Assembly (NCBI RefSeq): GCF_003324165.1
Contig: NW_025407875.1
Location: 102,236-166,235, forward strand
Origin: Naegleria lovaniensis
Taxonomy: Eukaryota; Heterolobosea; Eutetramitea; Acrasida; Naegleriidae
Direction of reading: 5' to 3'
DNA length: 64,000 nucleotides
The position numbers and the translations under genes are program-made. The notes under the pieces are model-generated. The model searched no databases. It saw only the letters and a program-made list of their open reading frames with translations, and had not been told where the DNA came from. The number at the start of each line of letters is the position of its first letter. Within the stretch, counting starts at the first letter, position 1. Positions 1-64,000 of the stretch are shown one piece after another.

Positions 1-2400
1 TCGTTGTTTTTCTTGAACCATGGCATCGAATTGTCGGCCAATTTCATCCAATGCACTCTGATACTTTTTCTGAGTTTTTTCTGCCGTTCTATTTGGGAAA
101 TATTCTCGTTTCACGAGTATTTTAACAGTGGCTTCTCCATCGTGTGTATCGATCACAATTTCGAATGGAGAATTCACAACAGGATGTCCATGTGCACATC
201 TCTTTCGAATAAAAGCACATAATCCCCGCACAGCTGCTTCGATCCATTTTAATTCACGCAGATCACATCTCTGGATTTTGCTTGCATCTTGCGTCCAAAA
301 GAAGTTCTTTAAAATGGTTGCAATCATGGGATAAAATTCTCGTGAATCACCCTTATAAATTGGCCAATCATAAGCTTTAATGTCATCCAAGTCGTCATGG
401 GCAATTAGATCCTTTGGAGTATATTGTACTGAATTGTGTATATATTGGGTTCATTTGGAAATCATAGATGCATGTTCACGTATTTAAGAAAATGCCAATG
501 TTCATAACATGTCAAACAGACAAAATGAAAGACAGAAACCAACAACGTACCACTTGGACATGCGTCAATAGCATGGGGCATTGGAATAAATGTCAAAAAC
601 GATTCCAAATCGTTCAAAATAGAAAAACCTGAGGAATTGGGATCCGTGTGACCCATCACACAAATAATTCGCTCATTCTTGCCATCCATAAAATCAAGAC
701 CTTCAATGCCAATTCCTCTCTTTTCAAGTAAGTAGGGCAAATTGGGTGTATTGAAGGGCTTATTTTCAAAGAATTTCGAGTGTCGAATGGTCACATAAAT
801 GGCAAAATCAGTAGAGAAGATGCGCCATGGTCTTAGTTCTGCTAGATCGGCCAATGCTCCAAATAAAGAACGCCCAAATTCATGTGTAAAATTTTGTCCC
901 CTCTCGACACACATCTCTCGTATGCCTTTTTAAATCATGAAAATAAATGCAAATATTCCTCAAATAAAAATCAATGATGGAATAAACTTACCTTTCTGGG
1001 CAACATATGGATGTGGGATATGACCTGCATGTATGGGCATGATACTTCTAAAATCATGAACTGTCTGTTGAATTGAGAGTGGAAGTTCATCACGAGATGC
1101 TTGCACGACACATGGAAATGCAGGTAAATGCTGTAAAATAATATAATTGACCATAGCTTCAGTGACACTTTTCATATAATCTGTGCATGAAATCACGAGT
1201 TGTTCAGGAAGGAATGCTTGACCGTGTGACGCGTCAAACGTAGTAACAATGAGATCACAAAGACTGCTAATAATCTCAAGAGCATAGCTAAATTTTGGAT
1301 GTTTAACGGGTAAACATTTGCTGTCCGACCATCTGCTCATGCTTGATGCGTAACATGGTTTAATCGTGTAACCTTTGTTTCCGAAATTTGGAAATACATA
1401 TTAAGGGTTATTGTTATCGTAACGATGAAATAATCAGGACGTTTCCATGTATCACCTCGTGTTTGTCATGCAAATATTACTTACCTGGAGTATCTTCATA
1501 AATTTGGCAACTATAAGGTCGAATCGAAGCCGTTTTTTCAGTAGTATATTTTTCACAAGCTATTGCATCTACATGCTGAGGTGCAGGAAACGTGACAAGA
1601 TACCATGTCACTCGATCTTTGATATACTTGTCATCAACACATCCTCCAGCCTGTCTAAAGTTACCTCCTGTAATTGTATTCTCACGATTACTTGGATTCA
1701 TTAATTTGTTAAGAATTTTCTTTGCAGCTGAAAAGTGCTTAATTTTTGGCTTTTCCAACTCAAATGCCTGTGTTAACTCCATCACATGCTCCGTAGTGAG
1801 AATTCGTTTTGGATCTGGAATTTTCGAGCGACTCGTGGCATATGGATATAATTTACGAAAAAGAGCTGCATTAGCAATATATTCCGATAAATTGCTTCCT
1901 GGAATTGCTGCTACTGGTTTTCCTTGTTGCAGCAAGACGGAAAATTTCTTGACTCGATCATGTTTCTTGATGAGTGCTTTTTTAACGTCCAATGCTTTTT
2001 GTTCCATCACTTTTTCCAACTCGATCGTTAACTTGTTGTGTGATTTGAATGTTTCATAAAATCGGATCAATACTTGAAGAGCCTTATCTCCCTTCATCAA
2101 CTCCACAAGTGATTGTATCCATCTTACATATGCTTTATCATAGAGCGGATCTAATTGAGCTGCTCTTTCTGCTGACTCAATGGCTCCATGATAATTTTGC
2201 AAACCGATCCATGCTGCCGATAAATTACAATGATAGATGGCATGATGAGGTTCCAACTCGATCGCCTTTTGATAACATTCCGAGGCTTGTTTGAATTTTT
2301 TGGATTTAAAATAGGAATTTCCCTTGTTTTTCCATTCTTCAGCTTGCGGGCAAGGATTTGGGTTGTTGGGAGTGGTTGAATGGTGGTGGTCATTCGACAT
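1..2400 (-). CDS. TPR-domain protein, 3' end outside window
   Basis: Four exons fit consensus splice sites in phase: 2400-1485, 1372-992, 925-551 and 428 to beyond base 1; all three introns are phase 1, and 700 codons are visible. The start ATG follows eight A residues. Residues about 20-125 form three TPR units (motifs EEWKNKGNSYFKSKKF, ASECYQKAIELEPHHA, AIESAERAAQLDPLYDKAY), the layout seen in co-chaperones such as SGT and STIP1. A charged helical stretch and a mixed alpha/beta C-terminal region follow, and I do not recognise that region. TPRs bind short peptides, often the EEVD tails of HSP70/HSP90, so a scaffold or co-chaperone role is an inference. It is divergent from the aminotransferase gene, with 166 bp between the starts. 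Exon borders were chosen by eye; the joined frame has no stop. Confidence 0.75.
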
Positions 2401-2566
2401 TTTTTTTTCTTGCTATTTTCCAAACATCTGGTGTGAAATCATTCACATATTGTTTGTTAAAACTATTAAGATTTACAATATATAGATGAATATATATAAT
2501 ATTAATCCTCGCTCAAACGATCATTTTCTTTTACAATAGGATTTTAGAAAAATTGGAAATGAAAAA

Positions 2567-4156
2567 ATGCGCAAGCTTCTTCGCCACCCGCACATGAGTT
2601 CAACGTGGCGATCATCGTCCTCATGCCAGCCACAATCTTCTGTGCCACATGAAATTCTAGCAAGAAAAATCATGTCCGAGTGCAGTAGTAGTAGTGGTAG
2701 TACTGCTTCCATATGTTCTTCATCATCCATCGTGCGGTGGTTGGTATGGCACGAATTGGAAAATTCTTCTTCACTGACAGATCAAGAGCTTGCAATACTT
2801 GTACCGGAGAGAAAGATTTCATCATCCGCAATAATAGGATTATCATTAAATGAATTTCCGAGGAGTACTACTAGATACAATAATTTTCATCATCATTCTA
2901 GGAATCATGGACTTTTGAATTTTTCTTTTATTAAAACCAATCATCAGCCATGCTTGTATCATCATCATCATGGCAGGAATTATGGCACCACGCTTATCAC
3001 TCAACCCTTCTTTTTAGAGAGATACTTTGCTCGCTATGAATTTCATACCAAATATTTATTGAGTTCATCGGATTGTGAATCGATGAGTATTGGAGAATTA
3101 ATCGGAGAGAACCATGAATTTCGAGAGGGTCTATTCAATTGTCATTTAGGATATACAGACACGAAAGGAGATTTAGAATTGAGAGAGTTAATTATTGAGA
3201 AACATCAGAATTGGTATGCCCCAAAAACATCATCGTCTCCTTCTCATCGTCTCACGGCATCCAATGTGATTATTACAACAGGTGGTGTAGAACCTATACT
3301 CGTATTTGCCATGACGTGTCTAGAAAAGGATAGCCATATCATTGTACAATCACCCAGATATCAAGCTCTCTCTGAAATTACAAATATTGCAAAAACGAAA
3401 CACTCTTTTTGGCATGCTAAATTAGTGAATAACAAGTGGACCTTTGATGTGAAAGACTTGGAAAAATTAATTCAACCTAGAACAAGGGCCATTATTCTCA
3501 ATCCCATTCATAACCCCACGGGACACATGCATACTCTGGAGGAATATTTAAAAATTATTGATATTGCCAAGAGTCAAAATATTTTAATATTTTCTGATGA
3601 AGTTTATAGAGGATTGGAATATAATGAACGAGATGCATCCATACCGTCACTGGCAACATTGTATCGAAATGCTGTCTCGATGAATGTCATGTCTAAATCG
3701 TATGGCCTTGCAGGGCTTCGACTTGGATGGGTTGTCTCTCAGAATCAACAAATTTTAGAAAATATTGTGAAGGGTAAGGACTTTACGACCATTTGTAATG
3801 CATCTCCGTCAGAATATTTGGCAAAACTTGCACTCAAACAATCAGAAACCATTTTAACCAAAAATAGGAGTATTATTGCAAATAATTTACGTATGGCAGA
3901 GGAATTTTTCACTTCTCGTTCTAAATTATTTGAGTGGATACCACCAAAAGCAGGTCCTATTTGTTTTATTGGTTTTAAGAATGGTCGAGAGGGTGCCTAT
4001 AGATTTTGTGAGAGAGTGGTGAAAGAGTCTGGTGTCATGTTACTTCCTTCGACGGTGTACAACAGATTAGACGATGGTCATATTCGAATTGGTTTGGGAC
4101 GAAACAATTTTGCAGAGGGGTTAGAAGTACTTTCAAAATACTTGTCATTAAATTGA
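2567..4156 (+). CDS. PLP-dependent aminotransferase, class I/II fold
   Basis: A single-exon gene of 529 codons. The catalytic part starts near residue 150 (ERYFARYEFHTKYLLSSSD). It shows the fold-type I signature: NPIHNPTG with N316, SDEVY with D344 for the pyridine nitrogen, and SKSYGLAGLRLGW with K377 as the expected Schiff-base lysine. RIGLGR near the C-terminus should hold the carboxylate-binding Arg. The family transfers amino groups between amino acids and 2-oxo acids; the substrate cannot be read from the sequence. The ERYF...LLSSSD...S.GEL opening recalls bacterial capreomycidine synthase (VioD)-like aminotransferases, a weak inference. The first ~150 residues are Ser- and His-rich low complexity and may be a leader. 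The ATG at 2567 follows five A residues; a later start is possible. Confidence 0.85.
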   Translation: MRKLLRHPHMSSTWRSSSSCQPQSSVPHEILARKIMSECSSSSGSTASICSSSSIVRWLVWHELENSSSLTDQELAILVPERKISSSAIIGLSLNEFPRSTTRYNNFHHHSRNHGLLNFSFIKTNHQPCLYHHHHGRNYGTTLITQPFFLERYFARYEFHTKYLLSSSDCESMSIGELIGENHEFREGLFNCHLGYTDTKGDLELRELIIEKHQNWYAPKTSSSPSHRLTASNVIITTGGVEPILVFAMTCLEKDSHIIVQSPRYQALSEITNIAKTKHSFWHAKLVNNKWTFDVKDLEKLIQPRTRAIILNPIHNPTGHMHTLEEYLKIIDIAKSQNILIFSDEVYRGLEYNERDASIPSLATLYRNAVSMNVMSKSYGLAGLRLGWVVSQNQQILENIVKGKDFTTICNASPSEYLAKLALKQSETILTKNRSIIANNLRMAEEFFTSRSKLFEWIPPKAGPICFIGFKNGREGAYRFCERVVKESGVMLLPSTVYNRLDDGHIRIGLGRNNFAEGLEVLSKYLSLN

Positions 4157-4250
4157 TCATTTTTGATGAAATGCCAATGTGTTCATTCAGTTTTTGACTT
4201 GGTCACCTATTGAGCTCATGAATCAAAAAATTGATCCCAATTGAAAAGGT

Positions 4251-7200
4251 TTATTTTTCTGTTAAGGTTAGGGAATAATCTACCATTGCGTTCATTTGTT
4301 GTTGTGGAAGAGGTTGAGAAGACATGTCCTGAATGAACGTGACATTGTGCTTCTCTGTCATGGCTTTCAAATGTTCGGCTCTTTTCTTCAAATCAAATAA
4401 GAATTTTGTGGATGTCAGATAGATCTGACTATTGTCGACTCCTCCATTCTGCTGAGTATTATTATTCATGTTGCTCAAGTTTGAATTCGAGCTTGGTGAA
4501 AACAATGTACCACCAGTACCATCCTCTGCCAGTTGTTGCATCGACGACATGGACATATTCTTGTTCTGGCTAACAATTCCAATTGCACTGTCGACGTGCT
4601 CTAACATGGCCTTGAAATCTTTCTTGTAAAAACTTTCCTTTACTTGAACAAGCGCGTCATGAATAAGTTTCTGTTGATGATTGGCTTCACTCCATTCACA
4701 TTCGATGGTATAAACTTCAATGGCCTCAGATTTTCCTTTCAATCGAACAGAGTCCACAAAATAGCACACGAAACGATCTTTTACCTGGTCATAGGTATTT
4801 TGTCCAATCAGGATGGCAGTTTCATATCTCTTATTTAACATTTCCAATCGACCTGCAGTATTGACACTGTCTCCTAGAGCTATTTTGGTGAAAATAATGT
4901 TGTATTTGAATTAAATTGATAAAAAGTTGAATTATTGAATTACTCACCCGTATAATTGAGCCTTGAACGACTTCCAATATTTCTAAAATTATTTTGTTAA
5001 TAATTAGTTGTCAAACAAATGTTTAAATAATTGTTTAGAAATGGCAAATATTGCAAATGGTTACAAGAAATGATACATTAATCTCAAACGTACCCAATTA
5101 AAGCCATTCCAGTATTGATTCCAACACGCATTTTGATAATAGGCCAACCTTCTCTTTGGCATTTACTCTTCATATGGTCAAGCTTAACGATACTGGTTAG
5201 TGCAGAGAGACATGCCTGATGATGTTTCCATGATGGATACAATAAATTTCGTACAAAAAAACAACAACTTTACAACCTACCTTAACGGCGTGCTCATGAA
5301 CCATTCTTAAAGGAATTGAAAACAAGCTCATTATACCGTCGCCCTGAAACATTGCTCATTAGATTGCTAATAATTATAATGAAACCTACCAAATACTTGT
5401 CGATTACGCCCTCATTTACCTCAACACTCTCTGTCACAACATTAAAATATTCATTCATAACTTTGACAATAATTGCAGAATTTGTAGTTTCGCTAAAGTT
5501 TGTAAAATCCACAACATCTGTGAACATGATGGTGGTGAGTGCATGTTGCATTCCTAGCTTGGCAGTTCCACCTGTTCGTACAATATCTTTCACAATATCT
5601 CTAGGAATGAATTTCATAAATGATTGCAAGCCGTTTTTCACTGTATACAGAGAAGTTTGTAAAATACTCAATTCGTAGATCGCTTTCAACATTTTCCTCT
5701 TTCTAATATCCTCAATTTCAAGTTTCGATAATTTAAACAATTCTATGAGTATAGTAGTGAAACAATGACAACCATCAAGTCATAACACGACGAATGTGTG
5801 TCACCGTAAAACATTCACAATAACACGGAAACACAGAAGAATGAATTCGTGAAAATAAAACATGCCACCTACCTCTTGAAACACTCCATATGGATCGTGT
5901 GATGATTTGTGTCACAATAACCATGATCAATGTTCCACAAACAATTAAAATAATCGATATTGACAGCAATACAGGAGAGCTTGTGAACACAGTCTTAATG
6001 AAACCATATTCTTGCGTAGACACAATCATTACCCAATCTAAACCATCCTCACGAATGTAATGAATCGAAATCTTGTTCTGATCAATCATGAACTTGGTAG
6101 TCGATGCATTGACATCAATGAGCAATGACAAGTCACTTAAATTCGTTTGTGCACTTTGTGGGATTAAAATTTTCCTCTTCTCCAATTCATTGGAGGCTAA
6201 CGCAAAAACGGAAGTAGTTTTCGAAACGTGAATTCTTTGCTTGGCTTCATTCTGTGTCAAGGCTCCAAATGAGGTTGATATTAAAAATCCTGTCCTTTCC
6301 ACAATGACAACATCAATAGATTTTGTCTGCATATCCATATTATCTCTAATGATGTTCGACAGGATTGCATCTAAATTATACAAGTCAAAATGGATGCCTA
6401 AAATATGGTGTACAGAAAAGAGTTCAATAGTACCATTGGAGTGTCGAATAGTTTCAAAACTTGGAAATTCTAATTTTGAACTACTAGCAATGGAAATGCA
6501 GCCTAAAAATGCATTATTAAAAACTGTGGACCATGCAAATTTTGGAAAGGTGTTTTGAAGTCCAGTTTTATACCTGTATAGATGGGTACCAACATGTTAC
6601 AAATAATTTTCATATGAACAAATTGGAGTGTCATCATGACGAAACTTACCATGGTCTATATATACAATAATTGTTGATTTGAAACGTTGATTGCATTCAT
6701 GAAATGGTTGAGCAGGTAGTGGTGAAAAAACCAAATACATTGGTTTGGATGGATTCATTCCACACTTACCTAATGGTTGGATCATAATTTTCAACTACAA
6801 GAGAAACATTAATGGGGTCATAAAACTCATTGTGCGTATAGATCCATGTTTCTGCCTTGTCATTTCGTACCTGAACATAATCTCGAGTGACACTCTTCTC
6901 AACGCCACAATAATTCTTTCTATTATTTCCATAATAGAAGATTGTTGAGGCTGGAAATGCATTCTTTGAGGGAGCAAACACATTTGTCACTCGACGACAA
7001 ATGGTAGAATAGTCCGATGGAAATGTGTAATTGTAATCACGCGCCTGTATTAAGAATCCATATCGTAGCGTGGAGAGTGCTTCAAATGCAACACCCATAT
7101 ACGATTCAACACTCTTCTTAATGTTCTTTTCACGAATGGCAGAGATTTCCTCCAATGACGATTCTCCACTCGCATAAATCAGTACAATCATGGAACCAAT

Positions 7201-7737
7201 ACAAATTGCTGTTTGCATGAGAAAGAGTGCCAACAGTAAGTTTTGCAATGAATTCAGAGCAGGACAACACTCTCGGAAGGATCGAACTAATTTTTGAGAT
7301 CTCGACAGTCGCTGAGTAGAAGAGGCCAGTAAATCATCCAACGAAGAAGAGATGGACATGGATTCACTCATCATTGTACTTCCTGAAGTAGACTCTGAAT
7401 GTTGTAGTGTATGATAGGATTGAGATCTTTTACCTAATGAGGGATGATGAGCTGGAGTGGGCGTGGGAGTGCTTCCGTTCGTCATGATCATCATGTGTTG
7501 GTGGTTTTTAAGGCTTGATCCCGAAGGCATGCTTCCTTCAACAATATCATTTAAGGAATTGAGTGAGGCATCATGAACCTCTCCTTGTTGTGAATAGTGA
7601 GGTGTGGATGCTGGTGGTTGTTGATGAGAATGAAGAGGATGAATTTTAGATCGGCTAGCACTCTTTACAAGCTGAGAAGTTGATCCCATTCTTCGGCCAA
7701 CCATACCACCACTATTCGTTGAGGGTGATGGTTGCAT
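4251..7737 (-). CDS. Membrane adenylyl cyclase with dCache-like extracellular domain
   Basis: Eight exons, phase-consistent: 7737-6770, 6655-6650, 6573-5873, 5742-5390, 5343-5281, 5215-5094, 4982-4948, 4879-4251; 958 aa. A Ser/Pro-rich N-terminus leads to TM1 (CIGSMIVLIYAS region), an extracellular dCache-like domain with RPWYKTG, TM2 (SIILIVCGTLIMVIVTQII), a helical linker, and a class III cyclase domain. Visible catalytic features: metal Asp residues in MFTDVVDFTNF and KYLGDGIM, the Lys of DKYLGD matching the adenine-selecting Lys, Thr in LNYTALGDSVN at the position of its partner, and Asn/Arg in SVNTAGRLE for the transition state. This favours ATP to cAMP over GTP. Ligand-gated cAMP synthesis at the plasma membrane is the likely role. 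The C-terminal 130 residues are Asn/Gln/Ser-rich with short helices. No clear full HAMP domain was seen. Confidence 0.88.
6650..6655 (-). other. 6-nt microexon of the adenylyl cyclase gene
   Basis: On the minus strand the six bases ACCATG lie between TATATATAG and GTAAGTTT. The upstream exon ends in phase 2 (AG) at 6770 and the downstream exon resumes with one base (G) at 6573. Inserting the six bases keeps phase and gives Arg-Pro-Trp-Tyr, the conserved RPWY motif of dCache domains. Skipping it also stays in frame but gives Arg-Tyr, losing Pro-Trp. The flanking introns would be 114 and 76 bp, normal for this window. Confidence 0.8.
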
Positions 7738-8043
7738 GATGATGATGATACTGTTGTTGTATATCTGTATCAATCGTAGATTTTAAAAAACACAATTCCT
7801 TAATAGTATATCCTCAACGAACGCAACGCGAGTATCCCCAAATTTTTTTTGTGCACTCAAAAGCTCACTTCACCCGATTTTCTAAATGAAATTTTTTGTG
7901 TAACCGAAAGTATTCCTTAATAGTATGTATCTTCGACGTGATACCCAAAAAGCTCCAACAACCATAAAAATCCAATGCGCAAAAAATTTCATCTTCTTTC
8001 CACACACAGGTGATTTCATACGTTGGCGTCAACAGCACCCAGT

Positions 8044-9597
8044 CTAACACAAGCAACAACAGGTACAGCTTTGAGCTTGTCGTTGTTCTTCTTCGTCTCG
8101 ATTGGTTTTCTTGTTGTTGAAATTTTCGTGTCGTGCTGGATCCTTATCATCGGAATGATATAGATTACCACCACTTGGTTCATCTTGTTTCGACTTGGTA
8201 CTACTACTACCACTACTCTTTGAAACATGTAAAAAGTCAAAAATCATATCATTCAATTCCACTTCCTGATCTACTTGATGCAGATCATGTTTTGCAAGAT
8301 ACTTTTGAGGAATGGTTTCCAAATAATCAGAGGTGGGATCGAGTGGATTTTCCCACACATTATTATTGGGATCAGTGATCCATTCCTGTAATAATTGTTG
8401 ATTCACAACCATGGGAGGTGGTCGCATTGGTAATGAACGTCTCTTATTATGCTCTCGAAAGACACTTCTTGATCGTAAGGTAAAGAAGGAGGATGTCATC
8501 ATGGTCTTATGAAGAGCTCGACTTGGTTTCGATGTTGAAATGGTATGAGAGGTTTGATGATGCTGTTGCGATTTTCGAAGAGATTGACTACTTCCTGCAA
8601 GTGGTTTTAAGGAATTTTCAACTTGTAACGCTTTGGTAAACCACAAATCAAAAAGTTTGGCACATTGTTTGCAGAGTTTTTCTTCAATCGAGTTGACATT
8701 TCCAAAAATCATGACCTTGTAATCGAGTTGAATAGAGATGGTCACGGAAACGTTGGTTTGAATAGGTATTTGTGAATCGTCATGCATGTGATTCATTCTT
8801 GAAATACCACTGGTATCTATTAACAATTGATCATGGTGTGAACCAAGTTGAAAGGGTGGCTCCGTAACTTTTGACTTGAAATCAATGTCATCGACATTGT
8901 CAATGATGGTGATTTCATTAGTGCCAAATCGCACGGTATGGCTATCATCATTGTGTGACGACTGCGTTAAGCTATCACTATTCGAGGAAGTTGTCACCAT
9001 CGGAGATGGATGAGTGACCATGTGGTTGTTGTTATTGTCGTTGTTGGATGAAGTGTTGGGTGTGGTAGTCTCTAACGATGTGCTTGTCGATGTTGTCACA
9101 GATGAAGGGATGGACTTTGAATGATGATTCGCTTTCATAAAATAATTCTCTTCAATCTTGTTATTCTCATTCAAATCAAAATTTTGAATGAATTTGAAAT
9201 TCTTTTCTTGATTAAACAAAAACATTCCGGAAATACTTAAAGTTCCAGGAAATGGTTTTGATTCCTTCTCTAAAATACTAATTGTAAAAACAATTCGCAT
9301 CATTTCAAGCTCCGTGTTGTGACATGAATTTTCCTTTTCAAACTCAAATTCATCATTGAAAATCAATTGCTCTTCCAAAAGTGCGCAATATTGATTGTTA
9401 AAGACATGAACTTTTGTTTTCCGCACAAGTCGTGTTTGTGTTTCATCTAAAAACCAATCGCACACAATTTCAACACCATTCACTTTACTAAATGATTTTA
9501 AAAAATTAAAGTGAAAATCCGAAGACATGACAATACTCGAGAGTGCATCGAATGGAGAAAGTGTCTCGAAGGTTCGTGTGCATGTGTGATTGCGCAT
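8044..9597 (-). CDS. Uncharacterised protein with C-terminal cysteine cluster
   Basis: A single-exon gene of 517 codons; the ATG follows six A residues. I do not recognise a family. Residues about 15-140 are a compact mixed segment (SSDFHFNFLKSFSKVNG, HVFNNQYCALLEEQ, LSISGMFLFNQE). Residues about 270-330 (VSVTISIQLDYKVMIFG, then a Cys/Leu helix) look like a second structured part. Between and after them are Ser/Thr/Asn-rich linkers. A distant VASt/START-like lipid-binding fold is possible from the strand-helix pattern, but this is a guess. The protein ends SCTCCCLC: six cysteines in the last eight residues, ending Cys-X-Cys, which suggests palmitoylation or Rab-type prenylation and a membrane-attached C-terminus. 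Confidence 0.6.
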   Translation of the reverse strand: MRNHTCTRTFETLSPFDALSSIVMSSDFHFNFLKSFSKVNGVEIVCDWFLDETQTRLVRKTKVHVFNNQYCALLEEQLIFNDEFEFEKENSCHNTELEMMRIVFTISILEKESKPFPGTLSISGMFLFNQEKNFKFIQNFDLNENNKIEENYFMKANHHSKSIPSSVTTSTSTSLETTTPNTSSNNDNNNNHMVTHPSPMVTTSSNSDSLTQSSHNDDSHTVRFGTNEITIIDNVDDIDFKSKVTEPPFQLGSHHDQLLIDTSGISRMNHMHDDSQIPIQTNVSVTISIQLDYKVMIFGNVNSIEEKLCKQCAKLFDLWFTKALQVENSLKPLAGSSQSLRKSQQHHQTSHTISTSKPSRALHKTMMTSSFFTLRSRSVFREHNKRRSLPMRPPPMVVNQQLLQEWITDPNNNVWENPLDPTSDYLETIPQKYLAKHDLHQVDQEVELNDMIFDFLHVSKSSGSSSTKSKQDEPSGGNLYHSDDKDPARHENFNNKKTNRDEEEQRQAQSCTCCCLC

Positions 9598-9882
9598 TTT
9601 TTTGTGTTGGCTTTCCAGTACTAATTTGGTAATGACCTGTCATCTGCTATTCGCTCAACAGATCATTGAATTTGAAGTAACAGTACTCTTATAAATTCAC
9701 ATCTGTTTCTGAGCGAGCATCCTCAAAGAAACCTTCATGAACATCCGTGTGAAATGTTATTGTTGTCACACACATGTGAAAATGTCTTTGAATTATTGGT
9801 TCTTCTTGGCACGTAAAATTTCTTATTGAAAAAGGGAGTAATAATAAAGGGAAACAGTCATCATTCCTCAATGAAATGAATC

Positions 9883-11112
9883 TCACTTGAAAACTTGAAC
9901 TCTATTGTTACCCATATCGACCACAAACAATTCTCCAGTCGTTTCAGAAATGCATAACCCCACTGGAGCATTCAATTCATTCATACCAGATCCAGGTGCA
10001 TTCTTGGGACTGCCAAAAGATTGAATAAAATCTCCTCGATTTGAAAATACATTAATACGGTTATTGGATTGGTCACAAACATATATAAGAGATGTAGATT
10101 TCTCAAAAAATACACCACGTGGATATTGAAATTCACCAGTTTGAGTTCCTTTCTGTTGGGTTGATCGTGTTATTGGATATTGAAATTCACCAGTTTGAGT
10201 TCCATGATGATGTTGTGAAAATGAATACCATGTCCAAAATAGATTTAAAATTGACAACAAATCATAATGTTCAAACCACACTCTAGCGTTACAATAATGT
10301 AAATAAATTCCTACCTTTCCCATGGTCCAATAGACTTTCAAATGATTTACATTTTTCGAAATACATGATACTGTATGCGATATTAAATTAGTACACAAAA
10401 TGTCGCCATCTCCATCCAATTCCAATCCAAATGGCATCTCAGTCAAACGTTCCAATTGATATTCCCATTTTGCAATAAAATCTCCATTCCTTTTCGAAAA
10501 TATTCTGAAACATCGATTACCACAATCGGCAACAATAACTTTGGCATTTTCTACTTGATGACTTTCCACAACAATTCCACACGGATAATGAAAATCCATG
10601 TGAAATTTACTCCACACCACTGCTCTCGATTCCAAATCATACTTTTTTACATAATTATCCCTACAAGTGATATAGAGAGAATTTGAATCATAATACGGAT
10701 CTACAGCCATACCATAGGGCCGATGAGGATCATGAATTGTAAATTTAAATGTTTTTGTTTTCAAATCAAAGAATAATATTCGACAATTAGATGCATCCGA
10801 AACCATAATTAGGGATGAAGTAATTTTGACATCACAAGGATCATTCATGGCAGTGCCATTGTTCTTGCGTTGAGAGTTCGCGAATTCATGGTTCGGTAGT
10901 TTCAGATCAAAATCTCCAACAAGACTCGTCACATAACGAAAGGTTAAACTGAAGGGTTTTTGACTGTGTTGCATTTTGATTCGAAGACATTGATAGAGAG
11001 GAGAATGACTACTGAAGGACTTTAAATCAGTGCTGCTGTCCAATACGACAATGACATTCCCTCGAATTTCCATGTTGTAGAGATTCTCTCTTTGAAACAA
11101 TTTTTTGTTCAT
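9883..11112 (-). CDS. Soluble NHL-repeat beta-propeller protein
   Basis: NHL repeats run through the protein: PYGMAVDPYYDSNSLYITC, PCGIVV...VIVADCGNRCFRIF, PFGLELDGDGDILCTN, RGVFF...IYVCDQSNNRINVF and PVGLCIS...LFVVDMGNNRVQVF. There is no signal peptide or membrane segment, so a cytosolic propeller scaffold is likely. A probable phase-0 intron (10314-10153, 162 bp, GTAGGA...CAACAG) splits it into exons 11112-10315 and 10152-9883, giving 355 aa with a normal NHL blade (WTMGKKGTQTGEFQYPRGV). The intron is a multiple of three and has no stop, so the unspliced reading (409 aa) is also open. The intron holds a second copy of the GTQTGEFQYP coding segment (separate entry). Confidence 0.8.
   Translation of the reverse strand: MNKKLFQRENLYNMEIRGNVIVVLDSSTDLKSFSSHSPLYQCLRIKMQHSQKPFSLTFRYVTSLVGDFDLKLPNHEFANSQRKNNGTAMNDPCDVKITSSLIMVSDASNCRILFFDLKTKTFKFTIHDPHRPYGMAVDPYYDSNSLYITCRDNYVKKYDLESRAVVWSKFHMDFHYPCGIVVESHQVENAKVIVADCGNRCFRIFSKRNGDFIAKWEYQLERLTEMPFGLELDGDGDILCTNLISHTVSCISKNVNHLKVYWTMGKVGIYLHYCNARVWFEHYDLLSILNLFWTWYSFSQHHHGTQTGEFQYPITRSTQQKGTQTGEFQYPRGVFFEKSTSLIYVCDQSNNRINVFSNRGDFIQSFGSPKNAPGSGMNELNAPVGLCISETTGELFVVDMGNNRVQVFK
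10121..10203. repeat. 29-bp direct repeat, 54-bp period, at an intron-exon border
   Basis: The same 29 bases occur at 10121-10149 and 10175-10203, with 25 bases between. On the coding (minus) strand each encodes GTQTGEFQYP. The 54-bp period is 18 codons, so the duplication is in frame. The downstream copy (10121-10149) is the normal exon start; the other lies inside the inferred intron. Confidence 0.85.
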
Positions 11113-11505
11113 GCTCGCTGAGCGATCACATTATCATAAAAAATTTTTCATTTCTTGAATCCGTTTCCGAACTCGCAGCAGACAGAATCATCTTGGAAGA
11201 CACTTCTCAGTCGCTGTACAACAACACTGACGAGGAAATAGAAGAATCAAAATTACGTATTACGATAACAGAGATCTCTCTGTTTTAACAATCGTCCCAT
11301 CCTCCTCTCATTGGTTTTCATCAACGAGAGAGATTTTTTGAAAGCAAAAAAGCTTACTGTAATCATCATCGGATCAGATAACATCTTCATCATCAATCCC
11401 ATCATCCGCGTAATCTTCATCGTGTCCATTACGTGCAAACACTATCATCATCACTAGTATATAATAACACAAATAATATCACATATTCAAGAAACAAGTT
11501 TCAAA
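11113..11505. other. Intergenic region, divergent promoters
   Basis: 393 bp between the starts of the NHL gene (minus) and the kinase gene (plus). It must hold both promoters. Short open frames occur but look like chance. There is no repeat or RNA gene that I can recognise. Confidence 0.5.
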
Positions 11506-13125
11506 ATGATGCTTGATGAAACCCCAGAAATTACAGCTCCTCTCGAACTTCCTCTTTATCAGAAAAAACTCATCACCTACAATGTTGATAGTACAACCAA
11601 TGTTACTCTCCCAACTCGTTATGAGCCTGTGAAAGATGAGAAAACTGGTCAAATTTGTATTTTAGGTCAAGGTGGATATGGTATTGTTATTGCTGCCCGT
11701 GATCGCCATAGACACAACGAACTTGTTGCTATTAAGAAGATTGGAGACGTTTTCAACGTTGCTCCATACCGAATGTTAAGAGAAGTGATCATTATGAAAC
11801 ACTTGCACGGCCATCCGAATATTGTGGAATTGATTGACATTTTTGTACCTGGACAAACTCTTCAGGAAATGAACGATTTGTATATTGTGTTGGGCATGAT
11901 GAATGGAGGAGATTTGAAACAGCTCATGTCTCAAACATTGCAACAAGGAGGAATTTCCTTACAGACCATCAAAGATATCATGTGCCAATTATTGAGCGCC
12001 TTGTATTATATGCACAGCGCTGGAATTTTGCATCGTGAGTATGTATTGAATTTGTTGAATTTTTGAGTTCGGCTTATCATCATAATTTTTGCAAATTGTG
12101 CATATCATTGGTATACTGTGAACTCATGATTCGATGAATCTAAATGACCATCATTATCGGGAACAATTCACTCTACTACTATTCTTCTTTAATACCGAAA
12201 TATTTTTGTGAAATTTTTGAAATGTTCGCTCTGCCATGAATTAATCTAATGAAACAGTCTTAAACCTAGTAATGTTCTTGTAAGCAATACTGGAGACCCA
12301 GCCACAACACAGTATCGATTGTGTGACTTTGGTCTCAGTACTAAGGAGGAATCAGACCCTGTCACTAATCAAGAATCCATGTATGTCGTGACCAGATATT
12401 ATCGTCCAGTAAGTATTTCTTTCCAACGCTTGTTTAATATTTGAAACGTTTCAAATACGTATGCTTTCAAATGTGTACCATATTGTTGCTCCATCTTCAT
12501 CGTATTTAAATTCCCCAAATTACCTCATTCTCATTTGAAATGAATTGCATCAAACGAATTGCACAAAATACCCGACACACAGCCTGAAGTAATTTTACAA
12601 TATGAAATTCAAAGCTCAGCCATTGATGCTTGGTCCGCTGGATGCATATTCGCTGAATTGCTCTATCTTTTGCCACCAAAACCACAAAGAAGACCGCTCT
12701 TTGTTGCACGTAAATCTGGCTCCAATATTCAAGGCATTGAAGAGCATTTGAACTTGATTGTATCATTGTTAGGAAAGCCAGATATGAGTGATGTCAAAGG
12801 TACAGCAAATGGTGTGAAATATTTTGAACGTTTATTTGGCCATTATCCCACTGAAGGCTTAGATTTGAGACAAATTTTCACTTCAGCTCCACCTGAAGCT
12901 CTTGATTTGCTTAGAAAGTTCTTGACTTGGAATCCTGAAAAACGTATTTCTTTCGAACAAGCAGTACAACATCCATTCCTAAAAGGAAACCAATTTATTA
13001 ACCTCACTAGACATGAAAAGAAGATTGATTTTGAAATTGAGAAGAAGGCAGATACTGCTACTTTCAAGTGGATGTTTTATCAAGAGGTGATAGAATGGGC
13101 AAAGAGAAATGGAGAGTTATTTTAA
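11506..13125 (+). CDS. MAPK/CMGC-like Ser/Thr protein kinase
   Basis: Three exons: 11506-12038, 12258-12408, 12583-13125; 408 aa. Exon 1 ends CATCGTGA at a GTATGT donor, so the join restores HRDLKPSNVL. Visible motifs: Gly loop GQGGYGIV, VAIKK, HRD, CDFGLSTK, and the CMGC segment YVVTRYYRPPEV (usual form VATRWYRAPE), then DAWSAGCIFAEL. The end of the activation loop reads Ser-Met-Tyr where canonical MAPKs have Thr-X-Tyr. The MAPK/CDK insert region (LLGKPDMSDVKG, YFERLFGHYP) and the last helices (LLRKFLTWNPEKRISFEQA, HPFL) are present. Catalysis looks intact. Activation by a dual-specificity MAPK kinase on Ser and Tyr is inference. The kinase domain fills nearly the whole protein. Confidence 0.88.
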
Positions 13126-13296
13126 CTTGTAAAGCTCTCAAATGTCGAATTCATGCAATTCATGGAGTCTGAAATTTTTCGTGAGAATTAATCTATTTAT
13201 TTCAACATGATATTAAATTCCTCAAGTTGAGTTCAATATTTGGTGGATGGTACATGAAATTTATGAAATCAATGGTCAAACGAATAATTGATCCAC

Positions 13297-14135
13297 TTAT
13301 TTGTTTTCATTCTTCTTTTCATTAATTCTCTTCTTGAAAGCTTCCAGAGTTTTTGGAAGCCCTTTACCAACAAGGAAATCCTGGAAAGTCAAATGTGAAT
13401 TTAGAAAGATTAAATTCATTCATCACACAAGGAAATGATGTTCAAGAAATTCTCTTGTCACACCACAAGCATTATAACAATAATTACCTTGATAAATCCA
13501 GGAACCCAAATATTAAATTCCAATAAAATTATATAACTGAATGCGACTCCTTTTCCATCGTCTGTTGGACGCAACTTCCAACCACCTCGATTCTTCTTGA
13601 ATGGACCATGATCTGTTTCTGACCTGTGTGTCCATCAGAATGATATTCATGAATTATATACACCACATACACACACACAATATATATTTCAATCATCATG
13701 ATCCAAAATACACCACCTACCATGAAATTCCATCTGTATCATTTTGAATTATAGGGTCATAAATGTTTTGGGGATGATCAAAAATATTTTTAAATTCATC
13801 ATCATCGACAAGTCCGATTTCATTTTCGTGATCACGTTTCAACCACTCATGAACCTACCTTCAAAACATGCCAATCTCAACGTATACTCTACAGTTTTAA
13901 TCGATGCAATGGTAACATTCCAAAACACATCCACAACTTTGCCATCGGGTGTCACTTGTTTGGTAATCTCTGCCTTGTTGGTTCCTTCGACAAATTCCGA
14001 ATACTTTTCATAATCTTTGAGAACATTCATGACATCTTGAACAGTGACGTCTTCAAAGACCATGTTCACAACAAGAGCACCTTCATCAATGGCAGATTGT
14101 CGAGTATCAAAAGTAGACAAATCTTGGGTTGACAT
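13297..14135 (-). CDS. START-like (SRPBCC, polyketide cyclase/Coq10-type) protein
   Basis: Four exons: 14135-13859, 13733-13721 (13 nt), 13623-13488, 13380-13297; 169 aa. The joined protein follows the family: VMNVLKDYEKYSEFVEG, then FWNVTIASIKTVEYTLRL, then ISWSETDHGPFKKNRGGWKL, then LEFNIWVPGFIKDFLVGKG, and a C-terminal helix LPKTLEAFKKRI. Family members bind hydrophobic ligands in a helix-grip pocket; some are aromatase/cyclases, others lipid carriers, and the ligand here is unknown. The start ATG follows five A residues. The 13-nt exon is needed for phase and for the conserved Trp before the GPF loop. The first intron contains a 40-codon open stretch in the frame of the microexon, but no standard splice site uses it. 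Confidence 0.75.
13721..13733 (-). other. 13-nt microexon of the START-like gene
   Basis: The minus-strand sequence ATGGAATTTCATG lies between an acceptor (GATACAG) and a donor (GTAGGTGG). Exon 1 ends in phase 1 (GAA G) at 13859 and exon 3 begins with one base (G) at 13623, so 13 nt is the length needed. It encodes Asp-Gly-Ile-Ser-Trp across both joins. The flanking introns are 125 and 97 bp. Confidence 0.7.
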
Positions 14136-14488
14136 TTTTTCAAAGTTTTTTTAGTTTTATTAATATCAAAATCCTGATGACAAATATCGCTGAGAAGGAA
14201 ACAATGTTTAGAAAACCCAAACAACTATTAATTGTTGTTATTATCAATATTAAGAGAATGTTGTTCGTTGAATCTCCAACGCAAAATTATTACGAATGAC
14301 TTGAAAAATGATCTTTTCACTCTTTGAGCTCGAAATTTTACAAAAATAGGAAGCAAGAACGAATCAAAATTCTTCCCACACGGACCAGAACTTTTTGCGC
14401 AAGTTAAGGACGCACGTCGAGTACGGGTCAAACGGATTCATTCAAAAAATTGTGGAACAACCAGCACTTCCAACAACAAGATTACAAC
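14136..14488. other. Intergenic region, divergent promoters
   Basis: 353 bp between the START-like gene (minus) and the receptor kinase (plus). It contains A/T tracts and no recognisable gene. The frame of the kinase gene is open back to about 14450 but only with a TTG codon there; the first ATG is 14489. Confidence 0.5.
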
Positions 14489-17400
14489 ATGACACCATTC
14501 AAGTGTGATGATAGTTGTAGTCCAATGATTTCATCCACTTTAAAGTCCATAGTAATATTAGAGAAATTCCACAAACAACGACAACAACAACAAGTATCCA
14601 CACAAGAAACTTGTTCTCATCACAGACGACAACATGCTTGTGCTACTACGTTTAATCATTCTCGAGTGATTTTTTCCATTCGTTCCATTATTTCCATGTT
14701 CATTGTTGTATCCATCTTGTTACTCATTCTGTTCACACACACGCTTCATGCCTTTCCACTACTACTGCTGTATCCTGAACAACAACTTTCCTCCACACAC
14801 CATCAACAATCTCTTCCCAAAAGAACAACATTTACTTCTCTCGATGCATCATCATCGTCTTCTTCATTAATGGTCGACGCTTCAATTCCAGCACAATACA
14901 AAATTTTTACAGTCGCTGGTTCCTTTTATTTAGATTCCATACATGATGAATATGCATTGAGTGAGTATGCTCCACTTGGAGAGTCTCAAGCAGTGGTCGT
15001 GAATTCATGGACGAATGAAATTTTCATTTCAGATTCAAAAAAGCATGTGATTCGAGTGATTGATGCAAAAAATTCAACTTTGAGAGTGTATTGTGGAACT
15101 GGAGCGGCAGGATTTAATGGAGAAGGATTGGATGCGTTGGAGACTCAATTGAATGGACCTACTGGGCTGTATTTGGCTCAGAATGGAGATCTTTATGTGG
15201 CTGGTAAGTGCTTGGCATTTGACGTTTTAATTTTCTATTTATGGTAACACGAACGGATCCTCTCCGTAATTTCGAAATTGCTTGTTGGATATAAAGATAC
15301 CCTGAATGGAATGGTGAGAAAAATATCTGCATCCACTCGAAAGGTCACAACGATCATTTCGAACCAAGAGTTAACAAGTCCAGTTGGAGTTTTTGTTACA
15401 GAAAACAATGGAGATGTGTATGTCACAGATTCAGTGAAAGGTTTAGTGAAACATTACAATGCCACGACAGGTAAAGTGTCATTGGTTGCAGGTAAGTCCA
15501 CATGTTGAAAAGAATTTTCCTTTTTTTTTGAGTATTACCATTAAAATTGTTTTCTATTTATTGAAATTTTCAAAATATTCAATATATTCAAAACCTAGGT
15601 GGTGGAAATGCAGATCGAGACTATGTGCTAGCAACGACCACTAAATTGACCATGCCCACGGCCATTTATGTCACTCATCAAGGTACCATTTACATTTCAG
15701 TTATTGACACGGAGCACAGTCGAATTCGAAAAATTGAAGGACCTGTTATTGGACAACAACAAATCATAACCATTGCAGGACAAGCAAGCAGGGGAGTTTT
15801 TCAAGAAAGAACTCATGCTCTATTGAATTCATTTTCAGCCATCAAGTAAGTTCTTGTTTGAAAAATGCTTAACAGCCATGTTAAATTTTTTTTGACACTT
15901 GACAGAGGTCTCTATGTCAAACCTAATGGTGATATACTCGTAGCAGATGCTGGTCAACATGCGGTTCGAGTCATTCCTCCAGATTTTGTTTTTTGTTACA
16001 CGTTGGCAGGAGATGGTCGTGCATTGAATCAAGGTGAATATATTTCTCCAAAAATGGCATCCATTCTTCAACCTTCCTTTATCTATATGAATTCTAAACG
16101 AGATGTTTTTATAAGTGGAAAGGATCAAGTGAAAATGATTTCTAATGAAACTGGTCTTATTCGAACACTTGTTGGAAAATTTAATGCCAATACCAAATTT
16201 GGAGATGGCTTAAAAGCAACAAGTAATGGAGTACACATTTATCCAGTTCATGCGGTTGTGTCAGAGAGTGGAGAATTGTTTTTGACTGATGGTAATGGTC
16301 ATCATGCCATTCGAAAAGTTTCTAAAAATGGAATTATTACAACAGTGGCAGGAATCATGAAGCAAACAGGTTTTAATGGAGACAATTTGAGAGGAGATGA
16401 AACCTTACTATCCTTTCCAACCTGTTTATTCATGTACAAGAATGGAGAATTATTAATTTCTGATTATGTCAATCAACGACTTCGAGTGTTCCAAACGAAT
16501 GGAAATGTCACGACCATTCTCACTAACGTTAAAGTAGAAGCAAGTAAGTACGAGCGATGAGATCACTTTTGAAATTAATCATTCATCAACTTTGAAAAGT
16601 CTTTGCATTGGGTGAAAATTCTACAGATGTGAATGGTGCAATTTACTATGCCACAATCAAAGACATTTTCAAATATGAAGTTTCAACAAAAACCTCAAAA
16701 CTTTTATATACCTTTCAAGGACCACCAGTTTCATCCTCTGGAATGATTCATGTCATAAATGACACGATGGATGGACCAATTTTATATTTTGCAGAATTGG
16801 AGGCAAAATCCATTGTTAAACTCTACGAAAGAAATCTATCATTGAGTTCAGTATATAATGTAACGAATGAAGTTCTACGTCTGAAACATGTTCACATTTC
16901 GAATGAATCTTTGTATTTCGTTGAGGGAGATTCCATGATTAAGGCATTGTCTTTGAAAGATAACAGTGTTCGATTAATTGCTGGAATTCCTCCAAATGGT
17001 GATTTTGAATTTACGGGCTATGAAGGTGAAGGATTCAAGGCCAATGAAACCATGATTAAGTAAGTGATGAAAATGGTTGAATTTTTATACCTTCTTTTGA
17101 TTTTATTAATCACTTGTCAAAATGTTTCAATTCGAACACAACAAACTCCACATAGAAAACCATCGTCACTGTTCATGACTTCTCAGGGTGAACTCGTTTT
17201 CACAGAAGAATTGTAAGTTTCAAATAGTTTTCCAAAAGTTACATCTGACACTTGTCAAAGTGAGCGAGTTCGAAAAATTTCACACGATGGAACCCTTTTA
17301 ACATTGACAGGAAGAAATAATTTTTCTCCCATTTCAAAAGCTCTCTCCACTTCCGTTCAATATGCCAATTCCGTGTCCTATCTCTCTCTTTCAAAAGAGT

Positions 17401-19703
17401 TAATCATTCAAACAGGTGACGATCAAGGTGGAAAATATTTAACGTCACTCGTCAATCAGGAGAGTAACACTCTGACACACTTGTCCGGTTTTCGTTCAGT
17501 TCCTTTATTTGCACAACCCATTGATTATCATGGACCTCTCAAGTATGCTTTCATGAGTAATACTCAATCCTGTCAAATGCCAAACGGAGATATCATTACG
17601 GTTGCCAGGGACGAACATGTGGTTTACAAATATAGTAGAACGACTGGAAATGTTTCAGTGATTGCAGGATCGATAAGAATGGGAGGAGTACCTCAAGATG
17701 GACCTGCATTGCAAACTCTGTTTCAACAACCAAAAAATCCGATTTGTCTTGAAAATGGTGATTTAATTTTTTTGACAGGTAGAAATCAGGGAAAAATTGT
17801 ACAACTGGAAATGACAACTGGCAGAATTGTGTCATTACATAATGCGACTGGATCGCTTCAAGCGGTTGCTGTTTCACCACTCGACTCGAATTTGATATAC
17901 TTTGTCGAATTTGCCATGTTTAGTCTCGTCAAGATGAAAAATTTGACAAGTGGCACTATTTCAGTCGTCGCAGGAAATGGAATTGATGGATATTTAGGAG
18001 AGGATGTTCCAGCATTAGATGCCAGTTTAAGACTTCCCACCAGTCTATTATTCTTGAAAAATGGAGATTTACTCATTGCAGATGATGGCAATGGATTGAT
18101 TCGAAAAGTATCACATCGCACGCAACGCATTCATACCATTGCAGGAACCACCCCCAGTGCTGAATTATGTAATTACAATGGAAATGGTCGACTCTCGACT
18201 CGGACTTGCCTTCAAACCGTTGCTTCCTTGTCATTGGGCAATCGAGGTGAAATTTATTTTGCAGATCGAACGGCTGGTTTGGTTCGAAAATTAGTTCCGT
18301 ATTGCAATTTGGAAGAAAATGGAAGTGGGAATCGAACCTTGGACTCGAGCATGTTTTTGGAGTGTTTGTGTCCGAATGGATATTTTGGTTCCAGCTGTGA
18401 ATTAACTTCGTGTTTTGGAGTCGAGTCATGGAATACTTCGAAAGCATGTTCTGGCAATGGAAAGTGTCAACAATTCAATCAATGCAGTTGTCGAGAAGGA
18501 TTTTCTGGTGAAAAATGTGAAACTATAGTGAAACGAGAGTCGAGTCTGTTGCCAACCAATTCTGAAACTGCTCTCATTGTTGGTGTCGTGGTAGGAGTCG
18601 TTGGTGGTTGCCTGATCTTGTCAAGTCTTGTGGTATTGATTCTTATTTTGGGATTACTCTTTGTCAAGCGAAGAAACAAGAGGAACAAACCCACCGAGCA
18701 AAGCAAACAAATTCCTATTGAGATGAATCTCACCTCTGAAAATACCAATTCCTTTATTTCTGATTTTCCTTCCGATGCCAGTGTGAATTTCACACCCTTA
18801 ATGATGGGAGGTTTGACAAGTGGCACTTTATCGGCAGAGTCTCGTGGTCAACAACACATCGATCCCTTCTCACGTTATCAACAAATAGTTAAAATTGGAC
18901 AAGGAGCATTTGGTTCTGTATTTAAAGCCGTCGATACCAAATGTAATGGAAAAATCAAAGCTGTCAAAGTCATGAAATTTTCCTCATTGACTGAACTCAA
19001 TTCCATCATGAAAGAAGGAATGCAATTGATGAATATTCGACATGAAAATATTTTGAAAGTGAATGATCTCTTCCTTTCCAAAGATCAATTGGTATGCATG
19101 GATATGGATTTTTACGAGAATGGAGATTTGAACAAGTTTACCACTACGGCACCTGGTCACGCTCGTGAATGCTCTGAAAAAATTGTACGACAAGTCATTT
19201 TCCAAATTTGTAATGCCTTGTCGTATGTGCATGGAACGTTGAATATTATTCATAGAGATATCAAACCATCGAATATTTTTATTCAGAGTTATGATGAAAA
19301 GAAGCAACGTATTAAGGTCGTGCTGGCTGATTTTGGTTTAGCGAAAGGAAATCAAAATGCATCGATTTCTGAACTTCAATCGTATGCTGGAACTCCACTT
19401 TACATGTCTCCTGAAATTGGTTTAGGTTCAAAATATTATGCCAATACGGATGTGTATTCATTGGGAGTGACCATTTATCAAATGATCACAAAAGATGTAT
19501 CCACTTCTATTAGTCATTTGATGCTTACGAAGGATCAAGAAGAAATTCGGAAAATGTTGAAAGCCAAAATGATGATGGAAAATGAAAATCAAACATATTC
19601 TGAAGAATTAGTGGATATTGTATTGAGAATGTTGGAGAAGGACTCTTTAATGAGGCCTAATGCCCAAGACATTCTATCGCTTCCTTATTTCCAAAGACGT
19701 TAA
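14489..19703 (+). CDS. NHL-repeat/EGF transmembrane receptor protein kinase
   Basis: Seven exons, all phase-consistent: 14489-15203, 15297-15491, 15599-15845, 15906-16543, 16600-17059, 17156-17212, 17261-19703; 1584 aa. Order: an N-terminal hydrophobic segment (SIISMFIVVSILLLILF, signal peptide or anchor, residues about 75-100); about 1000 residues of NHL blades (GDILVADAGQHAVRVI, LLISDYVNQRLRVF, LLIADDGNGLIRKV); two EGF-like Cys clusters, the second CSGNGKCQ...CSCREGFSGEKCE; one TM helix (about 1205-1240) followed by KRRNKRNK; and a cytoplasmic kinase (about 1309-1580). The kinase has GQGAFGSVF, AVKVMKF, HRDIKPSNIF, ADFGLAKG and GTPLYMSPE, and resembles NEK-type Ser/Thr kinases. It should sense an extracellular ligand and signal by phosphorylation; the ligand is unknown. 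No key catalytic residue is missing. Confidence 0.88.
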
Positions 19704-19726
19704 CAGTCTTCATTGAAGTTTGAATT

Positions 19727-21391
19727 TCATTGACTTGAGGAGGTAAATTGCAAAAAGTCTCTAGAAAACTTTTTCAAAATAAATGGAAGAACAAGTCGTT
19801 CCAGTTCGTCACGTTTCTGTAAATTCTGATTTCGTTGTTGTATTAAATGCAAATTGCTTTCCAAGAACTTTCCAAAGAAAAAGGACCATCCAACAAATGC
19901 TCGTGTCGATGAAGTGAAAGCTTTTGGATTGGCATTTTCATTGTAATTCAAATAAAAAGTATGCAAGATGAGTAATTCTGGATAGGGCTTGAAAGAAAGT
20001 TGAAAAAATTCTAGAACTTTTCTCAGCTTGGAGAAATCAGCCAAACATGCATCGTAAAATGATTGAGGGCTGTAAAAGTATCGCATAAGGCCTTTCCAAT
20101 CCAGTGGCATCTTTTCTTTGTATAATTCATAGTACAAAGCTTCAGGTATCTGGGGAGAGAATAAGAAGGGACTCAATTCTTCGTTATTCGTTAAGGAGTC
20201 GTTAGAAATTGTAATAAAAGATGAAGAAAATGGTTGTAAAAGGTCAGGTAGAATATCATTGCAGTTAGAGGAAGTTAGAGTTGAAAGAGCAGTACTTCTA
20301 GGGGAAGTGTGTGAAAAAAATTGCTCAGCTTTGTCCCATCGAGCTTTTGATTCCTCAGAAAGCTTTTTGAAAAATTGCCGTCCTTCCAAATACATTATAT
20401 CGTGCATTTGTTCAAAACATTTCACGCTCTTATTTTCTGCTGGTACTGCTACAGCTTCATACACTTCTCTAAACGTTTCAAAATGGCAATAAGAGATGGT
20501 GGCAAGTTCCGCCTTCTCCAGCAGTTCTTGGTGTAGTCGCTGTTCCTCAAATTCGAGTTTGACTTTAAAGGAGTATAAACAATTTTTCCAAATGTAAGGA
20601 AGAGTTGCACCCAAGTTAAATAATTGGCTGCATGTATGAGTAAGGGCAAGTAAATCTCGCCAAGTTAGAAATTCTGTCACCACAAAAAGTAAGTCATCAT
20701 GCATGATTACCTGTTGAAAAATGGTTTGTGAAGAGTTGAAAAGGGGGCGTCGTCGGTGAGTTTTCGACGCAAACGACGGTGGGAGAGTTGAACCTCGCTT
20801 TCGTGATAAGAGATCATTGGAAAAAGGTGATGGAAAATTTTCTGTTTCTTCTCGTTGACAGGTTGTAGATGAATTATTCTTGACAATTTCATGTTGTGCT
20901 GGGAATTCAAATCGACACTCTCCCAATGTTTGAAAAACATGAGGAACATGGTCCGAATTTCGTCTCTTTCCATTCTGCAATGCTCCCTCTACATAATCCT
21001 GATACAACAAATAATGTTGATTCATATTGAGAGATGGCAAAGATTTTGGAAATGATTCATCTCTCAGGAAAACAACATTTTGTTTCAAAGAGGGAATTTC
21101 TGGATCAATAGTAATGCTCTGTGGTTGCTGTTCCAAATCAAGGGTTTCTGTTACATTAATGCCAATAGCTTGGATCGGAAATGTTGTTGAAGAGATATAG
21201 TGATCAGTGTGGTCTTTTTCAATTAATACTTCTCTTTGAATAAGATCTTTCCTCGCTCGAGTATCTCTTACAATCCGTAGAGGATTTGGTGTTGCTGGTA
21301 GTTGCGTATCTGCTGGCTGAGGATATAAATTCATTCTGTCTTCCTCATTCGTTATGTTTGTAGTTCTTGATAAAGACATGATATTATACAT
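19727..21391 (-). CDS. F-box protein
   Basis: An intact single-exon gene of about 554 codons; the first ATG is 21391, with a second at 21379. The N-terminal ~230 residues are low complexity. An F-box lies at about residues 230-275 (VVTEFLTWRDLLALTHTC, LFNLGATLPYIWKNCLY): Leu/Pro/Trp spacing as in SKP1-binding F-boxes. The C-terminal half holds repeated helices (SFYDACLADFSKLRKVLEFF, PELLILHTFYLNYN, AFVGWSFFFGKFLESNL) that resemble SMI1/KNR4-type domains only loosely. The likely role is substrate adaptor of an SCF ubiquitin ligase, inferred from the F-box. Its end lies 23 bp from the end of the receptor kinase gene (convergent). Confidence 0.7.
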   Translation of the reverse strand: MYNIMSLSRTTNITNEEDRMNLYPQPADTQLPATPNPLRIVRDTRARKDLIQREVLIEKDHTDHYISSTTFPIQAIGINVTETLDLEQQPQSITIDPEIPSLKQNVVFLRDESFPKSLPSLNMNQHYLLYQDYVEGALQNGKRRNSDHVPHVFQTLGECRFEFPAQHEIVKNNSSTTCQREETENFPSPFSNDLLSRKRGSTLPPSFASKTHRRRPLFNSSQTIFQQVIMHDDLLFVVTEFLTWRDLLALTHTCSQLFNLGATLPYIWKNCLYSFKVKLEFEEQRLHQELLEKAELATISYCHFETFREVYEAVAVPAENKSVKCFEQMHDIMYLEGRQFFKKLSEESKARWDKAEQFFSHTSPRSTALSTLTSSNCNDILPDLLQPFSSSFITISNDSLTNNEELSPFLFSPQIPEALYYELYKEKMPLDWKGLMRYFYSPQSFYDACLADFSKLRKVLEFFQLSFKPYPELLILHTFYLNYNENANPKAFTSSTRAFVGWSFFFGKFLESNLHLIQQRNQNLQKRDELERLVLPFILKKFSRDFLQFTSSSQ

Positions 21392-21397
21392 GATCAA

Positions 21398-21920
21398 TTC
21401 CGAAAATAAGGTCTTTTTTGATATATTTACAATTTAATAAGCCCTGTATGAAGAGAGCGTTGTAAAGTATTCGGAAGATTAAACGTTCGTTTCTTCGTCC
21501 CAACTGTCTGTGCAAGGATTGTATTAATTCTGATATTTTCGAATCGGAAGCACAGTAACAGTGTATTTTTCAGAGAGAATGTGCCTGCCTGCCAGTAACT
21601 AAGTACCTCGTTCGTGCGCGCCCGTAAATGTTCAAGCACAAGGTTTTTTTTAAAGAATTTTATTTGAAGCGAGAAAGAGATTTTTTCAACTGTCATTCCC
21701 TTACAGAAAACTTTTGGAGATTGAAAAGTCAAAGATGTGGCGTTTACTTTTTGGAGAAATGGCTCAAAAAGTGGTGTGGAGAATAATTAGAATTCACCTT
21801 AAATGATTTTTCAAACATTCTTATTGTGCCCGGCCGACTGAAATGGTTGTGGTATGGGTCGATGTTAAGGCAATTGTTCATCTCTTACTTCTAGCAGTCG
21901 TGGATGCTTCGGTGCTTCAT
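21398..21920. other. Intergenic region without a supported gene
   Basis: 523 bp between the F-box gene and the LRR gene. A ~100-codon minus-strand open frame (21732-21427) has no family resemblance and no A-tract before its start. I see no RNA gene or repeat. Confidence 0.5.
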
Positions 21921-23687
21921 TTACAAATAGAAAGATTTGTAGACATCACCACGTTTTGGAACAATTTTGATTTCTTTAGGTCTCATGGTTTCATGAATTT
22001 GACTCTTGGATTGCCATTTGATGGCTTTCGAAGCAGCTTGCAATTCCAGAGTTGCTGTATTTTTGGACATTTCTTCTAGTGCTAGCCATTCTTGTTGTTC
22101 TTCCTCTGTATTGTCTGTAATTTTTCGAGCAGGTTGAGAGCTTTTTGTCTTGCCTGATTTTGGTCGTTGTTGTTGTGTCTGTTGTTGCTGTTGCAACTCT
22201 TTTTCTTCTCGCTCAATTCGCTCCTTCTTTTTCTTTTCGAAATGGGCTTTTCGAATGTCAAGCTGCTTTTGCAGGTTGTGAGAATTTAAAAACTCCTCTT
22301 CTGATTTGAGCTCGCAAATCAGCAAGAAAAAATCATGAAATGAAACTTCCTTCGAGTTAGTCAAATCCTTGTATAGGGCAATCTTTTTCTTTTCATCTTC
22401 GGTCACAAAGATGGTTTGCGCTTGCCCTTTTTTAGACTCCACTTCCTGAATCCAACTCTCTGCGAATTGAGAAATGCCAAGGTCCTTCAATAATTCATTC
22501 ATTGTGTTCTGAGAAATGTTTGGTTTTAAAGATGGAGACGCAACAAGAAATGCAGGATGAAATGCTTTGATAATTTTCTCTTTCATCACTTGTTCTTGAT
22601 GGGGGTTGAGAAGTCCATCAAAATCTCTATACACATGTGATAGTCGTTCCAATAACTTTTCTGGTTGTTGTTGTTCCTGCTCCTCCATTGACTTATATTG
22701 CTTAATAATACTCTGTTTTAGTGTCTTGGCCATTTGTTCTCTCTCGTCTTCTTCAAGTTTCTTTTGTAGTTTGACCTTTTCTTTCGCAATTTGTTTGGCT
22801 TCGTGAATGGCCAACTCTGCAGTGCCTCCCAGTATGGAAGCAGTCATGGAGTTGGCTTTTCGGCTCTCGAGAGTGTTGGCTGGAAGTGTCTTACCGAAGG
22901 CAAGTTTTTCATCTCGTGAAATGGAAAGTCTTTCTACTCGGTTGGGAAACATTTTTGTAGCTTCTTCTCTTTCGTTTTCTGTAATTTCAATTCTATCAAA
23001 TACAACCAGAGATCGTATGGATGTGATTACTCGTCCTCTATACAATGACTTGGATCCAGCCTCTTCACATAGAGGGTTTCCAAAAAGAGTCAATTGTTTC
23101 AAATATCTCATATGGGAGAGCTGTTGTAGAATCATATCCAAGTTTCGTAACTTGTTGTCATGCAACAAGAGAATTTCCAAGAATTTCAAATTCTTCATAC
23201 ACTGATTATCGAGTGATTCGATTCTATTCTTTTGTAAATACAAGCATTTGAGACGGAGACATCCTTTCTTTTTTGACTTTTTCGTCAACGGTAACTCTCG
23301 AGATGAAGATTTCAATGTATGTACATCCATTAAATTCGTAACCATTTTGATACGATTGTCATTGAGCCAGAGTTCTTCCAACATTTCGAATTTGCAAATA
23401 TTTTCATGAATGTCAGTCATGTTTTTGGAGCCAAGATGCAATTCTTTGACGTGTTTCGGATCCATTCGGCCCAACTCGCTCATGGGATCCACAAGCACGG
23501 GCTTGAATTCTTCAACAAGTTGTGCAGCAATTTTTGGCAATAAATCTTCTATGAGTGAGTCATGACAAATCCGATGAAATAATAATTCAATGGCCTCATC
23601 CACGGCCTTTTTCCTTTCATCGAGACGTTTCTTCTCTTCCTCGAGTTGTTTTTTGGTTTTTTTAGGTGTAGTTGGCTTTGGCGGCAT
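21921..23687 (-). CDS. Leucine-rich repeat protein, LRRC72-like, probably ciliary
   Basis: A single exon of 588 codons; the ATG follows eight A residues. After a Lys/Glu coiled segment come SDS22-type LRRs from about residue 80 to 235: VKELHLGSKNMTDI, LEELWLNDNRIKMV, LKCLYLQKNRIESL, LEILLLHDNKLRNL, LKQLTLFGNPLCEE, closed by an LRR cap (VVFDRIEITENERE). The LHLGSKNMT...LEELWLNDN pattern matches LRRC72-type proteins linked to cilia and axonemes. The C-terminal half has coiled coils rich in Lys, Glu and Gln and is longer than animal LRRC72. A role in flagella of a flagellate stage is inference. LRRs mediate protein binding; there is no enzymatic domain. Confidence 0.72.
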   Translation of the reverse strand: MPPKPTTPKKTKKQLEEEKKRLDERKKAVDEAIELLFHRICHDSLIEDLLPKIAAQLVEEFKPVLVDPMSELGRMDPKHVKELHLGSKNMTDIHENICKFEMLEELWLNDNRIKMVTNLMDVHTLKSSSRELPLTKKSKKKGCLRLKCLYLQKNRIESLDNQCMKNLKFLEILLLHDNKLRNLDMILQQLSHMRYLKQLTLFGNPLCEEAGSKSLYRGRVITSIRSLVVFDRIEITENEREEATKMFPNRVERLSISRDEKLAFGKTLPANTLESRKANSMTASILGGTAELAIHEAKQIAKEKVKLQKKLEEDEREQMAKTLKQSIIKQYKSMEEQEQQQPEKLLERLSHVYRDFDGLLNPHQEQVMKEKIIKAFHPAFLVASPSLKPNISQNTMNELLKDLGISQFAESWIQEVESKKGQAQTIFVTEDEKKKIALYKDLTNSKEVSFHDFFLLICELKSEEEFLNSHNLQKQLDIRKAHFEKKKKERIEREEKELQQQQQTQQQRPKSGKTKSSQPARKITDNTEEEQQEWLALEEMSKNTATLELQAASKAIKWQSKSQIHETMRPKEIKIVPKRGDVYKSFYL

Positions 23688-23879
23688 TTTTTTTGAAGTT
23701 GATCATGGTCGTTTCAACCTGAACCTTATTGTACAGGAATCTGATTTAATAAATCAGCATTGCATAATACTAGGGAGAAAACTTTGTTCAGGAATTGTTT
23801 TTCAATCTTATTTCATGTATAGTTGGTACTGTGTCAGTACAATGCGAAAATAATAGAATTGTTGCGAAAATTGTTATAT

Positions 23880-24488
23880 TTACAAAATATTACAACAATT
23901 GCTCTTTCTTGTTTTCCTATAAAATTCTTTGGCTCCATCCGAGAGTTCATTCGTTTGTTCAATGAGCTTGTCGATATGCGTTCCTCGATCAATTAACTTC
24001 TCAAGAGTTTGGTGAAGAATTTCCTTCGTTTCTTCCAAATCCTTTTTTAATTTGAGAATTTTGTCTGCTTGCATGGGATCTTGAAATTTGGTCATTAAAT
24101 CTTTGATGGTTGCTGTGTATTGAGCTGGATCATCGTTGCGTGACGAGAGTGTTTGTTGTGTACGCCAATCTGTGAAATCTCTCAGCGTGTGTCTCACTAA
24201 ATCAAAGGCCACACGGAACGGATAGTCCTGATCGGTCACTACAACACAACTGAGACCATCTTTTGTTTTTTGTACATAGCCAGTGAGTTCATCCTTTTCT
24301 ACTTGTTGTCTGTATCCGGGATTGGTTTTTTCGGCTAATAATTTGGCTAAGAAGATGGTAAGTTCCGTAATTTGATCCGTGTACAAGAAACTATACCATG
24401 TTCCACTATCGGTATGACTACACAAGACGGTAGGCTTACTTGTCGGGCTTGTTTGATTTAATATGAAAATTCCGTAAACTTTGACCAT
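23880..24488 (-). CDS. YKT6: R-SNARE YKT6
   Basis: 202 aa, the usual YKT6 size (about 200). An N-terminal longin domain (MVKVYGIFILN; SFLYTDQITELTIFLAKLL; CVVVTDQDYPFRVAFDLV) is followed by an R-SNARE helix (ADKILKLKKDLEETKEILHQTLEKLIDRG) with the zero-layer Arg in LIDRGTHIDKL. The C-terminus is CCNIL: a CaaX box (CNIL) for prenylation with a preceding Cys for palmitoylation, the YKT6 hallmark replacing a TM anchor. It acts in ER-Golgi, endosomal and vacuolar/autophagic fusion. The ATG at 24488 gives the standard MVKV start; seven upstream in-frame codons are ignored. Confidence 0.95.
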   Translation of the reverse strand: MVKVYGIFILNQTSPTSKPTVLCSHTDSGTWYSFLYTDQITELTIFLAKLLAEKTNPGYRQQVEKDELTGYVQKTKDGLSCVVVTDQDYPFRVAFDLVRHTLRDFTDWRTQQTLSSRNDDPAQYTATIKDLMTKFQDPMQADKILKLKKDLEETKEILHQTLEKLIDRGTHIDKLIEQTNELSDGAKEFYRKTRKSNCCNIL

Positions 24489-24693
24489 GTTGTTGATGGT
24501 GTTTTTCAAAAATAACTTGAAAATATCCGAGAGAGAAACGATGATGATATTAAATTATATTTTAAAATTAATTCTGGACGTATCCGTTGAAGGAGTTGTT
24601 CGGTGATGATGACGTGGTGTTATTATTAATTTTTTTTGGAATTGGAAAGTCAGCCTTTGTTGGTTTTTTAGTGAGAAAAGAAAACTCTCTTTA

Positions 24694-27192
24694 TTATTGA
24701 ACAACCAACTTGAACAAGCACAAGACCACTACAAGGCACAATGTCGACATTGCGTGATGCAAGGAAGGGCTTGCTGACACGACCATATCAAGATGTATAA
24801 AAGCAGGGAAGAAAAATGTCGACGAGGTGTCTTGTTTCACTTGAATCTCCACACATACTTGTTGCATTGTGGAATCGTAGGTAACCTTATGACCATAAAT
24901 CCACTCGGTCATGTTCTTGTTCGAATTTTTGGCAAGTATGGCAGGAGTTTGATAAAACGTTGAATTCACTGCAATGTCATCTCTTTTTTTAAGGCACATG
25001 GTTAAAATGTCTCCAATGGATGCACCTTTCACACAAAATCCGTCTCCAACCAAAACATTACTATTGTCAACGACTGTCAATACATTTCTAACTGTTCGTA
25101 CGGAAGGTGGTACTCGATTCATGAGACCCTCTCGTTCAATATTCAACAAGCATGAAGTGTTAATTTGTTTAAAAGTTAAAGACAACAACTGATCGACACT
25201 ATAGGTGACACTAGCGTCATTGGCTCGTACAAATCCTACACTCGTTCTGAATGGTTTGCTATAGCATGAACTGCTTCTGTCAACACAGTCACAAACGACT
25301 TGATTGAGAGCTGTTAGAACTGGCTCAGCAATACACGACACGTAGGACAACAACATTGGAAAGACATCCATTGCGACCAAACGATAACTTAGTGACATGA
25401 CTGCAACCATGTCAAGGGCTCTTCTCTGCTTTGCAAATCCGGTAATTGCCGTTCGTCCAATCCACTGGTTCATGCTCCGATATTGGCCTGGAACCCAAGA
25501 TGCTGATGTCCATCTAAAAGGTGACACTACAGTTCCACCACACTGAGCACAACTTGTAGAATTCTTGAACGAGAAGGCTCCAGTGTCTTCCTTACAGAGA
25601 GTCCATTTCAAACATTCAGAACTTGTTGAAGGGTACGAAATTGGAGAGGCTTTCATGGAGTCACACGCCAAAGCACTCTGGACTTGTTCTGTAATGCATC
25701 CAATCACGGTAAGAGTATCATTATTCTTACATATGGTCTTGCCATCTGACACCATAGGTGTGTACACACAATAAATGTCGGAATGACTGGAAAACTTGCC
25801 AGCAATAACAGGAAAACGTTCACAAATTCCCATACTTTCACATTTCGATTTGGAACATTCGTGTGCACACAAGCTTTGAGAGCATTTTCCACTTGCAGCA
25901 CATGCAGATTCATTGGAGAAACTTGTATCGTCAACGAGTCTTAATGCATCATAAAAACATCCCTTGGAAGCCTCACAACTAGTTGGATCATTGAACTGCG
26001 TTTGTTCTTGTTTGCAATAGGTAGCATTTCCGAATGAAACGGTGTGACATTCCGTGCCACATACTTGTCCAGTGCAATTTTCGAGTGGTAAGCTTGAGTC
26101 CACATTACAAACAGGTTGTTCACAATCTTCTTGCGAGTAACCGTATCGAACTGTTCCCATGGAGTCCTCACATGAATCTTGTCCATATTGATCGATCATG
26201 AAATATTTGAAGAGTGTAATTAATTCATCTTTTGATTTTCTATTGTACTCGTGAATGGATTGTCCCATTAAGGTTAAGGCATTACGAATGGCACTTTTTG
26301 GAAGAGTGTCAATCCAACATGCAGCAAACTCATTGACTTGATCTAAAGTTGGCAAACCGTACAATCCACTCGCAGCAGCAGCAGCACTAGACTCCACACT
26401 ACATTGTGTAATACCATCAACAAATGCATTAATTTTCGAGGTGAACAGATCAAAACCACTCTGGCACAAGGGAAGAGTCTCCTCAATATATTGCCTATAA
26501 TAATTGTACACAAATATTTCTGTTTCTTTTGGACTTTGACAAGTCTGTGCAATAAACGTCGAATTGAATTGAGTAATGCGTTGAGTTTTGAATGGAACCG
26601 TCCGTGGAGCACAACATGCCGTGAGAGCTGCTTGAGGACTACAACATGGATCTTTCAGATACAATGGATCCGAATGATTCTCATAGGTACAAGCCTTGGT
26701 ATGTATCAATGGAAGGATCGAGTCGGTACGTTGAAGAATCATGGGATTGATCAATTCGGAGCATCCATAGACTTGAGTGGCTTGGGTGAGAGAAAACTCA
26801 ACGACCTTGGCCAGCACCACATCTGGAGTAACGTTTAAGGGTTGCTGCAAATAGTTCATCATTTCATTGAGACTCTCTCGTGCTTGATGGATCTGAGAGG
26901 AGGTACAATTCATGAGAGTTCCAATCGGAATGGGTTCATTCCAAACACTGTATTGTGTTGGTAGTGGCGTTCCAGGAATCATACGAGCGGCACGAGTAAG
27001 TACATGATGCCACTGTTTGTGTAATGAATGGCCTCTATCTATCATCCTATTGAGGTTGTTGTTGCTGTTAAGTGATGGTTCTTGAGTGTAGCAGAGTGTT
27101 CCAGTAGGGAACAGAACGAGCATGATCATTGCTACCAACGTGATCATGGCCTTCCTCAAAGAGCTCTCCTTCATGAGACGCATCTTCCACAT
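24694..27192 (-). CDS. Cys-rich secreted protein, probable GPI-anchored surface protein
   Basis: About 832 aa from the ATG at 27192 (another at 27183). The start was chosen because it puts a signal peptide first (KAMITLVAMIMLVLFPTG, then cleavage near CYTQ); the frame is open a further 61 codons upstream. The mature part is rich in Cys, often paired (CCSPQAALTACCAPRT; CGTECHTVSFG; CAHECSKSKCESMGICE), and has N-glycosylation sites. It ends in a hydrophobic tail (STLCLVVVLCLFKLVVQ) with no cytoplasmic residues, as in a GPI-anchor signal. I recognise no family. Extracellular, disulfide-bonded and membrane-attached is inferred from these features. Confidence 0.7.
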   Translation of the reverse strand: MWKMRLMKESSLRKAMITLVAMIMLVLFPTGTLCYTQEPSLNSNNNLNRMIDRGHSLHKQWHHVLTRAARMIPGTPLPTQYSVWNEPIPIGTLMNCTSSQIHQARESLNEMMNYLQQPLNVTPDVVLAKVVEFSLTQATQVYGCSELINPMILQRTDSILPLIHTKACTYENHSDPLYLKDPCCSPQAALTACCAPRTVPFKTQRITQFNSTFIAQTCQSPKETEIFVYNYYRQYIEETLPLCQSGFDLFTSKINAFVDGITQCSVESSAAAAASGLYGLPTLDQVNEFAACWIDTLPKSAIRNALTLMGQSIHEYNRKSKDELITLFKYFMIDQYGQDSCEDSMGTVRYGYSQEDCEQPVCNVDSSLPLENCTGQVCGTECHTVSFGNATYCKQEQTQFNDPTSCEASKGCFYDALRLVDDTSFSNESACAASGKCSQSLCAHECSKSKCESMGICERFPVIAGKFSSHSDIYCVYTPMVSDGKTICKNNDTLTVIGCITEQVQSALACDSMKASPISYPSTSSECLKWTLCKEDTGAFSFKNSTSCAQCGGTVVSPFRWTSASWVPGQYRSMNQWIGRTAITGFAKQRRALDMVAVMSLSYRLVAMDVFPMLLSYVSCIAEPVLTALNQVVCDCVDRSSSCYSKPFRTSVGFVRANDASVTYSVDQLLSLTFKQINTSCLLNIEREGLMNRVPPSVRTVRNVLTVVDNSNVLVGDGFCVKGASIGDILTMCLKKRDDIAVNSTFYQTPAILAKNSNKNMTEWIYGHKVTYDSTMQQVCVEIQVKQDTSSTFFFPAFIHLDMVVSASPSLHHAMSTLCLVVVLCLFKLVVQ

Positions 27193-27628
27193 GGATAATT
27201 TTTGGATAATAGAACATGGTCCAGAAAAATGCAACAACATTTTTAACGTGTTCGCCTTAATTAGAAAAGGATTCGAAGAGTAAGCGAATTCAGATGCTGA
27301 ACGAAATTCATTCAAATTCAAACAGCTCTCTTCCTTTTGAAGTAAGGTGGAATCTTGGTGGAACAATGTCCACAAACAGTGTTTTCATTGAGATCAACTT
27401 CAAATTTCTCGTATTTCCAAGTTGGATGCATGGAATTGAAATGCCGATTGCTCGCTTTGTTTTTGGAATTGGAAAATGTCAGCAAGTAATCAATACCAAT
27501 TTCATCAATTGATGACTGTCAGTTCCGAGAGGATATTCTTAATATAATTAATATCATCAAAAGAAGAATGTTTTAAATAGGCGTGGTGTGATGAAAACAA
27601 ACAGTGACAGGAATTTTTTTTCAAAAAA

Positions 27629-29396
27629 ATGTCGCAACAAGCAACGAATGGTGCATCTCGCCTGATCGATTCAACCGATCATGAAACAACACAACAACAA
27701 GCCAATGATGATTTGATTATTGATCACACTCGGAGAGTGGAGACTAATTTTTCTCTATTCGCTATCATTCGATTTTTAGTTGGGTTAATGATGAGAAATT
27801 CGGGAGAGGATGCCAATCAGTTTAGAATTTCTTTCAGAAAACAATTACGTAAATTAAGTTTTCTATTTGTACTGAGTTTACTTGGAATGATATCTGTGAT
27901 TGCAGTAATGATTCCGATGGTTTATTTCATTGCTGGAACAAAGAGTTTGTTACCAAGTAATTCGTATGATAGGTTTGTATCAGGAACGACTTGCAAAATT
28001 TGGACATTTCAATACTCATTGACTAATTTGAAACCGATCTTATATTCATATATTGTTGCTCACGAATCGATCAAAAAATTTAAATGTAACAATAATTGAA
28101 AACGAACGTTTGCCGATCAATCGAAAATTGTCTTGTCAACATTAATTTTTAAATTCTCGGCTTTGCGACCTGCACACTTGAACATGTCAATTATACAATA
28201 GAGCCAAAATATTGGCTTCTCAATACGTACCATTTGTAGAGTCACACAATGAGTTGCCGTACAAAATGTTGCTCATTGAACAACGACTCAATAAGCCTTT
28301 CGAAAACGTATTCTCACTCAATACCTTGACAAGCAAAGATTCATTACTGGATTTGTATCGAAAAACCAATCTTACCTTGAGCACTGACATTCCTCGATTA
28401 CGGACCGGAAATGTGAGTGCAATAGTATTTTCAATCCGAACCTTGAACTGCGATGACAACATTGTTTCAAATGTTTTAAAACAAGTAGACTCTATTCGAA
28501 CTCGAATTGTGAAAAATTTCAGCTCACACATGAAATGGGCTCAAAGTGAAAATGATATTTGGAGTGCATTCTATTCGAGAAAAATTGCGTCTCTCATTCA
28601 TATCGATGGTGGTCATGCCATTCAAAATTCATTAGAAATTTTAAGACAATATTACATGTTAGGAGTAAGATCCATGTCCCTTGCCTCATCACAATGTCCA
28701 AATAATTGGGCACAATCGGCATCAGCCCTCGTGGGAGGTTATTCGAATGGACTCAGCAAATTTGGTGAAACAGTACTGTACGAACTCAACAAACTTGGAA
28801 TATTGGTGGATTTGGCACACTCGAGTTCTAAAACCATGATCAATGTATTGACATACTCATATGCACCTGTAATTATTGGACACAGTGGAGTCAAGAGCCT
28901 GTGCAATCATCCAGACAATATCGATGATGATATCATTAACTTGGTGAAAGAAAATCAAGGCATTGTGCAAATTGCCTACAACCCGTTGCAGCTTAATAGT
29001 GATGAATGGAAGTACTACAACAGCTTGTCTGATCAAAACGGAACAGCTGTACTTTTACATGATGAGAAAGTTCAATTAATGATTCATGCACAGCTTTCGA
29101 ATGTGACCAGTCGATCCACGATCGATACCATTGTAAGGCATATCGATTATGTGAAAACACTGACTCAAAGTTGTGACCACATTTCACTCGGCTCCACCGG
29201 TTTCGATAGCCACTATCCACTTTTTGTGAAAGGCGTCGAGTCTCCAGCCAATCACATGTCTGTGGTTGCTGCCCTCTTGCAGAAAGGTTATAACACCGAA
29301 TGTGTGACTAAGATCATGGGAGGAAATTTCCTTAGAGTCATGAAACGAGTTGAGACAGTTTCAAAATCCCTCAACAATGGTAAATCTACCAACTAG
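27629..29396 (+). CDS. Membrane dipeptidase-like protein (peptidase M19), altered metal ligands
   Basis: Two exons, 27629-27972 and 28202-29396; 512 aa. The join is phase 2 and gives SYDRAKILASQYVPFVESHNELPYK, matching the M19 start. The donor GTTTGT is non-standard and the 229-bp intron is long, so this border is less sure. Residues ~80-105 form a TM helix, so it is a type II membrane protein with an outside or lumenal domain. M19 enzymes hydrolyse dipeptides using two Zn ions. Here HxD is H130-N-E132; the bridging Glu (usual EGGHS) is Asp in IDGGHA (D250); both later His ligands remain (LAHSSS, IIGHSG); and the usual DFDG reads TGFDS. Activity is therefore uncertain. The start follows six A residues. 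Confidence 0.8.
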
Positions 29397-29575
29397 TCAG
29401 AGTGTGTAGTATTATAGCCTTAGTAGAATGATGAAGGGCCCATAACGAAAACAACATTCATCGTGAGGAAAAACCGCGCAATTTTACCGTTTCTTATAAT
29501 TTATTCATATTACAAAGAAAACTACGTAATACTCATCACTCCTCTTTCGAAAGATTAATATAAGTGTATATTGAA

Positions 29576-30943
29576 ATGAGTAGTACTACTCAACAAGCTC
29601 TCCCACTTCTCCAACGTTGGAAAACGGATATTCCTTCTCATCCTCAGCAACCTTGTTCCTCTGATATAAAGACTCCTGCATCAAGTTGTACTGTTTGTGC
29701 TTCCCGTTTGAAAACATCCTTCATGAAAGAGGTTTCTTCCTCTCTCCATCGTTTGGACCACAGACAGAACTCGGCCAGCATCACCAGAAGAGAAATTCTC
29801 TCAACTTCATCCTCTCCGAGAAACTGCTTTTTCCAAGATGATGATGAAAAACTCTCTCAACCACCAACCACCACTCACCCTCATGATGATCCATTCATGG
29901 AAATGGAAAGTGAAGGACAACTACACGTTTCGGACTCGGAAGAAGAATCCACAACTAAATCATCATGTACCGTCCAAAGCACTATAGTTCGTTTGGAAGA
30001 CCATGATCCTGATTCTATACACTGGCATCATGATTGTTCCAATACCACTCCTTCTACTGTATCCCTTAATTCCCGAATTCAATCATTACAACAAGAAATT
30101 GCTCTTCAAAATCAAATCCTTCAAGAGGCTGAACATGACATGTCCTCGAGAATGGATGTACTTCAAAACATGCTACAGTCGGTTTGTTATAATATTATTT
30201 CATTGAAACAGCGCCAAGATGAAAGTCAATTATTGCAAACTCCAATTTCCAATAATAACAATAGTAGCATTGAGACAAGAGATACTCTCACCAATTCCTC
30301 TATCATTGCAATGAATAGTGATGAGGGCCACAATCATGAATTCATTTCGAGAAGAAATGAGGACATGAAAATCAATTCCACACTCGTGACAAGAGAGGAA
30401 ATTCAAACATTGGTGAATGACAAGTTGGACTGTATTCATCATGAGTGTCAAAAACTCGTGGCAGAGAGTATTCAGTCGACGAGTAATGAAATACAATCGC
30501 ACAGCACGGAATGGACTCGACAATTACGAGATTTGGAATGTAAAATTCTATTCGAAAAGGAAGAATGCATGAAATCACAACAAGAAATTGAAAACCACTT
30601 GCTCGAGAAAATGTCTTCAATGGATGACAAGATTGAGGACCTTTCAGAAAATAATATCGATGTCATGCGTTCCATCACTCAAATAGCGCGTGACATTGCA
30701 AGTCATGAGTATCGAATCCGAAAGATTTCACATCAACAGCAAACATCTTCGTTCGATCATACAACACAGAATGTAGAAACAAGCTCTAAATCTATCCAGC
30801 CAACCAAGGCACCTTTGCATCGTAAGGTATATGGAAATTTAACGAGAGGTGTTTATTATTGGACGATGGTCATTGGAGTACTCTTGATTGCACTTGTTGT
30901 TGCGATGGTGGCAGTCATGCAACATACTAATCCTACATATTGA
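29576..30943 (+). CDS. Coiled-coil protein with C-terminal membrane anchor
   Basis: 455 aa from ATG 29576; the frame is open earlier but without ATG. The N-terminal 150 residues are Ser/Thr/Pro-rich with an acidic patch. Residues ~165-390 are helical with heptad-like Leu/Ile spacing (RIQSLQQEIALQNQILQEA; SQQEIENHLLEKMSSMDDKI), a likely coiled coil. The last ~30 residues are a single TM helix (YYWTMVIGVLLIALVVAMV) with a nine-residue tail (QHTNPTY end), so it is tail-anchored. The overall plan resembles a membrane tether or SNARE-like protein, but no SNARE motif is clear. I do not recognise a family. Confidence 0.65.
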   Translation: MSSTTQQALPLLQRWKTDIPSHPQQPCSSDIKTPASSCTVCASRLKTSFMKEVSSSLHRLDHRQNSASITRREILSTSSSPRNCFFQDDDEKLSQPPTTTHPHDDPFMEMESEGQLHVSDSEEESTTKSSCTVQSTIVRLEDHDPDSIHWHHDCSNTTPSTVSLNSRIQSLQQEIALQNQILQEAEHDMSSRMDVLQNMLQSVCYNIISLKQRQDESQLLQTPISNNNNSSIETRDTLTNSSIIAMNSDEGHNHEFISRRNEDMKINSTLVTREEIQTLVNDKLDCIHHECQKLVAESIQSTSNEIQSHSTEWTRQLRDLECKILFEKEECMKSQQEIENHLLEKMSSMDDKIEDLSENNIDVMRSITQIARDIASHEYRIRKISHQQQTSSFDHTTQNVETSSKSIQPTKAPLHRKVYGNLTRGVYYWTMVIGVLLIALVVAMVAVMQHTNPTY

Positions 30944-31038
30944 CAGTCATCATCCTTCCTAAATGCCACATCCTATTGAGGCAAGCTGGAGATGCATTTC
31001 GGTGAGAACTAACTTGAAATATCTTGATTTCCAAAACA

Positions 31039-32980
31039 CTAAGCATGACTCGAGGATGGACCCGTTACCCTGAAATTCGTGCTCTTCTCATCTTTGTAAA
31101 TACTAGCGTCATTGTCACATTTAATGGTCACAATATCCATGTCGTGAAAGAATTCTCCTCTCAATACCTCTTCCAAATTTGCTAACATGTATTGCAATTC
31201 CTTCTCCTTTCTACTCAATACACAAAATGTATAATTGCTAAATGGCCCAATGCACCACTTTCTCTCATACTGACTTGTCAACTCATGTTTGGGAATGTCA
31301 ATCTCAATGGGTCTACATGTAAACAAGAGAGATTCCTTAGGTCGACCCAATTGAGTCATTCGATTGGATCCATTCACGTAGACCTTTCCGTGAGCCGTTT
31401 CAAAAAGATTATGACTAATACCACAATGAACTCTGGTCACATAATCATTTCGATCTAATATTGAGAGAGGAGGTTTGTTGTCTTCATGTGTCCACATTTC
31501 AAACCAAGGTAAATTTGCAAGAACACTCAAACGATCCGATAAACTTGGAAGATAGAGTCCACCTTGTAGATTGGAACCACACACAAAGACTTTTCGATCT
31601 CGGGTGAGAATGACACTACAACTGAATCCACAACTCATATCAGCAACCTTAACACCTGAAATGTCTTGATTAATGAGAGTAGGAACGTTTAGAGAGGAGG
31701 TGTATCTTGGATCGCATGCAATCTGTCCCTCATTGTTTTGCCCACATCCATACAAGTTTCCTTTTGTTACATTCGAATAGAATAGACAATATTTTCATTC
31801 AAATCAAATTCAAATCAAATTCAAATCAGATTCAAGGACCAACCATTTTTCACACTTACCTGACTCGGTCAAAAATAATGTATGTGAATATCCTGTTTGT
31901 ATTTTTACCACTCGATCTGAAATAGTTTCAAAGAAGGAAATGCATGTGAGGGACATTCGATCCCAATTATCTCCCAAGCCACAACATCCTGTATTATTTA
32001 AACCACATGAAAATAATGTTGGAGTGTTGGAACCATTTGATTGTGTGGCAACAATGGAGTGATAGGCACCGAGTGACACTTTTTCAATTTTTGGAAGTGG
32101 AACCACCTGATGATTGGAGTTGACACATGTTTCAACTTTGGTGAATGAGTTCTTATGTCCTAAAATACTCCCAAGACCTTTTTCATGATGTGCAGTATGT
32201 TGATTTGTTTTTGGAACAATGCCAATATAAATTGGAACTGTCACACCCATAGCTTTAAAACTACATACCTAGTTGACCGAAAACTCCATAACCTGTAGAG
32301 AAGAGCTCACCAGATTCTGTCACTAACATGGAATGAAATAAGGAGCATGCAATACTTTTAATTCTTAAGGGCTCTGAAGATGTTGAATGATTTCCAACCA
32401 ACACAACTTCTTTCAACAGTGAATCACTTTCGGGAGCATCTCGTTCTTGATCTCCAACACCTTGTTGCCCATAGTAATTCTTTCCAATGGAATATCCCAA
32501 ACCGTGATTGGTGATAAAGAAGGCAAAGCTCATACTTGCTGTAATGCTTGTAATGGTTTCATCCAACATGACAGATTGAGAGTCAGCCTTCTCAGAAGAA
32601 GTGTATCCACAAACATAAACATGTTCTTCTTGCGTGTTGGAGGACGAGGCAGTAGAGGCTCTGTTTTTTGGCTTTTTCAATGACTTTTGAGTGCGAAGTC
32701 TGGCTTTCATGAAGGGATTGTCATCATGACGATGAGTATGTGGTTGATTTTTCTTCGGAACATTTGTGACACCCATATGATTGTTGCAATGGCACGAATT
32801 GACTCTTAAACTCACAACATGATCGCTTTGATTTTCTTTGTGAAAGATTGTGAACAGTGCCCGAGTAAGGTTTTCATGATATTGATCGGAATCGTAAGTA
32901 GTTTGAAGAATGGGTGTGTTGAGAGTATTCTCTTGAAGAGTGTTAGAAGGATAACACATTAGAAAAGCTGGATGCTCCAT
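31039..32980 (-). CDS. RCC1-repeat protein, interrupted by a 16-nt segment
   Basis: Exons 32980-32269, 32252-31860 and 31760-31039 give 608 aa. RCC1 blades: VMLDETITSITASMSFAFF; IACSLFHSMLVTESGELFS then GYGVFGQLG; VSLGAYHSIVATQ; IQTGYSHTLFLTESG then NLYGCGQNNEGQIA; MSCGFSCSVILTRDRKVF; VHCGISHNLFETAHGKVY. The 31859-31761 intron is standard. The first interruption is only 16 nt (32268-32253, GTATGTAGTTTTAAAG); without removing it the frame stops right after GQLG. It is either an ultrashort intron or an insertion (see findings). The C-terminus (VLRGEFFHDMDIVTIKCD) looks like the start of a BTB domain that then diverges. RCC1 propellers act as scaffolds or GTPase exchange factors; the partner is unknown. 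Confidence 0.7.
31799..31836. repeat. Short tandem repeat in an RCC1-gene intron
   Basis: An approximately 11-bp unit (CAAATTCAAAT-like) is repeated about three times inside the 99-bp intron 31859-31761. It is probably replication slippage with no coding effect. Confidence 0.75.
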
Positions 32981-33158
32981 CTTCCTCTTTTTTCGCTGCG
33001 ACTCTTTCGAGTATGGGGAGAGGATGCTGTAAAGCGAAAATTCTTGTTTTGGAAAGTGTCTTTATTTGAAATTTTCACTGCGAATAATGAAGCCAATTTT
33101 AAATTCTTCACTTTCCATTGCATGCTGTAGCTTGACCAGTTACTTTGGCTCAAAATGA

Positions 33159-36100
33159 TTACAGTAAATTAATCTTAAACTCACTCCTAATAGATTCTCG
33201 AACAGATTGTTCAAGCTTGGAAAGAGAAAAGTATGCTGCTGTTTTCGTTGGAGGTTGTGTGGTTGTATCTTGCTGTTGTTGCTTGTAATAATAAACCTGA
33301 CCTCCAAATAATTGTTTTGAATAAATATATCCATCTCTGTCGTTCTTTAAAAAGAGTTTTGATACTTGTTTGGATGGCTTGTGATAATGTTGATGATTTT
33401 GAGAAGCTTCATTCCACCACTCTACTTGTTGATGCTCTGAGGACAAAAATGTGTTTCTTGCTTTGGCCACATTTACAAAGAATGTCTTGCTACTCGTGTT
33501 GGTAGATGTAACCATGTTATTGAATTGATCGTAAATGAGGCAAAATGCAGAGTCTTGTTCTGGGTTGTTAGAATTTCCACTTGCATTGTTCATGGTATTG
33601 GTCGTCGCTGGCCGTTTACATCGTACGTTTCCATGAAGTTTGTAGGGAGCAGATTCTTCTCTCATGAGAAGTAAATTTGTATAGCTCGTTCTATCCATTT
33701 TTCGTGAAATTTGTCTCAATATTGGTCTCATCTCTGTTCGAATTTTAATAATACAATCGTTCAATTCACATCTCCAATGAAATGTATCTTCAAATTTCCA
33801 AATGGTACACAACGATAAATCTCTATATCTGTACGTAATCAAGACATGTTTTTCCATAATCGTGCTAAGCTTATTATCACTATTCAGATAAACGACAGTG
33901 TAATCGATTTGATCCTCCTCACTCAATAAAATAAATTCAGAATCTTTTTTGCCAGATATGATGAACAAGTTGTAATCCAAATTAATACGAGAAATTTTCT
34001 CTCTAACATTTCCTGTTTCATGTTCGTCATCTTTCGAACCTTGTAAATCTTGAACTGATGTCGTCTCAAACATGTACCAATCATCACTTGTCTTGTAAGC
34101 ATTCACTCCAAACACGCTCGTCTCGTTACTGTTCGTGGTTGGACTCGTAATAACACTTGTAGTGCTACTTTGTACGGATAATGTGCTCATACCACCAGGT
34201 GAATTATCGGCTGCCATCATTCGTTGTCTCGCTTCTGGAGTAGTAGTAGCTCTCAATAAGTTATTAGAAGAATTGCTTCCCGATTTGGTGGCACTTCTTA
34301 CGAGTGGACTAACTCCACTTGGGGTGCCTCTTGGAGTTATATTACCACCTGGAGTATTATTGAGACTATTATTAGAAAAGCTATTAGATCGAATTGGTTT
34401 AGCCATTGGACTCTGACTGTTCGTGACTGGAGTGCTCGGAGTGTTCTTAAAATGCCTCAATGGTATAGGAGTCACGCTCGAAGGATCCTGTCGTGACGCA
34501 TTTGTGGAGTAAGGCGATGGAGAAAATACTTTAGTGGTTGGGCTCGAGACAATCTCAGCATTAAAACTCTCGTCAAAATTATCCTTGTATTCGCAAAAAT
34601 TCTTTTCAATGCATCGTAGACGGAATAAAATATACTGCAACACATGCTCGTCCAAATTATTGACAGCAATGACACTCTCGTTAATAAAAAAGAGAGCTGA
34701 TCCAATGAGGGAACCCTTGCGAGGCTTATTGTTCTCTTGATCGGTATGGTCATCTCTATGACTGATATTTTCCAATTGCTTTTGAACCATACCCGAAAGT
34801 GAAACACCAACAGAACTGAAACTATAACTTGGTGATATGTGAACTCGATTGCTACCGTATGCATCTTGAAGTTGATTCAAAATCCCCATGGCCTTAATGA
34901 AAATATTTTTCTCAGGTATTTCCGTGTATGGAATGGCGAATGGAAAAATTCGTTGTGTCATGGCTTTAATGGGAAGAGACTCATCGACTGGCGATTGTAA
35001 AGGTTGACTCACAGTGTACATTTTGATGAGGAGGCAAAAATCATCCAAAACTCGTTGCTGCTCAGCGTTCCACCTGTTAGTGCTCTTCTTTCGTTTGTAG
35101 CTGTTTGAAACAATGGGACTATATGGAGACGCTATCCAAGGAATTTTCAAATTGTTGTCATGAAACATGGATCGAGCAGGAAAAGGTCCCTCAGCAATAT
35201 CCTCAAAGACATCAATCGTGCTCTCATATTTGCAATCTAAAGATGATACGTAGAAATCAGTCGATACCTTGTCAATATCAACTTGTCGCTCATTGATATA
35301 ACTCTTCTTTGATAGAATTTCCTTAATATTGTAGGAGCCATAAATAAATGCAAACGAGTTGAGAATGTGCATCAAATTTTCGTGAAGTATGCTATTGGGA
35401 GTACTGATGGGCGCACATAGGCAATAAATCACATTATAATATCTTACAATTGCCATTTTGGAATGGTTGAATTGTATCAAATTAACAGGATGATTGCACT
35501 CCTTTGAGTTCATATAGGCATTGTTGTTGTGTGAATGAGTTGCCTCAGCTTTCAATGAGGCGCTCAAAAGAGATTCTGTATGCTCGTAATTGCTGCTACT
35601 GCTATTTGGAGAAGGAGAGCCATTTGTGATCAAGTCAAAATCATGAAAACTTTCCGAACAGAATGTGTCAGGTATGAGAGGAGCAAACGAATCTGAGAAA
35701 ATTAAAAATGATTGAATAAATCCCACAATATTCAACTGTGAACGTTTTTCCACAGTATTGGGATAGAAATAAATTAATTGTTGCTCCAATAAATCAACCT
35801 CGTCATGGGCAGCTTCATCCTCTTGCTGTTGATATTCACCATACATGATGTCAGTAGTTATTCCTGCTCCTTCATCAAATAAACTTGAACCGTCTTGTGA
35901 TGCAAAGCTTGGTCGACCTCGGTCCGATCCCTCATCCAGCTCAGTTTCACTGCTGTTTGTGAATATCATGAATCCATTTCTGAAGAATGATAATCCATCA
36001 TACTTCATACGTTTTTCCATCTCATCAGATTCGTCCCGAAGTACAGCAGTCTTCCTGCTTTCCATTTGTTTTTTCAATCGGGCAGCTTCTCGTTTCAATT

Positions 36101-36536
36101 CTCGTTCTCTTTGTTTTTTCTCTTCCTTGTGTGTTAATTGATATCCTGTAATATTGATGGAGAGAGGAATGTCGAATTGGGAGAGTGGTCCCACCGAGCC
36201 AAAGCCATCCAAATCCACAAAATTATATTGTTGCTGTTGTTGATTTAAATTATTGGATCCATCCAGAGGAGGTGAAGGATCTGTATTATTGTTACTACCA
36301 TTATTATTATTGTTGGTGTTATTATTATTATTACTACTTGATGATGGTAAATGAGAGTAAGCACTCATCGGTGTTTCATCCTCTTCCAGCAATAATAAAT
36401 TTTGTTGCATATGAGAAAAGTAAATGGATTGTAGAAGATTGGAATCATTGGAAAAAACAGTTGTTGTAGGTATGGATGAAGATCCCTTGTTGTCATTGTT
36501 TGAGTTGGCACTCTTCTGATTCATAAAAGCTCTCAT
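33159..36536 (-). CDS. Large longin-domain protein, CCZ1/HPS4/INTU-type
   Basis: 1125 codons in one exon. After Asn-, Gln- and Ser-rich stretches and a basic helix comes a first-longin-type segment near residue 250 (EQQLIYFYPNTVEKRSQLN, VGFIQSFLIFSDSF), matching the LYYYP...K...VG...F pattern of CCZ1, HPS4 and INTU. It continues near residue 355 (MAIVRYYNVIYCLCAPIST, HILNSFAFIYGSYN). Later segments with beta strands (YNLFIISGKKDSEFILLSE; CLIYDQFNNMV) may be the second and third longin domains. Family members form Rab exchange complexes (Mon1-Ccz1 for Rab7). The assignment to CCZ1 specifically is unsure. Low-complexity Asn/Ser runs (ATT-type triplet repeats near 36290-36340) inflate the size. 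Confidence 0.5.
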   Translation of the reverse strand: MRAFMNQKSANSNNDNKGSSSIPTTTVFSNDSNLLQSIYFSHMQQNLLLLEEDETPMSAYSHLPSSSSNNNNNTNNNNNGSNNNTDPSPPLDGSNNLNQQQQQYNFVDLDGFGSVGPLSQFDIPLSINITGYQLTHKEEKKQRERELKREAARLKKQMESRKTAVLRDESDEMEKRMKYDGLSFFRNGFMIFTNSSETELDEGSDRGRPSFASQDGSSLFDEGAGITTDIMYGEYQQQEDEAAHDEVDLLEQQLIYFYPNTVEKRSQLNIVGFIQSFLIFSDSFAPLIPDTFCSESFHDFDLITNGSPSPNSSSSNYEHTESLLSASLKAEATHSHNNNAYMNSKECNHPVNLIQFNHSKMAIVRYYNVIYCLCAPISTPNSILHENLMHILNSFAFIYGSYNIKEILSKKSYINERQVDIDKVSTDFYVSSLDCKYESTIDVFEDIAEGPFPARSMFHDNNLKIPWIASPYSPIVSNSYKRKKSTNRWNAEQQRVLDDFCLLIKMYTVSQPLQSPVDESLPIKAMTQRIFPFAIPYTEIPEKNIFIKAMGILNQLQDAYGSNRVHISPSYSFSSVGVSLSGMVQKQLENISHRDDHTDQENNKPRKGSLIGSALFFINESVIAVNNLDEHVLQYILFRLRCIEKNFCEYKDNFDESFNAEIVSSPTTKVFSPSPYSTNASRQDPSSVTPIPLRHFKNTPSTPVTNSQSPMAKPIRSNSFSNNSLNNTPGGNITPRGTPSGVSPLVRSATKSGSNSSNNLLRATTTPEARQRMMAADNSPGGMSTLSVQSSTTSVITSPTTNSNETSVFGVNAYKTSDDWYMFETTSVQDLQGSKDDEHETGNVREKISRINLDYNLFIISGKKDSEFILLSEEDQIDYTVVYLNSDNKLSTIMEKHVLITYRYRDLSLCTIWKFEDTFHWRCELNDCIIKIRTEMRPILRQISRKMDRTSYTNLLLMREESAPYKLHGNVRCKRPATTNTMNNASGNSNNPEQDSAFCLIYDQFNNMVTSTNTSSKTFFVNVAKARNTFLSSEHQQVEWWNEASQNHQHYHKPSKQVSKLFLKNDRDGYIYSKQLFGGQVYYYKQQQQDTTTQPPTKTAAYFSLSKLEQSVRESIRSEFKINLL

Positions 36537-36746
36537 CGTGTCTTTTGGACCATAGATTTTTTATTTGCTGATGAAATTTTGTGGTGCGAGTTCATGATCA
36601 ATAAAAACATAAAATCAGAATCAATTTACATAGAATTGGATACAGTGGATGGTAACAATCATCTCGGAATTTTAATCATGATTGAAATTCTGAAAATCTC
36701 CTAAAAAATCCTCATTCCTATTGAAAACGCCAAAATTGTATAAAAA

Positions 36747-38993
36747 ATGTTCAAGCACCTTGCGAGCAATACATTTCATCATGATCGTTCCTGTCAAGGG
36801 CAGTTTTGCTTGTGGATGTATTACGGAAGAGTGGACGAATTCTCACCTTGCAAAATGATTTGGAAAAAGGTTTCAGTCCGCAAACACATGATGCATCATG
36901 AAATACGGAAAGCCTATTTTTCAAAAGCAACGACTTGCAATGCTGCTACCACTACAAATTCAACCGATATGGCAAATGCAAAACATTTCAAAACTAGTAC
37001 AAATTGCCATGATATTGAAGACCACCTCTGTGGCAACCAATATCAAGCAAAGATTAATCCCGATAACTCTCCATCAACACCTCAGAATGAAGAAAGCCTT
37101 TCAAAAAAACCATCCAATAATCAAGATGCTACTACTACTTCGAGCATACACGTAGATAATTTATCCCTCTCACCATTCAAAACGTTTATGAAACGGTCAT
37201 CCATGATTCTCTCTAAACCAAACATTGTACTTAATAAGAATGTCTTTCCTACGCTCGCTCCATCAAACAAAGCTGCTTTAAAATTTATGACTAACTCTCC
37301 TGAAGAGCAAAAGAAAGTACTGAATGTCGAACATCAACACCAACAACGAATATCTACTTCACAAAGCTCTTCGGAACTACTCGAGACGGCGGCTAATGCT
37401 GACTCGTCTGCAACCTTACAAAGAACAAAAACCACTAAACCAACTCCTGAACTCGATTCATTTCTTTCTCAGTGCCAATATGATAAAATTAGACTTTTTA
37501 AAGGAAAGAGCCAAGATGAAGAGTTAATTAGGCAATATTTAGAGTTTATAGAGCCTTATCCATCAATAATTGTTCTCAACAATAAGCTTGACAATCTTGC
37601 AAAGAGACAGAAGCATTCACAATCAGAGTCAATATTCAAAGAATTAATTTATTATTTAGCAGTGTTAAACGTTTATCATTTGGCAGATCACGGAATTACT
37701 GTGCTTCGGCCGAATCATTTCACCATGAATATAATGATGATGAGTTACATGACGGTGGGCAACGTGAACGCAGTACAAGCTCTCTATGATTCCATTCAAT
37801 TATGGACTAGGAAACAGCCAAACTATATCAATTTTATAACATTGTTAACGTCCTTTTGTAGAGCTGGTAATTTTCAAGCTTTATCAAAATATTTTGAGGA
37901 ATTTGTAGATGGAAAATTGGACTTTGTTCGAAATTTGCAACAGCAGCCAAATCTTCCATCAAGTGTATTTTCCGTAGTCTTTAAATCTCTTTTAGACATG
38001 GGAGAATTATCAGCATTAGAAAGCACATATGAGAAATTCATTGCCATGCAACTAAAACCTTGCCTTTACACACAGAACATTATGATCAATTTTTACAGGA
38101 AACAGAAAAATTATTCAAAATGCTTGGAACTATTTGAACAGTATCAGCAAATTTGCGAGCCAGATCGTAATTTGATTCACAGCATAATGATTGTGTACGG
38201 AGAGATGGGAGAGATCCAGCAAGTTGAAAAACTGTTTGCAAAAATAGGAAACAGCACTACAGATTTTACATTCACAATAATGACAAACGCATATTGTGCT
38301 TCTGGGCTCGTGGTTCAGGCAGAAGAATTCTTCTCAAGAGTGGTGCATCGAGACGATAAACTCCTATTCTCAATGATGCGAATGTATTCAAAATTAGGCC
38401 TTTTAGAAAAGCTTCAAGAAATGTTTGACCTTGTTGGAAAAAAAACAGTCGAGTGTATTTCTTTGTATATTGATGGTTTGGCGCAATCTGGAAACTATTC
38501 AAGAGTTGAGGAATGGGTGAAACAAATACCTAAACATTTACAAAATTCTGGCACGATATGGTCCTGTCGTTTACAAAGTGCAGTGAAATCGATCAATGAG
38601 TTTGCAGATCATGAGGAGTATTTGCGAGTTGTGAAGAGGATTTTTCATGACAGACCTAAAATTTTGACGCCCAAAAAGCACAGATATGCGAACAAGTTAC
38701 TCGAACGTGCTCTCAGTATTCATCTTGCCCGACGATCCATGAAGTTCGAAGCTGAGCATGCCCTCAAACCCATCGAGGAGTCTATCGACGAAGTTTACCG
38801 ACAATTTGCCGAGGAACAGGTCCAACAAGCGAAAAGTGGCTCGGAAGAAGCAAAATTCCAAACCTGGACACCCAGAAAGGAACAACTGGCACTGAACAAG
38901 AACAGTATTTATAGACCAGATTATGTGTCTCCATATGAACAGTTTTTGAAGAATTATGATGCACGAAAGAAACTCAAATTGACTGAAGAATAA
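36747..38993 (+). CDS. PPR protein, probably mitochondrial
   Basis: 748 codons, one exon; the ATG follows five A residues. The N-terminus lacks acidic residues early and is rich in Lys, Arg, Ser and Thr, compatible with mitochondrial import. Residues ~330-620 hold successive ~35-residue helical pairs of PPR type: HFTMNIMMMSYMTVGNVNAV, YINFITLLTSFCRAGNFQAL, LYTQNIMINFYRKQKNYSKC, NLIHSIMIVYGEMGEIQQVE, DFTFTIMTNAYCASGLVVQA, KLLFSMMRMYSKLGLLEKLQ, ECISLYIDGLAQSGNYSRVE. It has P-class repeat lengths and no DYW deaminase end. PPR proteins bind single-stranded RNA in organelles, base by base; the RNA target is unknown. A C-terminal Gln/Lys-rich segment follows. Confidence 0.82.
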   Translation: MFKHLASNTFHHDRSCQGQFCLWMYYGRVDEFSPCKMIWKKVSVRKHMMHHEIRKAYFSKATTCNAATTTNSTDMANAKHFKTSTNCHDIEDHLCGNQYQAKINPDNSPSTPQNEESLSKKPSNNQDATTTSSIHVDNLSLSPFKTFMKRSSMILSKPNIVLNKNVFPTLAPSNKAALKFMTNSPEEQKKVLNVEHQHQQRISTSQSSSELLETAANADSSATLQRTKTTKPTPELDSFLSQCQYDKIRLFKGKSQDEELIRQYLEFIEPYPSIIVLNNKLDNLAKRQKHSQSESIFKELIYYLAVLNVYHLADHGITVLRPNHFTMNIMMMSYMTVGNVNAVQALYDSIQLWTRKQPNYINFITLLTSFCRAGNFQALSKYFEEFVDGKLDFVRNLQQQPNLPSSVFSVVFKSLLDMGELSALESTYEKFIAMQLKPCLYTQNIMINFYRKQKNYSKCLELFEQYQQICEPDRNLIHSIMIVYGEMGEIQQVEKLFAKIGNSTTDFTFTIMTNAYCASGLVVQAEEFFSRVVHRDDKLLFSMMRMYSKLGLLEKLQEMFDLVGKKTVECISLYIDGLAQSGNYSRVEEWVKQIPKHLQNSGTIWSCRLQSAVKSINEFADHEEYLRVVKRIFHDRPKILTPKKHRYANKLLERALSIHLARRSMKFEAEHALKPIEESIDEVYRQFAEEQVQQAKSGSEEAKFQTWTPRKEQLALNKNSIYRPDYVSPYEQFLKNYDARKKLKLTEE

Positions 38994-39033
38994 ATTGGTT
39001 ATGCGTTAAGCTGCATTATAGCAATTTCTAATC

Positions 39034-41264
39034 TCAATATCTAGCCACCAGCATCCATGCATTGGCTTCTTCACCTGAAATGATGCAACGTTTTGTCACA
39101 GAGCCATTCTCAGAATCGTGCTGGTAGCGAGGCATGCAATCATGTAAATGCCAATTCGCAGCACTCGAAGAAAAACTTGACCCTTCTTCACCAAATGGAA
39201 TAAAACCTCTAAATTCAGCACAACAATCCTTAAAGAATTTTTCGTTGGCATGATGAAACTGTCTCACTCGTGCATGATTTGTTGGATCGAAATGTATGGG
39301 CGTAATAACAATGTAGAATGGACACAATGTCATTGTTTTCACATGAAATTCCATTTGTTCTTTCTTTCGTTGCTTGGGATCTGTGCTGCATTCTCTCGTT
39401 TTCATCACTCCATTTTTAAATACATCAATGAGATCATTCATTGTTGAGCACTCAATAATTTTCACTCGTTGCTGAATTTGATGTTGGAGGCTCATATCTT
39501 CTTTTTTCAACAGTTGAATAATATCATCTCTTGAAAAAGATTCGGATGATAGGGAAGTTTTTTCATTCGAAATTCTTCCCTTGACAGTAACGCTATTATT
39601 TTCAATTTCACTCTTTCCTACTGAACATATCAATGTAACTCCACGAGATTCCCAATAATAAAATTTCTCAACATTTTTCGTGCCATATCTAAGATCTGAA
39701 TAAACTCTAAAACCGAAATTGGAAAATCTGCTTTCAATTTCAGAAATTTTTTCATAAAGCTGCTGAGTGTCGACTAACTTGCTCAATATTGGAATAATGA
39801 CAATTTGATACTTGTTAAGGGAGGAAGGGAGCCGTAATCCCTTCTCATCAGACAATGATGCAACACATGCTCCAATCACTCTTGATGACACAACTCCACA
39901 CGTTTGAAATACAGGCTGTTTTTACAATGATAATATTGACAATACAATATTGGTACATATACAACTCGGTTATGACTTACAGCTACGTGATTATCCACTT
40001 TAACTCGATATTGTATGTTATAGACCTCAGAGAAGGTCCTGGAATAGTACTGAAAAGAATGAAAGAATTTGGTATGTTCATTCAACATGTTGATAAATGT
40101 CATAGCAAATATTGTGATATGAACCATTATAAAACAGTAACATCAACCTACGTGAGTGTGAGCAATGTTTACAAACGTGTTAATGTACGGCAGAGATATG
40201 TCAAATGCCAAACTGTCATCACAATGAGAAAACGTCCTCCATGGAAATACTCTATAGGTGATTCCATTAAATAGGTTGCAAATATTCAATAGAACATGTA
40301 AAAAGTTTGATTTCCAAATAATTGCAGAAATATAATTCAAGGCACAATTCTCACTGTCATGACAAGTATGAATTTCATATTGTAAATTTTCCTTGCTTCC
40401 ATAAAACAATGGTAATTGTATTCCATCATCGCTTAAAACTTGTTGAAAATTCACAGCACGAGTAATAATCTTGTATGGCAACTGTGTATAGGATCTAATA
40501 ACATTTTTCAAGTACGGAAATACACTCCATTCACTATTGGGTTTCAAATAAATACATGGGTAATTATTTTTCATTTCATATTCTTCGTAAATATATCCTC
40601 GACTCGTATGAAACATTTTTGATTCCAACAAATGAAGAAAAGATTTTTGATTGAATGATGACAATGATGATGAGGATACAACCGCATTACAGTCAGATTC
40701 ACTTTTCGAGGCAGTACTGGAATGGTTCTCTTGTTGAGGGTCTACAAAATCGTTCCCTTGTTGAGGGTCTACAAAATCATCGAAAATTATAAAGGGATCT
40801 TGATCGGTTGCCTCTTCATCGATGGATTGAGATTTTTGAGAATAGGTGGTGTTACTATCCTCACCTCCCTCACCCGTGCTACTACTCCTCGGATGAGGAT
40901 TAAAATTCGTTAAAGGTTGATCCCGCAAGCTCACAAGGCTCGGCAATTGAATTCTCTCCAGCTTTTTTTCATCAATGGCTGAGAGTTGAGTTTTATGAGA
41001 GGACGATAAATCATCAAGCCTTGTTATATTTTCTTGTTTCATTAATGATTCCATTTGTTGTCGTTTCAGATTTTGTTCCGATTGATCAAAACCATCATCC
41101 AAATGTTTTAGAATATTGTGGTAGAGTTCTAACGAGTTTTCTTTCCATACGAATAGACCATCAATGGAATATCGTTCATCGTATAATTCTAATGATTGAG
41201 ACCAGCTTTGTAACCATGCTTGAAATTGTGTGAGCTCGAGAAAGGTAGTGTTACATGCAGACAT
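39034..41264 (-). CDS. Divergent prolyl-tRNA synthetase-like protein
   Basis: Exons 41264-40152, 40049-39981 and 39915-39034; all joins phase 0; 687 aa. The ATG follows seven A residues. Class II ProRS landmarks are recognisable in order: SFLHLLESK; YLKPNSEWSVFPYLKNVIRS with LPYKI (usual LRPTSE); QYEIHTCHDSE (usual QEGHTAH); THYYSRTFSEVYNI; VFQTCGVVSSRVIGACV (motif 3, Arg kept); DEKGLRLPSSLNKYQIVIIP (anticodon domain); and a C-terminal ANAWMLVARY close to the archaeal/eukaryotic ProRS end. Motif 2 is badly altered: the usual F-R-x-E and R-x-x-E-F are absent. It is therefore probably not an active synthetase but a paralogue with another role. A long acidic insertion (residues ~85-230) contains a 9-aa tandem repeat. 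Confidence 0.7.
40731..40778 (-). repeat. 27-bp tandem repeat in the ProRS-like gene
   Basis: A 21-bp core occurs at 40731-40751 and 40758-40778, period 27 bp, encoding the nine-residue unit DFVDPQQGN/DFVDPQQEN. It lies in the acidic low-complexity insertion and keeps the frame. Confidence 0.85.
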
Positions 41265-41856
41265 TTTTTTTATTTGGCTAACAGAAACAGGACAAAGCAT
41301 TTCAACAACTACTTGCCCGTATGAAAGTTTAGTAGCTATAACTGGTTTTAGCAATAAAATGCGACTTCTAGAGTTTTATCTAGAACACGTCACAGTTTTA
41401 GATGCGCTATAACTTTATAGAGCGTCTAGAGCTACATCTGAGTCTATAAGTGTTAAAATACTAGAAGATTCTAGAATGAATATACTTTTGGTTGGTTACG
41501 ATTGTACATCCGAAATGAAGAATCATTTATTTTCAATATTTTACAAACAATATCTCATATTCGAGGAGGGCCCTGACAAATCTGCAGCCAGAGCCCACGC
41601 ATCCTCAGCCGATCATGAAACTTCAGGATTCAACTGATCCTCATCCAAAAATAAAAATCCTGTAATCGCTGGAGCGGATCCTCCGCTTTTCCACTGAAAG
41701 TTGGAACAAATCGAAGTCGATGTTTTGTTGTCTTTGGAAGAAGACCGTTAGCACAACAATTCATGAGGCCTTGCAACATCACCAGAAGGGACAGCCAATA
41801 CCACCCAGCAAGCATTGACCCAGCATTATTTCATCAGCATTGAATTTGTCCCAAAG
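41265..41856. other. Intergenic region with palindromic TCTAGA-rich stretch
   Basis: Upstream of the ProRS-like gene. Around 41365-41475 there are several CTAGA/TCTAG words and an imperfect inverted repeat (GCGCTATA ... TATAGAGCG, about 41402-41430). A 61-codon minus-strand open frame (41815-41630) contains FSGKAEDPLQRLQDF, faintly like retroelement Gag, but is too short to call. The 30-bp repeat at 41566 is listed separately. Confidence 0.4.
41566..41595 (+). repeat. 30-bp direct repeat, copy 1
   Basis: GAGGGCCCTGACAAAT... (30 bp) recurs at 43132-43161 in the same orientation with one mismatch (T versus C at base 18). In one frame both copies read RALTN.QPEP. The two copies flank the region with the assembly gap. 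Confidence 0.85.
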
Positions 41857-42267
41857 TCACTTTACACCAGGACTTGTTCCGGTCCGAAGAAAACAAACAG
41901 CAAAAAGACCATCTCTATAATCATTGAAGACAAACAATTTAACAAACGACAGTCTATTTGAGTGATAAGACACAAGAACACATGTTGCGTTGCTTATCTT
42001 AACTACAACACACGGAACAAAGTTATCTAATGAATGGATGACACAGGCTCGTCCTGTAATTTTAGGTTCTTCATTGCTAATGACATGGTAACATGGAAAG
42101 ATTGAAACCATTCCTTCCTTCTCTACCTTCAAAGCAAATCCAAAAACAGGATTGTAAACGTAACGACAATTTCCTATCCCAAATCTCATTTTCACGTCAC
42201 CATTAATCCTTTTGACGTAATGTAATTGTTTTTGCACCAATAGAGTGTGCAAACATTTTCTTTCCAC
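41857..42267 (-). CDS. Hypothetical protein fragment
   Basis: An open frame of 136 codons; the first ATG is at 42189, and the frame above it has no ATG. Composition (Val, Phe, Cys, Lys; GIGNCRYVYNPVFGFAL; VSIFPCYHVISNEEP) looks protein-like, but I recognise no family and no splice partners. It lies between the 30-bp direct repeats close to the gap, so it may be part of a repeated or rearranged element rather than a working gene. Confidence 0.25.
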   Translation of the reverse strand: MERKCLHTLLVQKQLHYVKRINGDVKMRFGIGNCRYVYNPVFGFALKVEKEGMVSIFPCYHVISNEEPKITGRACVIHSLDNFVPCVVVKISNATCVLVSYHSNRLSFVKLFVFNDYRDGLFAVCFLRTGTSPGVK

Positions 42268-42402
42268 GTAATTGGTTCCTGTGATAGCAGAGGTAAATCG
42301 ACGAATGGAGTCTTAAATTGGAAATCCTGAGGATAAATATACAGGTCCATGCCAAGAAATAAAATAGGGATAGTGAATTAATTTGTGTGACACTAATGTT
42401 AA

Positions 42403-43125
42403 ATGGTTCATACCAAACAAAATAACGGAATCAGCCAAAATAGAGTANNNNNNNNNNATGAAACTAATCCGCAATTGTTTGTTCGTAGTCCTGGTTATGA
42501 AATTGAAAGATTTTCAAAAGATACATATCCTCACTCCCAGTCACTATCTGATACCGACAACGTGTCCGGGTTGTTGGCAGAGGCTACTGATAAGAGCTAT
42601 TGGAAAATGCAGACGGTTCAGAAAATATTCAAAGCCGCAGATTGGGAGAACAAAAAGAAGTGGCAACACGAAACTTTTATAAATGTGAAAACAAAAAGCA
42701 AGGACCTCTCAAAGTTAGATTTAACTACTGAAGATGATGGTGCAATTGGTTCTCCATCTTCAACACAGAAAGATGTTTCTTTAGAAGGGAAAGGGGTTGC
42801 GTCCACAATCAGTATGAAGTCCAAATCTTCCACTTCATCAGCAAAATCAGTTAAGAGAGAAACCAATTATTATTCAGATCAGAAATCTGTTAATATTGGA
42901 GATTCTGTATCAAAAGCTACTCAAGAATTATCTACTTCTTCTTCATTGGTAAAAGAGGTTTCAAATAAGCTCGAGGAATTGCAGAAACTTAATAGCAGCC
43001 AAATTGAGGAAGTGAGAAAGGAAGTTCAGGAAATGAAGAAGGAAGTGAGAAAGGAAGTTCAGGAAATGAAGAAGGAGGTTAAGGAAATGATTCAAACACT
43101 TTTAAACACATTTAAATCCCAATAA
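42403..43125 (+). CDS. Hypothetical coiled-coil protein spanning an assembly gap
   Basis: The 3' part (after 42458) is a continuous frame of ~220 codons ending at 43125: a folded-looking N-terminal section (GYEIERFSKDTYPHS; SYWKMQTVQKIFKAADWENK), a Ser/Lys/Thr-rich linker, and a C-terminal coiled coil (VKEVSNKLEELQKLNSSQIE, then EVRKEVQEMKK twice). The ATG at 42403 lies before ten Ns whose true length is unknown, so the start and first codons are not established. I do not recognise a family. Confidence 0.5.
   Translation: MVHTKQNNGISQNRVXXXXETNPQLFVRSPGYEIERFSKDTYPHSQSLSDTDNVSGLLAEATDKSYWKMQTVQKIFKAADWENKKKWQHETFINVKTKSKDLSKLDLTTEDDGAIGSPSSTQKDVSLEGKGVASTISMKSKSSTSSAKSVKRETNYYSDQKSVNIGDSVSKATQELSTSSSLVKEVSNKLEELQKLNSSQIEEVRKEVQEMKKEVRKEVQEMKKEVKEMIQTLLNTFKSQ
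42448..42457. other. Assembly gap (10 N)
   Basis: Ten consecutive Ns. A round number of Ns usually marks a scaffold join of unknown size, so frames crossing it are unsafe. Confidence 0.95.
43009..43074 (+). repeat. 33-bp tandem repeat, two copies, in a coiled coil
   Basis: Two identical 33-bp units (43009-43041 and 43042-43074) encode EVRKEVQEMKK twice, an exact 11-residue coiled-coil extension. Confidence 0.85.
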
Positions 43126-43131
43126 GTAAAT

Positions 43132-43161
43132 GAGGGCCCTGACAAATCCGCAGCCAGAGCC
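43132..43161 (+). repeat. 30-bp direct repeat, copy 2
   Basis: Partner of 41566-41595 with one mismatch. It begins seven bases after the stop of the coiled-coil gene. About 75 bp further on, 43238-43274 resembles 41272-41308 (GGCTAACA, then CATTTCAACAACT), the leader of the ProRS-like gene. Confidence 0.85.
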
Positions 43162-43663
43162 TCGTAGTAGCACCAACGTCTGGTTGTTTGTCGATTTCAA
43201 GTAAAGAGCAATGGTTTGATTAGATGGTGTTTTGAATATTGGCTAACAATACGACAAAACATTTCAACAACTTGAGGTCTCTTCAACGTACCAATGTAAT
43301 AAATGACTGAAGTAATTCTTAATCAAAATGTTTCTTACTCCATTACCGTCACGAGGGATATGGAAGTGACAAAGATACATCTTTGAGTCCTTAACTCTTC
43401 GCAATATTGTACAATGACAAGATCTCTAGAAACCATGATGTGAAAGAAATCATCTAAGACATCCAAACCTTTCACTTGCTACAGCAGTGCAATTTGAGAC
43501 TATGAAGGTAAACCTTCAAGAAGAACAAATGGTGTCTCATCGTTCCACATCAAAACATGTCCTCCGAATATCAAAGCAGTATTATGAGGTTTTCTTGAAA
43601 TTAATATTATTTAATAGAATTTCTAACAAAGTAACAAGTTATTTAAAAGGTCATCCAATCACA
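43162..43663. other. Intergenic region without a supported gene
   Basis: 502 bp with only short open frames. It contains the partial copy (43238-43274) of sequence next to the ProRS-like start, suggesting local duplication. No RNA gene was recognised. Confidence 0.4.
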
Positions 43664-43978
43664 TCAATTATTATCCTTCGGAGTGAGAGAAACACCAGCC
43701 ATGGCTGCTGAATTTTTCAATAAATCATGTAAAGTTGGTTCATATTTTCCGACCTTGTACATTTGTATCAAATCCGAATACTCTTTTAATGATGTAATAT
43801 ATTGTTCATAGAGTTGAGCCTTTCTATACATTTCCGTATTCGTTTTATTCTCTCTAAATTGTGTTTGAAAATATTTCAATGATTCCGTACTGCCTGTTAA
43901 TTCTCTTGTCGTTCTCAAAATACGATAAATATTGCGATAAGTTTTCAAAACAGTGACTCGGGATAGCGATGATGACAT
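43664..43978 (-). CDS. FMC1: FMC1-like LYR-superfamily protein
   Basis: 104 aa; the ATG follows seven A residues. The LYR-type opening is VLKTYRNIYRILRTT; then come a helix YFQTQFRENKTNTEMYRKAQ, a third helix (YITSLKEYSDLIQMYK), and the C-terminal LLKNSAAMAGVSLTP, which matches the end of FMC1 family members (ESAG..G..LP). FMC1 (ATP synthase assembly factor, formerly C7orf55) supports F1 assembly with ATP12 in the mitochondrial matrix. Size and the order of all four segments agree with the family; a different LYR protein cannot be fully excluded. Confidence 0.7.
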   Translation of the reverse strand: MSSSLSRVTVLKTYRNIYRILRTTRELTGSTESLKYFQTQFRENKTNTEMYRKAQLYEQYITSLKEYSDLIQMYKVGKYEPTLHDLLKNSAAMAGVSLTPKDNN

Positions 43979-44006
43979 TTTTTTTGAAATTTTTGAAAAA
44001 TAATTA

Positions 44007-44350
44007 CTAGTTGGTTGTTATTAAGGTAATGTCAGAGAATTGAGTATTTGAAATTAACTCTGTCAATAATCGTTCAATTTCCTTATTCACTTCTCGAATG
44101 AAGAAAGCACTATCACTCCATGCAGAGGAGCATACTTTCCATCCTTTTGTGGCAATGGAACGATATTTATCAAAGCATGCAAGTCGAGTAATGATTCTTC
44201 TTCTTCATCTTCAGAATTGGCACCTTCATCGTCATCACTCATGGAACTTGTCAAAGAAAAATCAGAACTCCATAATAATTGCTACCAGCACCGTAGATAT
44301 CCCCACGATGAGTCACAAAATACGCAAATTCTGAGCCACACTCAATAGAA
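44007..44350 (-). pseudogene. Relic of an RCC1(-BTB) gene
   Basis: On the minus strand three frames successively carry RCC1-like sequence: IECGSEFAYFVTHRGDIYGA then GSNYYGVL (an RCC1 blade); a second-frame acidic linker (MSDDDEGANSEDEEEES) with LINIVPLPQKDGKY; and a third-frame WKVCSSAWSDSAFF, then LISNTQFSDITLITT before a stop at 44007. NTQFSDITL resembles the first strand of a BTB domain, which follows RCC1 blades in RCC1-BTB proteins. No normal introns were found to join the frames. Decay by small indels is the simplest reading; a tiny spliced gene is an alternative. Confidence 0.4.
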
Positions 44351-44574
44351 GTGACACAATATCACGAGAGGCGGAAATCATTCTTCTTGTTGTTTCTTCT
44401 TTGACTTTTTCTTCTTTCACTTTTCGCGCCAACCCCATCGGTTTAAAAATTTAAAAACAAAAAATTGCAACAATATAGTCCACTCCTTTCATCCCTTTCA
44501 TCCACAACACACAGCAATATTTCCAATTCTTCCCATTTTACACTCATACCATCATCATCATCAACAACAACATC

Positions 44575-47500
44575 ATGATAACATCCTCGGAAGATACCCA
44601 TCTCTTTGAAGGAGGAGAACAACAAGTCAATCAACAAATCAAACAATGGTTTCATGATTTCCTTCGGCATGCTCTCGTTGGAACGAACACCTCTTCCTAT
44701 CTCATTGCTCCTTCGGGAAAGGAACCTCTCAGCGAACGTTTGAAAATTCAATTCTCTGATATTCATACCTCTCATAGCGTGAGTAGTGAGAATAATGGAA
44801 CATCATCGAGTCCAATTCCATCCGCTCGTAGTGTAGTCATTGATTTTAGTCATATCATGAATTATGATATGGATATTGCCATGACGATACGGCAAGAATT
44901 TTATAGGTTTGAGCCTTTTCTTACTGAGGCATTGAATATTGTGTATAAGGAATGGATTCATTCACAATCATCGTCTTTGAGAATGAAATTGGCAAATTCC
45001 AATGATGTCAATGCATCCATGATGAGCATGGCCATGAATGAGAGTGTAGTTTTTGGGTCGTCATCTTCTTCTTCTTCTTCACCTCATGAAAATAATTCGA
45101 CCATTCAATTGAAATTTGTGAATTTACCAGACATGTTACAGTACGTAGTTGTTCATGTTGTGATTCAAGAGTTTTAGGAATAATTTTGTGAAATTTTTGT
45201 AATTATTGAAAATATTTATTTTGCTTTTATTGACATTTCATTGATGAATGTAACCTCTCTCGTCTTGCTATTGTTGAAAAATTTCATTGAATCAGAATTC
45301 GTCAACTCCGAAGTGTACACATTGGTCAACTTGTAAGCGTGAGTGGAGTGGTCACACGATCCTCAGAAGTTCGTCCAGAACTCGTCGAAGGAATTTTCAA
45401 TTGTGTGGAATGTGGTACAGTTTCCGATCCAATTCCTCAACAATTCAAATATACAGAACCATCCTCATGTGTCAACAAAACGTGTACCAACACCAAAAGA
45501 TGGCGTCTCGATATGCATCACTCCCGATTTGTGGATTGGCAAAAATTAAAAGTTCAAGAAAATACTCATGAAATACCATCAGGATCCATGCCTAGAACTT
45601 TGGATATCATTTTAAGGAATGACTGTGTGGAATGTGCCAAAGCAGGAGATCGATGTCTATTCACTGGAACGCTTTTAGCAGTGCCTGATGTTGGAAAAAT
45701 GTTTGGTGGAGCTCAAAGTCAACTCATTAATGCCAACAGTCGAAAAAAGGGTGACATTGAGAAGCAAGGTGTAAAAGGTATTAAGGATTTGGGTGTTCGA
45801 GAATTGACCTATCGATTAGTGTTCTTGGCCAATTCTGTAGAAGCCATCGATCACAACACGAACAATGGCCATTCTTCAAGCGCAACATCGACATCATTGA
45901 GTACGAATAATGGCGAACAAGAAACACATGAAGAATTTATGAAACGCTGTACAGCTGAGGAATATGAAAAAATCCTTAAAATGTCAAAGGATGTGAATAT
46001 TTATGAAAATCTTGCTGTCTCGCTTTGCCCCAGTATTTTCGGTCACAAGAACATCAAAAAGGGAATTCTTCTCATGCTTTTTGGAGGAGTTCACAAAGAA
46101 ACAGAGGATCACATTCAAATTCGTGGTGACATTAATATTTGTATTGTAGGAGATCCCAGTACAGCCAAGTCACAATTCTTGAAATATGTGGCTCATCTCA
46201 TTCCTCGTGCAGTATATACAAGTGGTAAAGCTTCGAGTGCTGCTGGTTTAACAGCATCAGTCGTGAGAGACTCCGAAAGAGGTGAATTTACCATTGAGGC
46301 AGGAGCACTTATGCTTGCTGATAATGGAGTTTGTTGTATCGACGAATTTGACAAGATGGACGCGAAAGATCAAGTAGCTATTCACGAAGCGATGGAACAG
46401 CAAACAATTTCAATTGCCAAAGCTGGTATTCGAGCCACTCTGAATGCTCGTGCCTCCATATTAGCTGCTGCAAACCCTATTGGAGGTCGTTACAATCCTA
46501 GAAAGACCTTGAAGGCAAACCTTGGAATTACACCAGCCATCATGTCACGTTTTGATTTATTCTTTGTCGTGCAAGATGAATGTGATGCCGAAATTGATAA
46601 GAAAATTGCCGAACACATTGTCTGTGTGCATCAGAATAAGGGAGCTTCCACTCTTGACAAGACCCTTGACGGTGCAACACAAATTACTGTTGGTTCCAAT
46701 ACTGTACAGTACTCTCCTGAAGATATCAAACTCTATCTCAAATATTGTAGAACATGCATACATCCACTATTATCCCTGGAAGCTCAACAAGAACTTGTGA
46801 CACAATATAAGAAATTACGACAAAATGACAAGGTCGGTACTAACTCGTATCGTATCACAGTAAGACAATTGGAATCAATGATAAGACTTTCAGAAAGTCT
46901 TGCTCGATTACATTGTGAAAGTCGAGTCGAAGTGAATCATGTTCGAAAAGCTGTTGAATTACTGAAAACATCCATTACCAAAGTTGCAAAATCTGACATT
47001 GTATTGAGTGGAACAGGTGATGACGAAGAAATTAATGGAGAGTCACGATCGAGTATTCTTGCACTACGAGAGAAAAATCAACAAGAATCCACTCGAGAAT
47101 TGTTGCGAAACTTGAAAAATCAACGACGAAAGATTGAGGCAGCTCTCGAATTGGCACGTGAAAGTCAATCCGAGGAAGAGCAAAAACTCGGCGAAATTGA
47201 ATCGCAAGCTGATAAGCTGCGCAATAGTATAGATTCTGATGAAATTGATCCTGAAGATAAAGATACACAAGAAGAGCAATTAATTGAGCTCGAAAAGAAG
47301 AAACTTCAAATAACGAAACGTGTCACAGAGGCACGAAAGCGAGTAGAATTACTCACCGAGCAACTTGAAAAGGAAGTTGAAAAATCTCAACAATTAATAC
47401 AACAAGAAGAGGATGAATTTATGAAAGATCAAGAAGAAATAGCATCACAAAAGCGACACACAAATGAAGACGACGAAATGCAAGAGGAAGCACCTCATTC

Positions 47501-47876
47501 TGAATTCGATCCACAGACAACAGCAGCAACTGACACAACGAATTCAGAATTACAACCTCCTCGAAAAAAGAAGAAACAAACCAAAGCAATTTCAACAGAG
47601 GAATATACCACATTTTGTAATCGAATTGCTTCCTATGTCCAACTTCAAGAATCCTGTTCACGAAAAGACATTATTGAATTTTACATTCAAACACATGGAT
47701 CGACACTTTCTACTAAAAAGGCAAACATGTTAGAACAATTATTAGACAAGGTTATTGACAAGATGAATAATGACAGTATTTTGATCAAGACAAATATTCG
47801 AAGCAGTTCCAAGACTAGTAATCGAATGGAAGATGTATTTATTAAGAATTCCAATTTTGAACCAACTCTTATGTAA
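44575..47876 (+). CDS. MCM6: DNA replication licensing factor MCM6
   Basis: Two exons, 44575-45140 and 45296-47876; the join (GTACGT donor, phase 2) gives NLPDMLQIRQLRSVHIGQLV; 1048 aa. Order: N-terminal A domain; zinc finger (FNCVECG ... CVNKTC); OB-fold; AAA+ core with Walker A GDPSTAKS (K480), RAVYTSGKASSAAG, Walker B CCIDEFDKM and Arg finger MSRFDLF. The MCM6-type features PRAVYTSGKASSAAGLTA and GGRYNPRKTL distinguish it from other MCMs. A winged helix is at the C-terminus (CNRIASYVQLQESCSRKDI). It forms part of the MCM2-7 helicase in the nucleus. Odd: about 150 residues of charged coiled coil and acidic linker lie between the AAA+ lid and the winged helix, making it ~200 residues longer than usual. 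Confidence 0.93.
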
Positions 47877-47973
47877 TCATCTTGTGTGAAATAAAATCCA
47901 TTGAACAAGGTTGTTTGGAGTGGTATGTTCATACATGGCCACACCAGAATATAATGGGATATGTATAAAGTTC

Positions 47974-48495
47974 TTATTCCTTTACATACAATTTACCACT
48001 TCCACGTGGTTGTGGGAAATCCATAAACTTTGGCAAGTCATCATTCACTTCACACACACGATTTTCATAATTAATATGACGTTCAGGTTTAAAAAAGTAT
48101 TCGTCAGTATTTCCTTCCTTTTCAATAACGTCTTTCAATGGGCAAAATGCTTGTTTCATTTCATCGTAACAACATGCCAATGTTGAAATGAAAGGAGCTT
48201 TGAGTGGTTTCTGGGCTACATAACCACCACATTCGGCACAATAATAACCTTCGAAATTTTCAGTAAAGACGGTGGTTTTGCGAAGAGAAATGTCACTGGT
48301 CCATTTAAATTGATGGTCTGGAATGCCAATAATGAGAGTGAAGGGAGCCGAGGTTCCTTTTCTGCAGTTATGGCAATGACAATAATTGCTAAAGAAACGA
48401 GGACCATGAGCAGAGAAGGTGAGTTTACCACATCGGCAGGATCCTGTTCGGATTTTGGGAGTGGTTGTTGTTGGTTGGGTGGATTGGTCTGTCAT
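47974..48495 (-). CDS. GFA/CENP-V domain zinc protein
   Basis: 173 aa from ATG 48495; the frame is open a further 44 codons upstream, so a longer start is possible. The GFA (glutathione-dependent formaldehyde-activating) fold is seen through its zinc ligands: GSCRCGKL, CHCHNCRKGTSAPF and YYCAECGGYV, followed by a typical C-terminal NYENRV...PKFMDFP segment. Family members either bind S-hydroxymethyl-glutathione-type substrates or are structural (CENP-V). Which applies here cannot be read. It is convergent with MCM6, about 100 bp between the stops. Confidence 0.85.
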   Translation of the reverse strand: MTDQSTQPTTTTPKIRTGSCRCGKLTFSAHGPRFFSNYCHCHNCRKGTSAPFTLIIGIPDHQFKWTSDISLRKTTVFTENFEGYYCAECGGYVAQKPLKAPFISTLACCYDEMKQAFCPLKDVIEKEGNTDEYFFKPERHINYENRVCEVNDDLPKFMDFPQPRGSGKLYVKE

Positions 48496-48663
48496 ATTGT
48501 GTGCCTCAGTACCAATGCTGTGAGATTGTGGATTTGTTTTTGTGTCAGCTGGAAACAAAATCCTCGAGACAAAGTCTTGGCAGACGTGGAATAACTTCAG
48601 CGAATCACTAATTTGCCCGCATACCAAAAAGATTACAAATGAATTTGATTGAAAATTATAAAT

Positions 48664-49782
48664 TTACTTCTTTTGAGCAGCCTTTCCAGCACCAACCTTA
48701 GCACGTCTCTCTCTCAACAATTGTAATCTTCTGGCCTTCAAAGCGTATGGGTTAAGGCGGACCAAAGCCTTGAAGTTTCTCAATGGATTGCTTCTGTTTT
48801 GCTTCTTGATGGCGAATCTTTGAACGACCTTCTTTGGCTTCAAAGCAGCTTGAACAGCATCAGATTCAATAATTCTTGCGGAGTCAGTGTTGACAGCAAC
48901 TGGTCTTGGCAAGTGATAAGTGGCACCAGATCTAAAGTGCAAAGTGGAAGCACCCTTCTCATTGTTGTATGATCCGAACTTTTCGTTCAAAGCGTTGAAA
49001 GCAGACTCAGTCCAGACAATCAATCTACCTGGGTGACCACCAGGAGCCAACTTCAACAAGTTCAATTGGTTGACATTCAAAACATCAACACCTGGCAAGT
49101 TTCTGAGAGCGAGAACAATTGGTGGAGTTTGAGTACCAGCCTTGGCGTTGTAAACAACCAAAGGTCCCTTCTTCAAGGTGTATCTTCTATTTCTCATCTT
49201 ACCTCTTCCCTTTCTCAAGGTCTTGGAGTCCTTAGCCTTCTTTGCGTCGGACAACAAACCGTGCTTCTTCAAGAAAGCAACAGCCTCCTTGGTCTTGGCA
49301 ATGAATTGCAAATCATCAGTAACAACCAATGGGAGTTGTTTGACTTGTTCAACCTTGTGACCTCTAGCTTGGACGAGAGGAGTAATGGAAGAAGCAGCAA
49401 TAGCTGAGGCAGTGGCATATCTTCTCTCATTCTTCTTAACAACGTGCATCCATCTTCTCCATGTTCTGGTTGGGGAGAACATTCTACCCTTTCTACACAT
49501 GTTACCGAAGGCACCTTGTCCGGCTCTGTGAGTACCACCACCACTAACTCTAGGAATACGAGAAACAGCACGACCAGTACCCCATGAGATGGCAGAGTGT
49601 TGATGACCAGCATACTTGTGAACTCCGTATGGTTGTCTGAGATTCATTCTCAAAAAGTTGACCATGTTGGAAACAATATCAGGTCTGATTGGAGCTTGGA
49701 AGACATCTGGCAAAGCGACTTCCTTAACGACTTCAGCAGTCTTGGCGTTGAAGACGGAAACAGTTGGTCTTTGAATGGACAT
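48664..49782 (-). CDS. RPL4: 60S ribosomal protein L4 (uL4)
   Basis: 372 aa from ATG 49782 (MSIQRPTVSVFN). Strong match to eukaryotic L4: VALPDVFQAPIRPDIV; QPYGVHKYAGHQHSAISWGT; GRAVSRIPRVSGGGTHRAGQ; GAFGNMCRKGRMFSPTRTWR; LRNLPGVDVLNVNQLNLLKL; APGGHPGRLIVWTESAF. The tail is basic and Ala-rich. Codon choice is visibly biased to C-ending codons compared with neighbours, as expected for a highly expressed gene. No intron. It is part of the large subunit exit-tunnel wall. Confidence 0.97.
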   Translation of the reverse strand: MSIQRPTVSVFNAKTAEVVKEVALPDVFQAPIRPDIVSNMVNFLRMNLRQPYGVHKYAGHQHSAISWGTGRAVSRIPRVSGGGTHRAGQGAFGNMCRKGRMFSPTRTWRRWMHVVKKNERRYATASAIAASSITPLVQARGHKVEQVKQLPLVVTDDLQFIAKTKEAVAFLKKHGLLSDAKKAKDSKTLRKGRGKMRNRRYTLKKGPLVVYNAKAGTQTPPIVLALRNLPGVDVLNVNQLNLLKLAPGGHPGRLIVWTESAFNALNEKFGSYNNEKGASTLHFRSGATYHLPRPVAVNTDSARIIESDAVQAALKPKKVVQRFAIKKQNRSNPLRNFKALVRLNPYALKARRLQLLRERRAKVGAGKAAQKK

Positions 49783-50378
49783 GGGTTTTGACTTATTTTT
49801 TTTCACGAGAATTTTTGAAAAATCTACTCAACCACTGTTCATTGTTTACAATGGAAAAGAAAAAAATGGGCAAACTTCAAAAGACATCTTGAGCCTTGCT
49901 TTTTTCATGATCAACAACCTCGCGCCACTTACTTGGATTCTTGATGAATACGAGACAATGACGAAATCTCAATGAAAACATGTCAACAGAATCTCCATAG
50001 AGATTGTTGTCACACAACATCACAACAATTTACGAAAACTAAAGCACCCTTCTATGATTGCCGCCAAATTTTACTGCCTTCCCAACTGAAAAAAAAACAC
50101 TTGCCAGCCTTTCACGACTACAACAACAGCCTCTATACCGACAAGTACTCAGATTTTCCAAAGAGGGTATTTGCCTTTTAATTAAAAGCCGTCATCAACA
50201 CAAGGCCTTACATAGAAGTGTTTGGTGTAGCCACTAGAAACAACAACCAAACGTTCCGTGAGTTACATATCAGCAACAATTGATATTTTTCATTGATTCA
50301 AATATCTCTTCATCCAGCACGTAGCCACTCAACCTAGCATCCTACTATTTGACAGCCAGTTAATATATTCCGAAAAAC
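49783..50378. other. Intergenic region, divergent promoters
   Basis: 596 bp between RPL4 (minus) and the calcium pump (plus). It has A-tracts near both starts and a short palindrome (CTTTTAATTAAAAG, near 50175). No gene or RNA recognised. Confidence 0.5.
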
Positions 50379-53300
50379 ATGAGTACAAACATGCACAGAC
50401 AAAGCTCATCGAGCAGTGGCTCCCCAGGAAAAAACTCTCAACAATTATTTAAAAAGGCCACCTCGCATGATCATCATACACTTACTTCGAGTCAACAAGA
50501 AATGCTCCATCGCAGCACGAGCGGAAAGACTGCTACTCAGGACATATTCTCTCTTGCCGTTGAAGATCTTACAGAGCTTCATCAAACCAAAAATCTCAAG
50601 GCCATTAATGAGCTCGGTGGCTTTGCAGGTCTTGCTAAAATTCTTCGGACAGATCTCAAGAAGGGAATTGATTGGGAGAAGGAGGTGAATTTTGAGGAAA
50701 GGTCTGCCCTCTATGGATTGAACATTTATCCAGAGCCACCTGCAAGAAAAATCTGGAAAATATTTATTGACTCACTGAACGATACGACTCTCTTAATTTT
50801 GCTCTTCTTTTCTTTCATTTCCATGGTTTTAGGTGTGGCGTTTCCAGATACCGAAGATGAAAGACCCATTGGTTGGATTGAAGGTTTTGCCATTTTCCTT
50901 GCTGTTGCCATTGTCAGTATCGTGGTCACAGTGAATGACTACTCCAAAGAACGAAAATTTAGATCTCTCACAAGAGAATCAAAGAAAGTAGAGGTAAAGG
51001 TTATTCGAAGCGGCCTCAATCACAGTGTTCTTATTGACACCATTCAAGTGGGAGACATTGTTGAAATTGAACAAGGTGACGGCATTCCAGCAGATGGTTT
51101 GTGCATTGAGTCAAATCAGCTCAAAACAGACGAATCGGTCATGACTGGAGAGCCTGACTTGATTAAGAAGAACACTACAGAGAGTCCATTCTTATTGAGT
51201 GGCTGTACGGTGGCTGAGGGCTCAGGAAAAATGCTAATCACATGCGTAGGCGTTCAGAGCGAATGGGGACGCACTTTGCAAAGTTTAAAGGAGGCAGATG
51301 AAGATAAGGGATCCACTCCTCTTGAGGAGAAGCTTGATAAGCTCTCTGTGAACATTGGTAAAATGGGTATGGGCTTTGCATTGATGACACTTCTCGTTCT
51401 CATTTTGGGATATTGGATTAAAAAGCTCATCCATACCATGGAATGGATACCTCCTGCAGCTGCATTCAAAGAGTCATGGCAAGAACAAAACGTTGTTGAA
51501 GTGGTTAAATTCTTTGTTGTTGCCCTAACCATTGTCGTTGTAGCAGTTCCTGAAGGTCTTCCACTTGCAGTAACAATTGCATTGGCGTACTCGGTACGTA
51601 AGATGATGAAAGATCAGAATTTGGTTCGTCACTTGGCAGCATGTGAAACCATGGGTGGTGCCAACAATATTTGCTCTGATAAGACTGGTACGCTCACTTT
51701 GAATCAAATGCGAGTTACTCACGCTTATTTTGGTGGAAGGTACTTTGGAGATCAACTCTCCTCTCTCCTCTCTACCCTAAGCTCGAGTGCCCTTCAAATT
51801 TTGATTGATGGCGTTGTTGCCAACTCTAAGGCCAATCTCGTTCGAAATGATGACAACAAAACTAAAGAGTTTGCAACTCAAGGAAGTAAGACAGAGGCTG
51901 CTTTGTTGCTCCTGCTTGTGAAACATCTCAACCAAACCATTGATTCCTATAGAGAGAGACGTCATGATTTATTGAGCGAAGAGAGAGGTTGTCATTTGCA
52001 ATTGCCATTTAGCTCCAAGCTGAAAAGAATGAGTACCGTAATTCCGAACCCAGATGGTGACACCAAATATCGCCTGTTCACTAAGGGTGCCTCTGAAATT
52101 GTTCTCAAACTTTGCTCTCGGTACATGAAAACCGATGGAACCATTGAAGAAATGAATAGAGACAAGGAGGATGAAATGATGAGATACATTGAGGAGATGG
52201 CCAATCAAGGACTCAGAACTATTTGCCTTGCATACAGAGATGTAAATCCTGATCGCGAATTCGCATCACGTCATGAAGAAATGGATTATCTCGAAAATTT
52301 GGACCCTGTTACTTTGGAAGAGGATTTAATTTGTGTTGGCATTGTAGGTATCAAGGATCCACTTAGACCTGAAGTTCCAGCGGCTATTGCACAATGCAAG
52401 AAGTCTGGAATTACCGTTAGAATGATTACAGGTGACAATATTCTGACAGCCAAATATATTGCAAGAGAATGCGGAATTCTTTCCAAGGATGGTATTGCTA
52501 TTGAAGGACCTGAGTTTAGAAAAATGACCAATGACCAAATTGCTGAAATTCTTCCCAGACTTCAAGTAATGGCAAGAAGCTCTCCAACAGACAAGTATAA
52601 CCTCGTCAAGTTTTTGAAAAAGGCTGGAAACGTTGTTGCTGTTACAGGAGATGGTACTAACGATGCTCCTGCGTTGAAAGAAGCAGATGTAGGATTGAGT
52701 ATGGGTTTATCCGGCACTCAAGTAGCCAAAGAGGCTTCCGATATTATTATTCTTGACGACAATTTTTCTTCAATAGTTAAGAGTGTCTTGTGGGGAAGGT
52801 CCATCTTTGAAAATATTAGAAAGTTTTTAACATTCCAGTTGACTGTGAACGTGGTAGCTCTCGTGCTCACTATTGTTTCTGCCATTAGCTCAACCTTTGT
52901 GAACGAGTCAGGAGGATTTAAACCACCTTTGAGTCCTGTTCAAATGTTGTGGATTAACTTGATCATGGACACATTTGCGGCTCTTGCCTTGGCCACAGAA
53001 CCTCCAATCCCAGAGTTATTGGACAGAAAACCTTACGGAAGAAAAGAAAGTTTAATTACACCAAGGATGTGGGTGTTCCTTTTGGGTCAATCAGTGTTCC
53101 AATTGACTGTGCTCTTCACATTGTATTATGGAGCTACGAGTTTTAGAAATGGAGCATTTTCGTTTGCTCGTAACGATGATGAGACTAGAACCGTCGTGTT
53201 CAATGCCTTTGTTTTTTGCCAAGTTTTTAACGAGTACAATGCTAGAAAGATTAACTTTGAGTATAATATTTTCTCGGGTCTATTCAAAAGCGCTTGGTTC

Positions 53301-53603
53301 ATTTCCATCAGTGGTATCATTATTGTATTGCAAGCTCTCATTATTAATTTTGCATATTACGACCCAACCTTAATTGCAACTGGAAAGAATGATGGGCTTC
53401 ATGCTTCTCACTTTACTCAAACAATCCCTCTCAATTGGTATCAATGGATGTTAACAATGTCTATTGGCTTTTTGAGTATTCCTTATGGATTCGTGATCAG
53501 ATTTGTGAGTAGGATGGTTCTTCGAGTGATTAGTAAGAAGAACACAAAGAATAGAATTGCAGACGAGTTTTCTGAGAGTGCCACCCCAGAAAGTGAATTG
53601 TAG
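50379..53603 (+). CDS. Plasma-membrane-type Ca2+-transporting P-type ATPase (type IIB)
   Basis: 1074 aa, single exon. It has the full P-type ATPase plan: M1-M2 (LLILLFFSFISMVLGVAF), actuator domain with TGEPD, M4 with VVAVPEGLPLAVTIALAYSV (Ca site), phosphorylation motif CSDKTGTLTLNQ (D434), nucleotide domain KGASEIVL, MITGDN, hinge TGDGTNDAPALKEADVG, and M5-M10 including VQMLWINLIMDTFAALALAT. The type IIB (PMCA) signature is seen in the M4/M6 residues and the single Ca site. It exports Ca2+ from the cytosol across the plasma or contractile-vacuole membrane. The C-terminal tail after M10 is short (~35 residues); the Ser-rich N-terminus (~90 residues) might carry a regulatory region, as in plant ACAs (inference). 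Confidence 0.95.
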   Translation: MSTNMHRQSSSSSGSPGKNSQQLFKKATSHDHHTLTSSQQEMLHRSTSGKTATQDIFSLAVEDLTELHQTKNLKAINELGGFAGLAKILRTDLKKGIDWEKEVNFEERSALYGLNIYPEPPARKIWKIFIDSLNDTTLLILLFFSFISMVLGVAFPDTEDERPIGWIEGFAIFLAVAIVSIVVTVNDYSKERKFRSLTRESKKVEVKVIRSGLNHSVLIDTIQVGDIVEIEQGDGIPADGLCIESNQLKTDESVMTGEPDLIKKNTTESPFLLSGCTVAEGSGKMLITCVGVQSEWGRTLQSLKEADEDKGSTPLEEKLDKLSVNIGKMGMGFALMTLLVLILGYWIKKLIHTMEWIPPAAAFKESWQEQNVVEVVKFFVVALTIVVVAVPEGLPLAVTIALAYSVRKMMKDQNLVRHLAACETMGGANNICSDKTGTLTLNQMRVTHAYFGGRYFGDQLSSLLSTLSSSALQILIDGVVANSKANLVRNDDNKTKEFATQGSKTEAALLLLLVKHLNQTIDSYRERRHDLLSEERGCHLQLPFSSKLKRMSTVIPNPDGDTKYRLFTKGASEIVLKLCSRYMKTDGTIEEMNRDKEDEMMRYIEEMANQGLRTICLAYRDVNPDREFASRHEEMDYLENLDPVTLEEDLICVGIVGIKDPLRPEVPAAIAQCKKSGITVRMITGDNILTAKYIARECGILSKDGIAIEGPEFRKMTNDQIAEILPRLQVMARSSPTDKYNLVKFLKKAGNVVAVTGDGTNDAPALKEADVGLSMGLSGTQVAKEASDIIILDDNFSSIVKSVLWGRSIFENIRKFLTFQLTVNVVALVLTIVSAISSTFVNESGGFKPPLSPVQMLWINLIMDTFAALALATEPPIPELLDRKPYGRKESLITPRMWVFLLGQSVFQLTVLFTLYYGATSFRNGAFSFARNDDETRTVVFNAFVFCQVFNEYNARKINFEYNIFSGLFKSAWFISISGIIIVLQALIINFAYYDPTLIATGKNDGLHASHFTQTIPLNWYQWMLTMSIGFLSIPYGFVIRFVSRMVLRVISKKNTKNRIADEFSESATPESEL

Positions 53604-53808
53604 TCAAAACGATGCATTGCTTCAAATAGAATAGGTGTTGAATGTAAGACGCTTGTTGAAACAGGATGACAGCATTAGGATTGGTTGTGTTAGCACGGAC
53701 ACGAACAGCCTTACTAGGAACAAGTTACGATGAAACAACCAATCAAGTGATCCAAATGATAAATAAATCTTCGGAGTTTTTAATTAAAAATCGATCTGCT
53801 CACAATAA

Positions 53809-54718
53809 TTATTGTTGCTTCTTGGTTTCGTTTCTCTTCTTCACACCGAAATTGTAAACTCGAGACATGTTCACTTCAGTCGTCGTCTTTTGCTCCTTCA
53901 GATAGGCAATATCTTCATTGATTTCGCTTAGCTTTTGTTCTGCCAATGCAACATTCTTATTAAGTAATTCCATAGCTTCGTCCAAAGAATATTCGACCAT
54001 AATATCGCAACCCAACCAGAGAGCAACACGATCAGTTTTCGGAATGATTGCCTCAGCAAAAACTGTTTCGTCGAGTTTAAAGTGTGTTTCAATCTTGTCA
54101 GAGGCATCAGTTTCATCATCTCCTTCAAAACTCTTCTTTAAGAATTTAACTGATTCAATGGTCTTTTTAATATCCGGAATTTTGACTTTTAATTGTTCAC
54201 GAGCTTCATGCAAACGATATTCAAAGATTTGGTATTGTTGATGTTTTTGGTTTTGATCTCTATAGATTTGAGAGATTGTGTCTTGAATATCGGAAGAACC
54301 TTTCTTGTTGACCAATGCTTCAACATCTTCCTGTTGAGGTCGGAATGAGTGAATGATTGAATATCGTTGAAAATGTTAAGACATTCAATGATGATGCACA
54401 AGTTCGGGTTTGAAGTAAGAGTTTCATCCGTGCCAAACCGATGTGTAATGAAAAAGTTCCAAAAGAGCAAGAGAGAAAATTAGTGATGATCATCATGTAT
54501 TGAACAATATCATCAACGATTCCGTCCGAATTTGTATCAATTTTTGTAAGAGTTAATAATAATAAAATCAGGAGTATGATAATTATTGTTCCAATCTTGA
54601 AATATCACCACTACTATGAATTACATACAATAAAATCAGCCTTTGGAATTTTTCTTGGGTTTTGATAATTGTCGGGGAAACCGTGCAAAAGGTACTCGTT
54701 CACGTTTGATGATGACAT
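53809..54718 (-). CDS. PFD3: Prefoldin subunit 3
   Basis: Exons 54718-54629 and 54330-53809, phase 0, 203 aa; the ATG follows seven A residues. The join gives RKIPKADFIEDVEALV, the expected start of prefoldin 3 (VBP1). Two long coiled-coil helices flank a beta hairpin region (VFAEAIIPKTDRVALWLG, MVEYSLDEAMELL), ending in TTTEVNMSRVYNFGVKKRN, which is nearly invariant in the family. It is an alpha-type subunit of the hexameric co-chaperone delivering actin and tubulin to CCT. The intron (54628-54331, 298 bp) is the longest proposed in the window. Confidence 0.92.
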
Positions 54719-54842
54719 TTTTTTTGTATGTTGTATTTGACGATGAAGAAAGCTTTCACAACAATCTAGGGATGGAAATGAAAGATACTTCTACATGTAA
54801 AACTAGCGTTGGTTTTTATTGAATTGAGTGATTGGATGGCCT

Positions 54843-57800
54843 CTATAGAACATTTCTTACGTCTTGCCTAAAAGTTATGAGATTGCCTGTGAATTTGTCA
54901 CGATTTTTAGCTTCCAAATTCATCTCAACACCGTCCATGAGTTTATCAAAGGCTTCTCTCACTTTGGTGATCCTTTCAGGGTCATTTCCAGCCACTGAAC
55001 TAATTATACCCTGCTTCAATGTTTCATAGAATGGAGGATTGAGTACAATGAGCACTAACATGGTTCTTGACAAACTCCACTGATTACCACACTCTTCTAA
55101 AATAATAATTCTGAAAAATTGAGAAAGCATGTTTGGAATGAGGTCAATATTTTGTTTAAGGTGACTGGCTAATAGCTGGGCATCTGGTGTATTCTTTTTC
55201 GCTTGAGTATAGTAGAAGGTAAAGAGATTGTCGAGTGCTGCACAAATCTGAGAGGATAATCCCAAATCTTCAATCGAGACACCTTCTTCGAGTGACTTTA
55301 AAATTTGCAAAAAGATTGGTGTTTCAAACTTGATAATGGTATGCGTATGTTCTTGGAATAGAGTCTCCATAAGGCCATAGTATGCTCGGCATAATTTTGG
55401 ATAGGCCATAATCTCAGAGTATGGAATGCTGAGTGCCAAACGTAGCACAGTATTCAAAACTTCATTCAATGACGGATCCTTGTATAAATCAAACACACCA
55501 AAGTTGCAATACTTTCCAGCAAGACATCTCGATAAAATGTTCATACTTGTACAAATTCCCTTATACTTTTCGTCATAGGCCTTATCTCGGATGGGCACAT
55601 TTTGTAAACGTTGACCATAGTTTGTAAGAATGGAGCTGGTTTTTTTAAAAATTAAAATTCCATGTGGTGAGCTGTAACTAAAACAAATTCTTTGGTTCTT
55701 GTTGAGGACAAAATCTGCCAAGAACTTCAGCAATGAATTCATGACGAATTGATTGTCATACCATACTTGAGCTGCCTTCTCTAAAATACTGCTATACTTG
55801 TCGAAAAACCAGTCAAAGAAAAATGTATAGGTCCTCTTGTTATTGCAACCAATGACAATACCTCTCAAATCACGACACCAGCCAATCAAGGCATTCTTGA
55901 CTCCATCTTGTTTGAAAACTTCTGGGTTATCGATGGCATTGAGACGATCACTGACCGATTCGAGTGGCTTAATAAATGAAAGAAAATCATCTTCTGTATA
56001 GTTTTGAAGGAATAATAGCTTGCAGAGTGTCTTGTAGAAGGCAGTTCGTTGTCTCAGGTTGGTGATTTCATTCAGGAATGGGAAGTTTTCTGGGCCATGA
56101 TTCAACAACAAGTATCGAGTAGTTTCAAGTTTGGATGCGAGTTTTGCACTCAAATAGCCAGAGGCAATATCATCGAATAAACTCATTGTTTCAGTAACAA
56201 TATTGTCGATACGAGCCCATACTTTAAGATTACTAGCTATTTTTCCAATGAAAATGTTCAACACTTGAAGTTGTTCTCCTGCAATATTCAACAATTCGTA
56301 AAGTCTTGTAAATATCTTTGGGGTACTGCTATTTCCAACAGAGCCAGAAGCGTCTCCCAAATATGACTTTTTAAAACTTTTCATGAAATAGAGGAGAGAA
56401 AATTCCAAATGTTGCAAGGATGCATCATGCAAGTAGTCAGTGTGAGAATAATTCTTAATTCTAATATCAATTAAAGGAATGAGTCTTAGAATTCTGGCAG
56501 ATAATGTACCGTCCAATAATTCTGCTTCTTCCACAGATAATGAACTGACATATCGCTTTCCAATAACTGAACCAACGATATACGTTAGCCAAGTGAGCTT
56601 TAGCTCTAATTCGTTTAGAGTTGGTAGTGGAATATTTGTGTTCACTGCTTCTATATACATTTGTAGAACTGGATCAAAAAGTTCAGTCAAATGCTGTCCT
56701 GAAACTTTGTAATCAAAGTGAATGAGTTGTGGTATAGCATCAAGCTGTTCATCGAGATTTTCCTTGTGTTCCAAAGGATTTTCAACACTGTCATCATTGG
56801 CACACAATCTCGCATACTCTAATCTGGAAATGGTGTATTGCTTTGAAATCTCTGGAACATACTTGTCGAGATAGCTTTCGTGTTCTGCTTTGAGATAGGG
56901 TTTGGAGGCAACAAGTCTCGACCACAAGTTTAAAATGTAATAAACGCTTTGGTTAGACCATTCCAAAGACTTGAAACTCTCTTGAGAAAATGTAGCACTC
57001 AAATCTAGCCATTGTACATAACCTTTACAAATGACAAACTCGTTCAACTGGAAGTTGGATTTGATTCGTGCCAAGAGTCTGCAAAATTCATTATACGTGT
57101 CTTGATCATCAAGTCCAAATCTCGTTTTCAAAACTGCAGACATGCCATCAATAAATTTCGAAAGAAAATCCTTTCTCTCATCATCGCCTGTAAATAATGA
57201 CCTTCTCACGCTGCACAATAGCACAAGAATTTGCAAGACATCTTTACGAAGTTTTGGATTTCCAAGAGTTGAATATAAATTCCAAAAAAGTTCCAACGTG
57301 TCCGATTCCTCAAACAAAGGTCTCCAAGCTCCAGGTATCTGAATGGTTCCTACATCTTCCGATGATTCATCTGGAAAAATACCGACAAAGTCAAATTTAA
57401 GACAACTTAGTGTCAATTCTAAGGCTTCTTGACAAAGAGCCTCGTTGGCCTGAAGATTATTATTCATTCCTCCAATATTGAGGCCCATTCCACTCAAAGA
57501 TCTCAATACATCTTTCAATGTAAAAAGAGAAGTTTCAAAAATGCCTCGCAATGCCAAATCTCTGAATGAGACTGCAATTTTACGATGTTGAGTTAAGCTT
57601 TTTCGTGTTGTTAATGTGTTCATTTCTTCAATGATGCTGTTTAAAATTCTGAGTCCAACAATGGAAAGTTGTGGGTTCGTAACTTGTATAAAGTACTTTT
57701 TAATTTGCTCGGAAGATCTCGATTTTGTTGATCCTCTAGCCATCCCAATTTTGTTAATCTACCAACGAGTTTCAGTAATCCTGATGATACAAACTTGGGA

Positions 57801-58307
57801 ACTTCAATTCCTCTCTTTGCCAGATAGTTTAATAAATAATTTCCTATTGTTGACGGAGTCGAAATAAGAGATGTTGATTTCAAATAGAGAATAATAGTAG
57901 TGTACCGGAGTGATACCATTAATATGTAGACATGGTTTTGTTTTCGAAATGCACAAAAATAATGTTCATAGTAACGATGGAAATAAAGGATTAAATCATT
58001 AAACAACATGCCAAGAGTTGTTGGACAAATACTCTTTTACAAATTGTTAAAACTTACTCAAATCGGTCTTCTTTTCTGCGGAGAAGCTATTCCAATTATT
58101 TGTAATCATCTTGGTAATTTGTGAGGATGCAAAAAAGAGAGCATGAGGATCTACACTTGCATCGAATATCATGATAAGCTTTGGATAATTCTCCAATTTT
58201 TGGAACATGTGGAGTTGTCTCTCCGCTTCTTTTCTATCGTTATCAACCTGGCCGTAAATGGATCTACAAAGAGATTCAAATTTAACAAGATCTTCCTGGG
58301 ACATCAT
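54843..58307 (-). CDS. XPO7: Exportin-7 (RanBP16-type karyopherin), with an apparent frameshift
   Basis: Exon 1 is 58307-58058; the 214-bp intron joins to 57843 and restores TDLRNYLLNYLAKRG, matching exportin-7. The frame then runs GRLTKLGWLEDQQN and must shift by one base near 57720-57708 into EQIKKYFIQVTNPQLSIVGL, after which it is open to 54843. Further landmarks: HRKIAVSFRDLALRGIF, LKFDFVGIFPDESSEDVGTI, IPGAWRPLF, SVRRSLF, DRFTGNLITFRQDV. With the missing base the protein would be ~1083 aa, the family size. HEAT-repeat karyopherins of this type export or import cargo with Ran-GTP. No GT-AG intron removes the shift without deleting the conserved LTKLGW block. A sequencing or assembly error is the first explanation. 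Confidence 0.88.
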
Positions 58308-59001
58308 TTTCGTAGAGAGTATTAGAAGAGCGTGTAGAAGTCAGAAATTGAAACAGTGAGTAAAAAATACTATGATTCTTCAGAAGGATGAATACTATGA
58401 TGATGATGATTTTGAATAATTTTGAATTATTGTGTGTTTTCGCGGATGGAAGCGGCTTTGGGCCAAACACACAAGAAAAACAAAATTATTGCGGATTTGA
58501 TGATGAAAAAATATAAATTCACCACTCGTTGCAAGCTTTGATGCTGAGTGTTGATTTGGGAGGAGAGCTGTGTTGAGTAGAGGTGTTGTTGTTGTTTGGT
58601 CCGCTCGAGCAGCAAATTGGCCAATGATCTTTTTTTTTCTTGGATTTGGAATTCTGTGTGGGCGCCAAGTTGAATGTGCCTTCCTTGTTTACGCAGAATA
58701 TCAAAGGACACCATCAAAATAACATTCACCTGGCTCATAGTTGAAACACTTCTTTGAGAGTGATCAAACAGGTGGTTGAATTATTTTTGAAGTTAAGGAA
58801 AGAAATAGATCTATCTCTTACTGGCATCAATATACAAGGACACTTCCTTATTTCCAAATTTCGAAAAGCCTAACTAAATCGTAATCCCAACAGATCAGTA
58901 GTAGAGACACCTGACTTGCCCCAAAGGTACACACATAAAAAAACAGTCTCACACAAAGAGCGAGCGAGAGGCACACATTGTGCACAGACTTGATCATCAC
59001 G
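58308..59001. other. Intergenic region; weak minus-strand open frame
   Basis: 694 bp between divergent genes. A 103-codon minus-strand frame (58738-58427) begins MSQVNVILMVSFDILRK and could be a small protein or upstream exon, but I recognise no family and the second half is hydrophobic and biased. Otherwise nothing recognisable. Confidence 0.35.
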
Positions 59002-62000
59002 ATGCTTTCGTACATCCTCCTTCGCAACCAACAAGTGCAGCAACTGATAACAATGTTTGCATGTCTGGTTGCTGCTCTTCACATCGCCCTTGTGTCGTCA
59101 TGTGGCATGGTCTCTTCCTCGCATCCACCCTCTTTTCCTGTCTATAACATTTCAAACCTTGCTGGTGGTTTTGAACGGGGTGATGGTTATGAACTTTCCA
59201 AAGCCACTCTCGGATCCATATTCGGAGGTATGACCTTGCTCGATCAACCACCACGTCGAGCGTTATACTTGACAGATACCAGTAATTCGTTATTGAGAAG
59301 GATTGATTTGGTGCAATCATCCATTCAGACTGAAATGAGATTCGAACCACCACTCATCTCATTACCTGCTGGTGTGCAACCTCTCTATTCTCATACAGTA
59401 TTTAATACCAATACTTTTGAAAGTTTTGTTTGTGATCGAAATGCTCACGTGATTCATAGAATTCATTCGAATGGAACTGCAAGCTCAGTATTTGCTGGTG
59501 TGTATCATAGGTCTGGATATAATGGAGATTCCATACCAAGTAATTCATCATGGTTGAATACTCCAATGGCATTGGTTGTGGATCCAAAGAGTGGAGATTT
59601 GATTGTGGCCGATTCTTTGAATCATCGAATTCGTAAAATTTCTGCATTGACAGGTTTGATTACAACCATTGCAGGTACGTTTGAAATATTAATATCAATC
59701 CTATTAAGAGTGACACATAACTATTCATTGGGATTTGACTCTTCATTCTTTCAAATTCTCTGTATTGTGAAAATATTCATGTCATCACCGTTTGTATGTT
59801 GACTCACAAAAAAAAGGTAACGGTCAATTTGGATATAGTGGAAACAATGGACTGGCTATTGATGCAACTCTTAATGCTCCATCGTTTATTGCACTTTCAC
59901 CGCTCACCAATGAGTTGTACATTGCCGATACCAATAATCATGTCGTTCGAAAAATTACACCGAATGGAGCCATTGTCACTGTGGCAGGAAGTGGCTTACC
60001 TGGTTATAGTGGAGATGGATCAGTGGCAACCGCTTCCGAATGTCGATTGAACTCTCCACAGGGAATTGCTTTGAATCCGTTCAATAATGATTTGTACATT
60101 GCCGATACCTTTAATCATGTGATTCGAAAAGTGTCATTTGAAACTGGTGTGATTACAACTGTGGCTGGAAATGGAACTGCAGGATTTAATGGAGATGCTT
60201 GGAGTGATGCAACACAAGCTCAACTTTTTGCTCCTTCTGGTGTTGCTGTAGATCCATTGAGTGGAGATGTGTACATTGCAGATGAAGGAAATTTACGAAT
60301 TCGAGTTTTGAATTCTCGAGCTGGAATATTGTTCACATTGGTTGGAAGTCGTGGAGTTTCGTATTTCACAGGTGATAATGTACCAGCTCTAGAAACCAAT
60401 TTACAATTTCCGAAAGGACTTGCTCTCTCCAATGATGGCTCGTCATTATTTGTGGCTGATTCTTCACTTAATAGAATTAGAAAAGTTTCACTCACATCAG
60501 CAGATGGATCCAATTTCATTCAAAGATTTGCTGGAAGTGGTGCTGTTGGTTTTGGATTGGAAAATGTCGAAGCAGTGCTGGGTCAGTTGACTCAACCTGG
60601 AGGTGTGTTTGTCGAATCGAATGGAAATGTATTAATTGCTGACTCGGCCAACAATCGAATTCGAAGAGTCAACATTGCACAAGGAACCATTCAAACCATT
60701 GCTGGAACTTCCGTTTTACATGGTTCTGAGACCATTTTAGAGAGTGCATTCTTGAGAAATCCATTGACTCTTGCCATTTCTCCTCTCACAGGCGACATTT
60801 TCATTGCTGATCTTAATAACCATATCATTCGAAAAGTAGATATTCGCACTCGAACTATTTCCACGTTTGCAGGTACTGCCGGATTGTCAGGTGACAGTGG
60901 TGACCATGGGCCTGCCACTCGAGCACTCATTTCCTATCCGCGAGCAATTGCAATTTCTCCATTGACTGGAGAAGTCTATTTCTCATGCAGTTCCAAAGTG
61001 AAGAAAGTCTTGTTGAATGGCACTCTTGTGACTGCTGCTGGTACAGGTGCCTTCAATTACACGGGTGATCATGGGTTAGCTACTGAGGCAACATTTAAAA
61101 ATCCAACGAGTCTTGCTTTCATGTCGAATGGAGATTTGTTAATTGGTGACACTGGTGCCTTTGTCATTCGTAAAGTCTCGGCCTCCACAGGAATCATTAC
61201 CACTCTCGCAGGAAATGGGACCTATGCCAATGTTCGTAATAGTGGCGATGATGGAAATGCCCTGAATGCTCAATTTCGATCTCTCTCAACTATTTCTGTG
61301 GGTAGAGATTCAAATTCATTGGAGGTGGTGTACGTGGTAGATAATTTGAGTGCCTTAATTCGTAAAATTTATCCAGTCGATGCCAATAACCAATACATGA
61401 TTACGACGATGATGGGATTGGGAGATTCCCAAACGGAGGGAGCTTCTGCTTCTTCATGGAAGTTAATTTCACCTAAAAGCGTGAAAGTGTCTCCCTCGAA
61501 CGGCGAATTGTACATTGTGGAGGCTTGTTCCCTCGTTAAGGTATCTGTGGAGGGACGAGTGCAAACCATTGCTGGAACAACGAAAATACCTACTGTAACA
61601 TGTGGTTCTTTCAATGGAGATGGACTTGCTCTGACTCGAGTGTTTGAATCGTTGCGAGATGTGGCACTATTGAATGAAACTGTGTTGTATGTTTTGGATG
61701 ATAGTCGACTTCGAGTCTTGACCATGTCGTTGAACGAACAACCCAACGCAATGATCATGGTATCTACACTGATAGGACGAGAGGGAGATGGAGGACCAGC
61801 ACTCTTGGCCAAATTTCAACAACCCACTTCCGTATTTTCCACCCCTGATGGTACGATCTATATTGCGGATAGTAATCATCACAGGATTAGGAAGATATCA
61901 GCACAGACTGGAATCATTTCAACCATAGCTGGAGTGGGATCATGTTCCTCAGCTGGGGATGGCTCGGCAGCCACTTTGGCTTCATTGTGTTTACCAATGA

Positions 62001-63579
62001 GTGTAGTGGTCGATTCCATGTCAGGAGAAGTTTTTATTGCAGACACGATGAATCACAAGATTAGAAAAATATTCTCGAATGGAACCATTGTGAGTATTGC
62101 TGGAATGAATTCATTAGTTGGAACATCGAACGGAAATATAACAACAGGTTAGTATTTGTGTGTGTATGCTGGTTGGATGGGTTTCAATAAGGTACCTTAA
62201 CACTTTTTTCTTGGTATAATGGTTTTTATTGGGTTTGAATTTCAACTACTTTGAAAAACTCAAACCTCTCACCTTGTGTTTTATCCCTTACACGTTCAGA
62301 GGATGGAGTCGATGCTCGATCCATCCAATTGAATCAGCCCACCAGTCTTTTCCTTTCTCCAAAAGGTTCTCTCTATTTCTCTGATTCTCGAAATTATAAA
62401 ATTCGCAGAATCACTCCGAATGGTCTGATTTGGACCATTGCAGGAAATGGAACTGCAGGCTATCAAGCAGCATCTTCTCTGGCCACTGAAACTCCCCTTA
62501 ATGCTCCACAAGGACTTGTCATTTCACGACACACTGGAGAATTATTTATTGCAGACACGTACAATCATCGCATTCGAGTCATGAGACCCTATTGCCTCAA
62601 TCATTGGCATTGGGACGCCGAGTTGGAAGAATGTTTGCCATGTCCTAAAGGCTACACAGGCATTCAATGCCAAGTTCCCATCTGTTTTGGTTTTCGTAAC
62701 GATTCCAATTTGTCATGTAATCGGAATGGAATTTGTATGGCACCCGATACTTGCAAGTGTTTGAATCAATGGAGTGGATTGGATTGTTCCATTCTGAATT
62801 GTGCCTCTGTATCGTTTGATGATCCAACGAAATGTGTCTCTTCCGACTCTTCTTCCTCGAGTTCTCAAACCAAAACTGAAACCATTCCTCAACTAGAGAA
62901 TCTCTCCTCGAAAACTATTAATTTCACCACCGACACGAGTGTGAAAGCACAATTTCCATCCACACTGACTCAACATTTAATTGAGCAAGGAGGTCTGAAT
63001 CGTTCTCAACCCATCACTGTGTTGAGTTCGCTCTATATTCCACCAAGTCAGAGTCAAAATCGAACACAGACAGAGGCTCCCGTGTTGAGTTCTGTCTTGA
63101 CCATTTCACTGTATAATTCACAGGGGCAGAAAATTTCTGTACAGAAATTACAGGAACCAATTGAATTGTTCTTTTCAAATATTCATGTTTCAGGAGAGTC
63201 CTCCTCTGCTATGACAAGTATTGAGCATGTAAATATTACTTGCATGTATTTCAATGAAGAAAAGAAGGAATGGGCAAGCGATGGAATTGTTTCTCATCTC
63301 CAAAGTTCAACACCCAACAACAACAACAATGGTTTCATCATTTCCATGAAGTGTCAAACATTCCATTTGACTTCTTTTGCTGTGATTGATAAGAATTTTA
63401 AAAAAGCAACTAATCAGGTGGAGGACCGAACTCCCAATGGCATGTCAGACACGACCTTAATTGCAATTGTGGTATCGAGTGTGGGCTCTGTACTGGTGAT
63501 TTCCGTAGTTGTATTGATTACTGTTGTCGTGTTGGCAGTGTATTATAGAGGAAGGAAATTAAAGAGAGCCTCTGTGTAG
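59002..63579 (+). CDS. NHL-repeat/EGF single-pass receptor with GPS-like motif
   Basis: Exons 59002-59674, 59817-62147 and 62300-63579, both introns phase 1; 1427 aa. ATG 59002 starts a signal peptide (LITMFACLVAALHIALVSS). The ectodomain has about a dozen NHL blades, very regular (LYIADTNNHVVRKI; LYIADTFNHVIRKV; IFIADLNNHIIRKV; IYIADSNHHRIRKI), then Cys-rich EGF-like modules (CPKGYTGIQC; CNRNGICMAPDTCKC). A ~230-residue domain ends in ITCMYFNEEKKEWASDGI ... MKCQTFHLTSFAVID, which resembles the GAIN/GPS site of adhesion receptors (H1357-Leu-Thr). One TM helix (about 1387-1417) is followed by a ~10-residue basic tail. No kinase. The extracellular half parallels the receptor kinase at 14489-19703. 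It is probably an adhesion or recognition receptor; ligand unknown. Confidence 0.85.
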
Positions 63580-64000
63580 AGAGTGTCTCAATAACAACTT
63601 AAAAATTCTGAACCCTTGCATGGATCTTCTTCATATATTATAGGGATACGTTCACCATCACCTCCAATGAATGATTTATCGTAAATATATGGACTTTTCT
63701 CTACGTGTGTTCAAGCTTTAAGGTAAATAACGAGACACGAACTCGAAATACTACGCCCAAAATAGTTTTCACCAATTCTCTTTTTTTGTTCTTCTGCAAT
63801 TCTTTAAAGTCACGTCGTGCTTTGAGTTGAAATTCCAATTCATCATTACGAAAATAAACTCGGAAGAATATCCTCTACGCGACGGCAACTTTAGCTGGCA
63901 AGTAATACATAAACCTACTTCTGTTCTCTCCTTATGTGATATCATTCTCTTCTATTGTTTGCTAAGATATCGTTTATGCATTTGTTGTGGACTTTTAATG
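63580..64000. other. 3' flank of the NHL receptor, no gene seen
   Basis: 421 bp of A+T-rich sequence to the window end. No open frame of note, no RNA gene or repeat recognised. Confidence 0.5.

What the first reader, a model, noticed from the sequence alone, without database searches (positions are those of the whole stretch)
6574..6769. A 6-nt microexon supplies the Pro-Trp of the dCache RPWY motif
Seen: between the exon ending at 6770 (phase 2) and the one starting at 6573, the six bases 6655-6650 are flanked by a good acceptor (TATATATAG) and a strong donor (GTAAGT). Including them keeps phase and turns Ile-Arg|Tyr-Lys into Ile-Arg-Pro-Trp-Tyr-Lys. RPWY is a known conserved ligand-domain motif of Cache sensors. 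Skipping would also be in frame, so alternative inclusion could switch ligand sensing of the cyclase. Exons this short are near the lower limit known for spliceosomal splicing.
Basis: partly seen in the sequence, partly recalled or inferred. Interest (0 to 1): 0.78.

Follow-up and report, generated by a model that had tools for sequence, protein, structure and literature searches.

The report
Six-base exon in amoeba cyclase gene
A receptor-cyclase gene of the amoeba Naegleria very probably contains a six-base exon that supplies two amino acids of its sensor domain; sister genes suggest it arose when a new intron landed six bases upstream of an older one, so it is a neat example of a known kind of oddity rather than a demonstrated molecular switch.

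Summary
On the minus strand, exon 1 (7737-6770) and exon 3 (6573-5873) of a 958-aa receptor nucleotidyl cyclase are separated by 196 nt holding one stop-free, in-frame candidate exon of at most 60 nt: ACCATG at 6655-6650. It turns Ile-Arg|Tyr into Ile-Arg-Pro-Trp-Tyr. All 6 homologues covering the site carry the Trp, 4 of 6 the Pro; their profile scores inclusion 17.3 bits above skipping. The strongest evidence is new: two paralogues in the same genome (C57, C40) have a single intron exactly where this gene has its second, inside the Trp codon. So the microexon corresponds to the 3' end of a once larger exon, and the upstream 114-nt intron is most simply a later gain. The 'ligand-sensing switch' has no support: no transcript data were available, none of those 6 homologues lacks the two residues, and skipping needs a 196-nt intron where the published median is 80 bp. 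Splicing itself is inferred, not observed, and the Cache assignment is below Pfam cut-offs. Microexons of this size have been known since the 1980s. Verdict: very probably real and constitutive; a new member of a known kind.

The parts
6770..7737 (-). Exon 1 of the receptor cyclase gene: ATG, N-terminal tail, first transmembrane stretch, first part of the sensor region; ends in phase 2 (ATT AG|)
6656..6769 (-). Intron 1, 114 nt, GTAAGT...TATATAG; absent at this position from paralogues C57, C40, C47, C4 and C5; most simply a later gain
   Evidence: single copy in the genome
6650..6655 (-). 6-nt microexon ACCATG, completing Arg323 and coding Pro324 and the first two bases of Trp325
6574..6649 (-). 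Intron 2, 76 nt, inside the Trp codon (TG|G); same position and phase as the single intron of C57 (59 nt) and C40 (44 nt)
5873..6573 (-). Exon 3: rest of the sensor region and second transmembrane stretch
5390..5742 (-). Exon 4: linker and start of the cyclase domain
5281..5343 (-). Exon 5 (63 nt), cyclase domain
5094..5215 (-). Exon 6, cyclase domain
4948..4982 (-). Exon 7 (35 nt), cyclase domain
4251..4879 (-). Exon 8: end of the cyclase domain and C-terminal tail, stop codon included

Best explanation
The gene is a receptor-type class III nucleotidyl cyclase of Naegleria, by inference N. lovaniensis. The Pro-Trp of its sensor motif is encoded by a 6-nt microexon that is probably included constitutively. 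Mechanism (inferred): both flanking introns are short with canonical ends, so each can be recognised across the intron and removed one after the other without the exon itself having to be defined; missing either removal gives an immediate in-frame stop. Origin (inferred from paralogues): an ancestral exon ended inside the Trp codon (TG|GTAAGT); a new 114-nt phase-2 intron then entered this gene 6 nt upstream, inside the Arg codon (AG|A), and cut off the last 6 nt of that exon. Shown: sequence anatomy, frame, conservation of the Trp, an intron position shared with two paralogues. Inferred: that splicing happens, constitutive use, intron gain rather than loss elsewhere, and a role of the Trp-Tyr pair in the sensor pocket.
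For: Exact splice anatomy and only one stop-free in-frame candidate. Paralogues C57 (CGTCCTTG|GTAAGT...AATAG|GTACTTG) and C40 (AGAGATTG|GTAAGT...CACAG|GTACAAA) have one intron at the position of intron 2. Trp in 6 of 6 and Pro in 4 of 6 homologues covering the site, with no length change (4 of the 6 are from N. gruberi and Willaertia, 2 are the products of C57 and C40). Profile of those six: 1031.1 bits included, 1013.8 skipped. The RPW-coding form with this donor occurs once in the genome and in 0 of 200,000 simulated gaps. Further cyclase loci C22, C7, C4, C5 and C34 have RPW[LFY] in unbroken frames. The other five introns of this gene are 46-130 nt and the published median is 80 bp (PMC6125883, passages), so a 196-nt skipping intron would be unusually long for this gene.
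Against: No transcript evidence. Paralogue C47 has an unbroken frame of equal length at the site without Pro-Trp, and C40 and Willaertia P0006 lack the Pro, so the motif is not indispensable in the family. Genomic DNA of N. gruberi, Willaertia or the P0003 contig was not available, so intron gain is judged from paralogues of the sister clade only, on a tree with two long branches and midpoint root. The source of the new intron is unknown.
Confidence: 0.82

Rival explanations
1. Regulated cassette microexon: both forms are made, and the skipped form (TIR-YKTG) is a receptor cyclase that no longer senses its ligand, so the cell tunes sensing by splicing.
For: Both introns are phase 2, so skipping stays in frame; W128/Y129 of PctA, the apparent counterpart, are conserved pocket residues in dCache_1 sensors (PMC11245519, passages).
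Against: None of the 6 homologues covering the site shows a two-residue deletion; the frame symmetry follows from where the introns lie; skipping needs a 196-nt intron; no transcript of either form was available.
Confidence: 0.06
2. Constitutive skipping: intron 6769-6574 is removed whole, Pro-Trp has been lost from the protein, and ACCATG is a remnant.
For: Donor and outer acceptor are both good; paralogue C47 also lacks Pro-Trp.
Against: A remnant should decay, yet acceptor AG, codons, phase and donor GTAAGT are all intact although this gene is only 37% and 36% identical in the aligned region to its paralogues C57 and C40; the profile prefers inclusion by 17.3 bits.
Confidence: 0.05
3. Same microexon, other history: both introns are ancestral, and the upstream intron was lost from the C57/C40 line.
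For: This gene and C57/C40 lie on different sides of the tree, so one loss would do on that line.
Against: It needs an earlier gain as well as a loss, and loci C47, C4 and C5 have neither intron.
Confidence: 0.2
4. Artefact: the 114-nt insert is an assembly error or the gene is decaying.
For: Reads could not be examined.
Against: All eight exons form one open frame with GT-AG junctions; the 114 nt are single-copy DNA; the published assembly is long-read based (PMC6125883, passages).
Confidence: 0.02

Closest known systems
Very short spliceosomal microexons: 6-nt exon of chicken cardiac troponin T, 5-nt exons of Drosophila Ubx, 3-nt exon of mouse Ncam (as listed in PMC8042270, passages)
   Same: Exon of 3-6 nt between two GT-AG introns, coding and (for 3 and 6 nt) frame-neutral
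   Different: Those are confirmed by transcripts; this one is predicted, in a unicellular heterolobosean, with short introns and a likely origin visible in paralogues
Conserved plant microexons, 1-15 nt (PMC8831610, passages)
   Same: Tiny coding exons missed by annotation, some within conserved motifs, with paralogues that lack the microexon structure
   Different: Those trace back to early land plants and some are explained by intron loss or retention in relatives; here intron gain next to an old intron is the simpler reading
dCache_1 sensors with a conserved Trp-Tyr/Phe pair: PctA W128/Y129, McpH W140/F141 (PMC11245519, passages)
   Same: Adjacent Trp and aromatic residue in the presumed membrane-distal part of a sensor region between two transmembrane stretches
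   Different: Sequence match below Pfam cut-offs; pocket correspondence not tested by structure; output domain is a class III cyclase

Membership tests
spliceosomal microexon | exon of at most about 15-30 nt flanked by introns with GT-AG ends | tested here: met
   6 nt between GTAAGT...TATATAG and GTAAGT...TATACAG
spliceosomal microexon | inclusion keeps an open reading frame that fits homologues | tested here: met
spliceosomal microexon | present in mature transcripts | not testable with these tools
   no RNA data in any collection used here
regulated (alternative) microexon | included and skipped transcripts both occur and vary with condition | not testable with these tools
   no RNA data; frame symmetry alone is no evidence
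class III nucleotidyl cyclase (PF00211) | domain match above the curated cut-off | tested here: met
   69.2 bits, cut-off 21.9, residues 628-808
dCache_1 / MCP-like PDC sensor | domain match above the curated cut-off | tested here: not met
   PF22673 14.4 bits against 27 in the included form, not listed for the skipped form, dCache_1 not listed; 6 of 8 relatives scanned give PF22673 or dCache_1 at E 0.047 to 0.00013, all below cut-off, P0005 and P0006 give neither. It is therefore called Cache-like, not filed as a member
dCache_1 / MCP-like PDC sensor | double PAS-like fold of the extracytoplasmic part | tested here: inconclusive
   model of paralogue P0002 (mean pLDDT 72.2) shows a mixed helix/strand sensor region, but the listed matches of the fold searches are to cyclase domains
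dCache_1AA amino-acid sensor | further motif residues, among them Asp173 of PctA | not tested
   no alignment to PctA was made; the ligand class stays open

The most novel reading that the evidence does not exclude
A single-celled, deep-branching eukaryote regulates a 6-nt microexon so that one receptor-cyclase gene gives a ligand-sensing and a ligand-blind receptor, and this switch came into being when an intron landed six bases from an existing splice site.
Probability: 0.06. Interest if true: 0.75.

Novelty: new member of a known kind. Interest (0 to 1): 0.36.

Why it matters
It looks like a microexon whose birth can still be read: paralogues keep the before state, one intron inside a Trp codon, and this gene has a second one 6 nt upstream. 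That makes intron gain beside an old splice site a testable route to microexons. It also warns that gene models can silently lose two conserved residues, because the skipped model is in frame and looks normal.

Tried and rejected
Duplication origin of intron 1: local alignments of intron 1 with intron 2, the upstream exon and the downstream stretch were not clearly better than shuffles (34, 166 and 62 of 300 reached the score); intron 2 against the upstream exon gave 20 of 300. Intron 1 as a repeated, introner-like element: the search found only its own copy in the genome.

Other RPW|GTRAGT sites: 8 hits in the genome, reversed control 4. 6 of the 8 are repeat ends, not cyclases. The remaining two are this gene and C57; C40 has RDW.

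Orthologues that would show whether intron 1 is shared: the sensor part (residues 160-560) found 3 proteins among 4730 candidates; an alignment of those found 22 among the 7996 candidates scored, a capped list; the exon-1 peptide (323 aa) found none at E<=0.001 among 1988 candidates. Scans of genome contigs and viral contigs gave 68 and 114 pattern matches, none confirmed by tblastn. No public protein for this very gene was seen in those searches; the contig tools say that records of the window's own genome may be left out. How the published annotation treats the 6-mer is therefore unknown.

In the second (13 sequences, mean 72.2) RPWY (residues 224-227) lies at the start of a helix (225-232), but the 50 rows shown by Foldseek and by VIA are led by cyclase domains. 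A profile search of solved structures matched 64 sequences; in the 60 shown the best stretch lies in the cyclase part or just before it (from profile position 355 on), none in the sensor part. A paper on PctA-type receptors held none of the residue names sought (PMC6974571).

The lists of invariant columns do not include the motif Trp, because C47 lacks it and P0003 and P0008 begin after it; I counted it from the rows.

Full report
Where it is. Two proteins named N. lovaniensis sit on contigs of 151,512 and 428,142 bases (C9374_012253; C9374_010015), the lengths of G000 contigs C57 and C40, and their sequences match the genes there. The organism is therefore inferred to be Naegleria lovaniensis; the published assembly has 111 contigs, 30.8 Mb and 37% GC (PMC6125883, passages).

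The gene. On the minus strand eight exons give one open frame of 958 aa: 7737-6770, 6655-6650, 6573-5873, 5742-5390, 5343-5281, 5215-5094, 4982-4948 and 4879-4251 with stop. The protein has a class III cyclase domain (PF00211, 69.2 bits, cut-off 21.9). The sensor region before it resembles Cache/PDC sensors only below Pfam cut-offs: PF22673 scores 14.4 bits against 27 in the included form and is not listed for the skipped form. Of 8 relatives scanned, 6 give PF22673 or dCache_1 at E 0.047 to 0.00013, all below cut-off, and P0005 and P0006 give neither. Eight places in the genome match dCache_1 at E<=1, best 8e-8, none over the cut-off.

The 6-mer. ACCATG at 6655-6650 lies between TATATAG and GTAAGT. 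Both introns are phase 2, so AG|A-CCA-TG|G reads Arg323-Pro324-Trp325, followed by Tyr326. In the 196-nt gap there are three AG...GT segments of at most 60 nt, a multiple of three long, with at least 30 nt on either side; two contain stops and the 6-mer does not. Retaining either intron gives TAA at once.

Chance. AG-N6-GTAAGT as such is unremarkable in 64 kb: 3 matches, 0.78 expected, 5 of 100 shuffles reach 3. Coding the right residues at the right place and phase is not: AGNCCNTGGTAAGT occurs once in the genome, here, against 3 for the reversed pattern, that is, a few in 61 Mb of both strands. In 200,000 simulated gaps 61 held AG-N6-GTRAGT, 0 held the RPW form with GTRAGT, and 47 held RPW followed by any GT.

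Conservation. Of 8 homologues aligned with the window protein, 6 cover the site: N. gruberi P0001 RPWF and P0005 RPWY, N. lovaniensis P0002 RPWY and P0004 RDWY (the products of C57 and C40), and Willaertia magna P0006 RLWY and P0007 RPWY. Trp is present in 6 of 6, Pro in 4 of 6, and none is shortened there. P0003 and P0008 begin downstream. A profile of the six scores 1031.1 bits with the microexon and 1013.8 without. Against: paralogue C47 has an unbroken frame of the same length there without Pro-Trp.

Origin. A search of the genome with the sensor region gave 11 matches at 8 loci, this gene included. C57 and C40 have one intron (59 and 44 nt) that splits the same Trp codon after TG, with donor GTAAGT and next exon G-TAC, and no intron at the Arg codon. 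C47, C4 and C5 run unbroken through the site. C2 seems to lack the upstream part (judged by eye from six-frame text), and C16 matched only the end of the query. Of the 8 dCache_1 matches, C22, C7, C4 and C34 show RPW[LFY] in an unbroken frame, and C8, C9, C35 and C3 gave no hit to my pattern. The tree pairs this gene with P0003 (100/98) near N. gruberi P0001, and puts C57/C40 with N. gruberi P0005; C47 and P0007 are long branches and the root is drawn at the midpoint. So the Trp-codon intron is older than that split, and the upstream intron is most simply a gain on this gene's line. Where it came from is unknown: the search found no second copy in the genome and no clear similarity to its neighbours.

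How it probably works. The other five introns of this gene are 46-130 nt and the published median is 80 bp (PMC6125883); the two flanking the microexon, 114 and 76 nt, are of the same kind. Removing them one after another by recognition across the intron needs no recognition of a 6-nt exon; this is inference from general knowledge of splicing. In-frame skipping follows from both introns being phase 2 and is no evidence of regulation. If Pro-Trp were skipped, the sensor would lose the Trp that by motif corresponds to W128 of PctA, which together with Y129 forms the conserved aromatic pair of dCache_1 pockets (PMC11245519, passages). That correspondence was not tested by structure, since the rows shown by the fold searches are led by cyclase domains.

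Compared with what is known. Exons of 6, 5 and 3 nt have been described since the 1980s (PMC8042270, passages), and 1-nt exons were confirmed by RT-PCR in plants (PMC8831610, passages). 'Microexon' or 'micro-exon' with 'Naegleria' found 0 papers in the held library. 'Microexons' with 'protists' found 4, none about protist microexons by title and start of abstract. It may be the first noted in the genus, but only that library, which lacks most subscription journals, was searched.

Verdict. What the tools add is its likely birth by intron gain six bases from an older intron.

Noticed in passing
G000 C6:309781, C8:762820, C11:140215, C16:169100 (L045-L048); C17:215757, C29:46574 (L049, L050): Near-identical repeats: L045-L047 share 1521 bp at 99.7-100%, L048 shares 1017 and 362 bp of it; all end in TGGTAAGTTGTAGTG with different DNA beyond. 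L049 and L050 share a second, 164-bp end (98.8%) with the same last bases. They look like recently active mobile elements whose end holds a GTAAGT.
   Followed up: partly
G000 C22, C8, C9, C7, C35, C3, C4, C34 (L052-L059): Eight sub-threshold dCache_1 matches, besides the family of this gene, although a 2016 survey reports Cache in a single Naegleria protein (PMC4822843, passage). The Cache-like sensors of Naegleria cyclases may be a larger, divergent group.
   Followed up: partly
L005 (G000 C47:104739-105803 +): A paralogous cyclase with an unbroken sensor frame that has lost the RPWY motif (DPTVDASYTT), a natural case of such a receptor without the Trp.
   Followed up: partly
L007 (G000 C2:1069949-1073374): A cyclase locus in which the upstream half of the sensor is not recognisable before the matching part, possibly a truncated or rearranged copy (by eye).
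   Followed up: no
window 8044-9528, minus strand: The neighbouring upstream open frame (494 aa, from ATG) ends in a cysteine cluster, SCTCCCLC, perhaps a lipid-anchored tail.
   Followed up: no
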